Positions 1 through 64,000 of a DNA stretch of 64,000 nt are shown in pieces. Below the pieces are notes generated by a model, which was not told the DNA's origin, did no database searches, and was given only the letters and a program-made list of their open reading frames with translations. The stretch is from Daucus carota subsp. sativus (Eukaryota > Streptophyta > Magnoliopsida > Apiales > Apiaceae). How positions within the stretch are numbered: position 1 is the stretch's first letter; the number at the start of each line of letters is the position of its first letter. The stretch spans positions 44,169,598 through 44,233,597 of the forward strand of contig NC_030385.2 of NCBI RefSeq assembly GCF_001625215.2, in the 5' to 3' direction. The position numbers and the translations under genes are program-made.

Positions 1-203
1 TCCAAGGCCGTAGTCTCCGACTTCCTCCTAAGGGGTCCGAAAGGACACAAGGTCAAATACCCGATGTAAACAAAGGCGACGCCACCAAGAACTATCTTCA
101 GCGGACGGATGGGAGGTTTGCTGCGCTGGTGGAGAACCCCATCTGTTTGCTTCCCTGAATTCGGAAGCTTTTGACCTGCCTGATCATTCTGCGATCCCAC
201 CAT
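1..203 (-). CDS. 5' part of a small membrane protein of unknown function
   Basis: An open frame starts with ATG at 203-201 and runs without a stop to the left edge, giving 67 codons. The product starts MVGSQNDQAGQKLPNSGK, is polar and basic at first, then has one hydrophobic stretch (IVLGGVAFVYIGYLTL, about residues 41-56), followed by a basic patch (PLRRK). This suggests a single-pass membrane protein with a short N-terminal tail. A good TATA box lies about 130 bases upstream of the ATG on the same strand (331-341), which supports a real gene. I do not recognise the family. A splice site near the left edge cannot be excluded, so the last residues are uncertain. Confidence 0.5.
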   Translation of the reverse strand, partial: MVGSQNDQAGQKLPNSGKQTDGVLHQRSKPPIRPLKIVLGGVAFVYIGYLTLCPFGPLRRKSETTAL

Positions 204-330
204 TCTCTTCTCTAATATGATAAAATCTTTTGCTGTACTTCAAAAATTCATGTGCATGATGATAGAAAACTTGGAAGAGGCGGTCATAAAATATAGGAAT
301 TGAGATGGAGAGCAAAAGATTTGCAAAGAG

Positions 331-341
331 AATATTTATAG
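331..341 (-). promoter_or_regulatory. TATA box of the left-edge gene
   Basis: The minus strand reads CTATAAATATT here, a near-consensus plant TATA box. Transcription would start around 300, leaving a leader of about 100 bases before the ATG at 203. The box lies in the short gap behind the APO2 stop codon, so the two genes are closely spaced in tandem. Confidence 0.5.
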
Positions 342-533
342 TGGTAAGCAAATGGCTAGCATGAGCCATTAAGCTCCAACAATAAATTTCCTACTTTCTA
401 GGAGAACCATGTATTATAAATCATGAACTTATGTTTAGATTTCCACTGAGAAATATAATGTGCAACTTCAATAGGTTACACGCTATTCTTACACTATGTA
501 ACAGATGATTGTGAAGGGTAAAAAGAGAAACAG

Positions 534-3086
534 TTACACTACCATTTCAGCTTCTTTTACAGTCGATGGAATCCCCACGTTTAACCTCATTGTTGGTTGG
601 TAGCGTTCAGGTGCAGCAGCACCGCCCTGCACACATATTTCAACCACTGCTGGAGCCTGACCATAAAAGCTCCTGAGCTCCCTTTGTAATTCGGGTTTAC
701 TGAGATCAGGAACGTGCCAAACATATCTTGGGGGTATAAAATCATCAAGGACTGCAGACTGCCAGCCATGTTGTCCATTCCGTTGCTGGTGCTTATGTGC
801 CCCACAATTTTGTGCCTTATGTCCACTGCCGCCAACATGTACCTCAGGACAATAGCCACAAACCCTCACAGGGTACATTTTCATCAACCTGTTCGCTCCT
901 ACTCTCATTTTTTCCCATGCTTCAAGTGTTTCCTCGGCAAGCAAGACTATTTCATCTGCATTTGATGGGACTACTAATCTGTTATCATTTTCCTCAGTTA
1001 ATATACTTTCCATTGGAACATATGGATCAGGGTCTGGCAGTTCACTTTCATCAGCATCAACAAACTCACTTTTGCTAATGCGAATGATTGGCTTTCTTCT
1101 TCTTTTCGTTGGAAACTCAGGCAAATCAACACCCGCTTGAATACAGAGCTCAACAACTGCTGGAACTCGAGGGACTGAAAACCTGTCTTCATGAGGTATA
1201 CGCCTACCTAGACGGTCAAAGAGGTGGTAAGCATCAATTGGAACTAGTATGTCCTCAACCACTGCCTTTGTCCACTCATGATGTCCCCTACGAAGTGAAG
1301 CATTTGGGCCTCTACATGATTTGAACGGATGTCCAACAGGTCCCACATGGATTTCGTTGCACCACCTAAAAATGTAAGTGCGTCAATACGAAAACATGGT
1401 TGCTGAAAGAGATCAAGAGATCAACTGCCAATAAAAGACAATGTATCATAACCATCTGAAACATACATGTTTAAATGTTATAACGATTCACTTTCCGCAA
1501 TTTCAGATGAGTGAAAATTTGGTACTAACAATAAGCAACAACCAAAATGACAGGCTCTTTTTTATATATATTTTGCTAATTAAAATGTCACAAACTTACC
1601 TGCAGGCAAGAACAGGCACAACCTTCAGGAGCTTCTTCAGATTGTTAATGAGTGTTATTCTTGCATTGTAAACACTGTATGCAACAGGAATCAATCTTTT
1701 GACCAGCAACCCATTCTTTGGTGGAGGGACTAGTGCTTTAGGCTTGCCTCTCCTGTCCTTCATCCTCTGTCTAGCATTTCTCCGCAATTCCACTATGGGT
1801 ATAGGAAAGGGCTTCTTCTCTTTCTTAGAATAGTAACGAGGAAAATCAGCATTCTGAGGAGGACCTTCACATCTGATGACAGACTGTCTATGGAATAATT
1901 TCTGGGGCTGGGTTTTAACTGCTGTTTGAAGTCTTAAATTGTTGCCACCGTACTGCAAAAGGCACATATCTCAATATGGCAAAAATTGTATAATTTGTAA
2001 ATACAGTTATAAATCTATATAAAAAAAAAGTCCGCACAAAATTACTTTAGCACTGGAAGCCAGAACACATATATTTTTGCATGGTGCTTATTATCATAAG
2101 CTGGTAATTGTTGTTTGACAAAATAGGTTCTGAGCCGAAGCATGGGCAAGCTAGCGCCATAGTTATCATGGAGCAGAATATACATTATATTGTACTACTT
2201 TTGAGAGAACATGTTTATATGAAGTACTCATTAAGACGATAAACTCTAACTTGCACATTCTACATGTAGCATGGACCCATTACACGATTTGATATAATTT
2301 TCTTAAAAGGAAAATAAACCTTTACAATTTTTAACAGTAGATTGTGTCTGTGAACATGAAATTCAATATAATGATGGACTTCAATTATTGCCATTTTAAA
2401 TCTTCAAACTTATGCTCATGTTTGAATGTACTCAAAATCGGGTCAGATCCAAGGCCAAATTGTTTCAGTTATCAAAACATGTCATTAGTAATTTCAAATT
2501 CTCAGACAAACCATCAGCATAGCTAGATGTAATTAATCCCAGTGCCACCCTTGTCCCTTACAACCTTATTCTTACAAGAGAATAAGATAGTTTCTTATTC
2601 TGAGATCCACAGATATGCCCCTTTCCACAATTCCTTACACGATCACACCGAGACTACAAAATAGCAATACTGCAAAGCCCTAAATTTAAAATTAAGTGGT
2701 AACTGATAAACTGAATCCACAGACTGGGCACATCAAACTAAACCAGACCTGATCAGACCCATCGTATTACGATTTACGAGTATTACACCATAGTACCCTA
2801 CAAAGCCAACAAACTCAATAACAAGAGCCCCAAACAATTATACTCACAAAACCAAACATAAGGCATTGCAAGAATGAACACATATGTTAACATGTATAGT
2901 GCAGATAATGCTCTAATTGAACCAACCAACCAAGATATTACAAAACTCAAATGATTAATTTTATTGGGAAAATGATTTCAATGGAACAGAAGTATAAATT
3001 AGGTTGAGAAAAGAGTATTAGATTACCTTAAAACCCAGGAACAAGAGTGGGTTACTGTTGTTGCTGATGTTGTGTCTGAAAAACAT
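534..3086 (-). CDS. APO2: APO2-like protein (ACCUMULATION OF PHOTOSYSTEM ONE family), chloroplast
   Basis: Three coding exons on the minus strand: 3086-3027, 1952-1600 and 1365-534, giving 414 residues. The phases agree and the splice sites are GT-AG. APO proteins are plant-specific chloroplast RNA-binding proteins; APO1 is needed for intron splicing and photosystem I accumulation, and APO2 is less well defined. Both conserved APO zinc motifs are visible: CNEIHVGPVGHPFKSC from about residue 140, and CPEVHVGGSGHKAQNC further on, each followed by an HHEW or QHGW-type end. The C-terminus GIPSTVKEAEMVV matches Arabidopsis APO2 almost exactly, which favours APO2 over APO1. The first exon (20 residues, MFFRHNISNNSNPLLF) would begin the transit peptide. 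It is short but its donor and phase fit. Next to an early nodulin-like gene, as in Arabidopsis. Confidence 0.93.
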
Positions 3087-4101
3087 AAATTTAGGAAGAT
3101 GGGGAGTTGTGCTTGTCCCCAATTGAGAGGAGCAAACGCAGGCGCAGTTCATTTCGGTCTCGCTCAATAACTCGTTACATATCTTGTTGCTGCCAAATTA
3201 TAATGTGCTTTGGAGTGGCCGTGAGTGAAATAACACGGCAGATATTTTTCACCCCAGAATCAGACTGTTATCCATTTGTTGATCAAATAATAAAATACAT
3301 GTTTCATTTAAAAAAATAAAAAAGAATCCAACAAAATAAATAAAATAAAATTTGAAAATTCTCTTTCTGATTAAAAATAACTAAAAATTATTTCAGTTTT
3401 CAATCCATCTTTCGATTCAACTGAGTTGCTTTTTATTTTCATGTATTATTTAACCTCATTTTCGAAAGAGCCTGCCTGAGGAGTGAGGACCTCAGTCTGA
3501 TGTCAAAATAGTTACTATAACGGTTAGACGAGGGGTATGGTTGTGGATTATTATGTATGATCAAATTTATAGATTTTATTTTATTGGAAAGTGATTACTT
3601 TTAATTTTGGTATGTTAACCGTAAGAATAAATCTTGATACACATCCTTAAACACTACAAACACAAAATATAGGACTAGTAAAAGATTTACATTTAATAGT
3701 ATGATTTTAAATTTTTGTTATTTTATTTATTGTTTTAATACTTATCGAATCGATTGAGAGTCGAACACCAAAGGCTGAGTCTCACTCATATTTCTTTGAG
3801 TAAATCAGGCCTCACTCTCCTCGACAAAGCCTCATTCCTCAAGATTAACTTAAAACAGTTACTCTCGATAACAAAAAAACCAACAACTTCAAATCACATA
3901 CGGGCTTTACGGTAACAGAACGAGTCAAAATAATCTCCAATCACTTTCAGATATTGTTACACATCAATTAAAACAATGCACAATAACAGAAACCAAATTA
4001 AAACTCTACTGTAATCCAAACATTCCAAATCAAGCAAATAATAATTAGTACTAATATTCGTCTTAATATTCAACAACCATTACTTCCTTTATTATAAGAA
4101 C
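3087..4101. other. Intergenic: APO2 upstream region and 3' side of the early nodulin-like gene
   Basis: No gene seen. The right part is the 3' flank of the early nodulin-like gene, the left part the promoter and leader of APO2. A stretch at 3460-3860 with repeated GAGTCTCACTC-like motifs may be an eroded repeat, but I found no clear ends. Confidence 0.5.
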
Positions 4102-5033
4102 CTAAAACCAGAAGCCTAGGCCAAAAACAAGAACACCAATGCCCACAACGCCATTCTTCAGACTGCTGCCTCCACTAGCGGGTGCGGGTGCAGGTGCGGG
4201 AGTTTGAATTATCGATGTCGACGGAGCGGGGGCCGGAGATACGTGACTTACATGGTGCCCATGATGATTTTTCTTGACTAGCTTTACTTCTAGCTTCTCA
4301 CCCTTCTCACAATTGTCTTTGTTGCCACTGATGAAATAAAAGGGTCCTTCTCCTTTGAGTTCGATTGATGTGTCTCCATTGTTGTATGATTTTAATACGT
4401 ATGGCTTGTCTACGTCACAGTTCTGGTAGCCATCGTGATTCACCTCCACTACTGAATCTTTCTTGCCGTCGTACTTGAATACTGATCTCATGTTTGCATG
4501 GAAGAAAAAAAATATTACAAGAATTAAAAAATCAAAAGAATTAAAAAAAAAGAGCATAAAATAACGTTTTTTGACAATTTAGGCTCATATGTCTTATGAC
4601 AATACGTTCTAATAATTCTCAGGGTGAGAATGAATCGAATCCGATGTCCCGAAATAACAGAGGATAAATGTATCACTTAGACTATCTAATCGCACTCAGA
4701 GATAAAATAGTTGAAAGACAAGAAAATCTATCATTATAAATTGTGCAAAAGACTATTGTTATAAACATATATGTCAGATTGATGATTTTGACTAAGATCC
4801 CGTGAATTAATAAAGAAATGCTAAAATAAAAGATTCGGGAAAAATAGATAATTACCAAGATGATCTCCTTTGAGGAAGCGTTGGCTAGAAGCCCAAACAT
4901 TGTAAGAGCTGAGTGGATCACTCGGAATCTTCCATTCTTTCTCTTTCCCAACCACAAATTCCCTAGCTTCACAAGCTGAGAGCACCACCACTACAAACGC
5001 CAAGCATGAAAAAAGAGTCCTAGAAAAAGCCAT
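4102..5033 (-). CDS. Early nodulin-like protein (phytocyanin-like, GPI-anchored type)
   Basis: Two exons, 5033-4856 and 4481-4102, joined in phase 1, give 185 residues. Order of parts: signal peptide (1-23, ending ACEA), a plastocyanin-like domain (about 24-125) with the family landmarks YNVWASSQRF, VFKYDG and the Cys pair in QNCDV and DNCEKG, then an arabinogalactan-like PAPAPST/PAPAPAPAS region, then a hydrophobic tail (VVGIGVLVFGLGFWF) typical of a GPI signal. Early nodulin-like proteins sit on the outer face of the plasma membrane. The blue-copper ligands are absent: the usual Cys and His of the FxC...GHC stretch read FISGNKDNC, with Glu/Lys where Met is expected, so it should not bind copper, as in other members. 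Arabidopsis homologues (ENODL10, ENODL12) lie in the matching blocks. Confidence 0.92.
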
Positions 5034-5105
5034 GACAACGCAAGTAAATTTTCTACTAGAGGGTTTTGTAAATATTGGCTGTTAAAAATGATGTGTTTGC
5101 GAGTG

Positions 5106-5113
5106 TATAAATA
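5106..5113 (-). promoter_or_regulatory. TATA box of the early nodulin-like gene
   Basis: The minus strand reads TATTTATA 73 bases upstream of the ATG at 5033, within ordinary range for a plant core promoter. No other regulatory site is claimed. Confidence 0.45.
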
Positions 5114-6841
5114 GGCACACTTAGAGGTAGGGTTAGGCAAGAGGTTGAGAAAATCTTGAAAGTATGAGTCAAGTCTTTGATATGGTCATGGGGAATCGAG
5201 AAAACTTAGGGGTTCAATTAATCTCGCTCCTATTCATTCGCAAATCACAAACGTTTCACTCCTCTATCAGAAATGCAGTAATAGGATTTATTTATTTTCC
5301 TTTTTTGCTCCAAAACATTTAATATAGGTATATTTACTTATTTAATCACATCCTATTGACATTAATGTGCATTGTGAATAAAAAAGTGATGCGTGTATGT
5401 GAAATGTACCTTGTCGTGACGGGATTATAAGTGTACGCGCAAATTTGTTCATTCGTATCCTAATTCGTACAAGAATAAATCTAATTTGAAAAAAGAATTT
5501 ACTCGTAGATAAATTGGATGTATACATAAAAGTAAAGTTATTAATTAGTAACTAACTTTTGGTTTTAGAAAACTCTAATTCATGTCATTTTTTATTTTTA
5601 TTAAAATTAACATAAAATACATAATTAGAAATAATTATCTATCATTTGAAAATGCATCTAATCTAATTTAAAATATAATCTTTATTTTTAAAAATAAAAT
5701 TAAATATTTTTAAATATTTAATATATTGATTAATTTGAGTTTTTTGAAAATCGAAAGGACATATAATTTGAGAATGAAAGAGAGTATATATACCTATTCA
5801 TTTCGGTAATTTGAGACAATATTCATTTGTTTAGTTAATTAAATTATAACAAAATTAGAAATAATTTATGGCATAGTAGGATGCGTGAAGATATGTTTCG
5901 CACAATCAAAGTTGTCTTCCGTTTGGGTGTAAATTACGTGTCTTTACGCTCGAGAGGAGATGATTCTATTTTTCTTTTTCTATTGAGCTGATTGAGCTTT
6001 CTTATCCTACTGAATATGTGTTCGGGTTCTGTTTGAATTTGTTGAGGAATAAATTTACATTGAACTTTTATCAATGGACACTAACAAATTGAATTCTGAG
6101 TTTAATTTTGCATCTCCAGGTGCCAAACATCACCTAAAATTGTGACTTATAAGAAAAGTGAGGGAATACCAATATTTCGATGTGTGATTGTTATTTTTTT
6201 TTTTTTAAAATAAAGACCATAAGAGGGGCTCTGACTGTTTGGACTTTAGAGTTATGAGAAATGTGATTTGTTTTCATTTTTATTAACATTCAATTCCATA
6301 ACGTGATGACTGTTTGGGCAACTTCTGACTTTTTTCCTATAATGAGTCGGTTTTTATTTTTTTTAACTCGTTTGTATAAAAAATTATAAAAAGCTGAGAA
6401 TGCTAGTTTTGGTTACAGGAATTCTACTTCTTTTTCAAATAATTTAATTACTTATAAGTTTTAAATTATTTCTCACTTTTATTCTACCTACTTTATTTAT
6501 TTTAAAAAATACTTTTTTTAAAAAAATTTAGCCAAAAGTCCACCCGAAACTAATTTCTTTCATCCACGGAGCGACAGTCTGCAGTTCTGGAAGAAATAAT
6601 TAGCACAATACCAAAACGTCATGAAACTCGTGACCCTGGGAATTGTGCCCATGGATAGCTTATATAGTCGTCTTGAAATAATGAAATCCGGTGATAAACT
6701 TAAAGAGCGAAATAGAAATAAAGTTGTACTAATCAAATAATACAACTATCACAAAGAGACATGAAAACTACAAGGTAGAGGAAGCAAAACAATTTTAACT
6801 TTGGAGTCTTGAAACTCAGCAGGTACAAAGAGGCAAGAGCC
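5114..6841. other. Intergenic between two divergent genes
   Basis: No gene seen. The DNA is strongly AT-rich (5560-5880 especially). The segment at about 6290-6555 contains an inverted, diverged match to the GGGCCGTTTGGG-type MITE found at 36489 and 51819: GAATGCTAGTTTTGG and GGAATTCTACTTC correspond to the reverse complement of those copies. The rest shows nothing recognisable. Confidence 0.45.
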
Positions 6842-8283
6842 ATGAACACTGGTATGCATAATATTTCTTCGTTTCGATCACGAATACACATGTTGTGTTA
6901 AGTAGTTAATTAACAGAGACCTTGATATCAACGGTTGTTTATATGCTTAATGTTGCAGAATACTATTACAAGGTTCCACATGTTCAAGATCAAGTAGTTA
7001 ATCACCCGAGTCGGCAAGAAATAAACTCAATTGAAAATGCACTATACGGAGCTGGATCCGAGCTAATAAGGTCAGAGCTCGGTGCTTATGGAGAAAAGAT
7101 ATTAGGTTCTGGCTCCAACTACGTGCGAAACAATGTAAGTTTTTTACTTGAATTAATTGTTGGAGAGTCTGAGCTCTAATACTGTGTTAACTGTTAAGTA
7201 ACCAGTTCTCCTGAAATCTCGAGGTGGATGGTTTACAATTGTCATATTGTATTCTAACATGTAATTCTTATGTACATTTGATGTTTGTGTAGATTGGCAG
7301 GTATGTTTCGAATCCGAGATATTATTTTCAAGTGAGCGACCAATATGTGGAGAACAAACTGAAAGTAGTCCTGTTCCCGTTCTTGCACAAGGTATTATGG
7401 TGTGCAGCTGAATAAAATTTCGGTGTTCATTCATCCATTTTGCATTAGTTCTTTGTATTATCAGAACTGTTGATCACTTTTTTCTGTTCTGTTCTTAATA
7501 ATGCTGGGTTTATATGTATATAAGGGGCACTGGATGAGAAGTGTGGATTCAGATGGAAGTAATTTTACATATAAGCCTCCGGTCTACGATATCAATGCCC
7601 CTGATCTGTACATCCCACTGATGGCATTTTGCACCTACGTTATTCTTGCTGGCTTTTTCCTAGGCTTCAGCGGCAGGTAACTTCTAGTTTCTTAATTTTT
7701 CACATTTTTTGCAAGTAGAAATCCTGGTAAGCCGTCCTCCATTCGAATGAGGATAAATGTTAGAATAACAATATGATCCTGATAAACCCTTTTTTCAACA
7801 CCTTAAGATTTTGGGAGAATTGATCACTTAACATGTTGCAGTCAGGAAATGTAAACCGTCGAGGTCTTATAAAAACAATGTATGTGATTCAGATTCAGCC
7901 CTGAAGCTCTAGGAGTGCAGTTCAGTAATGGACTATTATGCTGGCTATTACAAGTGTTACTTATCGAGGTAAGTCTGCATTACTTAGGCGGAGGAGACAT
8001 CCCGTTGCTCGATGTGGTCGGTTATGCTGGATACACATTCGTGGCAGCCTCGGTGCTTGTGGTGGTTAGGATATTGTGGAGCTACTCATTCTACGTTGTC
8101 ACGGCTTGGGAATGCTTTTGCATGGGGGTGTTCTTGGTGAAAACAATGAAGAGGATTTTGGTTGCAGAGGTTCCTAGTTCTCAGAAATCTGGTTCCAAGA
8201 CTAAGCGCAATTATCTACTGCTTCTGGTGGCAATTGCTCAATTTCCTCTTTTGTTTTGGCTTGGCAAATTAGCTTCCGTTTAG
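6842..8283 (+). CDS. YIF1: YIF1 family protein (Yip1-interacting factor homologue)
   Basis: Five coding exons: 6842-6851, 6959-7134, 7293-7391, 7525-7676 and 7893-8283. The sum is 828 bases (275 residues) and every junction keeps phase. YIF1 proteins are multi-pass membrane proteins of the Golgi and ER-Golgi vesicles that pair with Yip1 proteins in vesicle transport. Landmarks: [54 protein letters not shown] and a C-terminal half of about five hydrophobic segments ([16 protein letters not shown]-type onwards) ending [19 protein letters not shown]. The start is unusual: a 10-base coding exon, ATGAACACTG, before a 107-base intron. It is the only ATG I found that enters the family frame through a good donor, but a start inside exon 2 is not excluded. 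Confidence 0.85.
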
Positions 8284-8550
8284 TCTTTCAAACCATGACA
8301 TTCACTGCATGTCCTTCGTCTAGATGGAAATATTTTTATTGATGAAAGAAATCATTTTCTTCGAATATTATATTTCGATACAATTGATTAATATTTTTTT
8401 TTGAAACTACTCATTGATGTTGATATTACTCCCTCCGTCCCCCTCAATTGTTTACATTGGAGGGGGACACGGAGACCAAGACAATGTATGAAAAATGAGT
8501 AAAGTTAGATGAAAAGTGGGTAAAGTGGTGGGACCTACCAATATTTAATA

Positions 8551-8785
8551 CTCCCTCTGTCCCATTTTAACTGATGTTTGACTTTTTGACACGTATATTG
8601 AGGTGTAAAAAAATAATATCTACGCTCAATAAAAAGATTTAATTCTTATATCAATTAAAAGTTTAGATTCTAAACTTTTATTTGATATAAATTTTATAAA
8701 CAATAATTATGTTTAGATGTGATTTTTTTAACACCTTAAAATACGTGTAAAAAAGTCAAAAGCAGTTAAAATGGGACGGAGGGAG
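8551..8785. mobile_element. Stowaway-type MITE family B, copy 1 (nested)
   Basis: 235 bases between TA dinucleotides (8549-8550 and 8786-8787) inside the family A element. It has long inverted ends, CTCCCTCTGTCCCATTTTAA against TTAAAATGGGACGGAGGGAG, and a central palindrome around AGATTCTAAACTTTT. By eye it is about 94-95% identical to copy 2 at 22792-23026, which has the same length. Confidence 0.85.
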
Positions 8786-8939
8786 TAGTAGATTTGAGAT
8801 AATGGAGGAAAGTAGTGGGTGTAATAGTAGTTTTTATTGTTAAATATGAGATAGTGGAGGAAGATAGTGGGTGTAATGATGAGAAAAACTTACTATTTAT
8901 AGTAACGTAAAGAAATGAGAGGGACATCCCAAAATAGTA

Positions 8940-9243
8940 CTCCCTCCATCCCTTTTTATCTGTCCATTTTGTAAAAAAAAACACATACCAAGAAATAATT
9001 GATTGTATAAACTTTTTCATTAAATACCTCTGATTAATATCTTGAAAATGGTGGAATACCCTTACTTTATGTCTTGAAAATATGAATTCAACCAAGTTTT
9101 AAATAAGTCAAGCCTTGAAAATTGAAATTATGGAGATATATTTGAAAAATTATCATTAAATTAGTTTTGAAAGTATAAATGGACAGATAAATAGGGACAA
9201 ATTTTTACTTCCAAGATGGACAGATAAATAGGGACGGAGGGAG
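8940..9243. mobile_element. Stowaway-type MITE family C (nested)
   Basis: 304 bases between TA dinucleotides (8938-8939 and 9244-9245) inside family A. Ends CTCCCTCCATCCCTTTTTAT and GATAAATAGGGACGGAGGGAG-like. The right end is partly doubled: TGGACAGATAAATAGGGAC occurs twice about 36 bases apart. Confidence 0.8.
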
Positions 9244-9342
9244 TAACTGTCAAGAAATGAGAGGGACAGAGGGAGTATATTTTAGTACAATAATGTCTTA
9301 TAACAGGATTTTATTTTTTTTTTACATTCCTTAATTAAAACT

Positions 9343-9400
9343 AAAGACCGATTAGCTTCATACACAAAAAAAAAAAAAAAAAAAAAAAGACCGATTAGCT
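9343..9400. mobile_element. Tiny poly(A) insertion with 15-base target duplication
   Basis: The 15-mer AAAGACCGATTAGCT occurs at 9343-9357 and 9386-9400. Between the copies lie only TCATACAC and a run of about 20 A. A target duplication flanking a poly(A) tract is the mark of target-primed reverse transcription (LINE or SINE machinery), so this may be an extremely 5'-truncated retroinsertion. A slippage duplication is the alternative. Confidence 0.5.
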
Positions 9401-9813
9401 GGTGGAGCGATATATAGCATTTGACATCACATTTACAGATCATTACGTCACAAATGTTATTTTTATTTTTTTATAGTGTCAGAAATGTTATTTAGAACTA
9501 CAATGAGAATAGATATTCAAATTCCAAATATCCTGGATATCGATTAAACTTGAACTGTAATAATTTTTTGATAATTGGATAATCAGAATCTCCTATACGT
9601 TTTATAATCGATACGTTTGAAACCGATACGTTTTTTTACATGGAAACTGATGCGTTCAAAAACAAAACTTCCACAATATGCGTCCTATTCAATAAAGATA
9701 TTTATTTCTCCCGAAAACAAGAGTTTTAAAATATTTCTTTCACACGTTTTTAAATAGTAACCACCTCCCATGGATTACTTTCCTATTATTTACCCAACAT
9801 ATCATCTTAATAT

Positions 9814-10015
9814 GGGCAATGCTAGAGACCCCAAAAAAAATTCCCAAAAATCTTTACCAAATGATGTGGCAAACAAGTGGCTAGTTATGATTGGGTGATT
9901 GATGAATCTGCAGGAGGGTCTCATTATTATGGGAGTGAATTCAACCAATCAAATCTGGACACATAATTTGGGAAAATTATTTGGGACAATTTTTTTGGGA
10001 TCTCTAGCATTTTCC
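9814..10015. mobile_element. Mutator-like MITE with 9-base target duplication
   Basis: 202 bases with inverted ends of about 33 bases: GGGCAATGCTAGAGACCCC against GGAAAATGCTAGAGATCCC (reverse complement of the right end). The flanks repeat TCTTAATAT exactly (9805-9813 and 10016-10024); nine bases is the Mutator-type length. It lies about 90 bases upstream of the TATA box of the Cys-rich peptide gene. Confidence 0.8.
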
Positions 10016-10104
10016 TCTTAATATTAAAAAAAAATTCCAATATCATCAGACAAAAATCCTAAAATATTATTCTCTCCCTATAACATCTTCTCACACTATG
10101 CCCC

Positions 10105-10112
10105 TATATATA
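10105..10112 (+). promoter_or_regulatory. TATA box of the Cys-rich peptide gene
   Basis: TATATATA within CCCCTATATATAGCTGC, 82 bases upstream of the ATG at 10194. Transcription would begin near 10140, leaving a leader of about 50 bases, a normal layout for a small plant gene. Confidence 0.55.
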
Positions 10113-10193
10113 GCTGCAACAAAAGCATCAAAATGCACTCATCTCCATTTCTTGCAATACATAAAATAATTTGCTATTGATCGAATAGTTTCA

Positions 10194-10415
10194 ATGGAAG
10201 GCAAAAATCTCATCGCAGTAAAGTTTTTAATAGCGATAGTGATACTCATGGCGTTCGTTGTCTCCATGGAAGCAAAAGCTTATTGCTGTCCCCAGTTCCC
10301 TGGACTGTGCTGCCCCAATCCCTGTTGCGCAAGTTTGAAAAAACTTGGCTACACAGCTAGTGGGATATCTCCAGGGATGAAGCTGCCGTTCGGAGCATAT
10401 TTCGTTGATAATTGA
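10194..10415 (+). CDS. Small secreted cysteine-rich peptide, family not recognised
   Basis: A single uninterrupted frame of 73 residues. Residues 1-29 form a clear signal peptide: basic start (MEGKN), hydrophobic core (FLIAIVILMAFVV), small-residue end (MEAKA). The mature part of about 45 residues starts YCCPQFPGLCCPNPCC, three adjacent Cys pairs with spacing CC-x6-CC-x3-CC, followed by SLKKLGYTASGISPG and a Cys-free end. Six Cys could form three disulfides. A TATA box at a normal distance supports expression. The pattern is not that of GASA, defensin, LTP, thionin or RALF families as I know them. The frame is short, so family support from other genomes would matter. No function is proposed. 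Confidence 0.6.
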   Translation: MEGKNLIAVKFLIAIVILMAFVVSMEAKAYCCPQFPGLCCPNPCCASLKKLGYTASGISPGMKLPFGAYFVDN

Positions 10416-10533
10416 CGAAAAAATAATCTGTATCATTTTATTTTGTGTCGGATCGGTTATCTTGTATTGTTATAAGATGATTTGGAATGAGAAGGATTTA
10501 TCGTACGTTGTCCGTCAGATTATTACATAAGTA

Positions 10534-10699
10534 GTGCTAGGTGCACATAATTGTGTACATAAAATTTGTACATAATGTGGCATGTGATGTGGTGGATTTT
10601 AATTGGGGTGGTTGGTGTAAATGCCGGGAGTCATCCAATTAAAATTCACCACATGTCATTATGTACATGTTTTTGTACACAATTATGTGCACCAAGCAT
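10534..10699. mobile_element. Foldback MITE
   Basis: Two arms of about 75 bases pair with each other: GTGCTAGGTGCACATAATTG at the left matches the reverse complement of the right end (AATGCTTGGTGCACATAATTG-like), and the match runs on to TTTTAATTGG near the centre. I could not confirm a target duplication, so the superfamily is open (Mutator-like is possible). Confidence 0.65.
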
Positions 10700-11430
10700 T
10701 ATTGTTATTATATATCTTCGTGAATGGGGCTTATTTCTGTTTTTTCTTTTCTTTTTGCAATTTAAATCAGGCCTAACATGATTTTGAAGGTTCAGAAGTA
10801 AATCCAAATTAAAATTCATAGATTAAAACAATTCATTAAAATCTCACTCGAATACACCCCTGCAGTCTATAGATTTTAATATTGTATGTGATTTTGATTT
10901 TGTACAGATTCTTGATGATAATATTTATGTACAATACTTTCAAATCCTATTGATTTTGTTGTAATTTCAAAAAATTTAAAATACATTGAACAATGCCACA
11001 AAATTCATTATTTTATGAAATCCGAAAAAATCCATCAGCATTTGAATACCATCAGATTTTAATGAATTTTAACAATCCCAATTTAATACAATCGGATTTT
11101 AAAGCATAATTTAAAATCTCAATTGAATACCACCAGATTTTGTAGCATAATTTAAAATTCTAATCGAATATCTCAAGATTTTAATAGATTTCAAACAATA
11201 CCAATCGAATACCCTCGAATTTCATAAATACCAAAAAATATAAAAAAATACTAATCCAATACATTGAATATATCAAAATTTTGATATATTTTCAATAATT
11301 TAATTTTTTTTATTAAACCTAGAATATTTTTTTTGAAAGAAATTAAACCTAGAATTTTGATATAACTTTGAATACCCGACCCAATTTTTAAAAAAATTCG
11401 CAGGGTTTATTACACTTCTTCGGTCCTGTA
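10700..11430. other. Intergenic upstream of SR alpha
   Basis: AT-rich DNA in which short phrases such as CGAATACC...AGATTTTAAT recur several times with differences between 10830 and 11300, probably an eroded repeat. No gene seen. A GC-richer stretch at about 11430-11486 is the likely first, untranslated exon of SR alpha. Confidence 0.4.
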
Positions 11431-11760
11431 ACAATTAACTTGTTTTCCCCGAGGGGCCGAGGCGATTTACGAGAAATCGCAGCAGGTACTCGTTAATCCT
11501 CATCTTATTGCACAAATTTTCATTCCCGCTAATTTATCCGTTAATTAATTCATTCGTCATGTATATATACTTATGTTCCAATTAGTTTGTATTGATATTT
11601 AGGTCTGTTATTCTGTTACATATATCGGTTATTACGTGTTTTTTTATCTGTATTTTAGTGATCATTATGTATGTGACGATTTATGGATGTAGATTGTGCC
11701 GTGAATTTTATACGGTGTAGAGTTTGCAAAAGTTTTGGAGTAGAATTGTGTTATAATTGC

Positions 11761-11890
11761 GTCTATTTTCACTTGTTTTCGCTTTCATCCTTTTAAAAAA
11801 CTCGGGAGCACAAATAAGAGCGAAAGTTATATAATTTTACTTACTGCTCACTTGCTTTCCTCCATGTTTATAACTCGGAGCAGGGCGTAG
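11761..11890. repeat. Dispersed repeat, copy 1, in the SR alpha leader intron
   Basis: This segment matches 33970-34100 at moderate identity: TTCACTTG-TTTCGCTTTCA, CTCGGGAGCACAA, GAGCGAAAGTTA, CACTTGCTTTCCTCC and CTCGGAGCAGGG occur in the same order in both. The ends are not defined. Origin unknown. Confidence 0.5.
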
Positions 11891-12173
11891 GATAGTTTGT
11901 GTTACGAGTGGAAGTGATGATCGCAAATTAGTGCAACTCGTGTAGTGTTAGAATCTGTTACGAGCCATGTCAGACTTGTGAAGTTTTTGTTTTCTTTTGA
12001 TGATTATTGTGCTTTTTGGTTTGAGCGAATTTATTTGTGCTCGGTTAGTTAACTAATTTATTGCTTCTACTTTTTTCGGTTTTTGAGTTTATCATTCGGT
12101 TAGTTAATTTAAGGAGTCGTGTTTATTGTTTTGTATTATGTGTTTTGTTGCAGGATTGGAATTTAATTTAGGC

Positions 12174-15100
12174 ATGTTAGAGCAGTTACTGATATTTACG
12201 AGAGGAGGATTGATCCTCTGGACTTGTAAGGAGCTCGGAAATGCTCTTAGAGGATCGCCTATTGACATGTTGATCAGATCGTGCCTTTTGGAGGAAAGAT
12301 CTGGTGCTGCGTTGTATAATTATGATGCACCTGGTGCTGCCTACACTCTTAAGTGGGCTTTTAACAATGAACTCAGCCTTGTCTTTGTTGCCGTGTATCA
12401 AAAGATTTTCCATCTTTTGTACGTGGATGATTTACTTGCTATGGTTAAGCGGGAGTTCTCGGAGATTTATGATCCTAAAAGAATCGGGTATGATGATTTC
12501 GATGAGAAGTTCAGGCAGCTTAGGATGGAGGCAGAGGCGCGTGTGGAAGATATGAAGAAATTAAATCAGGTGGCTAAGCCAGTGAGTAATAGTGGTCTAA
12601 GTAAGAAGCAAGGGAAGCAGAAGATAGGTCTTGATGGAGGTGATAATAAAAAAAGCAGCAGTGAGTCGGGGAATGATGGTGGAGATGGTGAAAAACTAAA
12701 AGGTTGTAAATTAGAAATTGGTAACGGTCTTGCTAATGGTAACCGTGATGGTAGCGGGAAAACGGCTGAAAAGGGTATTACTATTGGTAAAGAAAACGAT
12801 AGCTCCAACAATGGGGCTTTTGATGTAAATAAGCTACAAAAACTAAGAGCTAAAGGTTCAAAGAAAATTAATACTGTTGTTAACAAGGTTCCCAGAGTGG
12901 AACCAAAGAAAAAGATAACAAAAAAGAATACAGTTTGGGACAAACCAGTCGAGGCCAAGTTGGATTTCACAGATCCAGTGAGTCAGGATGGGGATGAGAA
13001 CAGTGTGACTTTAGCAGCCAATGAAGGGGAGAGTATGATGGACAAAGAGGAGATAATTAGTAGTGATAGCGACTCTGATGACAATGAGGATGAGGATGCT
13101 ACCAAGGATAGGAACGTGGATATGAGAAAGAAGGGGTGGTTTTCTTTAATGTTTCAGAGGTAAGCTGATTTTCCTAATTCCTTATATGCTTAATGTGTTT
13201 TAGAGAGTACATATTCTCTACATTGAAATATTGGATTAATTTTTGACTTGGGATATACTTGTGCTATTTGGATATTATTATGATGTTTTGCCTTGGGTTT
13301 ATATTTTTATTTTAAAGTTTATTCTCCATTGCCCGTTGGTCATGGGTTCTTGATATCACTGCTGTTGAGTATTCATCTTATCTTTTGCAAATAGTTATAA
13401 TAATTGGATGGGTACATCACTTATTTAATATTTTTCCTTAGTATTGCTGGGAAGGCAAATTTGGAGAAGGCGGACCTAGAACCAGCCTTAAAAGCTCTTA
13501 AGGGCAACTCCAACCCAACACCAAAACACCATTTTGGTGTCAAATTTGGTGTCAAATTCACTCCAACCCAACACCAAATTGGTGTAAAGTTGACACCAAA
13601 TGAATTGGTTGACACCAAATTTGGTGTCAAGTATTGATTTGGTGCAACTTTTACACCAAATTTGGAGTTTTCCAAAATACCTACTATACCCTCACATATG
13701 TTAATTAAAACAAAATTATTCCATCTATGTCCCATTAAAGTTGTCTTATGTTATATTATTTATTCTTTAATCATAATTGTTTTAAATTTTCCTTCTTTAC
13801 TATTTTACTCAATTTTTTATTTATTTCCAAATATCAATAAATTTATATTCTTATATAGAAGATATGTTTTTTAAATAGATTTGATTAAAAATAAAATACA
13901 CAATGATTAAATTTACCTCACATATGTATTATCATGCACAACTTGATAGTTGAGGATGAACGAGACTTGAATTTGCATGTACATGATTACGTGGAAACAT
14001 CTTTTGCTGCTGTCGAAATGGCAAGAAATGGAGATGACGAATTTCAAGATTTTCTTAGTAGATATCGATAAATTAAAGATAAGGAAGCTCATTTTGAACT
14101 TCGCAACGACTTGATCGAACACATATGGGAAGAGCATGGGAATTCATATATTTAAGTTGTCCTCTTGAATTTATTAATAAATTTATAATTATTTTAGGTC
14201 CTTGTTTATTGAACATGTTAAAATTTAAGTACAAATTCAATAATGATATAAATAACTTAAAAAGAGAGAATATTCCATTTAATGTGTAAAAGATTCTTTT
14301 TGGTGTAGGATATGGTGTTGATGGGTTGGAATGAAATTTTGATTTGGTGTAGTTTTCACACCAAATTGGTGTATTTTTCACACCAAAATGGTGTTATGGG
14401 TTGGAGATGGTCTAAGGACAGGCTTATGACCAAGAATGTGGTATGTACCTTCACTCTAGCCCTCTGCTGGCATCAAGTTTTTTAGTTAGCTTGTAATCCT
14501 ATACTATCTGAGCTTTCTTCAATTACTCCAGTCTGTTTTAGTATTCTTTGAATCAGTACTGTACTTGATATTAATAATCGGGTTCAATAGGCTGAGGAGA
14601 TAGCTGAAAAACTCTGTGAATCAGTAGCATCAAGCCTTGAGGGTAAGAAACTAGGATCATTTACAAGGATTTCATCAACAGTGCAATTAGCTATGGAAGA
14701 GGCTCTTGTTCGCATTTTAACTCCTAGGCGTTCCATTGACATTTTACGAGATGTTCATGCTTCTAAGGAGCAAGGAAAACCATATGTTGTTGTCTTTGTT
14801 GGAGTTAATGGAGTGGGGAAATCGAAATCTACTAATCTTGCCAAGGTGAAAACCATTTAATCATAAGAACTTTATAGAACCTAGAAATTTGTCTGACTCC
14901 ATGCTATTTGCAGGTTGCATATTGGCTTCAGCAGCATAGCATTAATGTAATGATGGCTGCATGTGATACATTTCGTGCTGGAGCTGTTGAGCAACTACGT
15001 ACTCATGCACGTAGGCTCCAGGTATATTTTTTATATGAGTCTCATATATTTTGAGATTCTTCATTAAGCCAGTATATGCACAAGTATTAGTGCCATTGAT

Positions 15101-16080
15101 GGCCATCTAGTGACCTGTTTAATATTTTTTTTTGTCTATTAGATTCCTATATTTGAGAAAGGTTATGAAAAAGATCCTGCAGTTGTAGCAAAAGAAGCAA
15201 TTCAGGAGGCCAGTCGTAACGGTTCTGATGTTGTTCTTGTTGATACAGCTGGCAGGATGCAGGTATTCAATATATTTCGCAATCTTTTGCTATTGGGGTC
15301 ATGTATTTTTTTACTGCTCAAGTGCGACAAACATCAGAAAAGATGCTTGCTCTATCATTGAAACTTATACTTGTTGGGAGGGATTGCAATATGTACTTTT
15401 TCTTGAGCTTTCATAATTTTGTTGTTGCTCCTCACCATTTATCATATGTGTAGGATAATGAACCATTGATGCGAGCTTTGTCAAAACTTATCTATGTCAA
15501 TAGCCCAGATTTGGTCCTTTTTGTTGGTGAGGCACTAGTTGGGAATGATGCTGTGGATCAGCTATCAAAGTTCAACCAGGTTTGGTGTTTACTGTATTAG
15601 ATAGTAGTTTATATCTGGTTAAACTACTATTTTATAAAATTCAAGAATCAGTAAAGCTGTAAGGGCTAGAATCAGGTTCGTTGCTTTTCATTCCAAAAAT
15701 ATGCCATAGCAGTGGCCAAGTTATTCTGAGGCAACATCTTTGATTACAGTTTAAGGATGCTTTTGTAAATTTTTCTGCAGAAATTAGCTGATCTCTCGCC
15801 ATCTTCAAGTCTCAGATTGATTGATGGAATCCTGCTCACAAAGTTTGATACAATAGATGATAAGGTAAATAACCCATTATATTATGTACAGATAAATTTA
15901 ATCAAAAAGGATGTGCATTAAATTTGTAACTGGGGTTTTGATAATGATATGCAGGTTGGTGCTGCTCTGTCTATGGTTTACATATCCGGATCACCTGTCA
16001 TGTTTGTTGGATGTGGGCAGTCATATACTGACCTGAAGAAGTTGAATGTGAAGTCCATTGTTAAGACCCTCCTCAAATGA
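12174..16080 (+). CDS. SRPRA: Signal recognition particle receptor subunit alpha (with transposon in exon 2)
   Basis: Docks ribosome-SRP complexes at the ER as a GTPase. Exons: 12174-13159, 13442-13501 plus 14416-14440 (one exon split by a transposon), 14591-14845, 14914-15021, 15143-15262, 15454-15579, 15781-15864, 15955-16080. Without the insert this is 629 residues in frame, the normal family length. N-terminal SRX domain ([16 protein letters not shown]...), a charged linker with an acidic run ([13 protein letters not shown]), then the NG GTPase: P-loop GVNGVGKS (about 427-434), DTAGR (about 512-516), TKFD (about 580-583), end [11 protein letters not shown] leader intron probably spans 11487-12153. 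The 911-base insert brings an in-frame stop at 13635-13637 unless it is spliced out, so this copy may be an allele with reduced function or one with a new intron. Downstream exons look intact. Confidence 0.93.
13502..14412. mobile_element. PIF/Harbinger element (internally deleted) inside SR alpha exon 2
   Basis: Inverted ends GGGCAACTCCAACCCAACAC and, from the right, GACCATCTCCAACCCATAAC, with TAA duplicated at 13499-13501 and 14413-14415. Removing the element and one TAA restores CTT AAG GAC AGG, the expected SR alpha codons. The ends carry repeated ACACCAAATTTGGTGTCAA-like units. Inside, at about 13940-14155, the plus strand encodes the end of a Harbinger transposase: a frame with [19 protein letters not shown], a stop, then [19 protein letters not shown]. 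The element cannot move by itself but could be moved by a related transposase. The intact ends suggest modest age. Confidence 0.93.
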
Positions 16081-17200
16081 TGGTTTTATACTTTTATGCG
16101 TTTTTGGTGCTATATGTTCTGCACCACTCTGCAGTTCGTCTTCCGTGACGACTGAGATCTTGTTACTCTAAACTTGGATGCTTGGCTCTGTTTTAGTCCT
16201 CCGTGGATTCATGGTTGTAATTTTACAAAAATATAGTATTTCGTCTGTACTATTTTATCAGAAAAAAAAGGTTTCACTTTTTGCCTCGTATTAAAATTTG
16301 ATAATTCATCTTTACCCTTTCTTACCATTGAACTTCTGAAGAAATGTCATTTTTCCTGAAGAATTTTTTACCAACGCTGATCAGAATATATACGACACAA
16401 TTTATTTTTTTTCTGGCAAAACTGAAGCGCGACCAAAGATTTAAATTCAGATGTTCATAATTTTTACCACCTCGGTGGAAATGTATTGAGTATTGACTTG
16501 TGATCATAGTTGTAGAAATTAGTACCGACTCAGTATTTATATGGGATTTTTTTTTTGATAAATCAGGTATTTTCCGGAATTATTTTAAAAAATCAAGAAT
16601 TTTTAAAACACTGCTTGTGATGCGATTTTGGATGATTAAGCAAACAAACGAAAATATGCTAATTGATTGATCAAATAAATAAAAATAAACTTTCGCATTA
16701 TCAGTATCAGCTAGGTTTATCATATACTGTGCAGAGAGAATTGCATACCATCCTTAAAAGATATTGCTCTGCCTTTAATCGAAACAAAACAGCATCGCTG
16801 TGAACTAAAGATGTTAGCTTCAAGCAAATATTTGCAAAATAGCTCCTTGTAGAGTTTGAGCTGATTGATTATATTCCTGGTTTAACACTGCCCATGACAT
16901 CAGTTTTATTTTAATTTTTCATTTTATGATGCTAACTGCCATTTAGGTTTCTTAGGCAGAACAGTCTTCTAATCCGGCGACTAATAGTTAATGCTCCTAT
17001 ATCCATTAACAATGGACAAATTAATGTACTCAAGCTCATAATCTTGAGTCCACCGAGGTGTTGCTTTCCAAATCTTTGGATGAGCTCTACTTTAAAATCA
17101 TAATCCATAATTATAAACTTCTGACTGGAGCACAAATTTAATTTTCCGACCAGTATACAAAACTGAATCTCTGTATAGATGTCCTAATAACAGGATTGGC
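16081..17200. other. Intergenic between convergent genes
   Basis: 3' flanks of SR alpha and of the YbaB-like gene, which end facing each other. No gene, MITE ends or RNA gene seen. Confidence 0.6.
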
Positions 17201-20200
17201 TCATTGCTTGAATCCATCGCCGAGGCCAGGTGGCATGCCTAAGCTTTGGGCAAGATCACTCATTCTTTCCTTCATAGCCTGAAAGAGTCAGAAGTCCAAG
17301 ACATTCTATTAGAAACTAACGACTTGCAACAATAGCAGTTAATATAGCTGTCGGTATTGGATGATTCTAACCAGTATGCTCTTTTGATGTGCATCCTTGT
17401 ATGCCTCGGTTATTAAAAGTGAAAGCTTCTGCAGGTAAAGAAAGTATATTTTAGGTTTTTCCGCATCTCAAGTCATATTCAACACAAAAAATCTACATAT
17501 TCCTTGTATGACAGATCAATTAAGGAAGATTTGCGCACAAAATGAAAGAATAATTGCTGTGTGCACATTAAATTTAATTGGATTAGTCCGGTGTATGGTT
17601 CATGCTCCTTGTTATCCAAACAGCATGAGTCTCTAGTAAGTTGTCATATCCCTACTAAGTTTATGAGCTAGTACGAAAAGAGAGGAAAAAATAATCAAAT
17701 TAATTAAACTACTTATCAGTCTAATGACAAATTTGTGGAGGATGACCCACCGAGAAGGCATCGACCATCTCAGTATCTCACTGTGAAGGCCAAGGGTAAA
17801 AACTAGTAAGAGTAAAGAGTGTGCGCCAAAATAACCAACTGAGTGTCCATTGTGACAATGCACCCTCCCCTCCCCAAGACCCATGTCATGGGTTTACACA
17901 AGAGTATTTCTCTGACACATAAGTTTAAACCTCAATTTCATTTTTAAACCTCATTTATACAATTTTTTAATCAGTTCAGTCTCAGAACTAGGGGTACAGT
18001 ACAGAATGTTCTTTGACTAATCTCGACTCTAGAGTACATATGCTTTTGTTTGATTCATTCTTGACTTGCACCACACATGTGAAGTGATACAAACCAACAG
18101 TCCATAGGATGCAGGACTGCCTAGAAACAATCCAAGGGAACATGGACTGAACACTACTTATGGGCAATGAAAGCCCAATAATTTGAAAACTATTTAAAAT
18201 AAATAATCTAATATTATTTCATAGTTATCATTTAGAATCAGATCAGAGAACGTAAGCTTTGGAGTTTAATTTTTATTAGGAAGGGTTGTATTGCTATATT
18301 ATTAAATATGGAACTTATAATTATTTAACCTATAGCTACTGACACTGTAACCAACTAATTTGTAGTATCTGTTCTCAGGGTTAATATTATTCTCGGAACT
18401 GGTTTTGATCCCTGTCTTCATCATCAGGTGCAAAAAAAATCCATGAATTCAACCTTAAGAAGATGTTATTAAAGACATAATGTTGCAAATGCAATGATGA
18501 AATATGTAAAATTACCTCTGATCCCAGTTCCATTGCAGTCTCAGTGATTTCAGTGCGTATAGGTTGCTGGTTTCCTGATAGTGTTACCTGAGGATATTAT
18601 GTGATTACCATCTTTTTCGAATGCCCAAAGAAAAACTTAAATCTGATGGCATGCAGCCTAGGGTCTATCAAAGAGATTCATTGTATCCATTTTAAATACA
18701 ATAATTATCTATAATCCTATATGTATTGCGAAGGTGCAGGCTCAGAGAGATTGAGGTTCCGAGTTTAATACTGTGATTCTTATAAACAATTTAGCCACCT
18801 ATAAATGCACTACCACTTGATTTGCCTTGTGTCAAGTCTAGAAGAGTGGATCACACTGGGGTTTACCTTGCAGGAGCGAGTCATTACAGCTCTGCGTTGG
18901 AAAGGCTCTTCTTAAGAAAACAGATGGTGCAATCTCAATTCAATAATGTGGGGCAAGGAATACTAATTTTCAGAAATTGTAACCTTATACCCAGAATTTG
19001 ACACAAGTCACATAACAGAGTGTTCACACACGAAAACATATATTTGTATCCAGCTTATTCTAAAGGCATCTTATATTTAAACTTTTTGTACATGTCCATA
19101 TCTTTCCAGTGGCTAAGAACTACTTCATATGTAGAGCAATCTTTTAATGTAACTATTAATGAATGTGTAGCAAACTATACTAATAAAGTAAATTAATAAA
19201 TAAAGTGCATACCTTCACCAACTCGCCCTCACAGTACCCATCAAATTCAGCTCTGGAAAACAAAAAAAGAAAAAAAAAAGAAAATTGGAACTCGCCAACA
19301 TTAGTTATTGATGCAGGCGAAATAACAATAGTTTGAGACTTAAAGATAAGCATGAGATAGGTTGAAACATACAATGCAAGTTCTTTTTGCACACGAACTG
19401 CCTCAACCTGGACAACCGTTTGTGCCTTCTTAACAGTCTCATACAAACTCTGCATATTCCCTAGTATTCCAGCCTTAAGATCAAAAAATTCTCAGTGTTA
19501 ATAGATGAATGGTCACAAAATAATAAAGTCAACACTTAATAACAGGTACCAGTTAAGGACGCGTCCTTGTGAAAAGAATACTATAAAGGGAGGTTGTCAT
19601 AAAAGTGGGCCCTTCTTAATTTTCGGTTACCCCACCTTTCTAAACTCCATATATGTACACAAGTTTATCTCATTTTTTCGCTTTTGGTTTCACTTTACCT
19701 TAATTTCTCTAGTATATATGCATTATTATATTCATCTAGATTTTATACATTATCATTTTCTGTTTTCGTAAGTAAATAAAAATTCATGGCCCATTTATTG
19801 AATTTGTTAAAATTTACTCATAAATTAACATATTAACATGGATCTTAGTTCACATCATAATATATTATTTTTTGGCAAAAAACCCTTTTCTCAAATTCGC
19901 CCTAGGCAGTGAATTGAGATGGAACAGCTTTGGGTTTCTTGTCTTCTTTTTCTTTCTTTTCTCGTCGGGGGGTTTAATTGTCTTCTGATCTAATTTATCA
20001 AGTCCAATCAATTAGGAGTCTAATTGACATTACTAAGAAGGTAAACACGTATCATTCCCGCAGCTAAAAATCAAGTTGGCAAATCCCATGATTTATCCAT
20101 ATCTATTACCGAAAAAGATCTTATCTTCGTATTCCAAATAATGTCTTTACTCCTCTATATTGCAGGGGGAGTCGCATCATATATAAATTTCCAGCATCTA

Positions 20201-21915
20201 TGATCAAAGAATTCCAGAGAGTTGTAGAGTCTATGCAACAAAGTCTCGGTTGCAAAGATAGGTTGTCCCATGAAGAGGCAAACTATGAATTCAATCGTAA
20301 CCCACAAACTCATTATTACAAATTTGGATCATGAAAAACCCAACACCAACAAGTCTAAATTGGAATTTGAGTACACAGCCTTGCCCCTAATTTTCATAAC
20401 AAAGCTGTTTCCAGGAGTTCAGACCCACGACCTAATGGGGAACTATATACACTTGACCGCTATCTAAATAAAATGAACTATCCATCACCAAGATGTATTA
20501 AATTAATCATCTATGTTCCTAATATTCAGAAGTGAGTATACCATACTAGAACCAAAAACAAGTCAACACTTAGGTTATTAACAGCAGAATAGCTTCAATA
20601 GTCACGTGCGGTTATGTATCTTCATAAAGATAGATAAAAATTCGTATATGCTAGATAATAACAGTTAAAAAGGAAATGTGTGAACCTTTCCAGGACCATC
20701 ATCGCTTTTGTCGCCATCCTTCTTTCCTCCGAATAGAGCCGAAACACGAAGAGATCTACGATTACACACCTTCTGTAAAGTGGACTGAGACAAAACCCAC
20801 ATACGAACTTGGTTTGGATTTGAATTCAGCTGACCTGTTATAAAATATCAAATTCTAATTTTACTGACATATATTTAAGTAATCAGCATCACCGTGAGAT
20901 ACATATTAGTTATTGTAATGATTCAACAATATAACTGAAACGTCATTCTAAAAGTCTACTAACACAAAAGCTTGCACCACATATTGCACCACATATCTTA
21001 CTAAATGGATGGAAAATCAAATTGTTCCAAATATCGACTCTGAAAATTAGGGAAAATACATCTCGATAGAGTTCTGAAATGAAATGAGAAACCAATTGTG
21101 GTGTGTTTCATGTTGTCCCCCCATATAGATATTTCCCTACTATATAAGCGTGGACAATATGGAGATATATAAGTATTTTTCTACTATATAAGCCTGGAAA
21201 ACACGGCCACATATATACTTTCTTACTATATAAGCCTCAACAAAACCTACAGTTTAGCAAAGTTACTCAAATTACTCTTATAATTAAAATATTACTAACC
21301 ACCTAAACGGTCAACTCTTATGTACAAACCATAAGCATACCACATATTCTTTCATAAACGTTGTTAACTGCTACACTGAATTGATCCATACATCTAGTAA
21401 AAGCTTCTGATGGGTTGTCAAACTTTCGGACAAGCAAAAAAACAAAATGGTTGCCCATAAATCACTCAAAGTTCAGCATTCCCAGCAATTTCGACAAAAC
21501 TCTAGCAATGCCATTCGACTCACATAACATTCCTCTCCCAAAATCCACAATCCTCACTACAAAGGGCGGATCACCTCAACACCCAACTCAACAATTCACC
21601 AAAAGGCACAATCTTTACCATCAATTATCAAAATGCATTAAAGTACACACCATTACAAACAATTAAAACACAAATCAAAAAGATATTGCACATAAGAAAC
21701 TAGCTAACATATAAAGCATCACCAATACTAATACAAAAACAAAATCAAAACCCCAGACCATTGTTAATCAATAATGGTCCTTTCTTGAAATTTACAAGCA
21801 GAAAGACAATATTTAGATACAAATACATACAAAGAGATGAAGATGGGCGCCTGGTGGAGTCATAAAGAGCGTGAAAGTTGGGAACTTGGGCAGTGAGAGA
21901 ACAGGTAGAAGACAT
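17201..21915 (-). CDS. YbaB/EbfC-type nucleoid-associated protein, chloroplast (STIC2-like)
   Basis: Seven coding exons: 21915-21831, 20834-20686, 19473-19373, 19252-19213, 18587-18516, 17428-17372 and 17278-17201, together 582 bases and 193 residues, with all phases agreeing. The N-terminus (MSSTCSLTAQVPNFHALYDS, then basic and Ser-rich sequence to about residue 57) is a chloroplast transit peptide. The YbaB domain follows: ALFGGKKDGDKSDD, GILGNMQSLYETVKKAQ, VEAVRVQKELALAEFDGYCE, VTLSGNQQPIRTEITE, KLSLLITEAYKDAHQKS and the end ERMSDLAQSLGMPPGLGDG. Bacterial YbaB binds DNA as a dimer; the plant homologue At4g30620 and its paralogue STIC2 act in the stroma, STIC2 in cotranslational thylakoid protein targeting. 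It follows SR alpha, as At4g30620 follows At4g30600. Intron 1 holds three CTACTATATAAGC repeats near 21140-21230. Confidence 0.93.
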
Positions 21916-22315
21916 GTTTAGAGTGAGAAGATTCAAGTTTTGGGGAAGAAATAGATAGTGCAGAGAACCGGTGGTTGAGTTCGATAGGATAGAGTGATTT
22001 TTATGTAATGTGGGTTATTTCCAACGTGGACTAAAACAGTTTATTATGATTGACTTTAAATATTTTCAAAATAAAGTTTCATTTTCTTTTCTTTTTAAGC
22101 GGCCAAGTTTATAAATTAAAGATGATAAAATTGTGTCGTTTGAGCTATCTCATTATATTTTATATTCTGTATCTTTAAGTTTTTAGAAATATAATGATAA
22201 AAGGTTATAAATTTAATAGATTAAGATAAAATAAAATGCACATATTTTATAGGAAATAAAATTTTAAATAAATTTTTTATTGGAAATAAAATTTTAAATA
22301 AATCATAAAATATTA

Positions 22316-22620
22316 CTCCATCCCTCTCATTTCTTTACGGTTGCTATTTTGGGATTTCCCTCTTATTTCTTCACAATACTATAAATAGTAAATTTTTCCC
22401 ATTATTCCGTCCACTATCTTCCCCTACCATCTCATACTTTAACAATAAAACTACTCCTACTATTACACCCACTACTTTCCTCCGCTATCTCAAATCTATT
22501 ATTAAATATTGATAGATCCCACAACTTTACCCACTTTTCATTTAACTTTATTATTTTTTATATATTGTTTTGGTTCCCGTGTCCCTCTCCAATGTAAAGA
22601 ATTGAGGGGCACGGAGGGAG
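22316..22620. mobile_element. Stowaway-type MITE family A, uninterrupted copy
   Basis: 305 bases flanked by TA (22314-22315 and 22621-22622), in opposite orientation to the copy at 8429-9275. Ends CTCCATCCCTCTCATTTC and GAGGGGCACGGAGGGAG. Shared internal phrases (reverse complement) include AGTGGGTGTAATAGTAG-type and GTGGGACCTA-type sequence. It serves as the empty-site reference for the nested insertions in the other copy. Confidence 0.85.
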
Positions 22621-22637
22621 TAAAATCTTGAAAAATA

Positions 22638-23104
22638 CTTCCTCTGTTTTTTTATATGACGCTTTGCCTTTTGGCACACACTTTTAAGTGTTTTGACCGG
22701 ATAATTAAAAATATTATTTTTTGATTTTTTTTTTGAATAAAAATTTTGATTATATATTATTATTCAGAAAAAGAAAATTTAAAAAATAATACTCCCTCTG
22801 TCCCATTTTAACTGATGTTTGACTTTTTAACACGTATATTGAGGTGATAAAAAGTAATATCTACGCTCAATAAAAAAATTCAATTCTTATATCAAATAAA
22901 AGTTTAGAATCTAAATTTTTATTTGATATAAATTTTATTAAAAATAATTATATTTAGATGTGATTTTTTTAACACCTTAAAATACGTGTAAAAAAGTCAA
23001 AAGCAGTTAAAATGGGACGGAGGGAGTATTTTTAACTATCCGGTCAAAACACTTAAAAGTGTGTGTCAAAAGTCAAAGTGTCGTATAACAAAAAACATAG
23101 GGAG
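22638..23104. mobile_element. Stowaway-type MITE family D carrying a nested MITE
   Basis: Ends CTTCCTCTGTTTTTTTATA and ACAAAAAACATAGGGAG with TA at 22636-22637 and 23105-23106. The arms pair over a long distance: GGCACACACTTTTAAGTG and GACCGGATAATTAAAAATA on the left against ATCCGGTCAAAACACTT and AAGTGTGTGTCAAAAG on the right. A family B MITE interrupts the centre. Confidence 0.8.
22792..23026. mobile_element. Stowaway-type MITE family B, copy 2 (nested)
   Basis: 235 bases flanked by TA (22790-22791 and 23027-23028) inside the family D MITE. Same ends, same central palindrome and same length as copy 1 at 8551-8785. Confidence 0.85.
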
Positions 23105-23106
23105 TA

Positions 23107-24244
23107 CTGTATGAAGGTGTGCAGCAAGCAAGATAAGAAAAGTGGCTGGGCTGGCACTGGCAGGCCTGAAACCCATGTGAAAACATTAAACAAGAAGACT
23201 ACGAGAATTGAGAGGGTAACTAACATACGCAATTTTACTAAATTACCCCTTAAGTCAACAATGGCCCCTCTCAAGCCACAAGGACTCAAGGTGCCCCTGC
23301 CCAGCACCCCTCCCAAAAAAAATAAAAAATGAATAGAGCATATTCTACCAATATTTTTATTTAATTTATTAAAACTAAAATATAGGAGTAAAAATACATA
23401 ATTGAGGAGGAAGAAAGCATCACAATGAAACCAGCCATCCAAGTCCTAACCCAGGCCTAAAAACAAGCTCCCTCTACCAACTTTACTGCAACAACACATC
23501 ATTTTACAACACACCTTCTATGACCTTTTCTTTTCCCATTAAAATATCTCTCTCTCTCTCTCTCTCTCAATACTACTGTCAAAGATGCATAACATCGAGT
23601 ATTTGTTACAGTGTGGCCATGATATTCTTTCTTTTTCTCTGTATTTTACAGAGAGGCCATCCAAAATAGCCAACAAGGGAAGAAGAAAAGGCACAAAATT
23701 TTGTAGGCATTCTCACCTTCCTCATCATCCAAAAAGAAACAAGAGTCCACACCACATTTGCTATGTAAAGCAAAAAATATACACACCTTCCTCATCATCA
23801 AAAATACAAACAAGAGTCCACACCACACTTTCCATCTTTTCTCTCTATAATGGCCCAGCTGGACCTAAATTAATAACATACAAAACAAAGAAAGAAAGAA
23901 AGAATAGAGATGTCTTCAAATGTCCTCCTCCAACAAAACTCCCCAAATTCATGTTTACACAAATGCCCTTCTGTCAATTTCCCATCTTCCTTGCTACACA
24001 GCCATGTTTCTTGCCCGATTTATTCGGGCGTGGGCTTTTTGGGCTTTGTCTTCTTCACAGAGACAACCCTTTTCATCTTCTCCTTTTTCATCCCATTTTT
24101 CTCCACCAACCCTTCTTTTCTCTCTCAAAGACTCCATCTTTATCTTCTCTTTTTTCTTTTCTTACACATACATACATTAATACTAGGTTTTGGTTCTTGT
24201 AATCTTGTAAAGGTGGGATCTTTGAGGTTGTAGCTGCTGATCTG
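23107..24244. other. Upstream region and pyrimidine-rich leader of the coiled-coil gene
   Basis: No separate gene seen. A (TC)n microsatellite of about 11 units lies at 23547-23568. From about 23900 the sequence is rich in TTCTC and CTTCTT runs, as expected of a plant 5' leader. The phrase CCTTCCTCATCATCCAAAAA-like occurs twice (about 23718 and 23789), a local duplication. Confidence 0.45.
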
Positions 24245-26030
24245 ATGTCTAGGAAGATGAAAGGTGTTGTTTTGGACTCATCATCTTATGGGGTTCATGG
24301 ATTTGCCAAGAAGCATCAGACTCTCTTGCAAGATTACCAGGACTTGACTAAGGTTGTCTTGGGCCCCTTTAATTTTAATGGTCTTATGGTTAATTTTTTT
24401 TGTGGTCTGATTTATTCAGGATCTATAATAGTCCATGTGTTTTTCTTGATATTTTTTGGGGGTTAGTTTGATTTGTTTTCTTGATGTTGTATTATATAAT
24501 CCTGATGGTTTTGATATGCGATGTATTGGTTTATATGAATAGGCCATTATGAACTGAACCCTTCATCCCTTCATTAGTGTATGTTATGCGGTGGTATTAG
24601 ATTAGTGTATGTTATGTGGTTGTATTAGATTAGTGTATGTTATGTGGTTGTATGTATTATATGTGTTTTTCAGAGAGAATTCTTTTATCATATTTTACTG
24701 ATTCACTTTTAAAAGTTTATTTAAGCTTTCTTGGGAATGTAGTTGTCTTGACAATTCTGTAGAACAAATTTTGATCATTGTTTTGTTCAATTATATCTCT
24801 GAGTTGAAGTGATTGGCCTTCTCTGACTTTGATTTTGGTTTGATAGTTCACTTTAGCTAGTTATTTCTGTATTATCAAGGTAGTTTGATGTTTGCAGTGG
24901 TTGACATATTTTCAACTGAATTGTTTCTTCTTTTACCAGGGTACATATGAGCGTGTTTGACCAGTCTAATTTTACAAAAATAAGGACTTATATTAAGGAA
25001 ATAGTACAAATTTATGCACTTTTTTGTAGAAATAAGTAGAATTGCTAACTATCTGTGTGTTCTGGTAATAAGCAGAATTGTTATTTTGAGTTGTGTACGT
25101 TACATTTACAATGTACGCAATTACAGGATGTGGAAGCTTCAAGAAACAAATTGGAGAATTTGAAACGGAGGAAAATGACATTGATGGCAGAAGTCGGGTA
25201 TATGATTTTTCCATAGTTATTTTAAGGATTATGAATATTTACATACTCATCTGATCCATTACTGCTGTTAGCATCTTCTTGAAACATAGTTATATACACT
25301 AGACATGGAGTAACAATAATTGTTCATGTGATGCAATGTTATTGACTGTACATCTTGGTTATCTTATTTTTCTGTTATTGATATCTATTTGATGTCATTT
25401 TTGATATGTTGAATTTGTGGATTATTTCAATTGCTTATAATTTTTTGTCAACTTTGCAATCTTGTTTCAATAATCAGATCTTTCTTCTTCTCTATAAACA
25501 GATTTTTACGAAGAAGATACAAATACCTACTAAAAAATAAGTCCCAGAATCTTCCACAAGAACGAGAAAAAGAGTTTGAACAACCACACAATAGCAAGAA
25601 CAGTACAGGATATCCGAATTTTAAAGGAAAGCAAGCTGCTGTACAGAAATCAAACGTGGCTCCCAAACCAAACCAGAAGCGAAAGGTATACGGTGGACAT
25701 GATAATTCCTTTCGAAGTGTCAATTTAAATCATCTAAACCATGAGAAACAACATACTGAAAAACCTGCAACTCATATTAACACCATCCAAACTTCAAAAC
25801 CCCGAGGTAGATTATACACAACTAAGGAAGTCACCCATCAAAACCCTTTGCCAGTCTTTGATTTGAATCAGCAAGAGCAAATGTACTACAAGAATGATGT
25901 AGCTGTTGGGAATCCCTCTCTGATATTTAATTCTTACCAGAAAGAATCTCCCTCTAGTAGTGTAAAACAGCCGCCAATGCAAACTAGAGCTCCAGTTTTC
26001 GACTTGAACCAGATTTCAGTAAATAACTAG
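24245..26030 (+). CDS. Coiled-coil protein with two PVFDLNQ motifs (At4g30630/At5g57910 type)
   Basis: Three exons, 24245-24352, 25127-25197 and 25502-26030, give 235 residues with agreeing phases. The N-terminal 70 residues are helical and basic (GFAKKHQTLLQDYQDLTK, then EASRNKLENLKRRKMTLMAE and LRRRYKYLLKN) and look like a short coiled coil. The rest is polar and probably disordered, rich in Asn, Gln, Lys and Ser, with two copies of PVFDLNQ, the second near the C-terminus. DLN-type cores resemble EAR repression motifs, so a nuclear role is possible, but that is inference. I recall an uncharacterised Arabidopsis pair (At4g30630, At5g57910) of similar length at this place in the two matching blocks. 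Intron 1 holds a 28-base tandem repeat. Confidence 0.82.
24575..24655. repeat. 28-base tandem repeat, nearly three units
   Basis: TAGTGTATGTTATGTGGTTG-type units start at 24575, 24603 and 24631, inside intron 1 of the coiled-coil gene. The third unit is incomplete. Confidence 0.75.
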
Positions 26031-27145
26031 ACTCGACATTACATTTCAAAGTCTGCAGGTGAAGTATCTTTAAAGTTATGAAGTACTTGCACTAGTTTGG
26101 ATGAAACTTGTCGGCGGGAATAGAAGCATTACATGACTAGTGTAAAAAACTGGGGTTTAAGGCGTCAATGAAAGCTCTGAACAATGAAGACCAACTTGGT
26201 GATATGCAAAAATGTTGGGGATGGTTATGCAAAGAGGAAGTTCTCATGGCAAGATCCAGTTGCTTCAAGTTCTCTCTCTCTCCATATATAGATTTATATA
26301 TTACAGCGCAGAGGATAGGGGGTTTGCACAAAGCAAAGTGTTTCATTTCCCTACATTTAATGTTATGCTTGAACATTTAGAATAGTAGAAGCAAGTATTA
26401 GCAGATTACTATGGTATTTGAGTTGTTCATGCAAGATATGTCATAATGTCATCTAATGTTGATTCTTGCCTTTGCAAGAAATTGTAGCCTGTACCAATGA
26501 AATTCTGGTATCCCCCTCTTGAATATATTGGGGGCACCTATAATTCTTGAGCAAGTAAAGATTTATGACTTAAGTAGTTTAATGGGATAAATGTAGACTG
26601 AAAATTGTATGTTTAGGTGATTTTGTTTTATGGTTTACCCTGGAGTTTCAAAAAATGTGACTGATAAAATATATTTGAAAGATTATATGGTACTAATTTT
26701 TATAATTTAAAAATAAAATAAGTTGTCAAAAAAAGTATTTTCTACTAACTTTTTTTGTACTTATTTTCACCTTGATTTTTCTTATGGTCCCGAAATTAGG
26801 ACTTGCTAAAACAAGCATGCAGTCCTTGAAAGAGGAGCGGAGGACAAGAGGAATATTTGCAATCAATAACCATGCTAATTTCATTGAAAAAGCATTGCTG
26901 AGTGTCCACGACAAAAATCGACTGGGTTGATAACAAATTACAATAAGAAATAAATCGAAACGAAGTTTGTAATTGGAGCTCAATTTCAAAATCTGAAACT
27001 CTTACACACTCTTGTAGTCCTGCTTGCCCAACCAGTGATCATGTCAGTTGCAACCTAGAATAATCTCTAATACTTACCTTATGCACCATCTCGACCCATA
27101 ATCTCTGCTCCATAGACTCTCCTTAATTTGTCCTACATGATTGTG
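26031..27145. other. Intergenic between convergent genes
   Basis: 3' flank of the coiled-coil gene, then about 600 bases with no recognised gene, then the 3' flank of the zinc-finger gene. A short microsatellite-like CTCTCTCTC run lies at 26275. A minus-strand open stretch at 26726-26989 matches nothing I know. Confidence 0.5.
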
Positions 27146-30100
27146 TTAAATATGTGCACCTAGTTGATGAAGGCGAAGCATATGCTTCTTTCCCGTCTTA
27201 TGGCTATTCATAATCTCCTCGGAGAATGCTCCAACCTCACACATATGGCAATAGAATTTGAAATTCATTGCTTTTCTTTTAGAGATCTTCCGGACTGCTC
27301 CTCCACTTTCTTTCTTCTTAACAATGTCGATATTTTTATTTTCCACCCGTGTCTCCACATTTTTCTTAGCAACTTGGCTAGGATTGACGGGATTAATAAT
27401 TTTGTTTGGGCATAATCCAATCATCCCTGCCTTTTGTCCAACCTGCTTCTTGTGTTTCTTTCCTTTTAGATGATCATGTAAACCCTGTTCACTTGTAGCA
27501 CTAATTTGACACAAGGCACAACTCCACTCACTTGTAAGTTTCTTTGTGACCTCACTATGACCTTCTACTGGCGATGCCATGTCTTTACGTTTCTTTCCAG
27601 GATGGTTTGCGTCAGGTTTAGCCTGCCATACTTAAAAACAGGTTAATAAAGAACAGAAGACTAGTACCAACTATGAAAAATAGCTCTAATAATTTCATAA
27701 TAGGAATTGGATGTAGTCCCGTTCATAACTACTTGTACTTGATCAGGTGATTATAATTATAAAATAGGTTGTCGTAGCTAAACCTTGATGTGATATCTTT
27801 GTTATGAATATTTGTATATAAAAGAAAACTTATCGTTGTAAAATATCATTACAACCTAGACTTATGAGAGTCATCAGACTCTAGGTCTTGTAATCCTGAA
27901 TCACAAGGCTCCAGAAATATGAATATAAGCAAAGCTGTACTGCAGCATTTTTTTTTTTTGCACAACAAGATCTCTCTGTTCACTAAAAGGCCATAATCTG
28001 CTTCATCATACAAAATAATGAACTTCACTTCACTATAACCTTATTAGTCAAGCAACAATATTTAAAAAATTTAAATCAAGCCCAACACATCTACTTATTT
28101 CTCGTAATATACAACTGAGGAGAAAGTGAATGATATGGATCAATTCCAAGAAGAATTCCTTTCATTTCGTAAAACTAGTGAAGACAGCAAAATGTACCAG
28201 GTAATCATTTAGAGCATCACAAAGGCAAGGTGGAGGAGTGCTTTCTAAGGTGGCTCATTGTTTGGCATCAGTTAAGGTCACAATTAGTTGAAGTCCGGTG
28301 TGTCATCAAAAGAGCAGTTAAAGCACATGTGCTTCACTTCAAAAAGCCAAGTGCATTGCAAAAAGCGCCGCTTAAGAGCGCTTACCAGTGAAGCGCAAAA
28401 AAGCCCAGACAAGCGCCATTCTGAGAAAGTTGTCCAGAATTTTATATAAGATCTTTTGGGGCCATATATAACACTTAATTGGGCTTTATTTTAATGTTTC
28501 TGGTGCAGGAAAACTACCATATAATTAGTGATCAATGCAACAAAAGGTATTTAAATGAGAAAGAATGATGATGTTCATCACGAGAACGAAGAAGGGGAGA
28601 TTAAATTTGTGCAGAAAAAGTGTATATACGCCAACCATACTAAAGATTCAGAAAAATATTTCTAACCACAAGTAAGATGTTGATGCACAGATTTAGTTTT
28701 ATTAGCTTAATATAAGAAAACTTAAAACTAGTTCTTACTTTGCATGTCAAGTGTTTACATATATGAATATATATTACCTCATATAGTGTGCTTCATTTCA
28801 AAAAAAAAACAAGAAGAAGAAGCCCCCGCTTCAGCTAAGAGCTCCAAAAGGTCCTTTGTGCTTTTGCATCTAATAACACTAGGCGTAGAACAATATCTGC
28901 CCAACTATGCGTAGATGGCTGAGATAATAATGTTATATAGCGATATGACATAGTAAATATTGGCAACCTCCAATGTTGCTACCATAGGACTATAGGAGTT
29001 GCTCAACATCTCCAATGGCAGCAACTTGGAGACTGCCAAAAATACCACATCATTCCAAAATATAAGTTTTCATAATTTCTCATTCATCTCATTACCAGGA
29101 GCTTTAGTTATAAGATAGCTCCAATGTTAAGCAAATCCAAAAATTGTCACAATGGCCCCAAACATAATTATTAAAAATATCAGTTGTTTCCGGATGAGAG
29201 ATAGCGAGGTTGCCAAATAATGGCAATTAACATTGATTGGATCCTACCTCGACACTCGAATTGAATAGCTATGTCAAGCTACAAGCAATCATTTAAGCAA
29301 CTCCACTCATTACAAACCTTAGCTACCTATGTACTCAACTTTGAAGGTTTGAGTAAATAAGTTCACCTATTATTTCTAAGCACTGATTTAACAATATAAA
29401 GGCACATGAAAACAAAAGCCACAAATAGAAGCACAAGATTTCAAATTGAAGACCAACAACCAAGCTTCTAAAAAAGGGAGAAAAAACTGACCAAGAACAT
29501 GTTCTGCTTTTTCTCCTCCGCTTTGACAACATCCAATGGAGTCTTAACTTCAGTTTTATTTGGCTGTGCTCGCTGAAAAGGCAGCTCCTCTGCAATGACC
29601 AAATCCGAATAACTCTTACCTCCACTTTTAACCGGCTGCAAAGCTTGCTTAAAAGGCAGCTCCTCCACTTCGACAACATCCACACAAGTCCTAACTGGCT
29701 GTGAAGCTCGCTGAAAAGGCAGCCCCTCCACTTCGACGACATCCACGGAATTCCTAACCAGCTGTGAAGCTCGCTGAAAAGGCAGCTCCTCCACTTCGAC
29801 AACATCCACAAAAGTCCTCACTGGCTGTGAAGCTCGCTGAAAAGGCAGCTCCTCCACCTTGACATCATCCAAAGAAGCTTTAACTCGACTTCTAATCGGC
29901 TGACAGGGCGAATCCTCCTCGTACACCCTAATCTCCTTCCCCTCAAAAGGCGAAAAATTATACATTCTTTCCCGAACAGGCAATGCAACTCTCTTCTCAA
30001 ACAATCTACGTTCAACATAACAACGCTCAGGCAATGCAATCCTCTCCCACTGATCACCCCCTCTCCGCCGAAACTCTCTCTCCTCTCTCTCCCTCTCAAT

Positions 30101-30259
30101 CCTAAGATCTCTCCTCACTTCCGCCTCCAATTCTCGCCGCCTCGCCGCCTCCTCCTCCAAAATCTCTCTCCGAATCCTCTCCTTCTCCATCTCTCTCTCC
30201 ATCATGTCATCCCTTCTCATCACAAACCGATCATAACGGCCACCATTGTAGCCCTCCAT
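27146..30259 (-). CDS. Two-zinc-finger protein of the U1/matrin type with internal repeats
   Basis: Two coding exons, 30259-29492 and 27622-27146 (intron 1869 bases), join in phase 0 to give 414 residues. The N-terminus after MEGYNGGRYDRFVMRRDD is a highly charged Glu/Arg helix (about 18-70), then come five to six imperfect 21-residue repeats built around EELPFQRASQPVR (about 130-245). The C-terminal exon holds two C2H2 fingers of the U1 type: CALCQISATSEQGLHDH ending in GKKHKK, and CHMCEVGAFSEEIMNSH ending in GKKH. Such fingers bind double-stranded or structured RNA in spliceosomal and related proteins. I recognise the finger class but not a named orthologue. Nuclear RNA binding is inference. 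An additional small exon within the long intron cannot be excluded. The intron holds repeat-like DNA at 28270-28460 and 28930-29300. Confidence 0.82.
29575..29880 (-). repeat. 63-base coding tandem repeat in the zinc-finger gene
   Basis: AGCTCGCTGAAAAGGCAGC-type sequence recurs every 63 bases (about 29708, 29771, 29834), with more diverged units at about 29570 and 29650. Each unit encodes 21 residues, type VEVEELPFQRASQPVRTFVD. The period is a multiple of three, so unit number can change without frame loss. Confidence 0.85.
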
Positions 30260-30769
30260 ATCACCTAAACAAACACAAAACACAATAACAATTCAAAACA
30301 GAAAATTACAATTTACATTCAAACATAAAAATTTTAAAAAACTGTACGGACATTGATCTGCGAGTTGAGTGAAAAAAGTATAATCTGAAGACTGAGAAGT
30401 ACTAGAACACATTGTGTTTCGCTGATAGAGATATCGAGAAGTGAAGTCCATGATAAACACAGACCGGATTGAATGTATATGTGTAACTGCAAATCTGCAA
30501 TTGTTGTTAACAGTCGTAGGTTATACAAGAACTTATTAGGTTTTCGATTGTGTATAAATAAGGAAAGGTGTAACAGAACGGAAGCAACAGAATGTCATTA
30601 ATGAATCTATTATTGCCACGCTTGGCCTCGGGCGTTGTGATCAAATGTGTTTTCACTTTACTTTAAAGAAATTTAAAATGTGTTTTCAGTTTAATCCGAT
30701 TAAAAGTTCCTTTTTCAAGGAAAAGTTTATGCAAATTACATTTTAGTTGAAAAGAACTGTACATTGTAA

Positions 30770-31163
30770 GAGCATCTCCACTCATTAAAATCCCTTAGCT
30801 AAAAATAGAGTTGACATTCTAAAAATAAAAAATTTTAGTCAACAGCTCGAAAAACTCGTACTCCAACCATACCCAGCTGTTATCTATAATTTTAGCCAAC
30901 CTCTTATGGATGACTAAATTTGTCGAACCTCTACAGGTCTGTAAGAAATCTGTAGGAAGATTGCACATCATTTATTGCCATATTGAACTATATATTCTAT
31001 TTTAACAATCTAAAATATTATTAACATACTATTTTTAAATTATAGCCAACCAATATAGCAAATACCATTGAAACAAAATCTCTTACAAGTTCGGCAAATT
31101 TTACGTAATGTTTTACAGGTCTCATTTAGCCAACGATTATAGCCAATGTCATTGGAGATACTC
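30770..31163. mobile_element. Tourist-like MITE 1
   Basis: Ends GAGCATCTCCACTC and CATTGGAGATACTC form short inverted repeats; TAA flanks both sides (30767-30769 and 31164-31166), the PIF/Harbinger target. About 0.5 kb upstream of the zinc-finger gene. Confidence 0.75.
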
Positions 31164-31173
31164 TAAATATTTA

Positions 31174-31489
31174 GAGCATCTCCCAGGGTTGAGAACTGTT
31201 AGCTAAAAATCTTATGTGTCATCCTATGTGTCATCTAGTTGGCCCTTTTAGATAATATGTCAAAAAAATTGCACTTCAACCATCACCCTTAAGCAAAAAA
31301 ATTATAGATAACAAAGTATCATTCAATAGATTTGTTGATCCAAAAAAGTTATTAGGTATAATTTTAGCTTATAGTAATTATAGATAACAACATTGGAGTG
31401 AAAACCTTAAGTGTTAGCAAAAAATTTGTATAGTCCATTTAAATAAGTATTATAGCTAATGAGTTTAAATATTACCCTTAGAGATGCTC
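31174..31489. mobile_element. Tourist-like MITE 2
   Basis: Ends GAGCATCTCCCAGGG and CCTTAGAGATGCTC, with TTA on both sides (31171-31173 and 31490-31492). It lies only ten bases from MITE 1 and shares AGCTAAAAAT near its left end, so the two are related or the second landed beside the first. Confidence 0.75.
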
Positions 31490-31562
31490 TTATGGGCACA
31501 GTAGTCTCTCTGATCTCTATATTCATATGATGACCTACCGCAAGGGGGTATAAGAGCCTTAT

Positions 31563-32297
31563 TAGGGGTGTACACGATTTGGTAAAACCGACCAAACCAA
31601 TCCGAACCGATCACTTTTCGACCGATTCAACCCGAATTTTTTGAACCCGATATGGATTTGGTTTAAAAAAATATAAACTCGATTTAATTGGGTTGGTTAC
31701 GGGTTTGAGTTTTTTTTGTCGAACCAAACCAACCCAATAAAAAATAAAAATATTTTAAATATTATATATATGCATAGCCCAGCACCTCGAATATATTTTT
31801 TTATAAGCAAAATTTATTTATTAAAACCATCTCTTAGAAGAGAGTAGCTACATCAACGACCAAACAACACAGGAGCCATTACTATAACCTGTTACTTTAT
31901 TACACAGACCCTACATACTACTACCAGAACAACCTAAGACACATATTGAAACATCCAAGGGGACATTCAAAGGTAAAATTTTCTTAACCTGTATATATCG
32001 GAAAATTTATTATGAAATATTTAAATTTTTAGCCATACATGTTTCAGTTTTACCTAATAGTCTGGTATGATTATACTGGTATGCATAGGAGAGTTGAGCA
32101 TCTGTTCAATTTTTTATATATATATATATTAGTAAACCGATAACCGATCCAAACCGATCCAAACCGAAACACTACAAATTGGTTTGGTTTTAGGGTTTAC
32201 ACGGTTCGGGTTGGTTTGAAATTTTGATAACCCGATATAATTGGGTTGGGTTGTTGAATTCCGGTAAACCGACCAACCTGAACCGTGTACACCCTTA
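31563..32297. mobile_element. hAT-type non-autonomous element with 8-base target duplication
   Basis: 735 bases with ends TAGGGGTGTACAC and, from the right, TAAGGGTGTACAC; AGCCTTAT is duplicated exactly (31555-31562 and 32298-32305). Subterminal regions are full of AACCGA and GGTTTGGTT motifs. No transposase coding seen. Confidence 0.85.
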
Positions 32298-32305
32298 AGC
32301 CTTAT

Positions 32306-33095
32306 CACCACACCAACATCTTGTTGGCTTTATTTTTAATTTATTGTAATAGACTAGCTTTATATTTGTGACAATAAAACTTAAATATTATACTTAAAAT
32401 ATATTTGATATATCTATTTATCAGCATTCTGATGTTAAAAAAGGTTATTTTTTCTTTAAAATAAAAAAATTGATTAAAAGTCAAATATGAGTTGTTTTCT
32501 GAACCAAAGATGTTAATCTAATAACAAAAAACCGTACGGCATATATACACCAATAATCGAGTCGAACAAATAGTAAATTGTAATCGTCCGTTCTCATAAA
32601 GAGACAATTAAACAATTTTTTTGAAAAAAATATATATACAAATACAAGTACTGCTTCATGCATTCTCCTCAAACTACTAGTATCCTCTTCATCATGTTCT
32701 GAGAGAGCTATCGACCAGAACTATAATTTCATACAAACTTTCATCATCAAATCAAGAATCCACTTACAATTAAGAAGTGAAAAACAAAACTCTCACCAGA
32801 GAGTGAAAACAATCTGAAAATACAAATCACAAGTCGAAATAAAAGCAAACTGAAAAATAAACGAAAATAAAAAAAACAAAAATTCTAAATATTTTTTTAT
32901 GTTAATCAGACCGGAGGGAGTTGTAAATTATGTTAAAATAGAAAAAATAAAAAAAAAGTCAACAATTGCTCTCATCACACTGCCGTTCCGAAAGGCCGAT
33001 GCTGATCCAATCTACTGCCAAATAATTAAAATACATACTCAAAACACAGGCACCAATAAAATCAACACAAAGCCCATTTCTCCATCTTTCTTTAA
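32306..33095. other. Upstream region of the RCI2-like gene
   Basis: AT-rich with A-rich runs. A possible MITE end, GACCGGAGGGAG, sits at about 32908 but I could not find its partner. Otherwise nothing seen. Confidence 0.4.
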
Positions 33096-33425
33096 ATGGC
33101 AAGCAGGTGCGAAATCTTGTGCGAGATCATCCTCGCAATACTGCTCCCTCCTGTTGGGGTTTGCTTCAGACATGGCTGCTGCAGTGTAAGAACACTGCCT
33201 ATCTACAATTCTATACTTATGTTCTTATTATTGTCTCTCTTATTACACACAATGACACAAGTATGCACGTTGACTTACAGTTGTAACTTGATCATCCAGG
33301 TGGAGTTCTTCATATGTTTGCTCTTGACAATGTTGGGATATGTTCCTGGGATAATCTACGCTCTCTATGCGATCTTGTTCGTCAATCGCGATGTATACCG
33401 CGGAGATTACTATATTATTGCCTAG
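33096..33425 (+). CDS. RCI2/PMP3 family small membrane protein (UPF0057)
   Basis: Exons 33096-33185 and 33300-33425 give 71 residues. Two membrane segments: EIILAILLPPVGVCF (about 8-22) and FFICLLLTMLGYVPGIIYAL (about 33-52), with the family signatures LPPVGV, LGYVPGIIYALY and conserved Cys. The family consists of plasma-membrane peptides induced by cold and salt that affect ion balance. The charged C-terminal tail after VNRDVYRGDYY makes it longer than the classical 54-residue RCI2A, as in the Arabidopsis pair At4g30650/At4g30660. Those lie beside the SKIP1-like gene, in line with the position here. The intron sits between the two membrane segments, as usual for the family. Confidence 0.93.
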   Translation: MASRCEILCEIILAILLPPVGVCFRHGCCSVRTLPIYNSILMFLLLSLLLHTMTQVCTLTYSCNLIIQVEFFICLLLTMLGYVPGIIYALYAILFVNRDVYRGDYYIIA

Positions 33426-35037
33426 TTGTTTTACTCATCTTGTTTGATATTGCAGTCAGTTCTTGATTTGTATTTACTCCGGTTATTCTACATGTATTGA
33501 ATTATTGTGTGCCGATTGGCGTTTGCTTATTATCGAGAGAAAAGAGATATCCGCTGGGCCATTGCGTTGCATATTCAGGTTTTTTTTTTAGTGAATTGAA
33601 TATACGAGGCTATTGGTTGCATATTCAAGTCTTTTTTAAGTGAAATGGAATATATGATTTTGTATATGGTACTAATTGATTTGTTTTGCTTTAAATTAAA
33701 ACGGTTATATGTCAATTGCGCACATATGTGTTCTATTGTGCGAATTGTGAAATGCTCTAGCTTGAGACGAATAAGCTAAGGGTTAATTTCCGAAAAATAG
33801 ATTTTGGGGAGGATGAACTTTAACCATCAGGATAGGGAGAACTGCCCTTTCTTACTTCATGTTGATGATTAAGGCCTTGCTCTCGAGTTTTTTTAGGAGA
33901 GAAAGCAAGTGTGCTTTCACTTGCATCCCACTTTTGGAGTGAAAGTTCTGGAGTGAAACTATGCTATATTTTCACTCACTTTCACTCGCTTTCACCCCTT
34001 CAAAGAACTCAGGAGCACGAGTAGGAGTGAAAGTTAGATAACTTTTCTTCATTTTCACTTGCTTTCCTCCCTTTTTAAAACTCGGGAGCAGGGTGTAAAT
34101 GATGATTTGTTCTCCTTTTTTTACTTACAATCACGGGCAGACCTGGTTAAAGTTCCCCTTAAATTGTAGTTAGTAGCAGTTTAGTACCGATATGGTTCTG
34201 CGTCTGATAAAAGTTTAAGCTAGCTGCAATAGTAATCACTATATGTAAGTTTGAATAGAAGTCTATGTTAGCGGTGGTTATTGGATACTCCTGGTATATA
34301 ATTAGAAGTAGGATCTTTGTATGATGTTAGTAAAGAAGTAGACTATAGTAGTTTTGGTCAGCTCATACAGGGAAGGGTGATGTTTCAAAGTTCATAGCTT
34401 AAGATGGATCAAACTAAGGGTTGATTTCCGGAAAATAATTTTCCGAGTAATGCACTATCTTGAGGAGAACAAGCATTTCAGGATTAATGTCGGTGCGTGT
34501 TTATGTTAGAATATCTAGTTTAATATGTAGATAGTGTTTTTTTTTTCTTTTTTTGTCAGGAATACGTAGATAGTGTCACTGTTAACATCAATAGCAGTTT
34601 TTTGTATTTCAAAGCACATCATAGTTGTTGCTTTGTGAACTTAGAATACACTGCTGATACTTAGCTGATAGATATATAATAAAGCTTCCCTACTGAATTG
34701 ATCAGTCGTTAATACATGTTTCTTACAGAATTCATAATTTCGTTCTGATGCAAGGAAACAACATATACGGCTAGACAAAAGCAAAAGTACTGAATCCGAT
34801 AACAGTAGTCTTAGAAAATAGCAAAACACAGTAATGGTAGACTGATTGGGTTTTTCAAGTAGAGGTTAAGTTGATATCAGAGATCCCTTGCGCATTGTAG
34901 GTTGATGTGGTTGACTGCCGAAGAGAAAATCAGGTTTCTCATTAGTAAAGGAAGACAGTTACTCAATGTTTAAGTGTTATAGAGTTTTACCTGTGATGCT
35001 TGTGCTTCTTGGTTGGGAACAGCTGCGCTTGTATCTT
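33426..35037. other. Intergenic
   Basis: 3' flank of the RCI2-like gene, then DNA with an approximate doubling of AGGTTTTTTTTAGTGAATTGAATAT-like sequence near 33575 and 33627, and the dispersed repeat at 33970. Phrases such as TAAGGGTTGATTTCCGGAAAAT occur near 33778 and 34410. No gene seen. Confidence 0.4.
33970..34100. repeat. Dispersed repeat, copy 2
   Basis: Matches 11761-11890 in the SR alpha leader intron: CACTCGCTTTCA, CTCAGGAGCACGA, GGAGTGAAAGTTA, CACTTGCTTTCCTCC and CTCGGGAGCAGGG in the same order. Just upstream, further GGAGTGAAAG and TTTCACT motifs suggest the repeat extends left to about 33890. Confidence 0.5.
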
Positions 35038-36905
35038 TTAGAATGCCAACAAGCCTTTGCAGATGTTAGTGGCCCAGTAGACGTGGAAATTGTTGACAAT
35101 GTTAAATTCCCTCATTTGGATTACCACGCTGTATTCTTTGTTGAGAGTACTGAAAAAAGCCTCCGGGATGGTACTGCCAGCTTTCATCTGTTTCATTTAA
35201 TCTTTTAAGTTTGAATATAAGGCACAAAATAAAAATTCACAGACTGTGAATACCTCCGCAGCTGAGTCCAAAGCTCTTCTTCCAATTAGTGTGCGTACTT
35301 CCCTATCTACGAGGACCACTTGCATCTGTCCAGTAGTATCCTCGGCAACAAAATGCATTTTAAACCTAAATAGTAGAAATATGTTAATGTAATCAGCCTG
35401 TTGCCATTATATGTTTGCGTTTAAATTTGGGCAACTAAACTTACTTAAATTTGAGCAACTAAACTTACTTCCTGTCTGGGTAAGAAACATAGCGATTGCA
35501 GCTCTCACAAATAGGACAGGGATTTTCATTTCTCGTCTCCTTCTCACAGCTAGTGCAAGCATGGTAAGACCACCCCATACTTTCATCAATGCTTTTGAAT
35601 TTCACATGTAGCATAAAAAAGGCCTGCAAACATGATAAACGTAGTATTGACCTTGCACATATTATGTCGTATTAAGTGATAAATTTTGTTTACCTCAACA
35701 GCAGTCTTTCCAAGAGCCTTCAACTCGGCAACAGTGACCTTCTTCATAATGCTCACCTTTTTCTCTTCGTTATTTGATAATGCCCTTTTTGCAAAATCCG
35801 GATAGGAAAAGCAGGAGCAGAAAGTCATACCACAATTCTCATCATAAACAATGGCAGAGGCGGTCTGTTTTTTACTGAACTCATCCTCAAAGAGGTTCCG
35901 ACTCCAGTCTTTCAGCTCGGCATTCCCTCTTGTGCAATATTTTGCTTTGGCCTTATCTCTGTCCTCGTTTGTTTTAGATTTTGACCTTGGCAATTTATTG
36001 GTTATATCAGTAAAGGGAGTTCTCAGAGGTCTTTCCTGTGACATTTTGTTTTTGCAGGACTTGCTTTTCAATCTCTCAGCTGCAGAAACTATGGTCTTAG
36101 CATGGTATAGAAACTACAATTTGTAAGGAGCAATCGAATGGATAGTGGCATCATCAAGGAATATTACGGTTGAGTGAATGTATATTAACATAATAACAAT
36201 ATATAAAACAAAACATGAATACATAAAACATTTATTTAAGAAAAAATTACAAAAAACATTTATTTACATGGCAAAAGAATATTACAGGTTAAGCTCGTAG
36301 AAGATAATCTTGAGCTGTTTGGTGCCTCTGAGTTGTTCACAGATAATCCACAAACTTTCTTAACATTTCTAGCAGTTTTTTTCCTCCTTTTAAGAGCCTT
36401 GTAACCTAAAATATTAAATTAACAAACAAAACATATGTTACTGAAATTTGAGAATGGCTACAAAACGGGGTTTAGAAGGAAAATGGAGGGGCCGTTTGGG
36501 TGAGCTTAAAATAAGTGCTTCTTGCTTAAAATAAATAAGTGGAGTAGAAGTTAGAAGCAAGATGATACTTATAAGTGATTAAAGTGTTTGGGAAATAAGT
36601 AGAAGTCCTGAAACAAAAGCTAGCATTCCTAACTTTTTATAAGTGCTTCTTTACTTTTTACACAAACGGTACGAATAAGTGCTTATAACTTATAAACCGA
36701 GAATCCCGGCTTAAAAGTTGATCCCAAACACCCACGGAATACCATCAATCATATCCTCAGACGTGAATAAACGCCAAGAAGTGTCTTTATCACCATCCTG
36801 TCATTAAAATAATACATGGAGAGATAAAAAAGGATGGCAAAAATCGTAGCATAGAAGATGGAAGACAGAATATAGCAAGGTCGAAGGTTGAAATACCTCG
36901 GACAT
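35038..36905 (-). CDS. RPA-like OB-fold protein (replication factor A C-terminal type), 5' end uncertain
   Basis: Five exons agree in phase: 36405-36286, 36079-35694, 35623-35469, 35365-35254 and 35187-35038 (stop TAA). Two upstream pieces, 36905-36897 (MSE) and one starting at 36797 (DGDKDTSWRLFTSEDMIDG), look coding, but their link to the exon at 36405 is unclear because a MITE lies at 36489-36733. The protein has a basic start (YKALKRRKKTARNVKK), the stretch LRTPFTDITNK, the linker VTVAELKALGKTAVE, then an OB fold with a four-Cys zinc site (WSYHACTSCEKE, CPICESC), MHFVAEDTTGQMQVVLVDRE and IPEAFFSTLNKEYSVVIQMR. This is the pattern of plant RPA1-like/DUF223 proteins, which bind single-stranded DNA. 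Many such genes are carried by or derived from Helitrons. It could be a working gene, a fragment or part of a transposon. Confidence 0.62.
36489..36733. mobile_element. GGGCCGTTTGGG-type MITE, copy 1
   Basis: Begins GGGCCGTTTGGGTGAGC and ends GATCCCAAACACCC, an imperfect inverted pair. A closely similar copy lies at 51819-52063 (shared CTTCTTGCTTAAAATAAA, AAGTGTTTGGGAAATAA, CTTTTTATAAGTGCTTCTT). It sits between coding-like pieces of the RPA-like gene. Target duplication not clear. Confidence 0.75.
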
Positions 36906-36976
36906 GATCTTCGCACAGCTACGATCCTCGGGAGTGATTATTGAACAATGGGAGTGGTGATTGAAGAGAGTGGTGA

Positions 36977-37320
36977 GAGCATCTCCAATGGTGCTCCTAA
37001 ATCATTCCTTAAACAATAATATAAAATGTGGCTCCTAGTGAGTTAGTACATTGAATAACGTGTGAGCTCCAATGCTACTCTTTATAATTGCTCTCAACTC
37101 ATATTTTATTATTATTTAGGAGAAAAATTGGAGAGAGAGAGAGAAGTGAATTGAAATAGAAGGAAGTGATTATTTTTTTCAAAGAAAATAAGTTAGGAGC
37201 ACCTAGATGCTCTTTAAAAGAAAGGAGAGAGCTATTAGGAGCCCATTGGAGCTCTAATTTTTCATATCCTCCTAAATTTTAGAGTTAAGAGCTTGTTTGA
37301 GGAGTCCATTGGAGTTGCTC
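36977..37320. mobile_element. Tourist-like MITE 3
   Basis: Ends GAGCATCTCCAATGG and, from the right, GAGCAACTCCAATGG. The flanks read TGA on the left and TTA on the right, close to but not a perfect target duplication. A short (GA)n run lies inside at 37130. Confidence 0.65.
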
Positions 37321-37946
37321 TTAGAGAGCTGATTCTGAATATGTAAGCTTTTGATTTCAAAACAAAACTTCTCAAGGAAGCTGTATTCATTTGACAGTAC
37401 ACTTATTGTACACATGTCACTTTTCCATCGGACACATAAGCTATTACATTGTCAGGTGGGCAGTGGCATTTTTGCAAATAAGCTGTAAAGCAAGGTCGAA
37501 GTCCTTGGGAGGAGAAAGTACTGTAGGAAATAGAGTTCAGGAACTATTAAATAAAATAAATAGATATTGATTAAATTAAATAACCGAAAGTATGTCCAAT
37601 AAGTAAGCGATAGAATAGAAATTCTGCAAACAATACATTGCACGACATCCCTACCTAACAGTAATATGTTTACAGAATATTCAAATGTTGTTGTCCTATC
37701 TGCTTCACTGACCGATAATTTTTCGTTAACAAATACATATCAAGTAATTATTATCCAAAATATTTTTAAAGAATATGCAATTATCTGACAATAATTTCTT
37801 GTATAGGTTATAAATTTTAGGTGAATATATTGAATTACGATATTTATTGAGTTTTTATTAAAAAAAATTGATGATAGTAGATTATTACCAATATCGATGA
37901 GCTAAGAACAATTCTCTAATAAATAAAATATGAAACATAGTACTAG

Positions 37947-38537
37947 TCCAGTGTTCTAAAAGTCGCCGATTAATCGGGATTAATCGCCGATTAATCGCTG
38001 TTCGGTCGGCCACCGTCTCGATTAAGCGTTAATCGGTGAAAAAATCGTTTTTTTAGGAAATCGGCCAAAATCGGGATTAATCGGTCAAAAGTCGGGATTA
38101 ATCGGAAAAAGTCGGTCAAAAATCGGTGAATTTAAAAAAATTAAAATAAAAAGAATTTTTTTTTTAAAACTTTAAATTTAATTACCTTTCATTCTTTTAA
38201 TATTAGCTTCTAAACTATAATTACATAAATTTGCAATATCTTCTTTCGCAGAATTAATTAAATTCAAGTTTATATATGAGATGACTGGACTTGTATATGT
38301 ATATAAAGGCATGTTTTGTGTTATAAAAAATCATTATTTTTTTGATTTTATATGACTATAAATTTATACTATATATAATTATATTAATATATATATATAT
38401 ATATATAATTTAAAAAAATATTAAATTGATTACGATTAATGATCCGATTAATCACTCCGATTAATCTCCGATTATCCGATTAATCGCTGGACGGTGCCTT
38501 CACCGACTAAGTCCGATTCCCGCTTTTTACAACACTG
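37947..38537. mobile_element. hAT-like MITE with ATTAATCGG-rich ends, upstream of SKIP1
   Basis: Left end CCAGTGTTCTAAAAGTCG and right end TTTTTACAACACTG are inverted to each other. The subterminal DNA is packed with CCGATTAATCG and GATTAATCGG. Flanks AGTACTAG and AGTACTAC differ by one base, a likely 8-base duplication. It ends about 145 bases before the SKIP1 start codon, so it abuts the core promoter. Confidence 0.7.
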
Positions 38538-38681
38538 AGTACTACTACTAGTTCATTGGAATCTTGGATAACAATGACACGCCTATATTGACCCAACGAA
38601 CTCACAAAATATTATTATATCCAATTTTATTTATTTATATAGCGGCACAAATTTACAAACACCACAACAAGAGAAACATCA

Positions 38682-41637
38682 ATGGGAGACAAAGGCGGAG
38701 GAGCCGGGACCGAGTCAGGACCAGATTGGTCCGAGTTAACTCACGAGTGCCTGGTCAACATATTCTCTCGACTCAGTTTCGATGAGAGATGGCGAGGCGC
38801 TATGCTGGTTTGCAAATCATGGCTGTATGCTAACAAGGAGCCGTGTCTTAACTCGGTGTTTGATTTGCAATCTCATTTCGACTCGGTGACCGAGTCACCT
38901 CGGTGGTGGGACCCTGGGTTTGAATATAAAATAGATAACATGCTGAGATCGGTTGTGGTTTGGGCCGATGGGTCGCTTACTCATATTCGGGTCAGCCACT
39001 GTTCCGACAGGGCTCTCACTTTGGTGGCCCAAAGGTATATTCTCTCATACTTTTTAATTTATAATTTCGAATCGCACAAATATATATGTTTATTTTAGCA
39101 TGAGAGAACGGTGTGATTAGTTTGGCACACATGGTCTGTATATTTTTGGTGTATATTGTGGAGCAAACTTGTGCAAATGAAGAACAATTATTTCGTGTTA
39201 GGAGGAGGTCTTACGAGGATAGTATTTTAATTCGAACCTACTTGTATGTATGCGAGTGTGTTTTTTGTTTATGTTCATTTACTAATTACTATCAAATCCG
39301 TTTCAAATTAGTAGCCCACTTTTGACATTTATAGTTAAATTGGCCAATCTTTGACCGAAAATCATGAATTGTTCTTTATAATTTAATAAACCGAAAAATA
39401 CATTTTAAAGAAGATTATATGTAATTTTCTATGATATGATTTTTGTCATGATTTTCAATTATAAAATATGTGTAAATTTGAGTCAATGATTGGTCATTTT
39501 GAGTAGAAAAATGTCAAAATGGACTATTTATGTGAAACGAATAGGGTAAGTACTTATGGTAGTAGGTCGCCCAACAATTGTTGCCACCGTACTATCAGCG
39601 GCTGGTTTTTTATTGCTTGAAACTTGAAGGTAAAAACTATAATGAAACATTTTTTTTGCTTGAAGGCACCTTAGTCCCCCTTATTCACATAAAAAAAGTT
39701 AGGACTAACAAGCGGAAAAACTACTGGTAGTATGTTGTAACAAGCGCTTGTCATTGTCAGGACCGGACCTGTTACTTATAAGGATTTGTAATTTTTGCTA
39801 CAATGTAAATATGTAATGTCTTGATACAATTGTACACGCATGACTACAAATTGATAAACCAAGCTAAAGCCTAAAGGCATTGCTCGTAGGATTACCTGAT
39901 CAAAGAAAAGGGAAATAAATATTTTTATTGATATGAATGAAATAAGAAATAACTTTTAAAGCACTTTAAGCAACTCCAAGTGGCTAGCTATATACACTCC
40001 TAAGTTGAAATATATGGAATTCGAAACAAAAACTTGCTTCAACAGCTTCCTAGTGCCATCTTAAAAAGTTAAGAGTACTCATTTTTATGTTTAAGATCTC
40101 CTCATGACTGCTTCATTTTTGTGTAATTATTGTGAATAACACAATCATTTCACTCCAATTTTAATCTTCTTTTCTCTCCCATTCTTTTCAAATTAATATT
40201 ATGGTATTAATAAGGAGTGTATATAAGGAATGTTGTTGAAGTTGTACTATCTTATAAGGAATGCACTGGGAACTAGGAGGCTTTTGGAGTTGCTCTAGCT
40301 CCTTAGTCCTTATAACAAGGAATGAGAGAGACACCTCTTAACTTTTCATGGAACCACTATGAGGCTCTTGGAACAATATTTTCTATTCCATCCTTTTAGA
40401 TTTCAGTGAAGAGGTCGTATGAGTACTCTCTTAGAGATGTTCTTATTTTTCAGGTTACTTTTTGTAGTATATTCCTATAAAACCAAATATAGCTATGTAT
40501 TGAACTTGCTGTAATGTAAGGTATATTTAAATGAAAAATCTTATTTTACCCTAGGATAGATTCCATTATGACCTTTAATAGACTCGGGCTCTATTTTACT
40601 CTAATCGCCCCTTTAGTTGGTTTTCCTTTGATTTTCTGGTACACATTTTGAGGTGTAAAAAGATAATACTTCCTTATAAAATTCAACTTAACGTCCAGGG
40701 GATAGAGGAGACTTTTGATATGGTTTTCTGAATTTATACATGTTTCTTTTGGAGCTTGTATGTAATTACTTCACATAGATGCAAAAACTTTAACACAGCT
40801 TATTGGAGGTAATTTGCTTTTAAGGTTATGATATATGTATTAACATATTTTTCCCTGGTAACATTTCATATATATTAAATTTTTTTGAGGTAAATGAAAT
40901 GAGCAAGTATGTGTAACGAAATTTGAATTTTACTGTGTATTGTTAGCATAATATATGACCAACTCTTCTGCATTGATATTTATAGTCTTTCTTTTGTAGA
41001 TTTTTTTTAATTCCTATGTCAACTAATCACCTGCTAATTGTAAGTAGTCATAAAATTTTACAGGTGCCCAAACCTTCAAGTTCTTGCCATCAAGAGTTGC
41101 CCCAATGTTACTGATGAATCCATGTCTAAGATAGCTTCAGGATGTCCTAATCTCAGGGAACTTGACATTAGCTTTTGCTATGAAGTATCTTATAGGACTC
41201 TTGAATTGATCGGAAAGAACTGCCTTAACCTCAGAATCTTGAAAAGGAATCTGATGAATTGGCTGGATCCCTCCCAACATGCTGGAATTGTACCTAATGA
41301 GTATCTTAATGCCTGCCCTCAAGATGGGGATACAGAAGCTGCTGCAATCGCAAAATATATGCCTCATCTATTACACCTTGAAATTCGTTTCTCCAAATTA
41401 TCTGCTAGAGGGCTTTTATTGATCTCTCAAGGGTGCTCAAATCTTGAGTTCCTGGATCTGTCTGGATGTGCAAATGTGACTAGTCGAGATATTGCGAATT
41501 CATCCTCGAAGTTGAAAAATCTGAAAGATATCAAGAAACCTAACTTTTACATCCCCAGATCAGTTTTTCAACCGGACAGGTATGGCCACTGGAGTTTGTA
41601 TGATGAGCGGTTTCAAACTGATGTATTCCGAATATGA
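38682..41637 (+). CDS. SKIP1: SKIP1-like F-box/LRR protein
   Basis: Exons 38682-39034 and 41064-41637 join in phase 2 to give 308 residues; Arabidopsis SKIP1 has about 300. The F-box is at about 15-55 (WSELTHECLVNIFSRLSFDE, RGAMLVCKSWL), followed by the family blocks SPRWWDPGFEYKIDNMLRSV and a series of leucine-rich repeats (CPNLRELDISFCYEV, NLRILKRNLMNWLDPSQH, EFLDLSGCANVTSRDIAN), ending YGHWSLYDERFQTDVFRI, nearly as in SKIP1. SKIP1 binds the ASK1 subunit of SCF ubiquitin ligases and should select targets for ubiquitination; the targets are unknown. A likely TATA sequence, TATTTATATA, lies near 38632. The 2029-base intron carries a Tourist-like MITE. A decayed copy of exon 2 follows at 42150. 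Confidence 0.95.
39970..40295. mobile_element. Tourist-like MITE 4, in the SKIP1 intron
   Basis: Ends GCAACTCCAAGTGGC and, from the right, GAGCAACTCCAAAAGC. Flanked by TAA on the left and TAG on the right. DNA to about 40445 (TCTTAGAGATGTTCTTA) may hold the end of a second, related element. Confidence 0.6.
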
Positions 41638-42149
41638 CCAAGAGATTGAAGAAGTCAGAATACTTCAACTTGCAAATAAATAACCTACTAAGTTACAAAC
41701 TTGGGTTGTTGAATGCTTTCTACCTTCCATAATCTGTAAAGCTGCTTCTTTAATGTTTCCTTGTCTTTTGCATTATTTTCTTTTGTATAGCTACCTGTGT
41801 TCAAGAAGTTGTTGCTGTATGCTACACTGCTGACATTCTGTAAAAATGTGTTTACCTTTTTCTTTTTTTTTTTTTTAAATTCCTCCATGCTGGCACAGAA
41901 TATATGTAATTGATGTGCAGATTCACTCCTCTCTTGTCTTTGAACATGGGGATTATGTTTGCAAATTGATAAATGAAAAATGAATTGAATTGTCACTGAA
42001 CTATATAGGTCTTCTGGTATTGGTCTTTGAACAAAAAAACTCAGGACATGGATATTGATAACGTGTTTAGTTTTTCTGATTTGAGTCTGTCGAATTTTAG
42101 TGTAGATCGTCATCTGAATTTTATGATCTGCTGTCTGCTGATAGCTTAT

Positions 42150-42567
42150 GTTTGCCTATTCCTTTGGGATGTCCTAAGCTGAGGGGACTTGATATTAGCT
42201 GCTGTTATATTGTATCTCATAAGACTTTCGAATTGATTGGAAAGAATTGCCTTAACCTCAGAATTTTGGAAAGGAATCTGATGAATTGGTTGGATCCTTC
42301 CCCACATGTTGGTAATTGGTATTCTCCCTGCTAATACAGAGGCTGCTGCTATCGCGTAACATATGCATCATCTACGACACCTTGAGTATCTTGATGTGTC
42401 CGGATTTGCAAATGTGACTAGCCGCAATGCTGCAGATATACCCTTCCAGTTGAATAGTTTGAAAGATATCAAGAAATCGAACTTTTGCATACCCTGATCA
42501 GTTTTTCACACTGACAGGTACGGCCATTGGAGTTTATATGATGACCGGTTCCAAACTGCTCTACGTT
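42150..42567 (+). pseudogene. Partial, decayed copy of SKIP1 exon 2
   Basis: Starts at a sequence equal to GCPNLRELDISFCYEV of the parent (here GCPKLRGLDISCCYIV) and follows it through KNCLNLRIL and NLMNWLDPS. It then loses a stretch of about 50 bases around the EYLNACPQDG codons, has an in-frame TAA after TEAAAIA, misses a further block of repeats and ends near the RYGHWSLYDERF codons with a TGA inside the FYIPRSVF region. There is no first exon. It is a tandem partial duplication of the neighbouring gene, 0.5 kb downstream, and cannot encode the protein. Confidence 0.9.
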
Positions 42568-42662
42568 GAGCACGACTCAAGAGTGAAAAATGTGGAAATG
42601 TCATGTGGAACCTGCTCTATGTTGAATGCGACTCAAGGATGAAAGACGTGGAAATGTCATTA
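42556..42662. repeat. 56-base direct repeat after the SKIP1 pseudogene
   Basis: CTGCTCTACGTTGAGCACGA at 42556 and CTGCTCTATGTTGAATGCGA at 42612 start two units that share GACTCAAG, GATGAAA/GTGAAAA and GTGGAAATGTCAT. The duplication arose at the broken 3' end of the copy. Confidence 0.75.
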
Positions 42663-43017
42663 TCACATAACTGGCAAAATATATACAGCTCAAGTAATTT
42701 TTATCCTTCTGAAGCGGATTGGAATCTTTGTTGTTGCCATTAGATTGCTGATTTTTACAGTAAGGTGGTAAATGGAGGATATTTTACACGATTTGATAAT
42801 GTGGATGAGCACAACAGAGGTAAGGGTAACGATTGCCTTTATTCTACACAAAACAGGAACATACATCAATAACACTGACAACCAATCTCTTGAACCAAAA
42901 ATGGAATTCGAGAAAGGAAAAAGGAAATTGCGAAGCCCCTCAGATGGGTTAGGCACTCAGAAAAGGATCACACTCACACTGGGGGAGAAGTATGTTCAAC
43001 TTTCTGCTACGTTCGAC

Positions 43018-45642
43018 TTAGAATTCATATAAGAACTTCTTGAACTTCTCCACATGATCAGCGTCCAAGCATACCGACAAAGACACACTCCTATCGTTGG
43101 TGGGGCTTGGAATAACATAGATGGTTCCTTCATACAATATGACTGCAGGTCCCATATGAATAGGCCGCCCCCATCCGAAATCTGAATCGTATATTGGCAG
43201 TCTAGTCCAGCTGTTGATGTTAAGGTTTGGGCTCGCAAAGTATTGGGGTCCTCGGACAAGAGCTGATAGATCAGGCTGGCATTCCAGGAAGTCGAGTGCT
43301 GATCTCAAGTACTCATTTCCCATCTTTGACAATGCAGCGTGAATTCTCTTTGCAGAGTTCACTAAAGGCTCTGATATAATTTCACCTGCTGTGCCAGCCG
43401 GGGTGGCTGTAAAGACTACATTGCCTAGATAGCCCGGAGGAAGTGGAGGGCTCAATCTGAACCTTCCATCCGTGGCCACGTACAATTTTGTCATCTGATC
43501 ATCAGACAGGCCGCGAGCCTTGCAAGCACAGCGCCACAGATGAGCCGAAAGGATTTCATAGGTGCTATGATCTTTAGCATTTCCGTCACTCTTGGCAGTC
43601 GATTTGATCTGATTAAGCTGTTCAAGAGTAAGCTTCAGAACAGTCGTGGTAGGAGCCTTGGGACTCTTTACAGCCTCAGGAGTATTCAGGGAAGGTGGTG
43701 GATGGTATTCTACATGATCAAACACCGGAGTAGGAGGATCACGAGCTCGGAGAAGAGTCCTGTCAATGAAAGGCGGAATGGCAATGGAAAGGCCCCGGGA
43801 GATGTCGGACCAGGTATTAATGAAATGGAGCGACGACAAACCATCAGACAATGTATGGTGCACTCCACAGCCTAGTGCAACTCCTCCACACTTGAACCGA
43901 GTCACCTGTTCAAACCACGCAATAGAACTAAAAAATTAGGTGAATGGTCAACCTAAGTTTACATCAGAACAAGAAGGGTAGCTGGGAGAAATCAAAAAAT
44001 TGTGCAAAATCAGAAAGACAATGAGAAGGGTTGGTGCACAATTTGTAGGACCAAAAGACTAGAATTGCTAAGTTGTGCTATTAAAGACGTGCACAGATGA
44101 TGTTGTACTAAATTAAAACAGTTATTCGAGTGCGCGCGCATATATTAAAATTTTATGACGGATTTTTATCGGCTCCAATCAAATTAATAATAATAACTCA
44201 TGCACAAAAGTTATTAAAAAATCCCACGGAGCTATTTTTTGTTCATCTACCAATTTTTAAAAGTCTCGACGGTATAAAGTATAAACAGGCTGGATTTTTG
44301 TTTGCCAGCACTCAGCAGTTAAAGTATGTGGTCCTTTAAAGCTACATTCAACAATTTACACCCTGCCAAGTAATTATGGAACTTTGCTAATTAGGCCAAA
44401 TATGTATATAAACCTCAACAAATCCACTTTCTAGAGTGGCTTTACTTTTCTATTTTTGGTTAGTAAATCACTTACACAAGAAAAAATTACTACTTTATTA
44501 AAAGGAGAAACTCCAACATTCTCTTTTTTTAATTGTTTTCACGCTTTTGTTTAAAAAGACACTCCACATATTACTTTAAAAATTATTATGTAATAAAAAT
44601 ATATATTATAAACTAATTCAGAAAACATGTTATGTTAAAATAATAGATAAAAGTAATTTTCTAAATCATAAGTTAACGAGGCTAAACCGATTTAAATATT
44701 TTTTTATCACAAGTTCTATAAAAATTTCATAACTAAAAAGTAAAAAGGTTTGTCAACCATTTTTTTATATAAAAGCTAGTTCTGCCCCATCAATATTTTT
44801 TGTACAAAGAGTGCTTTTGGTAGTCAATTTTTTTATATATGAAAACCTTATTATTATTATTAGGGAATTGATAAACCAACACCATATTTCACTATTTAAA
44901 TTCCAATTATATTTTTTTTATTATATTTATTCATGCCTTCTACCCACAGGTTTGATATAATTTGAATATTTGCATCTTTCATATTCGAACAAGTACTTCC
45001 AAAGATATGGCAAAGATCATGAATTGACAAGACCATGTTGAGCCAACCTAATTTACGCGGCATAGAATAAACATAAATATAAAATTCATAATATAAGACA
45101 GTGCAGCAAATATTTTTAATAAAAAATATATTAAAGATATTTTATTCAGAAAAAGAATTATTAAAATAAATTTCAAGACTTCAAGCAAAGCAACTAAAAA
45201 ATGCAAATTATTTACGTACCTGTGCAATAAAAAGAGGACAGGAGGAGATGTCGCCGGAGTAATCAACTTCCGGCACAAGTCGTCGGAGCTCTAAAGACGG
45301 CCTGAAATCGCCATAATCATCGACAACATTATCGGACTCCGCCTCCACATACAAAACTCCTTTAGCATTACAATCAATCTCGACACGGCCTTCTTGATCT
45401 CGTCCTAGCCTCCCCGCCATGGGGTAGAACGAGACCAGAACATTACTCAAAGCTTCTTTGACAGTACGTGAGTCAAAGAAGTTTTGAGAGCCGTTAGGCC
45501 GGTAGAAATAGACCGTGAGAATGTGAATTCTACCGACTACTAGGTCTAGGTTTGAGTTCCATAGCTTTTCGGAAGGTGTGGGTTTGGACGGGGGAATTAG
45601 GGTTGATTCGGTCACTTTGATTCTCATCTTGCTGCTCACCAT
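43018..45642 (-). CDS. BAHD acyltransferase, HCT/HQT-like
   Basis: Exons 45642-45220 and 43905-43018 join in phase 0 to give 436 residues, the family length, with the single intron at the usual place. The BAHD catalytic motif reads HTLSDG (HxxxD) and the second motif DFGWG is intact. HCT-like landmarks: ESTLIPPSKPTPSEKLWNSN, SFYPMAGRLGRDQEGR, GLSSLHFINTWSDISRGL, PPFIDRTLLRARDPPTPVF and PGYLGNVVFTATP. HCT and HQT transfer hydroxycinnamoyl groups from CoA to shikimate or quinate in the cytosol, feeding lignin and chlorogenic acids. The catalytic segment HHTLSDGLS differs from the HHAADG-type of typical HCT, so the acceptor may differ (rosmarinate or spermidine type enzymes are related). The start may instead be the Met at 45627. 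A TATA box lies at 45749-45756. Confidence 0.9.
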
Positions 45643-45748
45643 GGTGAGATGTGAATGAGCGAGAGTCTCGTGGAGAGAGAGATTTATGAAGTTGTATTAG
45701 GAAAGAGATTAGGAAGAGAGACACATGTGTACCGAATAGGCTGTGGTG

Positions 45749-45756
45749 TATATATA
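45749..45756 (-). promoter_or_regulatory. TATA box of the BAHD gene
   Basis: TATATATA in GTGTATATATACACG, about 107 bases upstream of the first ATG. A leader of about 75 bases would result. Confidence 0.45.
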
Positions 45757-46925
45757 CACGCATAGATTAGACGGTCACTAGCAAATTCAAAGAAATGTTC
45801 TAATGAATTCAAAGAAATGTTCTAATGAATTTAATGTTGTTGTATTCTTTCTTCCACATTTATTAGACTAATAAATAAGTGTTCAAGAATTCCTTTAAAA
45901 TTAATAATTTAAAAGAAATCATTTTTACGATATATCATCTCTTTCAATAAATATTAAAAATTAATTATAAAAATAAGAGTATTTCTAGCTGGGTTGGTTA
46001 AATTGAACATGCATGACATTACGTAAAATTTATTGGATACGTAATCTATTGTATATTCAGTCAGAGGCGGATCCAAGAATATTTTCAGAGAGTGGCATCA
46101 AGCAAATTTTTAAAAAAAATCTATATATTTTTTTAAATAAAAAGAAGCGGACAATACGTTTATTGTTTTCCTTTACAAATTTAGTTTGAAATAGTGTAAA
46201 ATCTAATTCCTGTCTGTGTACCCACGATCAAAAACAACTAAACAAGTAAGAAACGAGAAAAACAATAAGAGATGATGATATCTATTCTTATTTGTTTAAT
46301 ATAATTATATTAGGAAAAACAATAATTAATATTTTAAAATAAAAAGTGGAATATAATTATAAATTATGTTTTTCAGTTCTTTTGAAATTTGATATTAGAA
46401 TGTAATATTCCCCCGGTTCCGGCAGATTATTTACATTATTTCTCGCCACGTAATTTAAGACTTTTATAAAATATAGTTTCATAATATGTTTTTTTAATTT
46501 TTTTTTTGGATAAAATTTTGACGTTTAAACTTTTATTAAAAAAGATAAATTTAAAAGACGTTATAAAATTATACTCCCTCCATCCCTTTTTAGTTGTTAT
46601 TTTGACTTTTTATACGTAATTTAAGATGAACATACCTGTCCTTATTATTTTTAAAATTTTCTTTTTCATGAACACAATTATAAATTATAAACTTTAATTG
46701 AAGGAAATTTTTTTAAAAATAATAAGTGAAACAATATTTTTTAATCACCTTGAATGAAAAGTCAAAATCACACCTAAACATGAGGGTACGTTACAAAAGT
46801 CTTGAAATACATGCAAAAAATACACAGTAAACAACTTCTGAGGGAGTTTTTAAAAAAAGAAAGTGTAATTAGTGTGGTCCATTGGTTAGATTGTGGTGGA
46901 TGTGGACAAACGGCAATGTAAAATA

Positions 46926-47187
46926 CTCCCTCCGTCTCTTTTTACATGTCCTTTTTGAAAAAAAAAATTGTCCCAAATTATTTGTCCACTTCTCTTTTCA
47001 AATCAATTTTTTGTATGTTTTTTCAAAATGTAACAATTTCCAATGTTTGACTAGCATATATATACACACAACTCTATCTAATTCATTACATTTATTAGGG
47101 ATATGTATGAAAACAAGATATCCACCTAACATTTTCTTAGGATGCGTTATTTTTTCAAAAGGGACAAGCAAAAAGGGACGGAGGGAG
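46926..47187. mobile_element. Stowaway-type MITE family E
   Basis: 262 bases flanked by TA (46924-46925 and 47188-47189). Ends CTCCCTCCGTCTCTTTTTAC and AAAAAGGGACGGAGGGAG. Confidence 0.8.
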
Positions 47188-48289
47188 TACATTTAATAAG
47201 CAGTTAATCACGAGGGTGAATGTGAGTAACAAAGACATCCAAAATTCAGTACGTACACTACCGACACACCTACCAGTCAAGCATCCTAAATAACTGCATC
47301 GAACTCCTCCCAGATATCAAGTTTTAAACCTCAATCGTATACTCTTCGATCTCATAAATAACTTTAAAAATATACTTCGACTTTCATAACAACTGCATTA
47401 CACAATTATTTGTTCTGAACAAGAAAATTAAAAAAATCGATCTTTTCAAAAAATTTCCTTAAATAATTTGTATTATATCAACTTATATGTATATGCTTTG
47501 ATTTGTTTTAGTGATTACGCAATTTAGAGTATACAGGATTATCGTAAAATGACTATGGGATCGTCACAAAATGACATTAATGATTAAATATTCCATTCCC
47601 ATTTTAATAATTTTATCTGTAATTTAGCATATGTTAAAAAATATTAATAATGACGTCTTATTATTATTGTCATTACTAAAACTGCATTAATTACACATGT
47701 AAATAATCTAGTCTTCTTTCATTTTATTAAAATTCACAATTTCTGGCTTCATAATTTTTAAAAAGTGTATGAATCAGTGATAATCGAAGTTGGAAATAGT
47801 ATAAAGGTAATATTGAACAAAGAATAGTACAAATATTATGACACTATTTTCACAAACAAAGTTACTAAAAAGAGGAAAACCGAATAAATTTATTTCTATA
47901 ATTTTTTTCAAATGACTGCTGGCCCAAAAAAATTACAGCAACAAAGAGCAATAAATATCTTCTAGAAGGTATGTTATCAATATTAACTCCAAGATAGACG
48001 TCAGCTGCCTGCCTAACATGCAGCCATGCAGGTCCATGAATGAATCATGTTCTTGAAGCATGCATGGCCCCTCTTTTATCGTTAATTTCGCCAAGTCTGC
48101 ATTATTTTTTTCCTGAAAAGTCTGCTTTTTTCTTGAATACCCTAATTATTGTACTGCTATTGCCTATTGTAAGCCACCACAAGTGGTCGGTTTTAATCAA
48201 GGACGGTTGTCTTTACCTTCTTGTGTTTATTAAAAAATCAGGAACGTTTTACATTTTTATAAGAAAAAATGATTATAGCTGGTAGATTA

Positions 48290-48536
48290 CTTTCTTCGTT
48301 TCAATTTATATGTCTACTTCTAAAAAAAATAAATTCAAACTAGTTGTCCATTTTAATTTTCAATACAAAATTATATTTTCTAAGTCAATTTTACTCCACA
48401 TATCTTTTATTTATATTTCCTAGATCAATCTCATTCCACATGTTATGGTCATTTAATACAATTAATTTATTAAAATCCACTTTTTTTCAACTGTGTGATT
48501 TTTTTAAAATGGACATGTAATTTGAAACGGAAAGAG
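48290..48536. mobile_element. Diverged Stowaway-like MITE
   Basis: Left end CTTTCTTCGTTTCAATTTAT and right end ATTTGAAACGGAAAGAG are inverted, flanked by TA (48288-48289 and 48537-48538). GTCTACTTCTAAAAAAAAT on the left pairs loosely with the TTTTTTAAAATGGACATG on the right. Confidence 0.65.
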
Positions 48537-49362
48537 TATCTTCCAAAAATCAGTTTTTAGTTCTGGAAAAGAAGGTGAGAGGTAAACTGAATGCATAATT
48601 ATAGTCCTCGTCTCTCCCTGATCAGATTTTTATACAATTTTCTTTTTAAGACATTTTTTTTATTTAAAATAATGAAAAATTTAATTACATCCATTATTTT
48701 CTTCCACTATACTTATTTTATATATAAAATATTATTTAATTTCACAACTTATTGTTCTCCACTGATTACACTTTTTTTAATCTCCGTCAGGACCGTCACC
48801 TCATGAGTATATATTACTTCATCTTACACTACGCTCGTTTTATATATAGTATTAAGTATCGGTTGGTTTCATAATTTCACTCATTCTTCAAAAAAAAAAA
48901 TCACTAAATTATATTTTTCCTTAACGCACGTCTTTTACCATATAGAGCTGGAACTTGGAAGCATTTAGACCGAATAATTGTGTTTACTAGAACACATTAT
49001 TCCTCTGAAGAAAGGTCAGGTCTGTGATTCTGCAATTTGTTTCCGAGGTCTATTCTTTTACTTTTTGTTCCTGATGGAACAAAAGAAGTTCTATCATGTA
49101 TTTTCTTCTAGTCTTGAATAGAAACATTTTATATGCCGGTCTAAACGCTAAATAACTTGGCTTGCACGATTTTTAGTCTTCTCAATAACGTGATCCGTTT
49201 CTCTTGGACCATAAAATATACGTTTTCTTGTGTTAATAAAATTAATAGACACGTATTCTTCCCTTAGTCTTAATCAAGCGCCCCCCTAAATATGAGGTCT
49301 CGAATTATTTCTGAAAGCTTGGCTTATCCGAAGCCACGAGATATTTGTATATTTGTGCACAG

Positions 49363-51051
49363 TGTTGATAGAGGAATTTGGTAATCAACAAAGATGAGAT
49401 TCATGGCCGGAATCAAGATCTGTGACGGTGGTTTTAGCTACTGGAGTGTGGTGGTTGTGTGTTTTAGAGGGTGGCTGAGATTAGGGTTTTGAGTTGGTCT
49501 CACGTGCTCTCAACTCATGATCCCCTAATGTGCCTACGTACCCCTATATTTATAGGGGATCAAGCCATACGTAGTTCTATTGAACCAAGACTCCTAGTTT
49601 GATCAGGACTAGGCCTCTTGGGGATAAGACCAACCTTAAGCTGGTGACTTATCACTTAGAGTTCTACTCCAGTTAGAATTAAGCCTTGAGGCAACTACCT
49701 CAGACTCCTAGTCCAAGTACATCACGGATACGGCATCATCCCCACTACGAGAGATGACACTAACCGCTACTTTTCGTAGCATGGAGGAGACGTCTGATAG
49801 AGCCGTGACCCTGCTCGCAGCTTAGGTTACCCCTGGAATTTCATTGAAGATGGTCCTCCTTTGAGCTCCCGGTAATTTGACGATAGAGGCGCGCCCTGTC
49901 AGGTGAAGGCACGCCTTAAAGGATTGCTATGCAGCTCTTTTTCTTATAAACCGTGGCTGTTCAGGCCCTTTTATGTGTCTTTCGACCAGAAAGTAGAATA
50001 CCAAGTCACTCCTGGATTGTAGAGAATTTTGTTATCTTCGCGTGAGCAGTAAAATCACTCAATTCTGACTCCTGGAACTCAAGTTATAGCCAAACCGTGA
50101 TTGGTGCGCAGACTCTCCCACAAATCCGAATTTCATCTTGTTTAGGCCAAATTAGCCTCAACTCCTTCCAACTTTAAGAGTATCAGGACATCTCCAAGAG
50201 CCTCCTTGCTGGCTCCTTTAATCATCATCTCCTTCTCTGAATAGGGTTTAGGTGTCATCCTAAACCGATTAGCAAAAGGTTTTCGAAACTGAATAGGATT
50301 CTTGGGTGAAAATTCGTAACTGTATTTCGTCCCTATTTTCAGACCGATTCCAGCCCTTTTCTCATGATGATACCACCTCTGAATTAACCGGAATTTGACA
50401 AGCTTCGCGTGGGCTGTAAGATCATCTAAATCGGACGTCTAGAACTCAAGATATGACCAAAACAGTGTTGGTGACGCTTGTAGCACAATCCCTACGAATT
50501 TTCTTGTATGTCCACCATGAAAATCTTTAGAACATTAGATTTGATTTAACATCTTTCCTCCATAGATGTAGATCTTGAATAGCCCCTCCTTCTAGCGCCA
50601 ATTTGTTGATAGAGGAATTTGGTAATCAACAAAGATGAGGTTCATGGCCGGAATCAAGATCTGTGACGGTGGTTTTAGCTACTGGAGTGTGGTGGTTGTG
50701 TGTTTTAGAGGGTGGCTGAGATTAGGGTTTTGAGTTGGTCTCACGTGCTCTCAACTCATGATCCCCTAATGTGCCTACGTACCCCTATATTTATAAGGGA
50801 TCAAGCCATACGTAGTTCTATTGAACCAAGACTCCTAGTTTGATCAGGACTAGGCCTCTTGGGGGTAAGACCAACCTTAAGCTGGTGACTTATCACTTAG
50901 AGTTCTACTCCAGTTAGAATTAAGCCTTGAGGCAACTACCTCAGACTCCTAGTCCAAGTACATCACGGATACGGCATCATCCCCACTACGAGAGATGACA
51001 CTAACCGCTACTTTTCGTAGCATGGAGGAGACGTCTGATAGAGCCGTGACC
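49363..51051 (-). mobile_element. LTR-like fossil: two 448-base direct repeats around a non-coding core
   Basis: The blocks 49363-49810 and 50604-51051 are direct repeats, equal in length and differing at only a few positions by eye; 793 bases separate them. Read on the minus strand, each repeat ends ...CTATCAACA, and the right one is followed directly by AATTGGCGCTAGAAGG, which resembles a plant retrotransposon primer-binding site. This gives a minus-strand order of 5' repeat, primer site, short core, 3' repeat. The core shows no gag or pol similarity, so the element is a non-autonomous remnant of unassigned LTR family. The high identity of the repeats suggests a fairly recent event. I found no matching flanking duplication, so the ends are tentative. 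Confidence 0.6.
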
Positions 51052-51780
51052 AATTCCTTGAGGTGTAGGGACGCGCCCTTACCCCCTAGTGAAGGTTCTC
51101 ACTAAGAAGTAAGACAAGTAAGGAGCCAAATTACACGATCGTCTCAGTCCCCCAATGAGGGCTAACTCACCAGAATACAGGACCCAGACATATGATCGGC
51201 CTTCATGTCACCCCTGAGGGCCTTCTACAACCGTGATCACCCCAAGCCCCCGCACGAGGACAACCCGGCAGATAGCAGGATTGGAGATTATAGATCACGC
51301 CCGGTCGTAACCTGGGAACTACCAGATGAGCCTGATAACTTCCAAATGAGCCTGTCACTAGTCTTCATATCCCTCGGAAGGGTTGTCTTCAATATCCCCC
51401 TGAGGGGTAGGTCTTCATATCCCTCGGAAGGGTCGTCATCGAGACTCACTCATCCTCACACACAATATTTACCTGTGGGCGCGACCATGGAGGGCGCGCC
51501 CTTGATCCTTGCTGCCTTGTCTTCTTAGTCCTCCATATACGTTACACCTTTCTCCGAAACATAAGGCCGCGCCCCCCGGGAATACCCCGAGAAGGGCGCG
51601 CCCTTGTCTCCACTTATAACCAAAATTGGCCATAACACACAGTATTAGTTCGGAAAATGGAACATTCTTAATTGACTTTGGTTTCAAATTGCGTGCCAAA
51701 TCGAATGGCTATCGGAAGTAAGACGTGTCCCTTACTATAAATTGAGGGGGCCCCCGCGCTCGCGGTACATGCCTACATTC
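51052..51780. mobile_element. GC-rich repeat fragment, possibly an LTR fossil
   Basis: Markedly richer in GC than its surroundings, with several GGGCGCGCCCTT motifs, doubled CTTCATATCCCTCGGAAGGG, and ACTATAAATTGAGGGGGCCC near its right end, which looks like an LTR promoter. It may belong to an older Ty3-like element beside the repeat pair. No coding part seen. Confidence 0.35.
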
Positions 51781-51818
51781 TTTTAGGGCCGTTTGGGTCA
51801 GTTTACAGTTTACTTTTA

Positions 51819-52063
51819 GGGCCGTTTGGGTCAGTTTAAAATAAATGCTTCTTGCTTAAAATAAAAAAATGGAATAAAAATTAGAAGCAAGTTAAGACTT
51901 ATAAGTGATTAAAGTGTTTGGGAAATAAATAGAAATCCTGAAACAAAAGTTAGCATTTCTAACTTTTTATAAGTGCTTCTTGACTTTTTACACAAACCGT
52001 ACAAATAAGTGTTTATAACTTATAAACCAGAAGTTGGGTTTAAAAGCCATAAACAAACACCCC
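51819..52063. mobile_element. GGGCCGTTTGGG-type MITE, copy 2
   Basis: Same family as 36489-36733. The first 20 or so bases are also present 33 bases upstream (51785-51806, AGGGCCGTTTGGGTCAGTTT), a duplication of the terminus. Right end AACAAACACCCCC. Confidence 0.75.
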
Positions 52064-52690
52064 CGTGATACTGGCATACTGCCATCTCTGATGAATATTC
52101 CTACTCTATTGTTTTATTTTCTAATATTTGAACAAGATTCATATATTATTCAATTAAATTAATAATATATGTTATCAAAAATTGCATTATTTGCAGAGAA
52201 TATGATAAATTAATATATTAATTTAATGTTCGTAACTTTTTAAGGATAAGAGGCTCCAACTCTTTAGCTAAAAATCTACATGAAATATCATCACTCCAGT
52301 AATACAAAATTCGTATCTATAATTATAATCAATATTTGTCTGTATTTAGTTAATCTCTGGAGTAATTACATGTATTTATTAACATATCAAAATAATATAT
52401 GTTATTTATAATAATATGAGAAATAGTAATGTATTATTTTTTAGATATAATCAAACGATATAATCGGTATACAGTAAATTTTATATGTGTCTTCTAGGTT
52501 CTAGATCTCGCTTTATTTCTCATATTCCTTTGTTATTAGAGTTAAAAACTTTCTTAATAAACAATTATTTATTTTTTTCAAATTACAAAAATTATTTATT
52601 TATCATCGACGGCACTTAAGTGTCTCTTTCAGTGGGCTAGCTAGGGTCCCAATCAGTAGGGTATAATTGATGTATATAGTCATGTGAAGT

Positions 52691-52954
52691 TAGGGGTGGC
52701 AATTTCGGGTAACGGGTCGTGTTCGTGTCAGCAATCGGGTCGATTTCGGGTCAAGCTAAAATCACTTAATATTGAATAAAACTGAAAATTGAAGTTATTA
52801 GAAATGAAATTCTAACTTCGGGTCATTTCGGGTCCATTTCGGGTCAATCGGGTGATTTTCGGGTCACTTTCGGGTTTCTGTCTCAGTAAATCGAGTTTCG
52901 GGTTGGGTCGGGTTCGTGTCGGGTTTCGGGTCGTGTCTGATATTGCCACCCCTA
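52691..52954. mobile_element. hAT-type MITE with 8-base target duplication
   Basis: 264 bases with perfect ends TAGGGGTGGCAA and TTGCCACCCCTA; TGTGAAGT is duplicated exactly (52683-52690 and 52955-52962). The inside is filled with CGGGTCATTTCGGGTC-like short repeats. Confidence 0.85.
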
Positions 52955-52962
52955 TGTGAAGT

Positions 52963-55900
52963 TAACATGACATCCTAGATGGAAAGTGTGCACAGAAACG
53001 TTAACCCCAGTAATTAATTTTATCATGTGTGAAATTAGCTTAGATTGAATTATAATGCAAGATTGTTTAAAATTTTAATGTAAACATTTTATACACAAAG
53101 TAACTTATTGCATGTTAATAAAAAAATAATAATCAAATCATGAGTATTAATATATAACCATGTGTATCATTATTAAGAGTATATAAAAAAAAATTGCTAG
53201 GAGACGACGTGCCAAATAGTTACTCGAATTCTAAATTGCACATGTTAGACATTCTCACGTAAATTGGAGAAAATATAAACACGTTTCGGTTACAACTAAC
53301 GAATAATATAGGCTTTTCAGATCAATAAAAATCATAATAAATAGTATATGGTGTACCTATCAAAGATACAATGCAAAGAATAACATAATCATGATTTAAA
53401 TTCATCAAGAATTAAACCTAGTACGATTTAAATTTGAAATTGCGGGCAAAAAATTTTTCGCGAAAATATGCAGTGATTTAATCAAATTTCAAAAATAATC
53501 TGGCCGAAAATAATAAATCGCCTAAATTTGGAGTCAGCTTAGAATAAAAATCATATTTATATTTATTTTGACTAAATATTACTCTATGACCTAGACCAAC
53601 CCTCATGTCCCCAGTTAAAACTTCTGTAACAAAGTTGTTTTTTTTCTAGGTTCTGTAACAAAGTTGTGCACCCCTTCACTCCCTCAGGATAAAAATTATT
53701 ATTATCATGGTTACTATGATAAATTGGGCAAACTCTTTTTTATAGAATATATTAAAATAAATTAAAAAAGACAGTTGAATAATGCAATATAAAATAATGA
53801 CGGCCCCTATCCACGCTATCTACAGCTAAAGCACCAATTACGTAAATCCAATTTAAACCATAGACAAACATGTCCCAATATTATTATTTTAACCAAGTAA
53901 ACTGCATATGTATATTAATTACAAAGATTACAGCACAAATAAATACAACAGATAATCGAATGATAATATAAAATAATTGCGTGGAAAATGCGTTCTCACG
54001 AATCAGATCAATTTAATTTGACAAACAATTAAAGGTGGCAGTGTGCACATGATGCTTGCACATGAAATCAACTCTAATCTAATTGGTAATAGTAAAAGGT
54101 GATAGTGACAACACAGATCGTGTGTTCTGTGTTTGCTTGACTAGTAGGTAATTAGGTGAACAATTGCATAGTTTTCTTCTAGAAGAAATATAAGAATCTA
54201 AACACTGGTATACTATCAAACTAATAAGATGGCAACTGCAAACAAGCTGAATTGGGCTGGCATTATTGAGAAAACAATTCCACAACACAACAATATTGTT
54301 ATATAGATCTGCAAAAGATTATACCCCACCACACTAATACGGCCATCACCCAAGATCTATATATCTGAAGGTCATTCTATTGAGCACCTAAACATCTTTC
54401 CTGAGTGAAACATAATGCCTGGATGAGAATCCACGGACTGTCCGAAACTATGCTTATCAGGCGCTAAAAAAAAAAATTCCCATAAGAATTTAACTTGTCA
54501 ACCAATTTTCAGTAGAGTAATGTCACGCATCTCAAATTTTATTTTTAGTTTTCTTTCTAAATTATGTGATAGACAAATAATTAATTTTAGTTGGATGATT
54601 GTCTGTTATATAAAGGGTCATATTATTATTAATGTTAGGAAATCACTCATATATTACTAGCTAGATTTGAGAAAAAAATTGGAAACACTTTCCGAGTTAT
54701 CTGGGTTACCTGGTCTTTATGACTGCACTCTTAGCAAAATAATAGCAAGTTGCTCGCCATCAAGGTTAGAAATAGAAGAAACAAGTTAGCTGTAGGCTGT
54801 AAACATAAACGAGTTTAAGCAGAGCTCGTATACTCGACAATTCATTGTTCGAATATAGAAAACTTTGGGGAGAGTTGGATTTGGAACTGAAATCACACAA
54901 AAAGCCTTGCTTATTAACCAAAGCTGAGACGACAAAATCCCAATATGACCGATGACTTTCCTATAACAAGAACAGCTCAGAAGGGACAGGGAGTATCTGA
55001 TGGCTACATCATTTACTGATTGATAACGCATTTATTGCTTCCTCGTCTTCTTTAAATGTGAATTTTAATGTGAATGCCACTGCCACACCTATATTAATAT
55101 GTTCATTAATGAGTGTTAAATGGTCACACCGCTCGAGGACCCAATTCATACCCCTATTTCCACTATAATTTGTATTCATAGAGCCATTTTTAAACTGAAT
55201 ATTTAGAATTATGTCTTGTATTATTTATTAAAAGTAAAAATTACATTTGCACATAGATTCGATATATTTTATAATAATATATATTATATTTTAATGATAA
55301 TACAATATACATAAATTTTAGACAAATTTTGCTCAATTTAATTATTCAAAACTCAAAATGGACAGTAATTGGGAATGTAGGAATACTAGATACTCCCTCC
55401 ATCCCAAATTAGATAACCCTTTTGAGAAAAAAAATTATCCCAAAATAGTTGAGCCTCTCAGTTTTTAATGCATATTTAGCAACAATCTTCCATTCTCACC
55501 CTCTCTTATTTATCATTTCCAATGTACCACTAGCTAATACTACAAAAGAAGTCAACACAATAAAGATGTTCCAATGTACCACTAGCTAATACTACTACAA
55601 AAGAAGTCAACACAATAAAGATGGAAAAAGAAACAACCATTTAATACTCCTTAATATGTGTGAAATGAGCAAAAGGCTCATTAAATTTAGGACGGAGGGA
55701 GTAACTATATATGGCAAAGGGGGCAATCATGTTTATGTCACTACTCCTGAAAATGAGGCATACTATGGCATTCAGCAATAAACAATTGAATATGATTAAA
55801 AGTTGATTTGTATACATCGAAGAAAGACACCTGACCTCATTTTTCACCAAACTATGTGGACTTGGAAAATGTTGCTGTTGCTGAAGAGCCGAGTTACTCC

Positions 55901-56321
55901 AGCACTCCCATGATAATTGTGATTATCCTACCATATTCCCGGCCGTGTCAACCTCGTGTTGAGGGATATCAGAGGAATTATATGCGAGTCTGAGAGAGCT
56001 ACACACGATGGAAAATAACAAAAACATTTCAGGAATATAGGTATATTGTATCAGATATCGGATCAATATAAATATTGAACACACGGGTAGCTGCCAATGC
56101 ATCTAAAACAGCCTTTAAAACAGGTTCACTGGCTCAGGCTAGTTATTTTTTTTTTAATCCAGGTAACAGTTAAATAGAAAAAGAAAGAACCTATAAATAA
56201 ACGAATTGCCTGCCTCCCATGCATAATAATGCAAAACCTTTATTCCATTCTAATTAGATGTAATTGTATAGTAAACTACTTACACAGTACCAATATGCAG
56301 CAGGAAAAGTGAACCAAAATC
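52963..56321. other. Gene-free region
   Basis: AT-rich DNA without a gene that I can support. It includes the 3' flank of the MPS1-like gene on the right. One MITE is listed separately; otherwise nothing with clear ends. Confidence 0.5.
55393..55701. mobile_element. Stowaway-type MITE with internal duplication
   Basis: 309 bases flanked by TA (55391-55392 and 55702-55703), ends CTCCCTCCATCCCAAATTAG and AAATTTAGGACGGAGGGAG. Inside, a segment of about 55 bases (TTCCAATGTACCACTAGCTA...) occurs twice in tandem at about 55515-55623. Confidence 0.8.
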
Positions 56322-59300
56322 TCAGTGTAACAGGTTATCAAGAACATGATCATTGAGTTTTTGCAGCGAAGGAACCTGACCAATTACTTTGGTCACTTCA
56401 CCTACAACTCGATCCATGTACAAAATATAGAGCCCATTCCTGCTTTCCAAGAGATTCACTGTTTTTTGTACTTGAAGAAGAGACGTCACCCACGCTTCCA
56501 GCAGCCCTGGTATCAACATTCAAATTATAATAATCGATTTGCAACTCAGTTTCCATATCGATACTGCAAATGCTACTCCAGTAACAGTACACGTTGATAA
56601 TGATTTCTATTCTAAATTCTGTGAAATGTAGAGGACAGATGTAATCCATTAAAAAGATTGAAAATTTGTTGAAACTTACTTGTGTCAAAATCATCATCTC
56701 TAGACCAAGTCACTAAATAGCCTGATACCAGATATTCTATAAGCTGGATCCTACCATTTAACATAACTAATGTTAGTAGGATCCTGACAACATCAAACCC
56801 TTTGTTATCATGAAATGGAGTCCATTATATTATTGCCTTGTAAAAAAATATGAGGTGTTGTGTGGAAATTACATTTGCTGCAATACAAAAACATGACAAG
56901 TAATTGTTGAAGGAGATGCCAAAAATCAGTATATTCAGTTCAAGTGAACAATTTGAGAAGACATCAAAAAGTTATATACTGGGGGAAAAGATGTGTAAAC
57001 ATTGAACTGAATCAATAACTCAATCCAGACAGATTAGCAGGATATGAATAGTTGCATAATTAAAGAACATATCAGAGTTGTAGACTTGTAGTACGAGGTT
57101 CACCTATTAACATTCAATCTAGTTTCTAGATACTATCTTCTATCCTAATTACAGGGAGGAGGGAGCAGACCAGTGGCCAGTGCTCCTGCCCAAAACAATG
57201 GATAATTCTGGATCTGTAACTCGAGTACTAGATCACTACTTTCTTTACAGGTTATAACTAATGCAGAGTGAATATGGAAATTTAATGGTCTAAGAAGTAT
57301 AAAATATGAGAACTACTCTTATGTATATAAAGAAAGTGACTTGCTGACAGTAAAAGTGTAAAACTCAACATCACACAATATATTTGGCTTTAAGTTTTTA
57401 GTAGTAAAAGTTCAATTAGAAAAATGTGGAGGATGAAAACAAGTCATTATGTCTAAGAGCGCTTACATTATATACATGCATCGATGCATACTTGGAAAGG
57501 TATCATTAAAAGGATCCATAAAAAGCAAGCTTTCTGCTAGCACAGAAATTCTCTGCGTTACGGAAAAGATCACACGCTGTCCGATATAAGACTCATTTCC
57601 AAGCTTGTAAATCAGCTGTTGGATACGAAACTGCGCATCAGCATCAAGGTGTTCTGTTCAGAAAAAATCAAACAGATTAATAAATAAATTTGGATAAATG
57701 AACAGATAGGAAAACTAGATATCTTAATGTCAGGGACTAATAAAAGGACCTGGAAGAATCATTGTGCTACATAAGGTAGGGCGCTACAAGTCTACAGCAA
57801 AGAATTTCTTAAGGGTAACCCCCTAATTCTGGTGAATGCATCATGAACTTAACAGATACTTAATTGTTCCGTTACTTAAAAATAGAAATAACTATCTCGA
57901 TGTTAATCCTTGAATGTTTGCCTATATGATGTACACTATTAACTTCCTCTCGCTGCCCTAGTAGTTATATTGACATTGTGATTTAAGAAGCACACTAGTA
58001 CACACCTCAGTTTAAATGGACAATTCTCTGTCTGAGAATCCCGGCACAATTCAGTAATTGTAAGTCGTGCAATTTCATAAAATCCTAAGTTCATCTTAAT
58101 ACGAAATAATTCAGTGTGTGTAGTTGCTATGTGACAATAGTTTATTAAAAATAGTGATATATCTCAATGAAATTAATAATTAAGAGGCATTTATTTCACT
58201 GAAATAAAGAGGCAATCTATGCTTGAACAGCTGTCATTACACAGGTTTGCTCCTGGATTTTCCACTATGCCGATTGTGTTGTGGGCACTATGAGCGATCA
58301 TTCACCGAAATGTTGTAGAAGATCTCAGTGTACTCAACTCCCAACAAGTTTCAGAAAGTTATATACAAAAAATACAAAGGAAATCAAAAGAAAGTAGTGT
58401 CTGGGTAAGATAATGCAACGCTAAGAAAATGCTGTTGATAAATGTAAATTACAAGAACTGAATAGATGTCCCAGTCCAATTCTCTTTGCAACAAAAACCA
58501 CTCAAAAACACTACAGTCAATCATGAAATTTGATAATGATGAGATGAATTAGAATTAGCATAATGAACATGAGCATCTTGATTATAGGATGACAACACGT
58601 GATTATAATGATTTACCATTTTCTTGCATTGTAGCACACATTCTTCTCACCAGACGCATAATTAAGCTGTTGACAATTCCTTCAAGAGGCTCTACATTTT
58701 TCCCGATGGATAACAGATTCTTGACTGCATCTGTAATATAATATTATAAAGAAGTAAGACACATACCTAGGAAGACCAGCAGTCCAGCACAACTACTGAA
58801 ATTGCATACCCAGGTAAGTTCAAGTTTTTAAAATGACTATAACGAAAGACGTTGCAATCTTATATTCGTTCAAAAAGCATAGATTTGATATAACAAGGTA
58901 ATTAGTAACTAATGTGGTCCATAAATAATAAGTATATGACCTTCAGCCTTTACACGAACTCAATCTCAGAACACAGAATACATTTTAATGTCCGTCTTGT
59001 TCAGATGCATATGAAATTACGTACATGTAAACCAATAAGCTCGGAAGTATAATAATTGTGACAGGACGCTGATGACGGAAAGACAATCAGACACACTGAA
59101 GGCATGTTTATGCCTTTAATAAGTGGGAAGTGTTTCTTTATATTAGCCTTGTATTATGTAACATATTATTGATTAGTTCCTCAGAAAACTAAAAAGCATG
59201 CTCTAATAAGATTCACAAAGATCAAGAATTTAAATTTCATGGCACTAGATGTAAGAGTCAAAATAGCAATTCAATTCTTCATAAACTGATGACTTTGGTT

Positions 59301-61177
59301 GACAAGTAACAATTCAAAGTCTTAAGTTACCATGAATGAAATCTACAGCCTGGTGCAACCAGCTCATATATCTAGTATCGCCTACCTGCAAGAGAGTTCA
59401 AATGCAAACAAAAAGAGTACATATATTTACACAAGCTTATTATGTCATTAACAGATGGAAACAAATATAAGACAGTAACTCACACACCTGGGCAGAGGAA
59501 ACAGTATCACAAAGCTCCACCAGGAAATTTGCTGAGGCACTGAGCTGCTCCAATTCATTTTCATTGCTATAGTCTGCAATTGTAAAAACAAAAATAAACA
59601 GAAAAGTTAAAAGGAGGAGAAGTAAATGAAGATATCTAATGCGCTGCTCAATTCACACCTCAAAATCTCCAAGCTTACAATTTAAAGATACAAAGCACGT
59701 TCACATGTTCAGACCATCTACAGATTATATACCTAAGAACCTCATCGCACAAACATAAAAACTTTACAAGCACATTCAACAAGTCTTTTTCATATTCCAT
59801 CTAAATTCACACACACCAACTCCTAATTAGTTTGTCCCCAAAATGGGGAAAATGTTCGGTCCCAACAGGACTTTAGAACTCAAATGATTTAAACCTAGGT
59901 TCTGCTTAAAAATTGATGCAGCAGAATTAACTTAATTTGACTCTGTGACACTACAACTTCTCCTGTGACGCATTGTTTTTAAAATGTGGACGCATGATAG
60001 CAGCGAGTCTCCTATGAGTACCAGATACTGTAAGATTTATCATTGGTACACATTAACTGAGTTACACTAAGGAACTTAACTTTAGCAAAATGAGTAAATG
60101 CACATTTACAAAGTAAAAGTAAGTCATAGTTTGCCCTACATGCATTATTGTTTTACAGATAGAACGATCTTGAATTTTTAATAATAATAGACATGCCGCT
60201 TAAAGTGCTTGCAACAACAACCAATCATGGCAGCAGATACATGAATTTAATTACCAGGAAAACACTGCTTATGTGCAGCATCACCCGTCCTCTTTGTGTT
60301 CCTTCTTTCACTGATTCTTACTGGAAAATCAAATAGTGTTAAACATCAATAAAACTAAAAAAAATATAATACTCTGTAGCATTTAATAAAATAGATAAGA
60401 AATTTGAATGAATAAAACAATGTAAACCTTGTCTAAGAAATCGTCTGCGTAACACATCATTAAACCTCCACTGGGAGTTATCAGCTGAGTTCCTAGGGCT
60501 CAAAATCTCCAAATTGCCGAGAAAATAGCATTTACAGGAGGCACTTTGCGGAAACAAATCGTAATGTGAACCATCTATTAAATCACACAATTCAACCAAA
60601 TAAATAGATTCATAAGAACATATTTAATAGCGCATAAATAGTAAAATTATGAAAATGTAAAAGTAGATGAAACCTTCAGCTTGCTTGAGATCCTCTTTGA
60701 GCCGGAGAATCATTTGTTTCCGCTCCTTCGCCTGCGCGAAGTAATTAAATCATATTGACTCCGCGATCTATAAAATCATATTTATATGTGTGTGCTTGTG
60801 TATGTTATTAATTAGAAATTGAGACGTCCATTTATTTTCAAATATTTGTGTGCGAGGGAGAGGTAAATTTAAAATCAAACAGAGACAGAGATTAGAGAGA
60901 AAGACAGTGGAGAGGGAGATCAGAGAGAGTAGCGAGGGAGAGAGAGAGAGAGAGAGACCTTTCGTTTCCATTTGAGAGAGTCGGAGTGAGGAGAAGAGGA
61001 AGTAGAAGGAAGAGGCTGAGTTGGCGGAGGCGGTTGTTTAGGGAGGAGATTAGATCGGAAAAGCGCCATTGCTATCGCGATCTTAAGAGACTCGTTCGTA
61101 TCCTTCGATCCTACACCTCCTGACGACGCCACCATCATCTTCGAAGTGTCTCTGTGTTTTGGCGGGACTTCACACAT
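56322..61177 (-). CDS. MPS1: MULTIPOLAR SPINDLE 1 / PRD2-like meiotic protein
   Basis: Ten coding exons: 61177-60959, 60731-60674, 60574-60428, 60320-60255, 59573-59488, 59385-59331, 58730-58617, 57653-57492, 56766-56680 and 56506-56322. They total 1179 bases and 392 residues with all phases agreeing. The N-terminus carries ESLKIAIAMALFRSNLLPKQ and a Pro/Ser-rich stretch, then a basic helix AKERKQMILRLKEDLKQAE and the block SHYDLFPQSASCKCYFLGNL. The C-terminal half is mostly helical (LLSIGKNVEPLEGIVNSLIM, EAWVTSLLQVQKTVNLL). I identify it from this pattern and from its place beside eIF(iso)4G, as At5g57880 lies beside At5g57870. In Arabidopsis the protein is needed for meiotic double-strand break formation and bipolar spindles. 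The start may be the Met at 61138 instead. Confidence 0.85.
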
Positions 61178-61326
61178 TGCTACTTTTGCTAGTTGCTGCT
61201 AATCCACGCTCACTCCCACACCCGCGCTCAACATATATAATATATTAAAATATCTTATCAATGTATTATTTACAATTACCGCTTATTAGCATTTTAAAAT
61301 AGGATTCAGGTTATTAGTATATCTAT

Positions 61327-61773
61327 GCCGGGACCTGTTAAATACTCCCTCCATTCCTTTTTAAGTGTCGTTTTTTGACTGGGCACACTTATTAAGATGT
61401 GCAATTACTAAGTTCTACAATCATTAATGTGGTTGTTATTTTCCAATTTTGTCCATGAGTGGAGTATACTTGTAATGAGAGTCTCAATGACAAACTATAT
61501 TTAATGAGGGTATATTGGACAAAAGAAAATATACTTGTATTGAAAATACAAGTAGTTGTCTTGAAAATGTAAAAACGACACTTAATTTGAAATTCAAATC
61601 TAGTCAAAAAATGACACTTAAAAAGGAATGGAGGGAGTAACATATAAATTTTAATCCTGACCGTTTTAAAACGTTTTTAAAGTGGTGTATGTAGTAAAAA
61701 TATGTTCTAACCCTGATCGTCGGATATTTATCCAAAGATCAGGAACCCGTATGTTATTTAACAGGTCCCCGGC
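61327..61773. mobile_element. MITE with 8-base target duplication carrying a nested Stowaway MITE
   Basis: Ends GCCGGGACCTGTTAAATA and, from the right, GCCGGGGACCTGTTAAATA; ATATCTAT is duplicated exactly (61319-61326 and 61774-61781). Eight bases suggests hAT. A Stowaway MITE interrupts it only 16 bases from its left end. The element lies about 150 bases upstream of the MPS1-like start, in its promoter. Confidence 0.8.
61345..61637. mobile_element. Stowaway-type MITE family F (nested)
   Basis: 293 bases flanked by TA (61343-61344 and 61638-61639). Ends CTCCCTCCATTCCTTTTTAA and TTAAAAAGGAATGGAGGGAG are a near-perfect inverted repeat; GTGTCGTTTTTTGACT pairs with AGTCAAAAAATGACAC. Confidence 0.85.
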
Positions 61774-61781
61774 ATATCTAT

Positions 61782-62853
61782 GCTAGGGTTCTGGACCCTT
61801 TAAAATAGTACAAGAAAAATTAGAGAATAATTCTTTTGAGAGAGGAGTTTAAATTTTTATATTTTTAATATAATAATACATATATTAAATTATCATGTCG
61901 TCGTGAATAAATAGCTTTACGAAAGTGATTAAAAACTTTCAAGAGTTCCTTTAAGAAGTCATTTGACTTTTGCACCCATCTTAACTCAATAACTAAAATT
62001 AACAGTATTTCTTAACTTTTTCAAAAGTTCGTTTAAGAAGTCATTTGACTTTTGCACCCATCTTAACTCAATAACTAAAATTAATATTTCTTGACTTTTC
62101 TGTATAGAAATTTAATACATATTATATTTTTGAGAATTTTCTAAAAATTAAAACCAACAATAGTCGATCAATTTCGAGACATTGTTTGTGTACGAGAGAT
62201 GTTTTCGGAGAATTTCTAAATATGAACTTCCTACATTATAACTCATCAAAGGACAAGAAATCGAGATGTTCATCTTTATAGAACTCTGCTGCATTTTACA
62301 ATAAAAGATAGAGATGTCGTCCCAAAGAACAAATAGCTGGACAAAATACCATAATAATTGTACAGAAAGCATCGGGGTAATTCAAGAAACTACTATCACA
62401 TATGACATCACATTTAAAATTGATGCAACATTATCATCAGTCAAAATAGTATAACAAGCACTTTAAAATTTGCATGCAACATCAGTCGCATTTATGAACT
62501 TAGTTCAGACTGAAAAAACTAAATTGCTAGTGTCACAAGCATATAGAGTAACTAACAAGCTAATCAAATACAAGACTGGAACTCCATACAGAGCCATCAA
62601 TCTCGATCATATGGCATGTGATCAGCCCGAGACCAAAATCCATGGCATTATGCGCCTGCCTATATTTCCCAAATAACACACTCCAGCACGACCTTGAAAA
62701 ATTATCAAAAAAACACCTGCTCTTCACAGATCAAACTCATGGGATAAGTAATGTGGTTTCCCAGCTTCGTGTAAAAGGTGAGAAATTGTGAAGAGAAATG
62801 AAAATGTTCCAATATGAGGTTACATACTTGTACAAGGGAGGGGCTAAAAGTTT
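61782..62853. other. Intergenic, 3' flank of eIF(iso)4G
   Basis: No gene seen. It holds a tandem repeat (listed) and, on the right, the likely 3' untranslated region of eIF(iso)4G. Confidence 0.5.
61945..62091. repeat. 84-base tandem duplication
   Basis: TTTAAGAAGTCATTTGACTT...CTAAAATTAA occurs at about 61949 and again at about 62033, almost unchanged over 60 bases. Confidence 0.8.
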
Positions 62854-64000
62854 CTAGAAAAGGCTCTTGCAGGCCTCAATAGAAGCTGCCTGTGAATCTA
62901 AAAACGCTTGCCCCGAAGGACTTGAAGTGACAGTCCCCAGTGCAGCAGAAAGTACATGTTTCTGGAACATGTTATCCTCCATCTTCTTTAAAACCTCCTC
63001 GACCACCTTGAAGTCCAGTTGCCCAGCTAAAATTAATTTACCCATAATCTCGCCAAAATTGTTTGGTGCTTTTGGCAAATCTATGCCAATATCATCCAGG
63101 TTGGAACCATAGAGAAGACATCCACCCTGTATGTCAATTGCTGTAAGCACCTTTTTTACAGACAAGTACTCTAGGAGCTTGGCAACAGGTTCTACACATG
63201 GCGGGATTTTCTCCAGTGCAAGGGAAATGGCCTCCTTGACCAACTCAGCATGGTAACCAGGTGACTTGAGTTCCTCCACACATTGCAAGGCTTCATCCAG
63301 TATACGAACACTAAAGTACTCCTCAAGAAGTGAAATTGTTTTTCTCCTAAGCTCTTCCGGGTTCAATCTTACAGAAGAAGTTGTGGGTTTGGCAGCAACT
63401 GGTGGCATAGAAACAGTTGGAATCTGTCTGACAGGGGAAGGGTCTTGACGTGGGGATTCAAAACCAATACCATAGTTAGGGCGAACTTGTGTTGAACTAC
63501 TGCCTTGCAACAAGGCACTAGACCGACCACTAATAAGTCCACCACTACCTTGAGGTAGAAGTCTTGGGTTTGACACAGCTGACTTGCCAATAAATGGTGG
63601 TTGAACCCGTCCAACTGGCTGACTAGAATCATTCCTTGGCATTGTTCGAGATCTAGTAACCTCCCAGTTGTCATTATCAATTCCAGGCATACCCGGCATT
63701 TTTCTAGCCCCTGGCATTCCAGGCATCATACCTCCAGTACCAGGCCTATGGATAGGAAATCCGCCAGCAGTCATGCCTCCCTGAGCTGCAGAAGGCATGC
63801 CACGACTATTTCTTATACTTGCAGTAGAACCTGGGCGCAACTTCATAGTCTTCTCTGCTTCGTTATGAATCTCTGTTATAGTCTTCGCTTTAACCTATAT
63901 TGAAAAGACGAAACATTAAGAAATGAATTCCAAATAATAAGACAGCATGTAATGGACAAAAGGTCAATATTCACCTCTTCTCGCCTGGGAACCCAGTTAT
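62854..64000 (-). CDS. EIFISO4G: eIF(iso)4G, C-terminal part (runs off the right edge)
   Basis: The last coding exon is 63894-62854 (stop at 62856-62854); before it an exon ends at 63975 and continues beyond 64000. The visible part covers about 354 residues. It starts NWVPRREE, then [15 protein letters not shown], a Gly/Met/Pro-rich low-complexity linker ([16 protein letters not shown]), and a C-terminal MA3 domain ([18 protein letters not shown] ... [10 protein letters not shown]). eIF(iso)4G is the plant scaffold of the eIF(iso)4F cap-binding complex; it joins eIF(iso)4E, eIF4A and eIF3 during translation initiation. The eIF4A-binding MIF4G domain would lie to the right of the window. Its order beside the MPS1-like gene agrees with At5g57870. 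Confidence 0.93.

Follow-up and report, generated by a model that had tools for sequence, protein, structure and literature searches.

A 911-bp PIF/Harbinger (Tourist-like) element at 13502-14412 interrupts coding exon 2 (85 bp) in one of the two carrot (Daucus carota subsp. sativus) genes for the alpha subunit of the SRP receptor (SR-alpha), and this copy is very probably a recently disabled duplicate, lost by ordinary inactivation. At the DNA level, this view draws on the insertion and its target site duplications, the family of the element, an in-frame stop, a second lesion in the same copy and an intact paralog on C6. The locus offers a clean example of a mobile element probably removing one of two old gene duplicates.

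Host gene and site of insertion

The window (the whole stretch of DNA that was analyzed, 64,000 nucleotides) lies on contig C5. Without the insert, the host gene consists of eight coding exons separated by seven GT-AG introns, and its frame runs uninterrupted from 12174 to a stop codon at 16078-16080; Pfam matches to SRP-alpha_N (2.1e-56), SRP54_N (1.7e-07) and SRP54 (6.7e-56) identify the product as SR-alpha. The features are as follows:

12174-13159, forward: SR-alpha exon 1 (SRX domain and linker); open reading frame, Pfam SRP-alpha_N 2.1e-56, donor GTAAGC at 13160
13442-13501, forward: SR-alpha exon 2, 5' part including the first TAA; alignment with the corresponding 85-bp exon on C6
13499-13501, no strand: target site duplication TAA, left copy; from sequence
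13502-14412, forward: 911-bp non-autonomous PIF/Harbinger (Tourist-like) element; copies 91-98% identical, ends, duplications
13584-14416, forward: intron proposed by the first-pass annotation, not supported here; donor -1.87, acceptor -2.68, rank 11 among 21 frame-keeping pairs
13635-13637, forward: in-frame TGA reached by read-through; open reading frame 13404-13637
13907-14071, forward: remnant from the C-terminal part of a Harbinger transposase, 54 aa, stop at 14069-14071; residues 5-54 are 88% identical to C5:30620707-30620856
14413-14415, no strand: target site duplication TAA, right copy; from sequence
14416-14440, forward: SR-alpha exon 2, 3' part; comparison with the C6 paralog
14591-14845, forward: SR-alpha exon 3, with the P-loop codons inside; comparison with the C6 paralog
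14819-14830, forward: near-perfect tandem pair AAATCG AAATCT, two extra P-loop codons; one such unit in the C6 copy
14914-16080, forward: remaining SR-alpha exons (14914-15021, 15143-15262, 15454-15579, 15781-15864 and 15955-16080); open, GT-AG introns between, stop TGA at 16078-16080

Elsewhere in the window, an 81-residue open frame at 10170-10415 contains a hydrophobic segment and is rich in cysteine at one end, as small secreted peptides are.

The first-pass annotation had reported a 911-base Harbinger element with TAA duplications in a coding exon of SR-alpha, and the coordinates listed above bear this out. Its count of 45 codons read through before the TGA also agrees with the open reading frame, in which AAG plus 44 codons precede the stop (counted by hand). 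Without the insert, exon 2 has the same size (85 bp) in the window gene and in the C6 paralog, and skipping it would indeed lose the frame, as had been noted. However, the site had been placed just before the NG domain, and this has to be corrected: it falls between residues 21 and 22 of the tested segment, in which SRP54_N covers residues 2-61 (Pfam), and thus inside the N domain. The uninterrupted SRX and NG coding exons expected of a functional SR-alpha are lacking in the window copy, in which no further stop or frameshift was found beyond the insertion.

We propose that a Harbinger MITE-like element inserted at a TAA in exon 2 of the window SR-alpha gene, one of a pair in carrot, and that this most likely inactivates the window copy, since read-through would end about 45 codons on, at a TGA far enough upstream of several introns to make the transcript a likely target of nonsense-mediated decay. 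Alternative splices would at best yield proteins with an altered N domain, two extra P-loop residues would probably cripple the GTPase of the same copy, and the C6 copy, intact in sequence, would presumably take over the function.

The inserted element and its family

The element ends in GGGCAACTCCAACCCA on the left and TGGGTTGGAGATGGTC on the right; when the former is compared with the reverse complement of the latter, 13 of 16 positions agree (by eye), so that terminal inverted repeats are present, and the TAA/TAA flanks are a 3-bp target duplication of the TWA type typical of PIF/Harbinger. The transposase remnant by itself stays under the Pfam cut-off (19.1 vs. 22 bits). However, the segment to which it is similar (C5:30620707-30620856) is part of a 279-aa frame that matches Plant_tran (1.7e-102) and DDE_Tnp_4 (6.2e-12), and the C-terminal remnant thereby relates the window element to a Harbinger-type DDE transposase. 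The element carrying the 279-aa frame (C5 about 30620365-30622168, minus strand; loci L059 and L096 combined) is a longer relative; its ends are almost identical to those of the window element, and its target duplication is TGA.

A genome search with the window element returned dozens of other near full-length copies with 91-98% identity, which form a uniform family; 40 of 180 candidates were scored, and the copy counts are lower bounds. The left-end pattern, with one mismatch at most, occurs at no fewer than 57 places in the genome, and identical 3-bp flanks were found in 32 of the 39 fetched copies (TTA in 16, TAA in 13, and TGA, which departs from TWA, in 3). Given these dozens of near full-length copies and the identical flanks in 32/39, the insertion in the window is not a chance resemblance. 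The window element was aligned with 32 copies, giving 33 rows (L045, L046, L054 and L057-L060 were left out of the alignment and of the in silico site test described below, as an end was missing or the copy was interrupted). Over 911 bp, the window copy has 4 private substitutions, and it differs from the majority of ten closely related rows, itself included, by 7. At assumed plant substitution rates, 4-7 substitutions point to an age of roughly 0.3-1.1 million years. Against the majority of all 33 rows there are 12 differences, some of them subfamily variants, and this count would imply a somewhat higher age. In our reading, the element comes from a PIF/Harbinger MITE-like family that was active recently.

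The same features bear on the possibility that the insertion is an assembly artefact. Repeats can be misplaced in assemblies, yet nothing specific was found that points to this here, and the clean 3-bp duplication, the family-typical ends and the private substitutions of the window element all argue for a genuine insertion. Moreover, the DH1 v.3 assembly, to which the window would belong, is described as long-read based (PMC10581907). We regard an artefact as extremely improbable. The same source gives DH1 as a doubled haploid, and therefore that plant would have no allele at the locus besides the one with the insertion.

The screen for family insertions in coding exons covered 50 places (the 39 fetched copies, 10 more and the window; 11 of the 57 left ends fall outside this set). 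Coding exons are split at no fewer than 3 of the 46 places with readable flanks, the SR-alpha site included; L046, L054, L060 and L074 had no readable flank pair, and L096 served to complete L059. The screen relied on open frames with a minimum length of 45 (best 25 rows) or 60 residues, so that short exons are missed and the SR-alpha exon itself would escape. At L051 (C6:29861008-29863943), an LRR receptor-like gene carries a family member close to its start codon; the open frame of this gene is truncated to 284 aa, compared with 977 aa in a 92% identical neighbor about 7 kb off. The longer relative at L059/L096 splits a coding exon that matches Pfam ANF_receptor (2.5e-28), a receptor ligand-binding region, which we take to be glutamate-receptor-like. 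The other exon insertions fit dispensable copies as targets better than they fit an intron-making family, although the numbers are small and short exons were missed.

The SR-alpha paralog on C6

Whole-genome searches with two parts of the protein found a single further strong SR-alpha locus, on the minus strand at C6:31517456-31520796, and beyond it only weak matches, the best at 6e-4 for one part and 1.18 for the other. The C6 gene has a continuous 631-aa frame with seven GT-AG introns, its exons correspond one-to-one to those of the window gene, and its 85-bp exon lies without an insert at 4200-4284 of the reversed locus sequence L021 (C6:31515000-31523000, minus strand). Intron 1 is 997 bp long in the C6 copy and 282 bp in the window copy. 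One motif, DTFRAGA in the window copy and in the solved SR-alpha sequences that were aligned, is DTFRSGA in the C6 copy, a change that we take as tolerated; the C6 copy presumably supplies the SR-alpha function. The first-pass annotation had held that a second intact SR-alpha gene with all the expression would speak against its splicing proposal; as far as the gene itself is concerned, there is such a gene, intact in sequence. It also rules out the argument that a single essential gene must be spliced in order to work.

Between the window and C6 copies, Ks is 0.49 and Ka 0.068, and Ka/Ks (NG86) is 0.14 overall and 0.06 in NG. The low Ka/Ks together with the Ks of 0.49 indicates an old pair that evolved under constraint during most of its existence, and therefore that the window copy was useful until recently. 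This past selection and the lack of other stops and frameshifts count against a long-dead gene, but not against a recent loss. We also considered whether the intact remaining exons prove function, and rejected this, because only about 5-27 neutral substitutions in the CDS are expected at 0.3-1.1 million years; with so young an insertion, the intactness of the remaining exons says little.

A second lesion in the P-loop

In addition to the insertion, and beyond what the first-pass annotation had listed, the window copy alone carries a 6-bp, in-frame duplication in exon 3 that adds two residues to the nucleotide-binding loop. The two extra residues are absent from the C6 paralog and from the four solved SR-alpha sequences that were shown aligned among the 75 matched in the PDB search, and the window copy thus lacks the conserved P-loop of a functional SR-alpha. 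The P-loop insertion by itself would probably cripple the GTPase.

Splicing across the element

The alternative to inactivation put forward by the first-pass annotation is that the element has become a new intron, with 13583 spliced to 14417, so that 27 residues are added and the gene still works. Recomputing the splice gives the product that had been described: the sites are GT and AG, both in phase 0, the frame is kept and 27 residues are gained. Precedents are reported from maize, where Adh1-Fm335 has Ds1 as an intron and Dissociation makes introns de novo (works cited in PMC3260210 and PMC3443670), and purifying selection across most of the past of the gene would suit a copy kept in use. 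However, the donor GGT|GTAAAG is without G at -1 and +5, and the acceptor is an AAG behind a purine-rich stretch. With a matrix of general plant splice frequencies (used for the shuffles as well), the donors of the 14 real introns of both SR-alpha genes score 2.6 to 6.2 and the acceptors -0.7 to 5.9, and the proposed donor and acceptor fall below all 14. A second matrix, built from the same 14 introns and thus from a small set, with each real intron scored with its own pair left out, gives -1.0 for the donor (below 14/14, 2.5 to 10.4) and -1.6 for the acceptor (below 12/14). Among the 48 GT and 33 AG of the stretch, donor and acceptor rank 9th and 13th with the general plant matrix, and 16th and 15th with the SR-alpha matrix.

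That the frame is kept carries little information by itself, as 21 GT-AG pairs do so and the proposed pair is the 11th of them. Dinucleotide shuffles of the element contain at least one frame-keeping pair in 254 of 300 cases, and one as good or better in 226; for shuffles of the reverse complement, the counts are 249/300 and 218/300. A pair that uses the same terminal TAAG acceptor occurs in 124/300 shuffles and is as good in 78/300. That an inserted element permits an in-frame splice is therefore weak evidence, because most shuffled elements offer one. When placed in silico at the site, all 32 other family copies likewise give a frame-keeping pair with the same terminal acceptor, and the donor context recurs in 30 of the 33 aligned rows, so that nothing in the window copy looks tuned for splicing. 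The idea that the family carries ready-made splice sites was rejected, as this donor context is widespread yet weak. A transposon-derived intron would have normally strong splice sites close to the ends of the element, and the proposed pair does not; the donor sits 82 bp inside the element, and a strong acceptor at 14309 lies about 100 bp inside. Since, in addition, the 27 residues would split the N domain, the P-loop carries a separate lesion and a second SR-alpha gene removes the need for splicing, we regard a working new intron as very unlikely. Between the two outcomes that had been offered, a damaging allele or a transposon turned intron, the former is upheld by the stop, the insertion into the N domain and the P-loop lesion, whereas the weak sites, the chance pairs, the second gene and the P-loop lesion weigh against the latter.

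A different in-frame splice might yield a stable but altered protein, either through removal of 13584-14308 or through extension of intron 1 to 14352 or 14421, which would replace or remove the beginning of the N domain. The best frame-keeping pair joins the donor at 13584 to an exon start at 14309, adding 63 residues, and its score of 4.19 is reached by 11/300 forward and 6/300 reverse-complement shuffles, which makes it better than 289/300 of the former. Its acceptor scores 6.06 with the general plant matrix, above all 14 real acceptors, while the donor is the same weak one; many of the other copies, when set into the site, have the 13584/14309 pair too, so that it is a property of the family. 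The donor of intron 1 (13160, score 6.2) can be joined in frame to exon starts at 14353, 14407 or 14422 (acceptor scores 1.9 for 14353 and 0.94 for 14422), and therefore some in-frame product is possible. However, with an insertion point between residues 21 and 22 and SRP54_N spanning residues 2-61, every such product would alter the N domain; the P-loop lesion would persist in all of them, and the native acceptor at 13441 competes. We consider this alternative unlikely. It is likewise highly improbable that the window copy is still translated as a divergent receptor, in which the element would be spliced out (13583/14417 or 13583/14309) to leave an N-domain loop of 27 or 63 residues next to the lengthened P-loop, as a transposon becoming an intron in a paralog that is free to change.

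Comparison with known systems

In carrot, 75 of 31,025 MITE copies, including 19 of 8731 Tourists, have been annotated in cds (PMC8227079, Table 1), so that exon insertions are rare but known. Carrot hAT-like MITEs are reported in new splice variants (PMC8227079, section 3.2), and nothing on the window SR-alpha gene was found in the sections of that study drawn on here. Among the titles and abstract openings listed in our literature search, no new plant intron made by a Harbinger element was named, and none of the papers listed gave a usable plant SR-alpha mutant phenotype.

Like the maize Ds elements, the window element is a DNA transposon in a plant coding exon; splicing has been reported for Ds, whereas for the window element it is a possibility. 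Introners, which recruit splice sites from duplications in many lineages (PMC9860276), resemble it in being DNA transposons with inverted repeats and a target duplication, and in the possible acceptor AG the A comes from the duplication and the G from the host. In contrast to Introners, the family of the window element would be spliced, if at all, at weak sites. Among animals and land plants, the survey in PMC9860276 describes Introners in two groups only, both of them animals, and none in land plants; if splicing were true, the locus would be a dated intron birth in a land plant. The carrot Tourist-like MITEs of the PIF/Harbinger superfamily, among which Krak is a named family, share with the window element the TWA-type 3-bp duplication, the terminal inverted repeats, a transposase remnant and tens of copies, and differ from it in length, with a mean of 319 bp as against 911 bp (PMC8227079).
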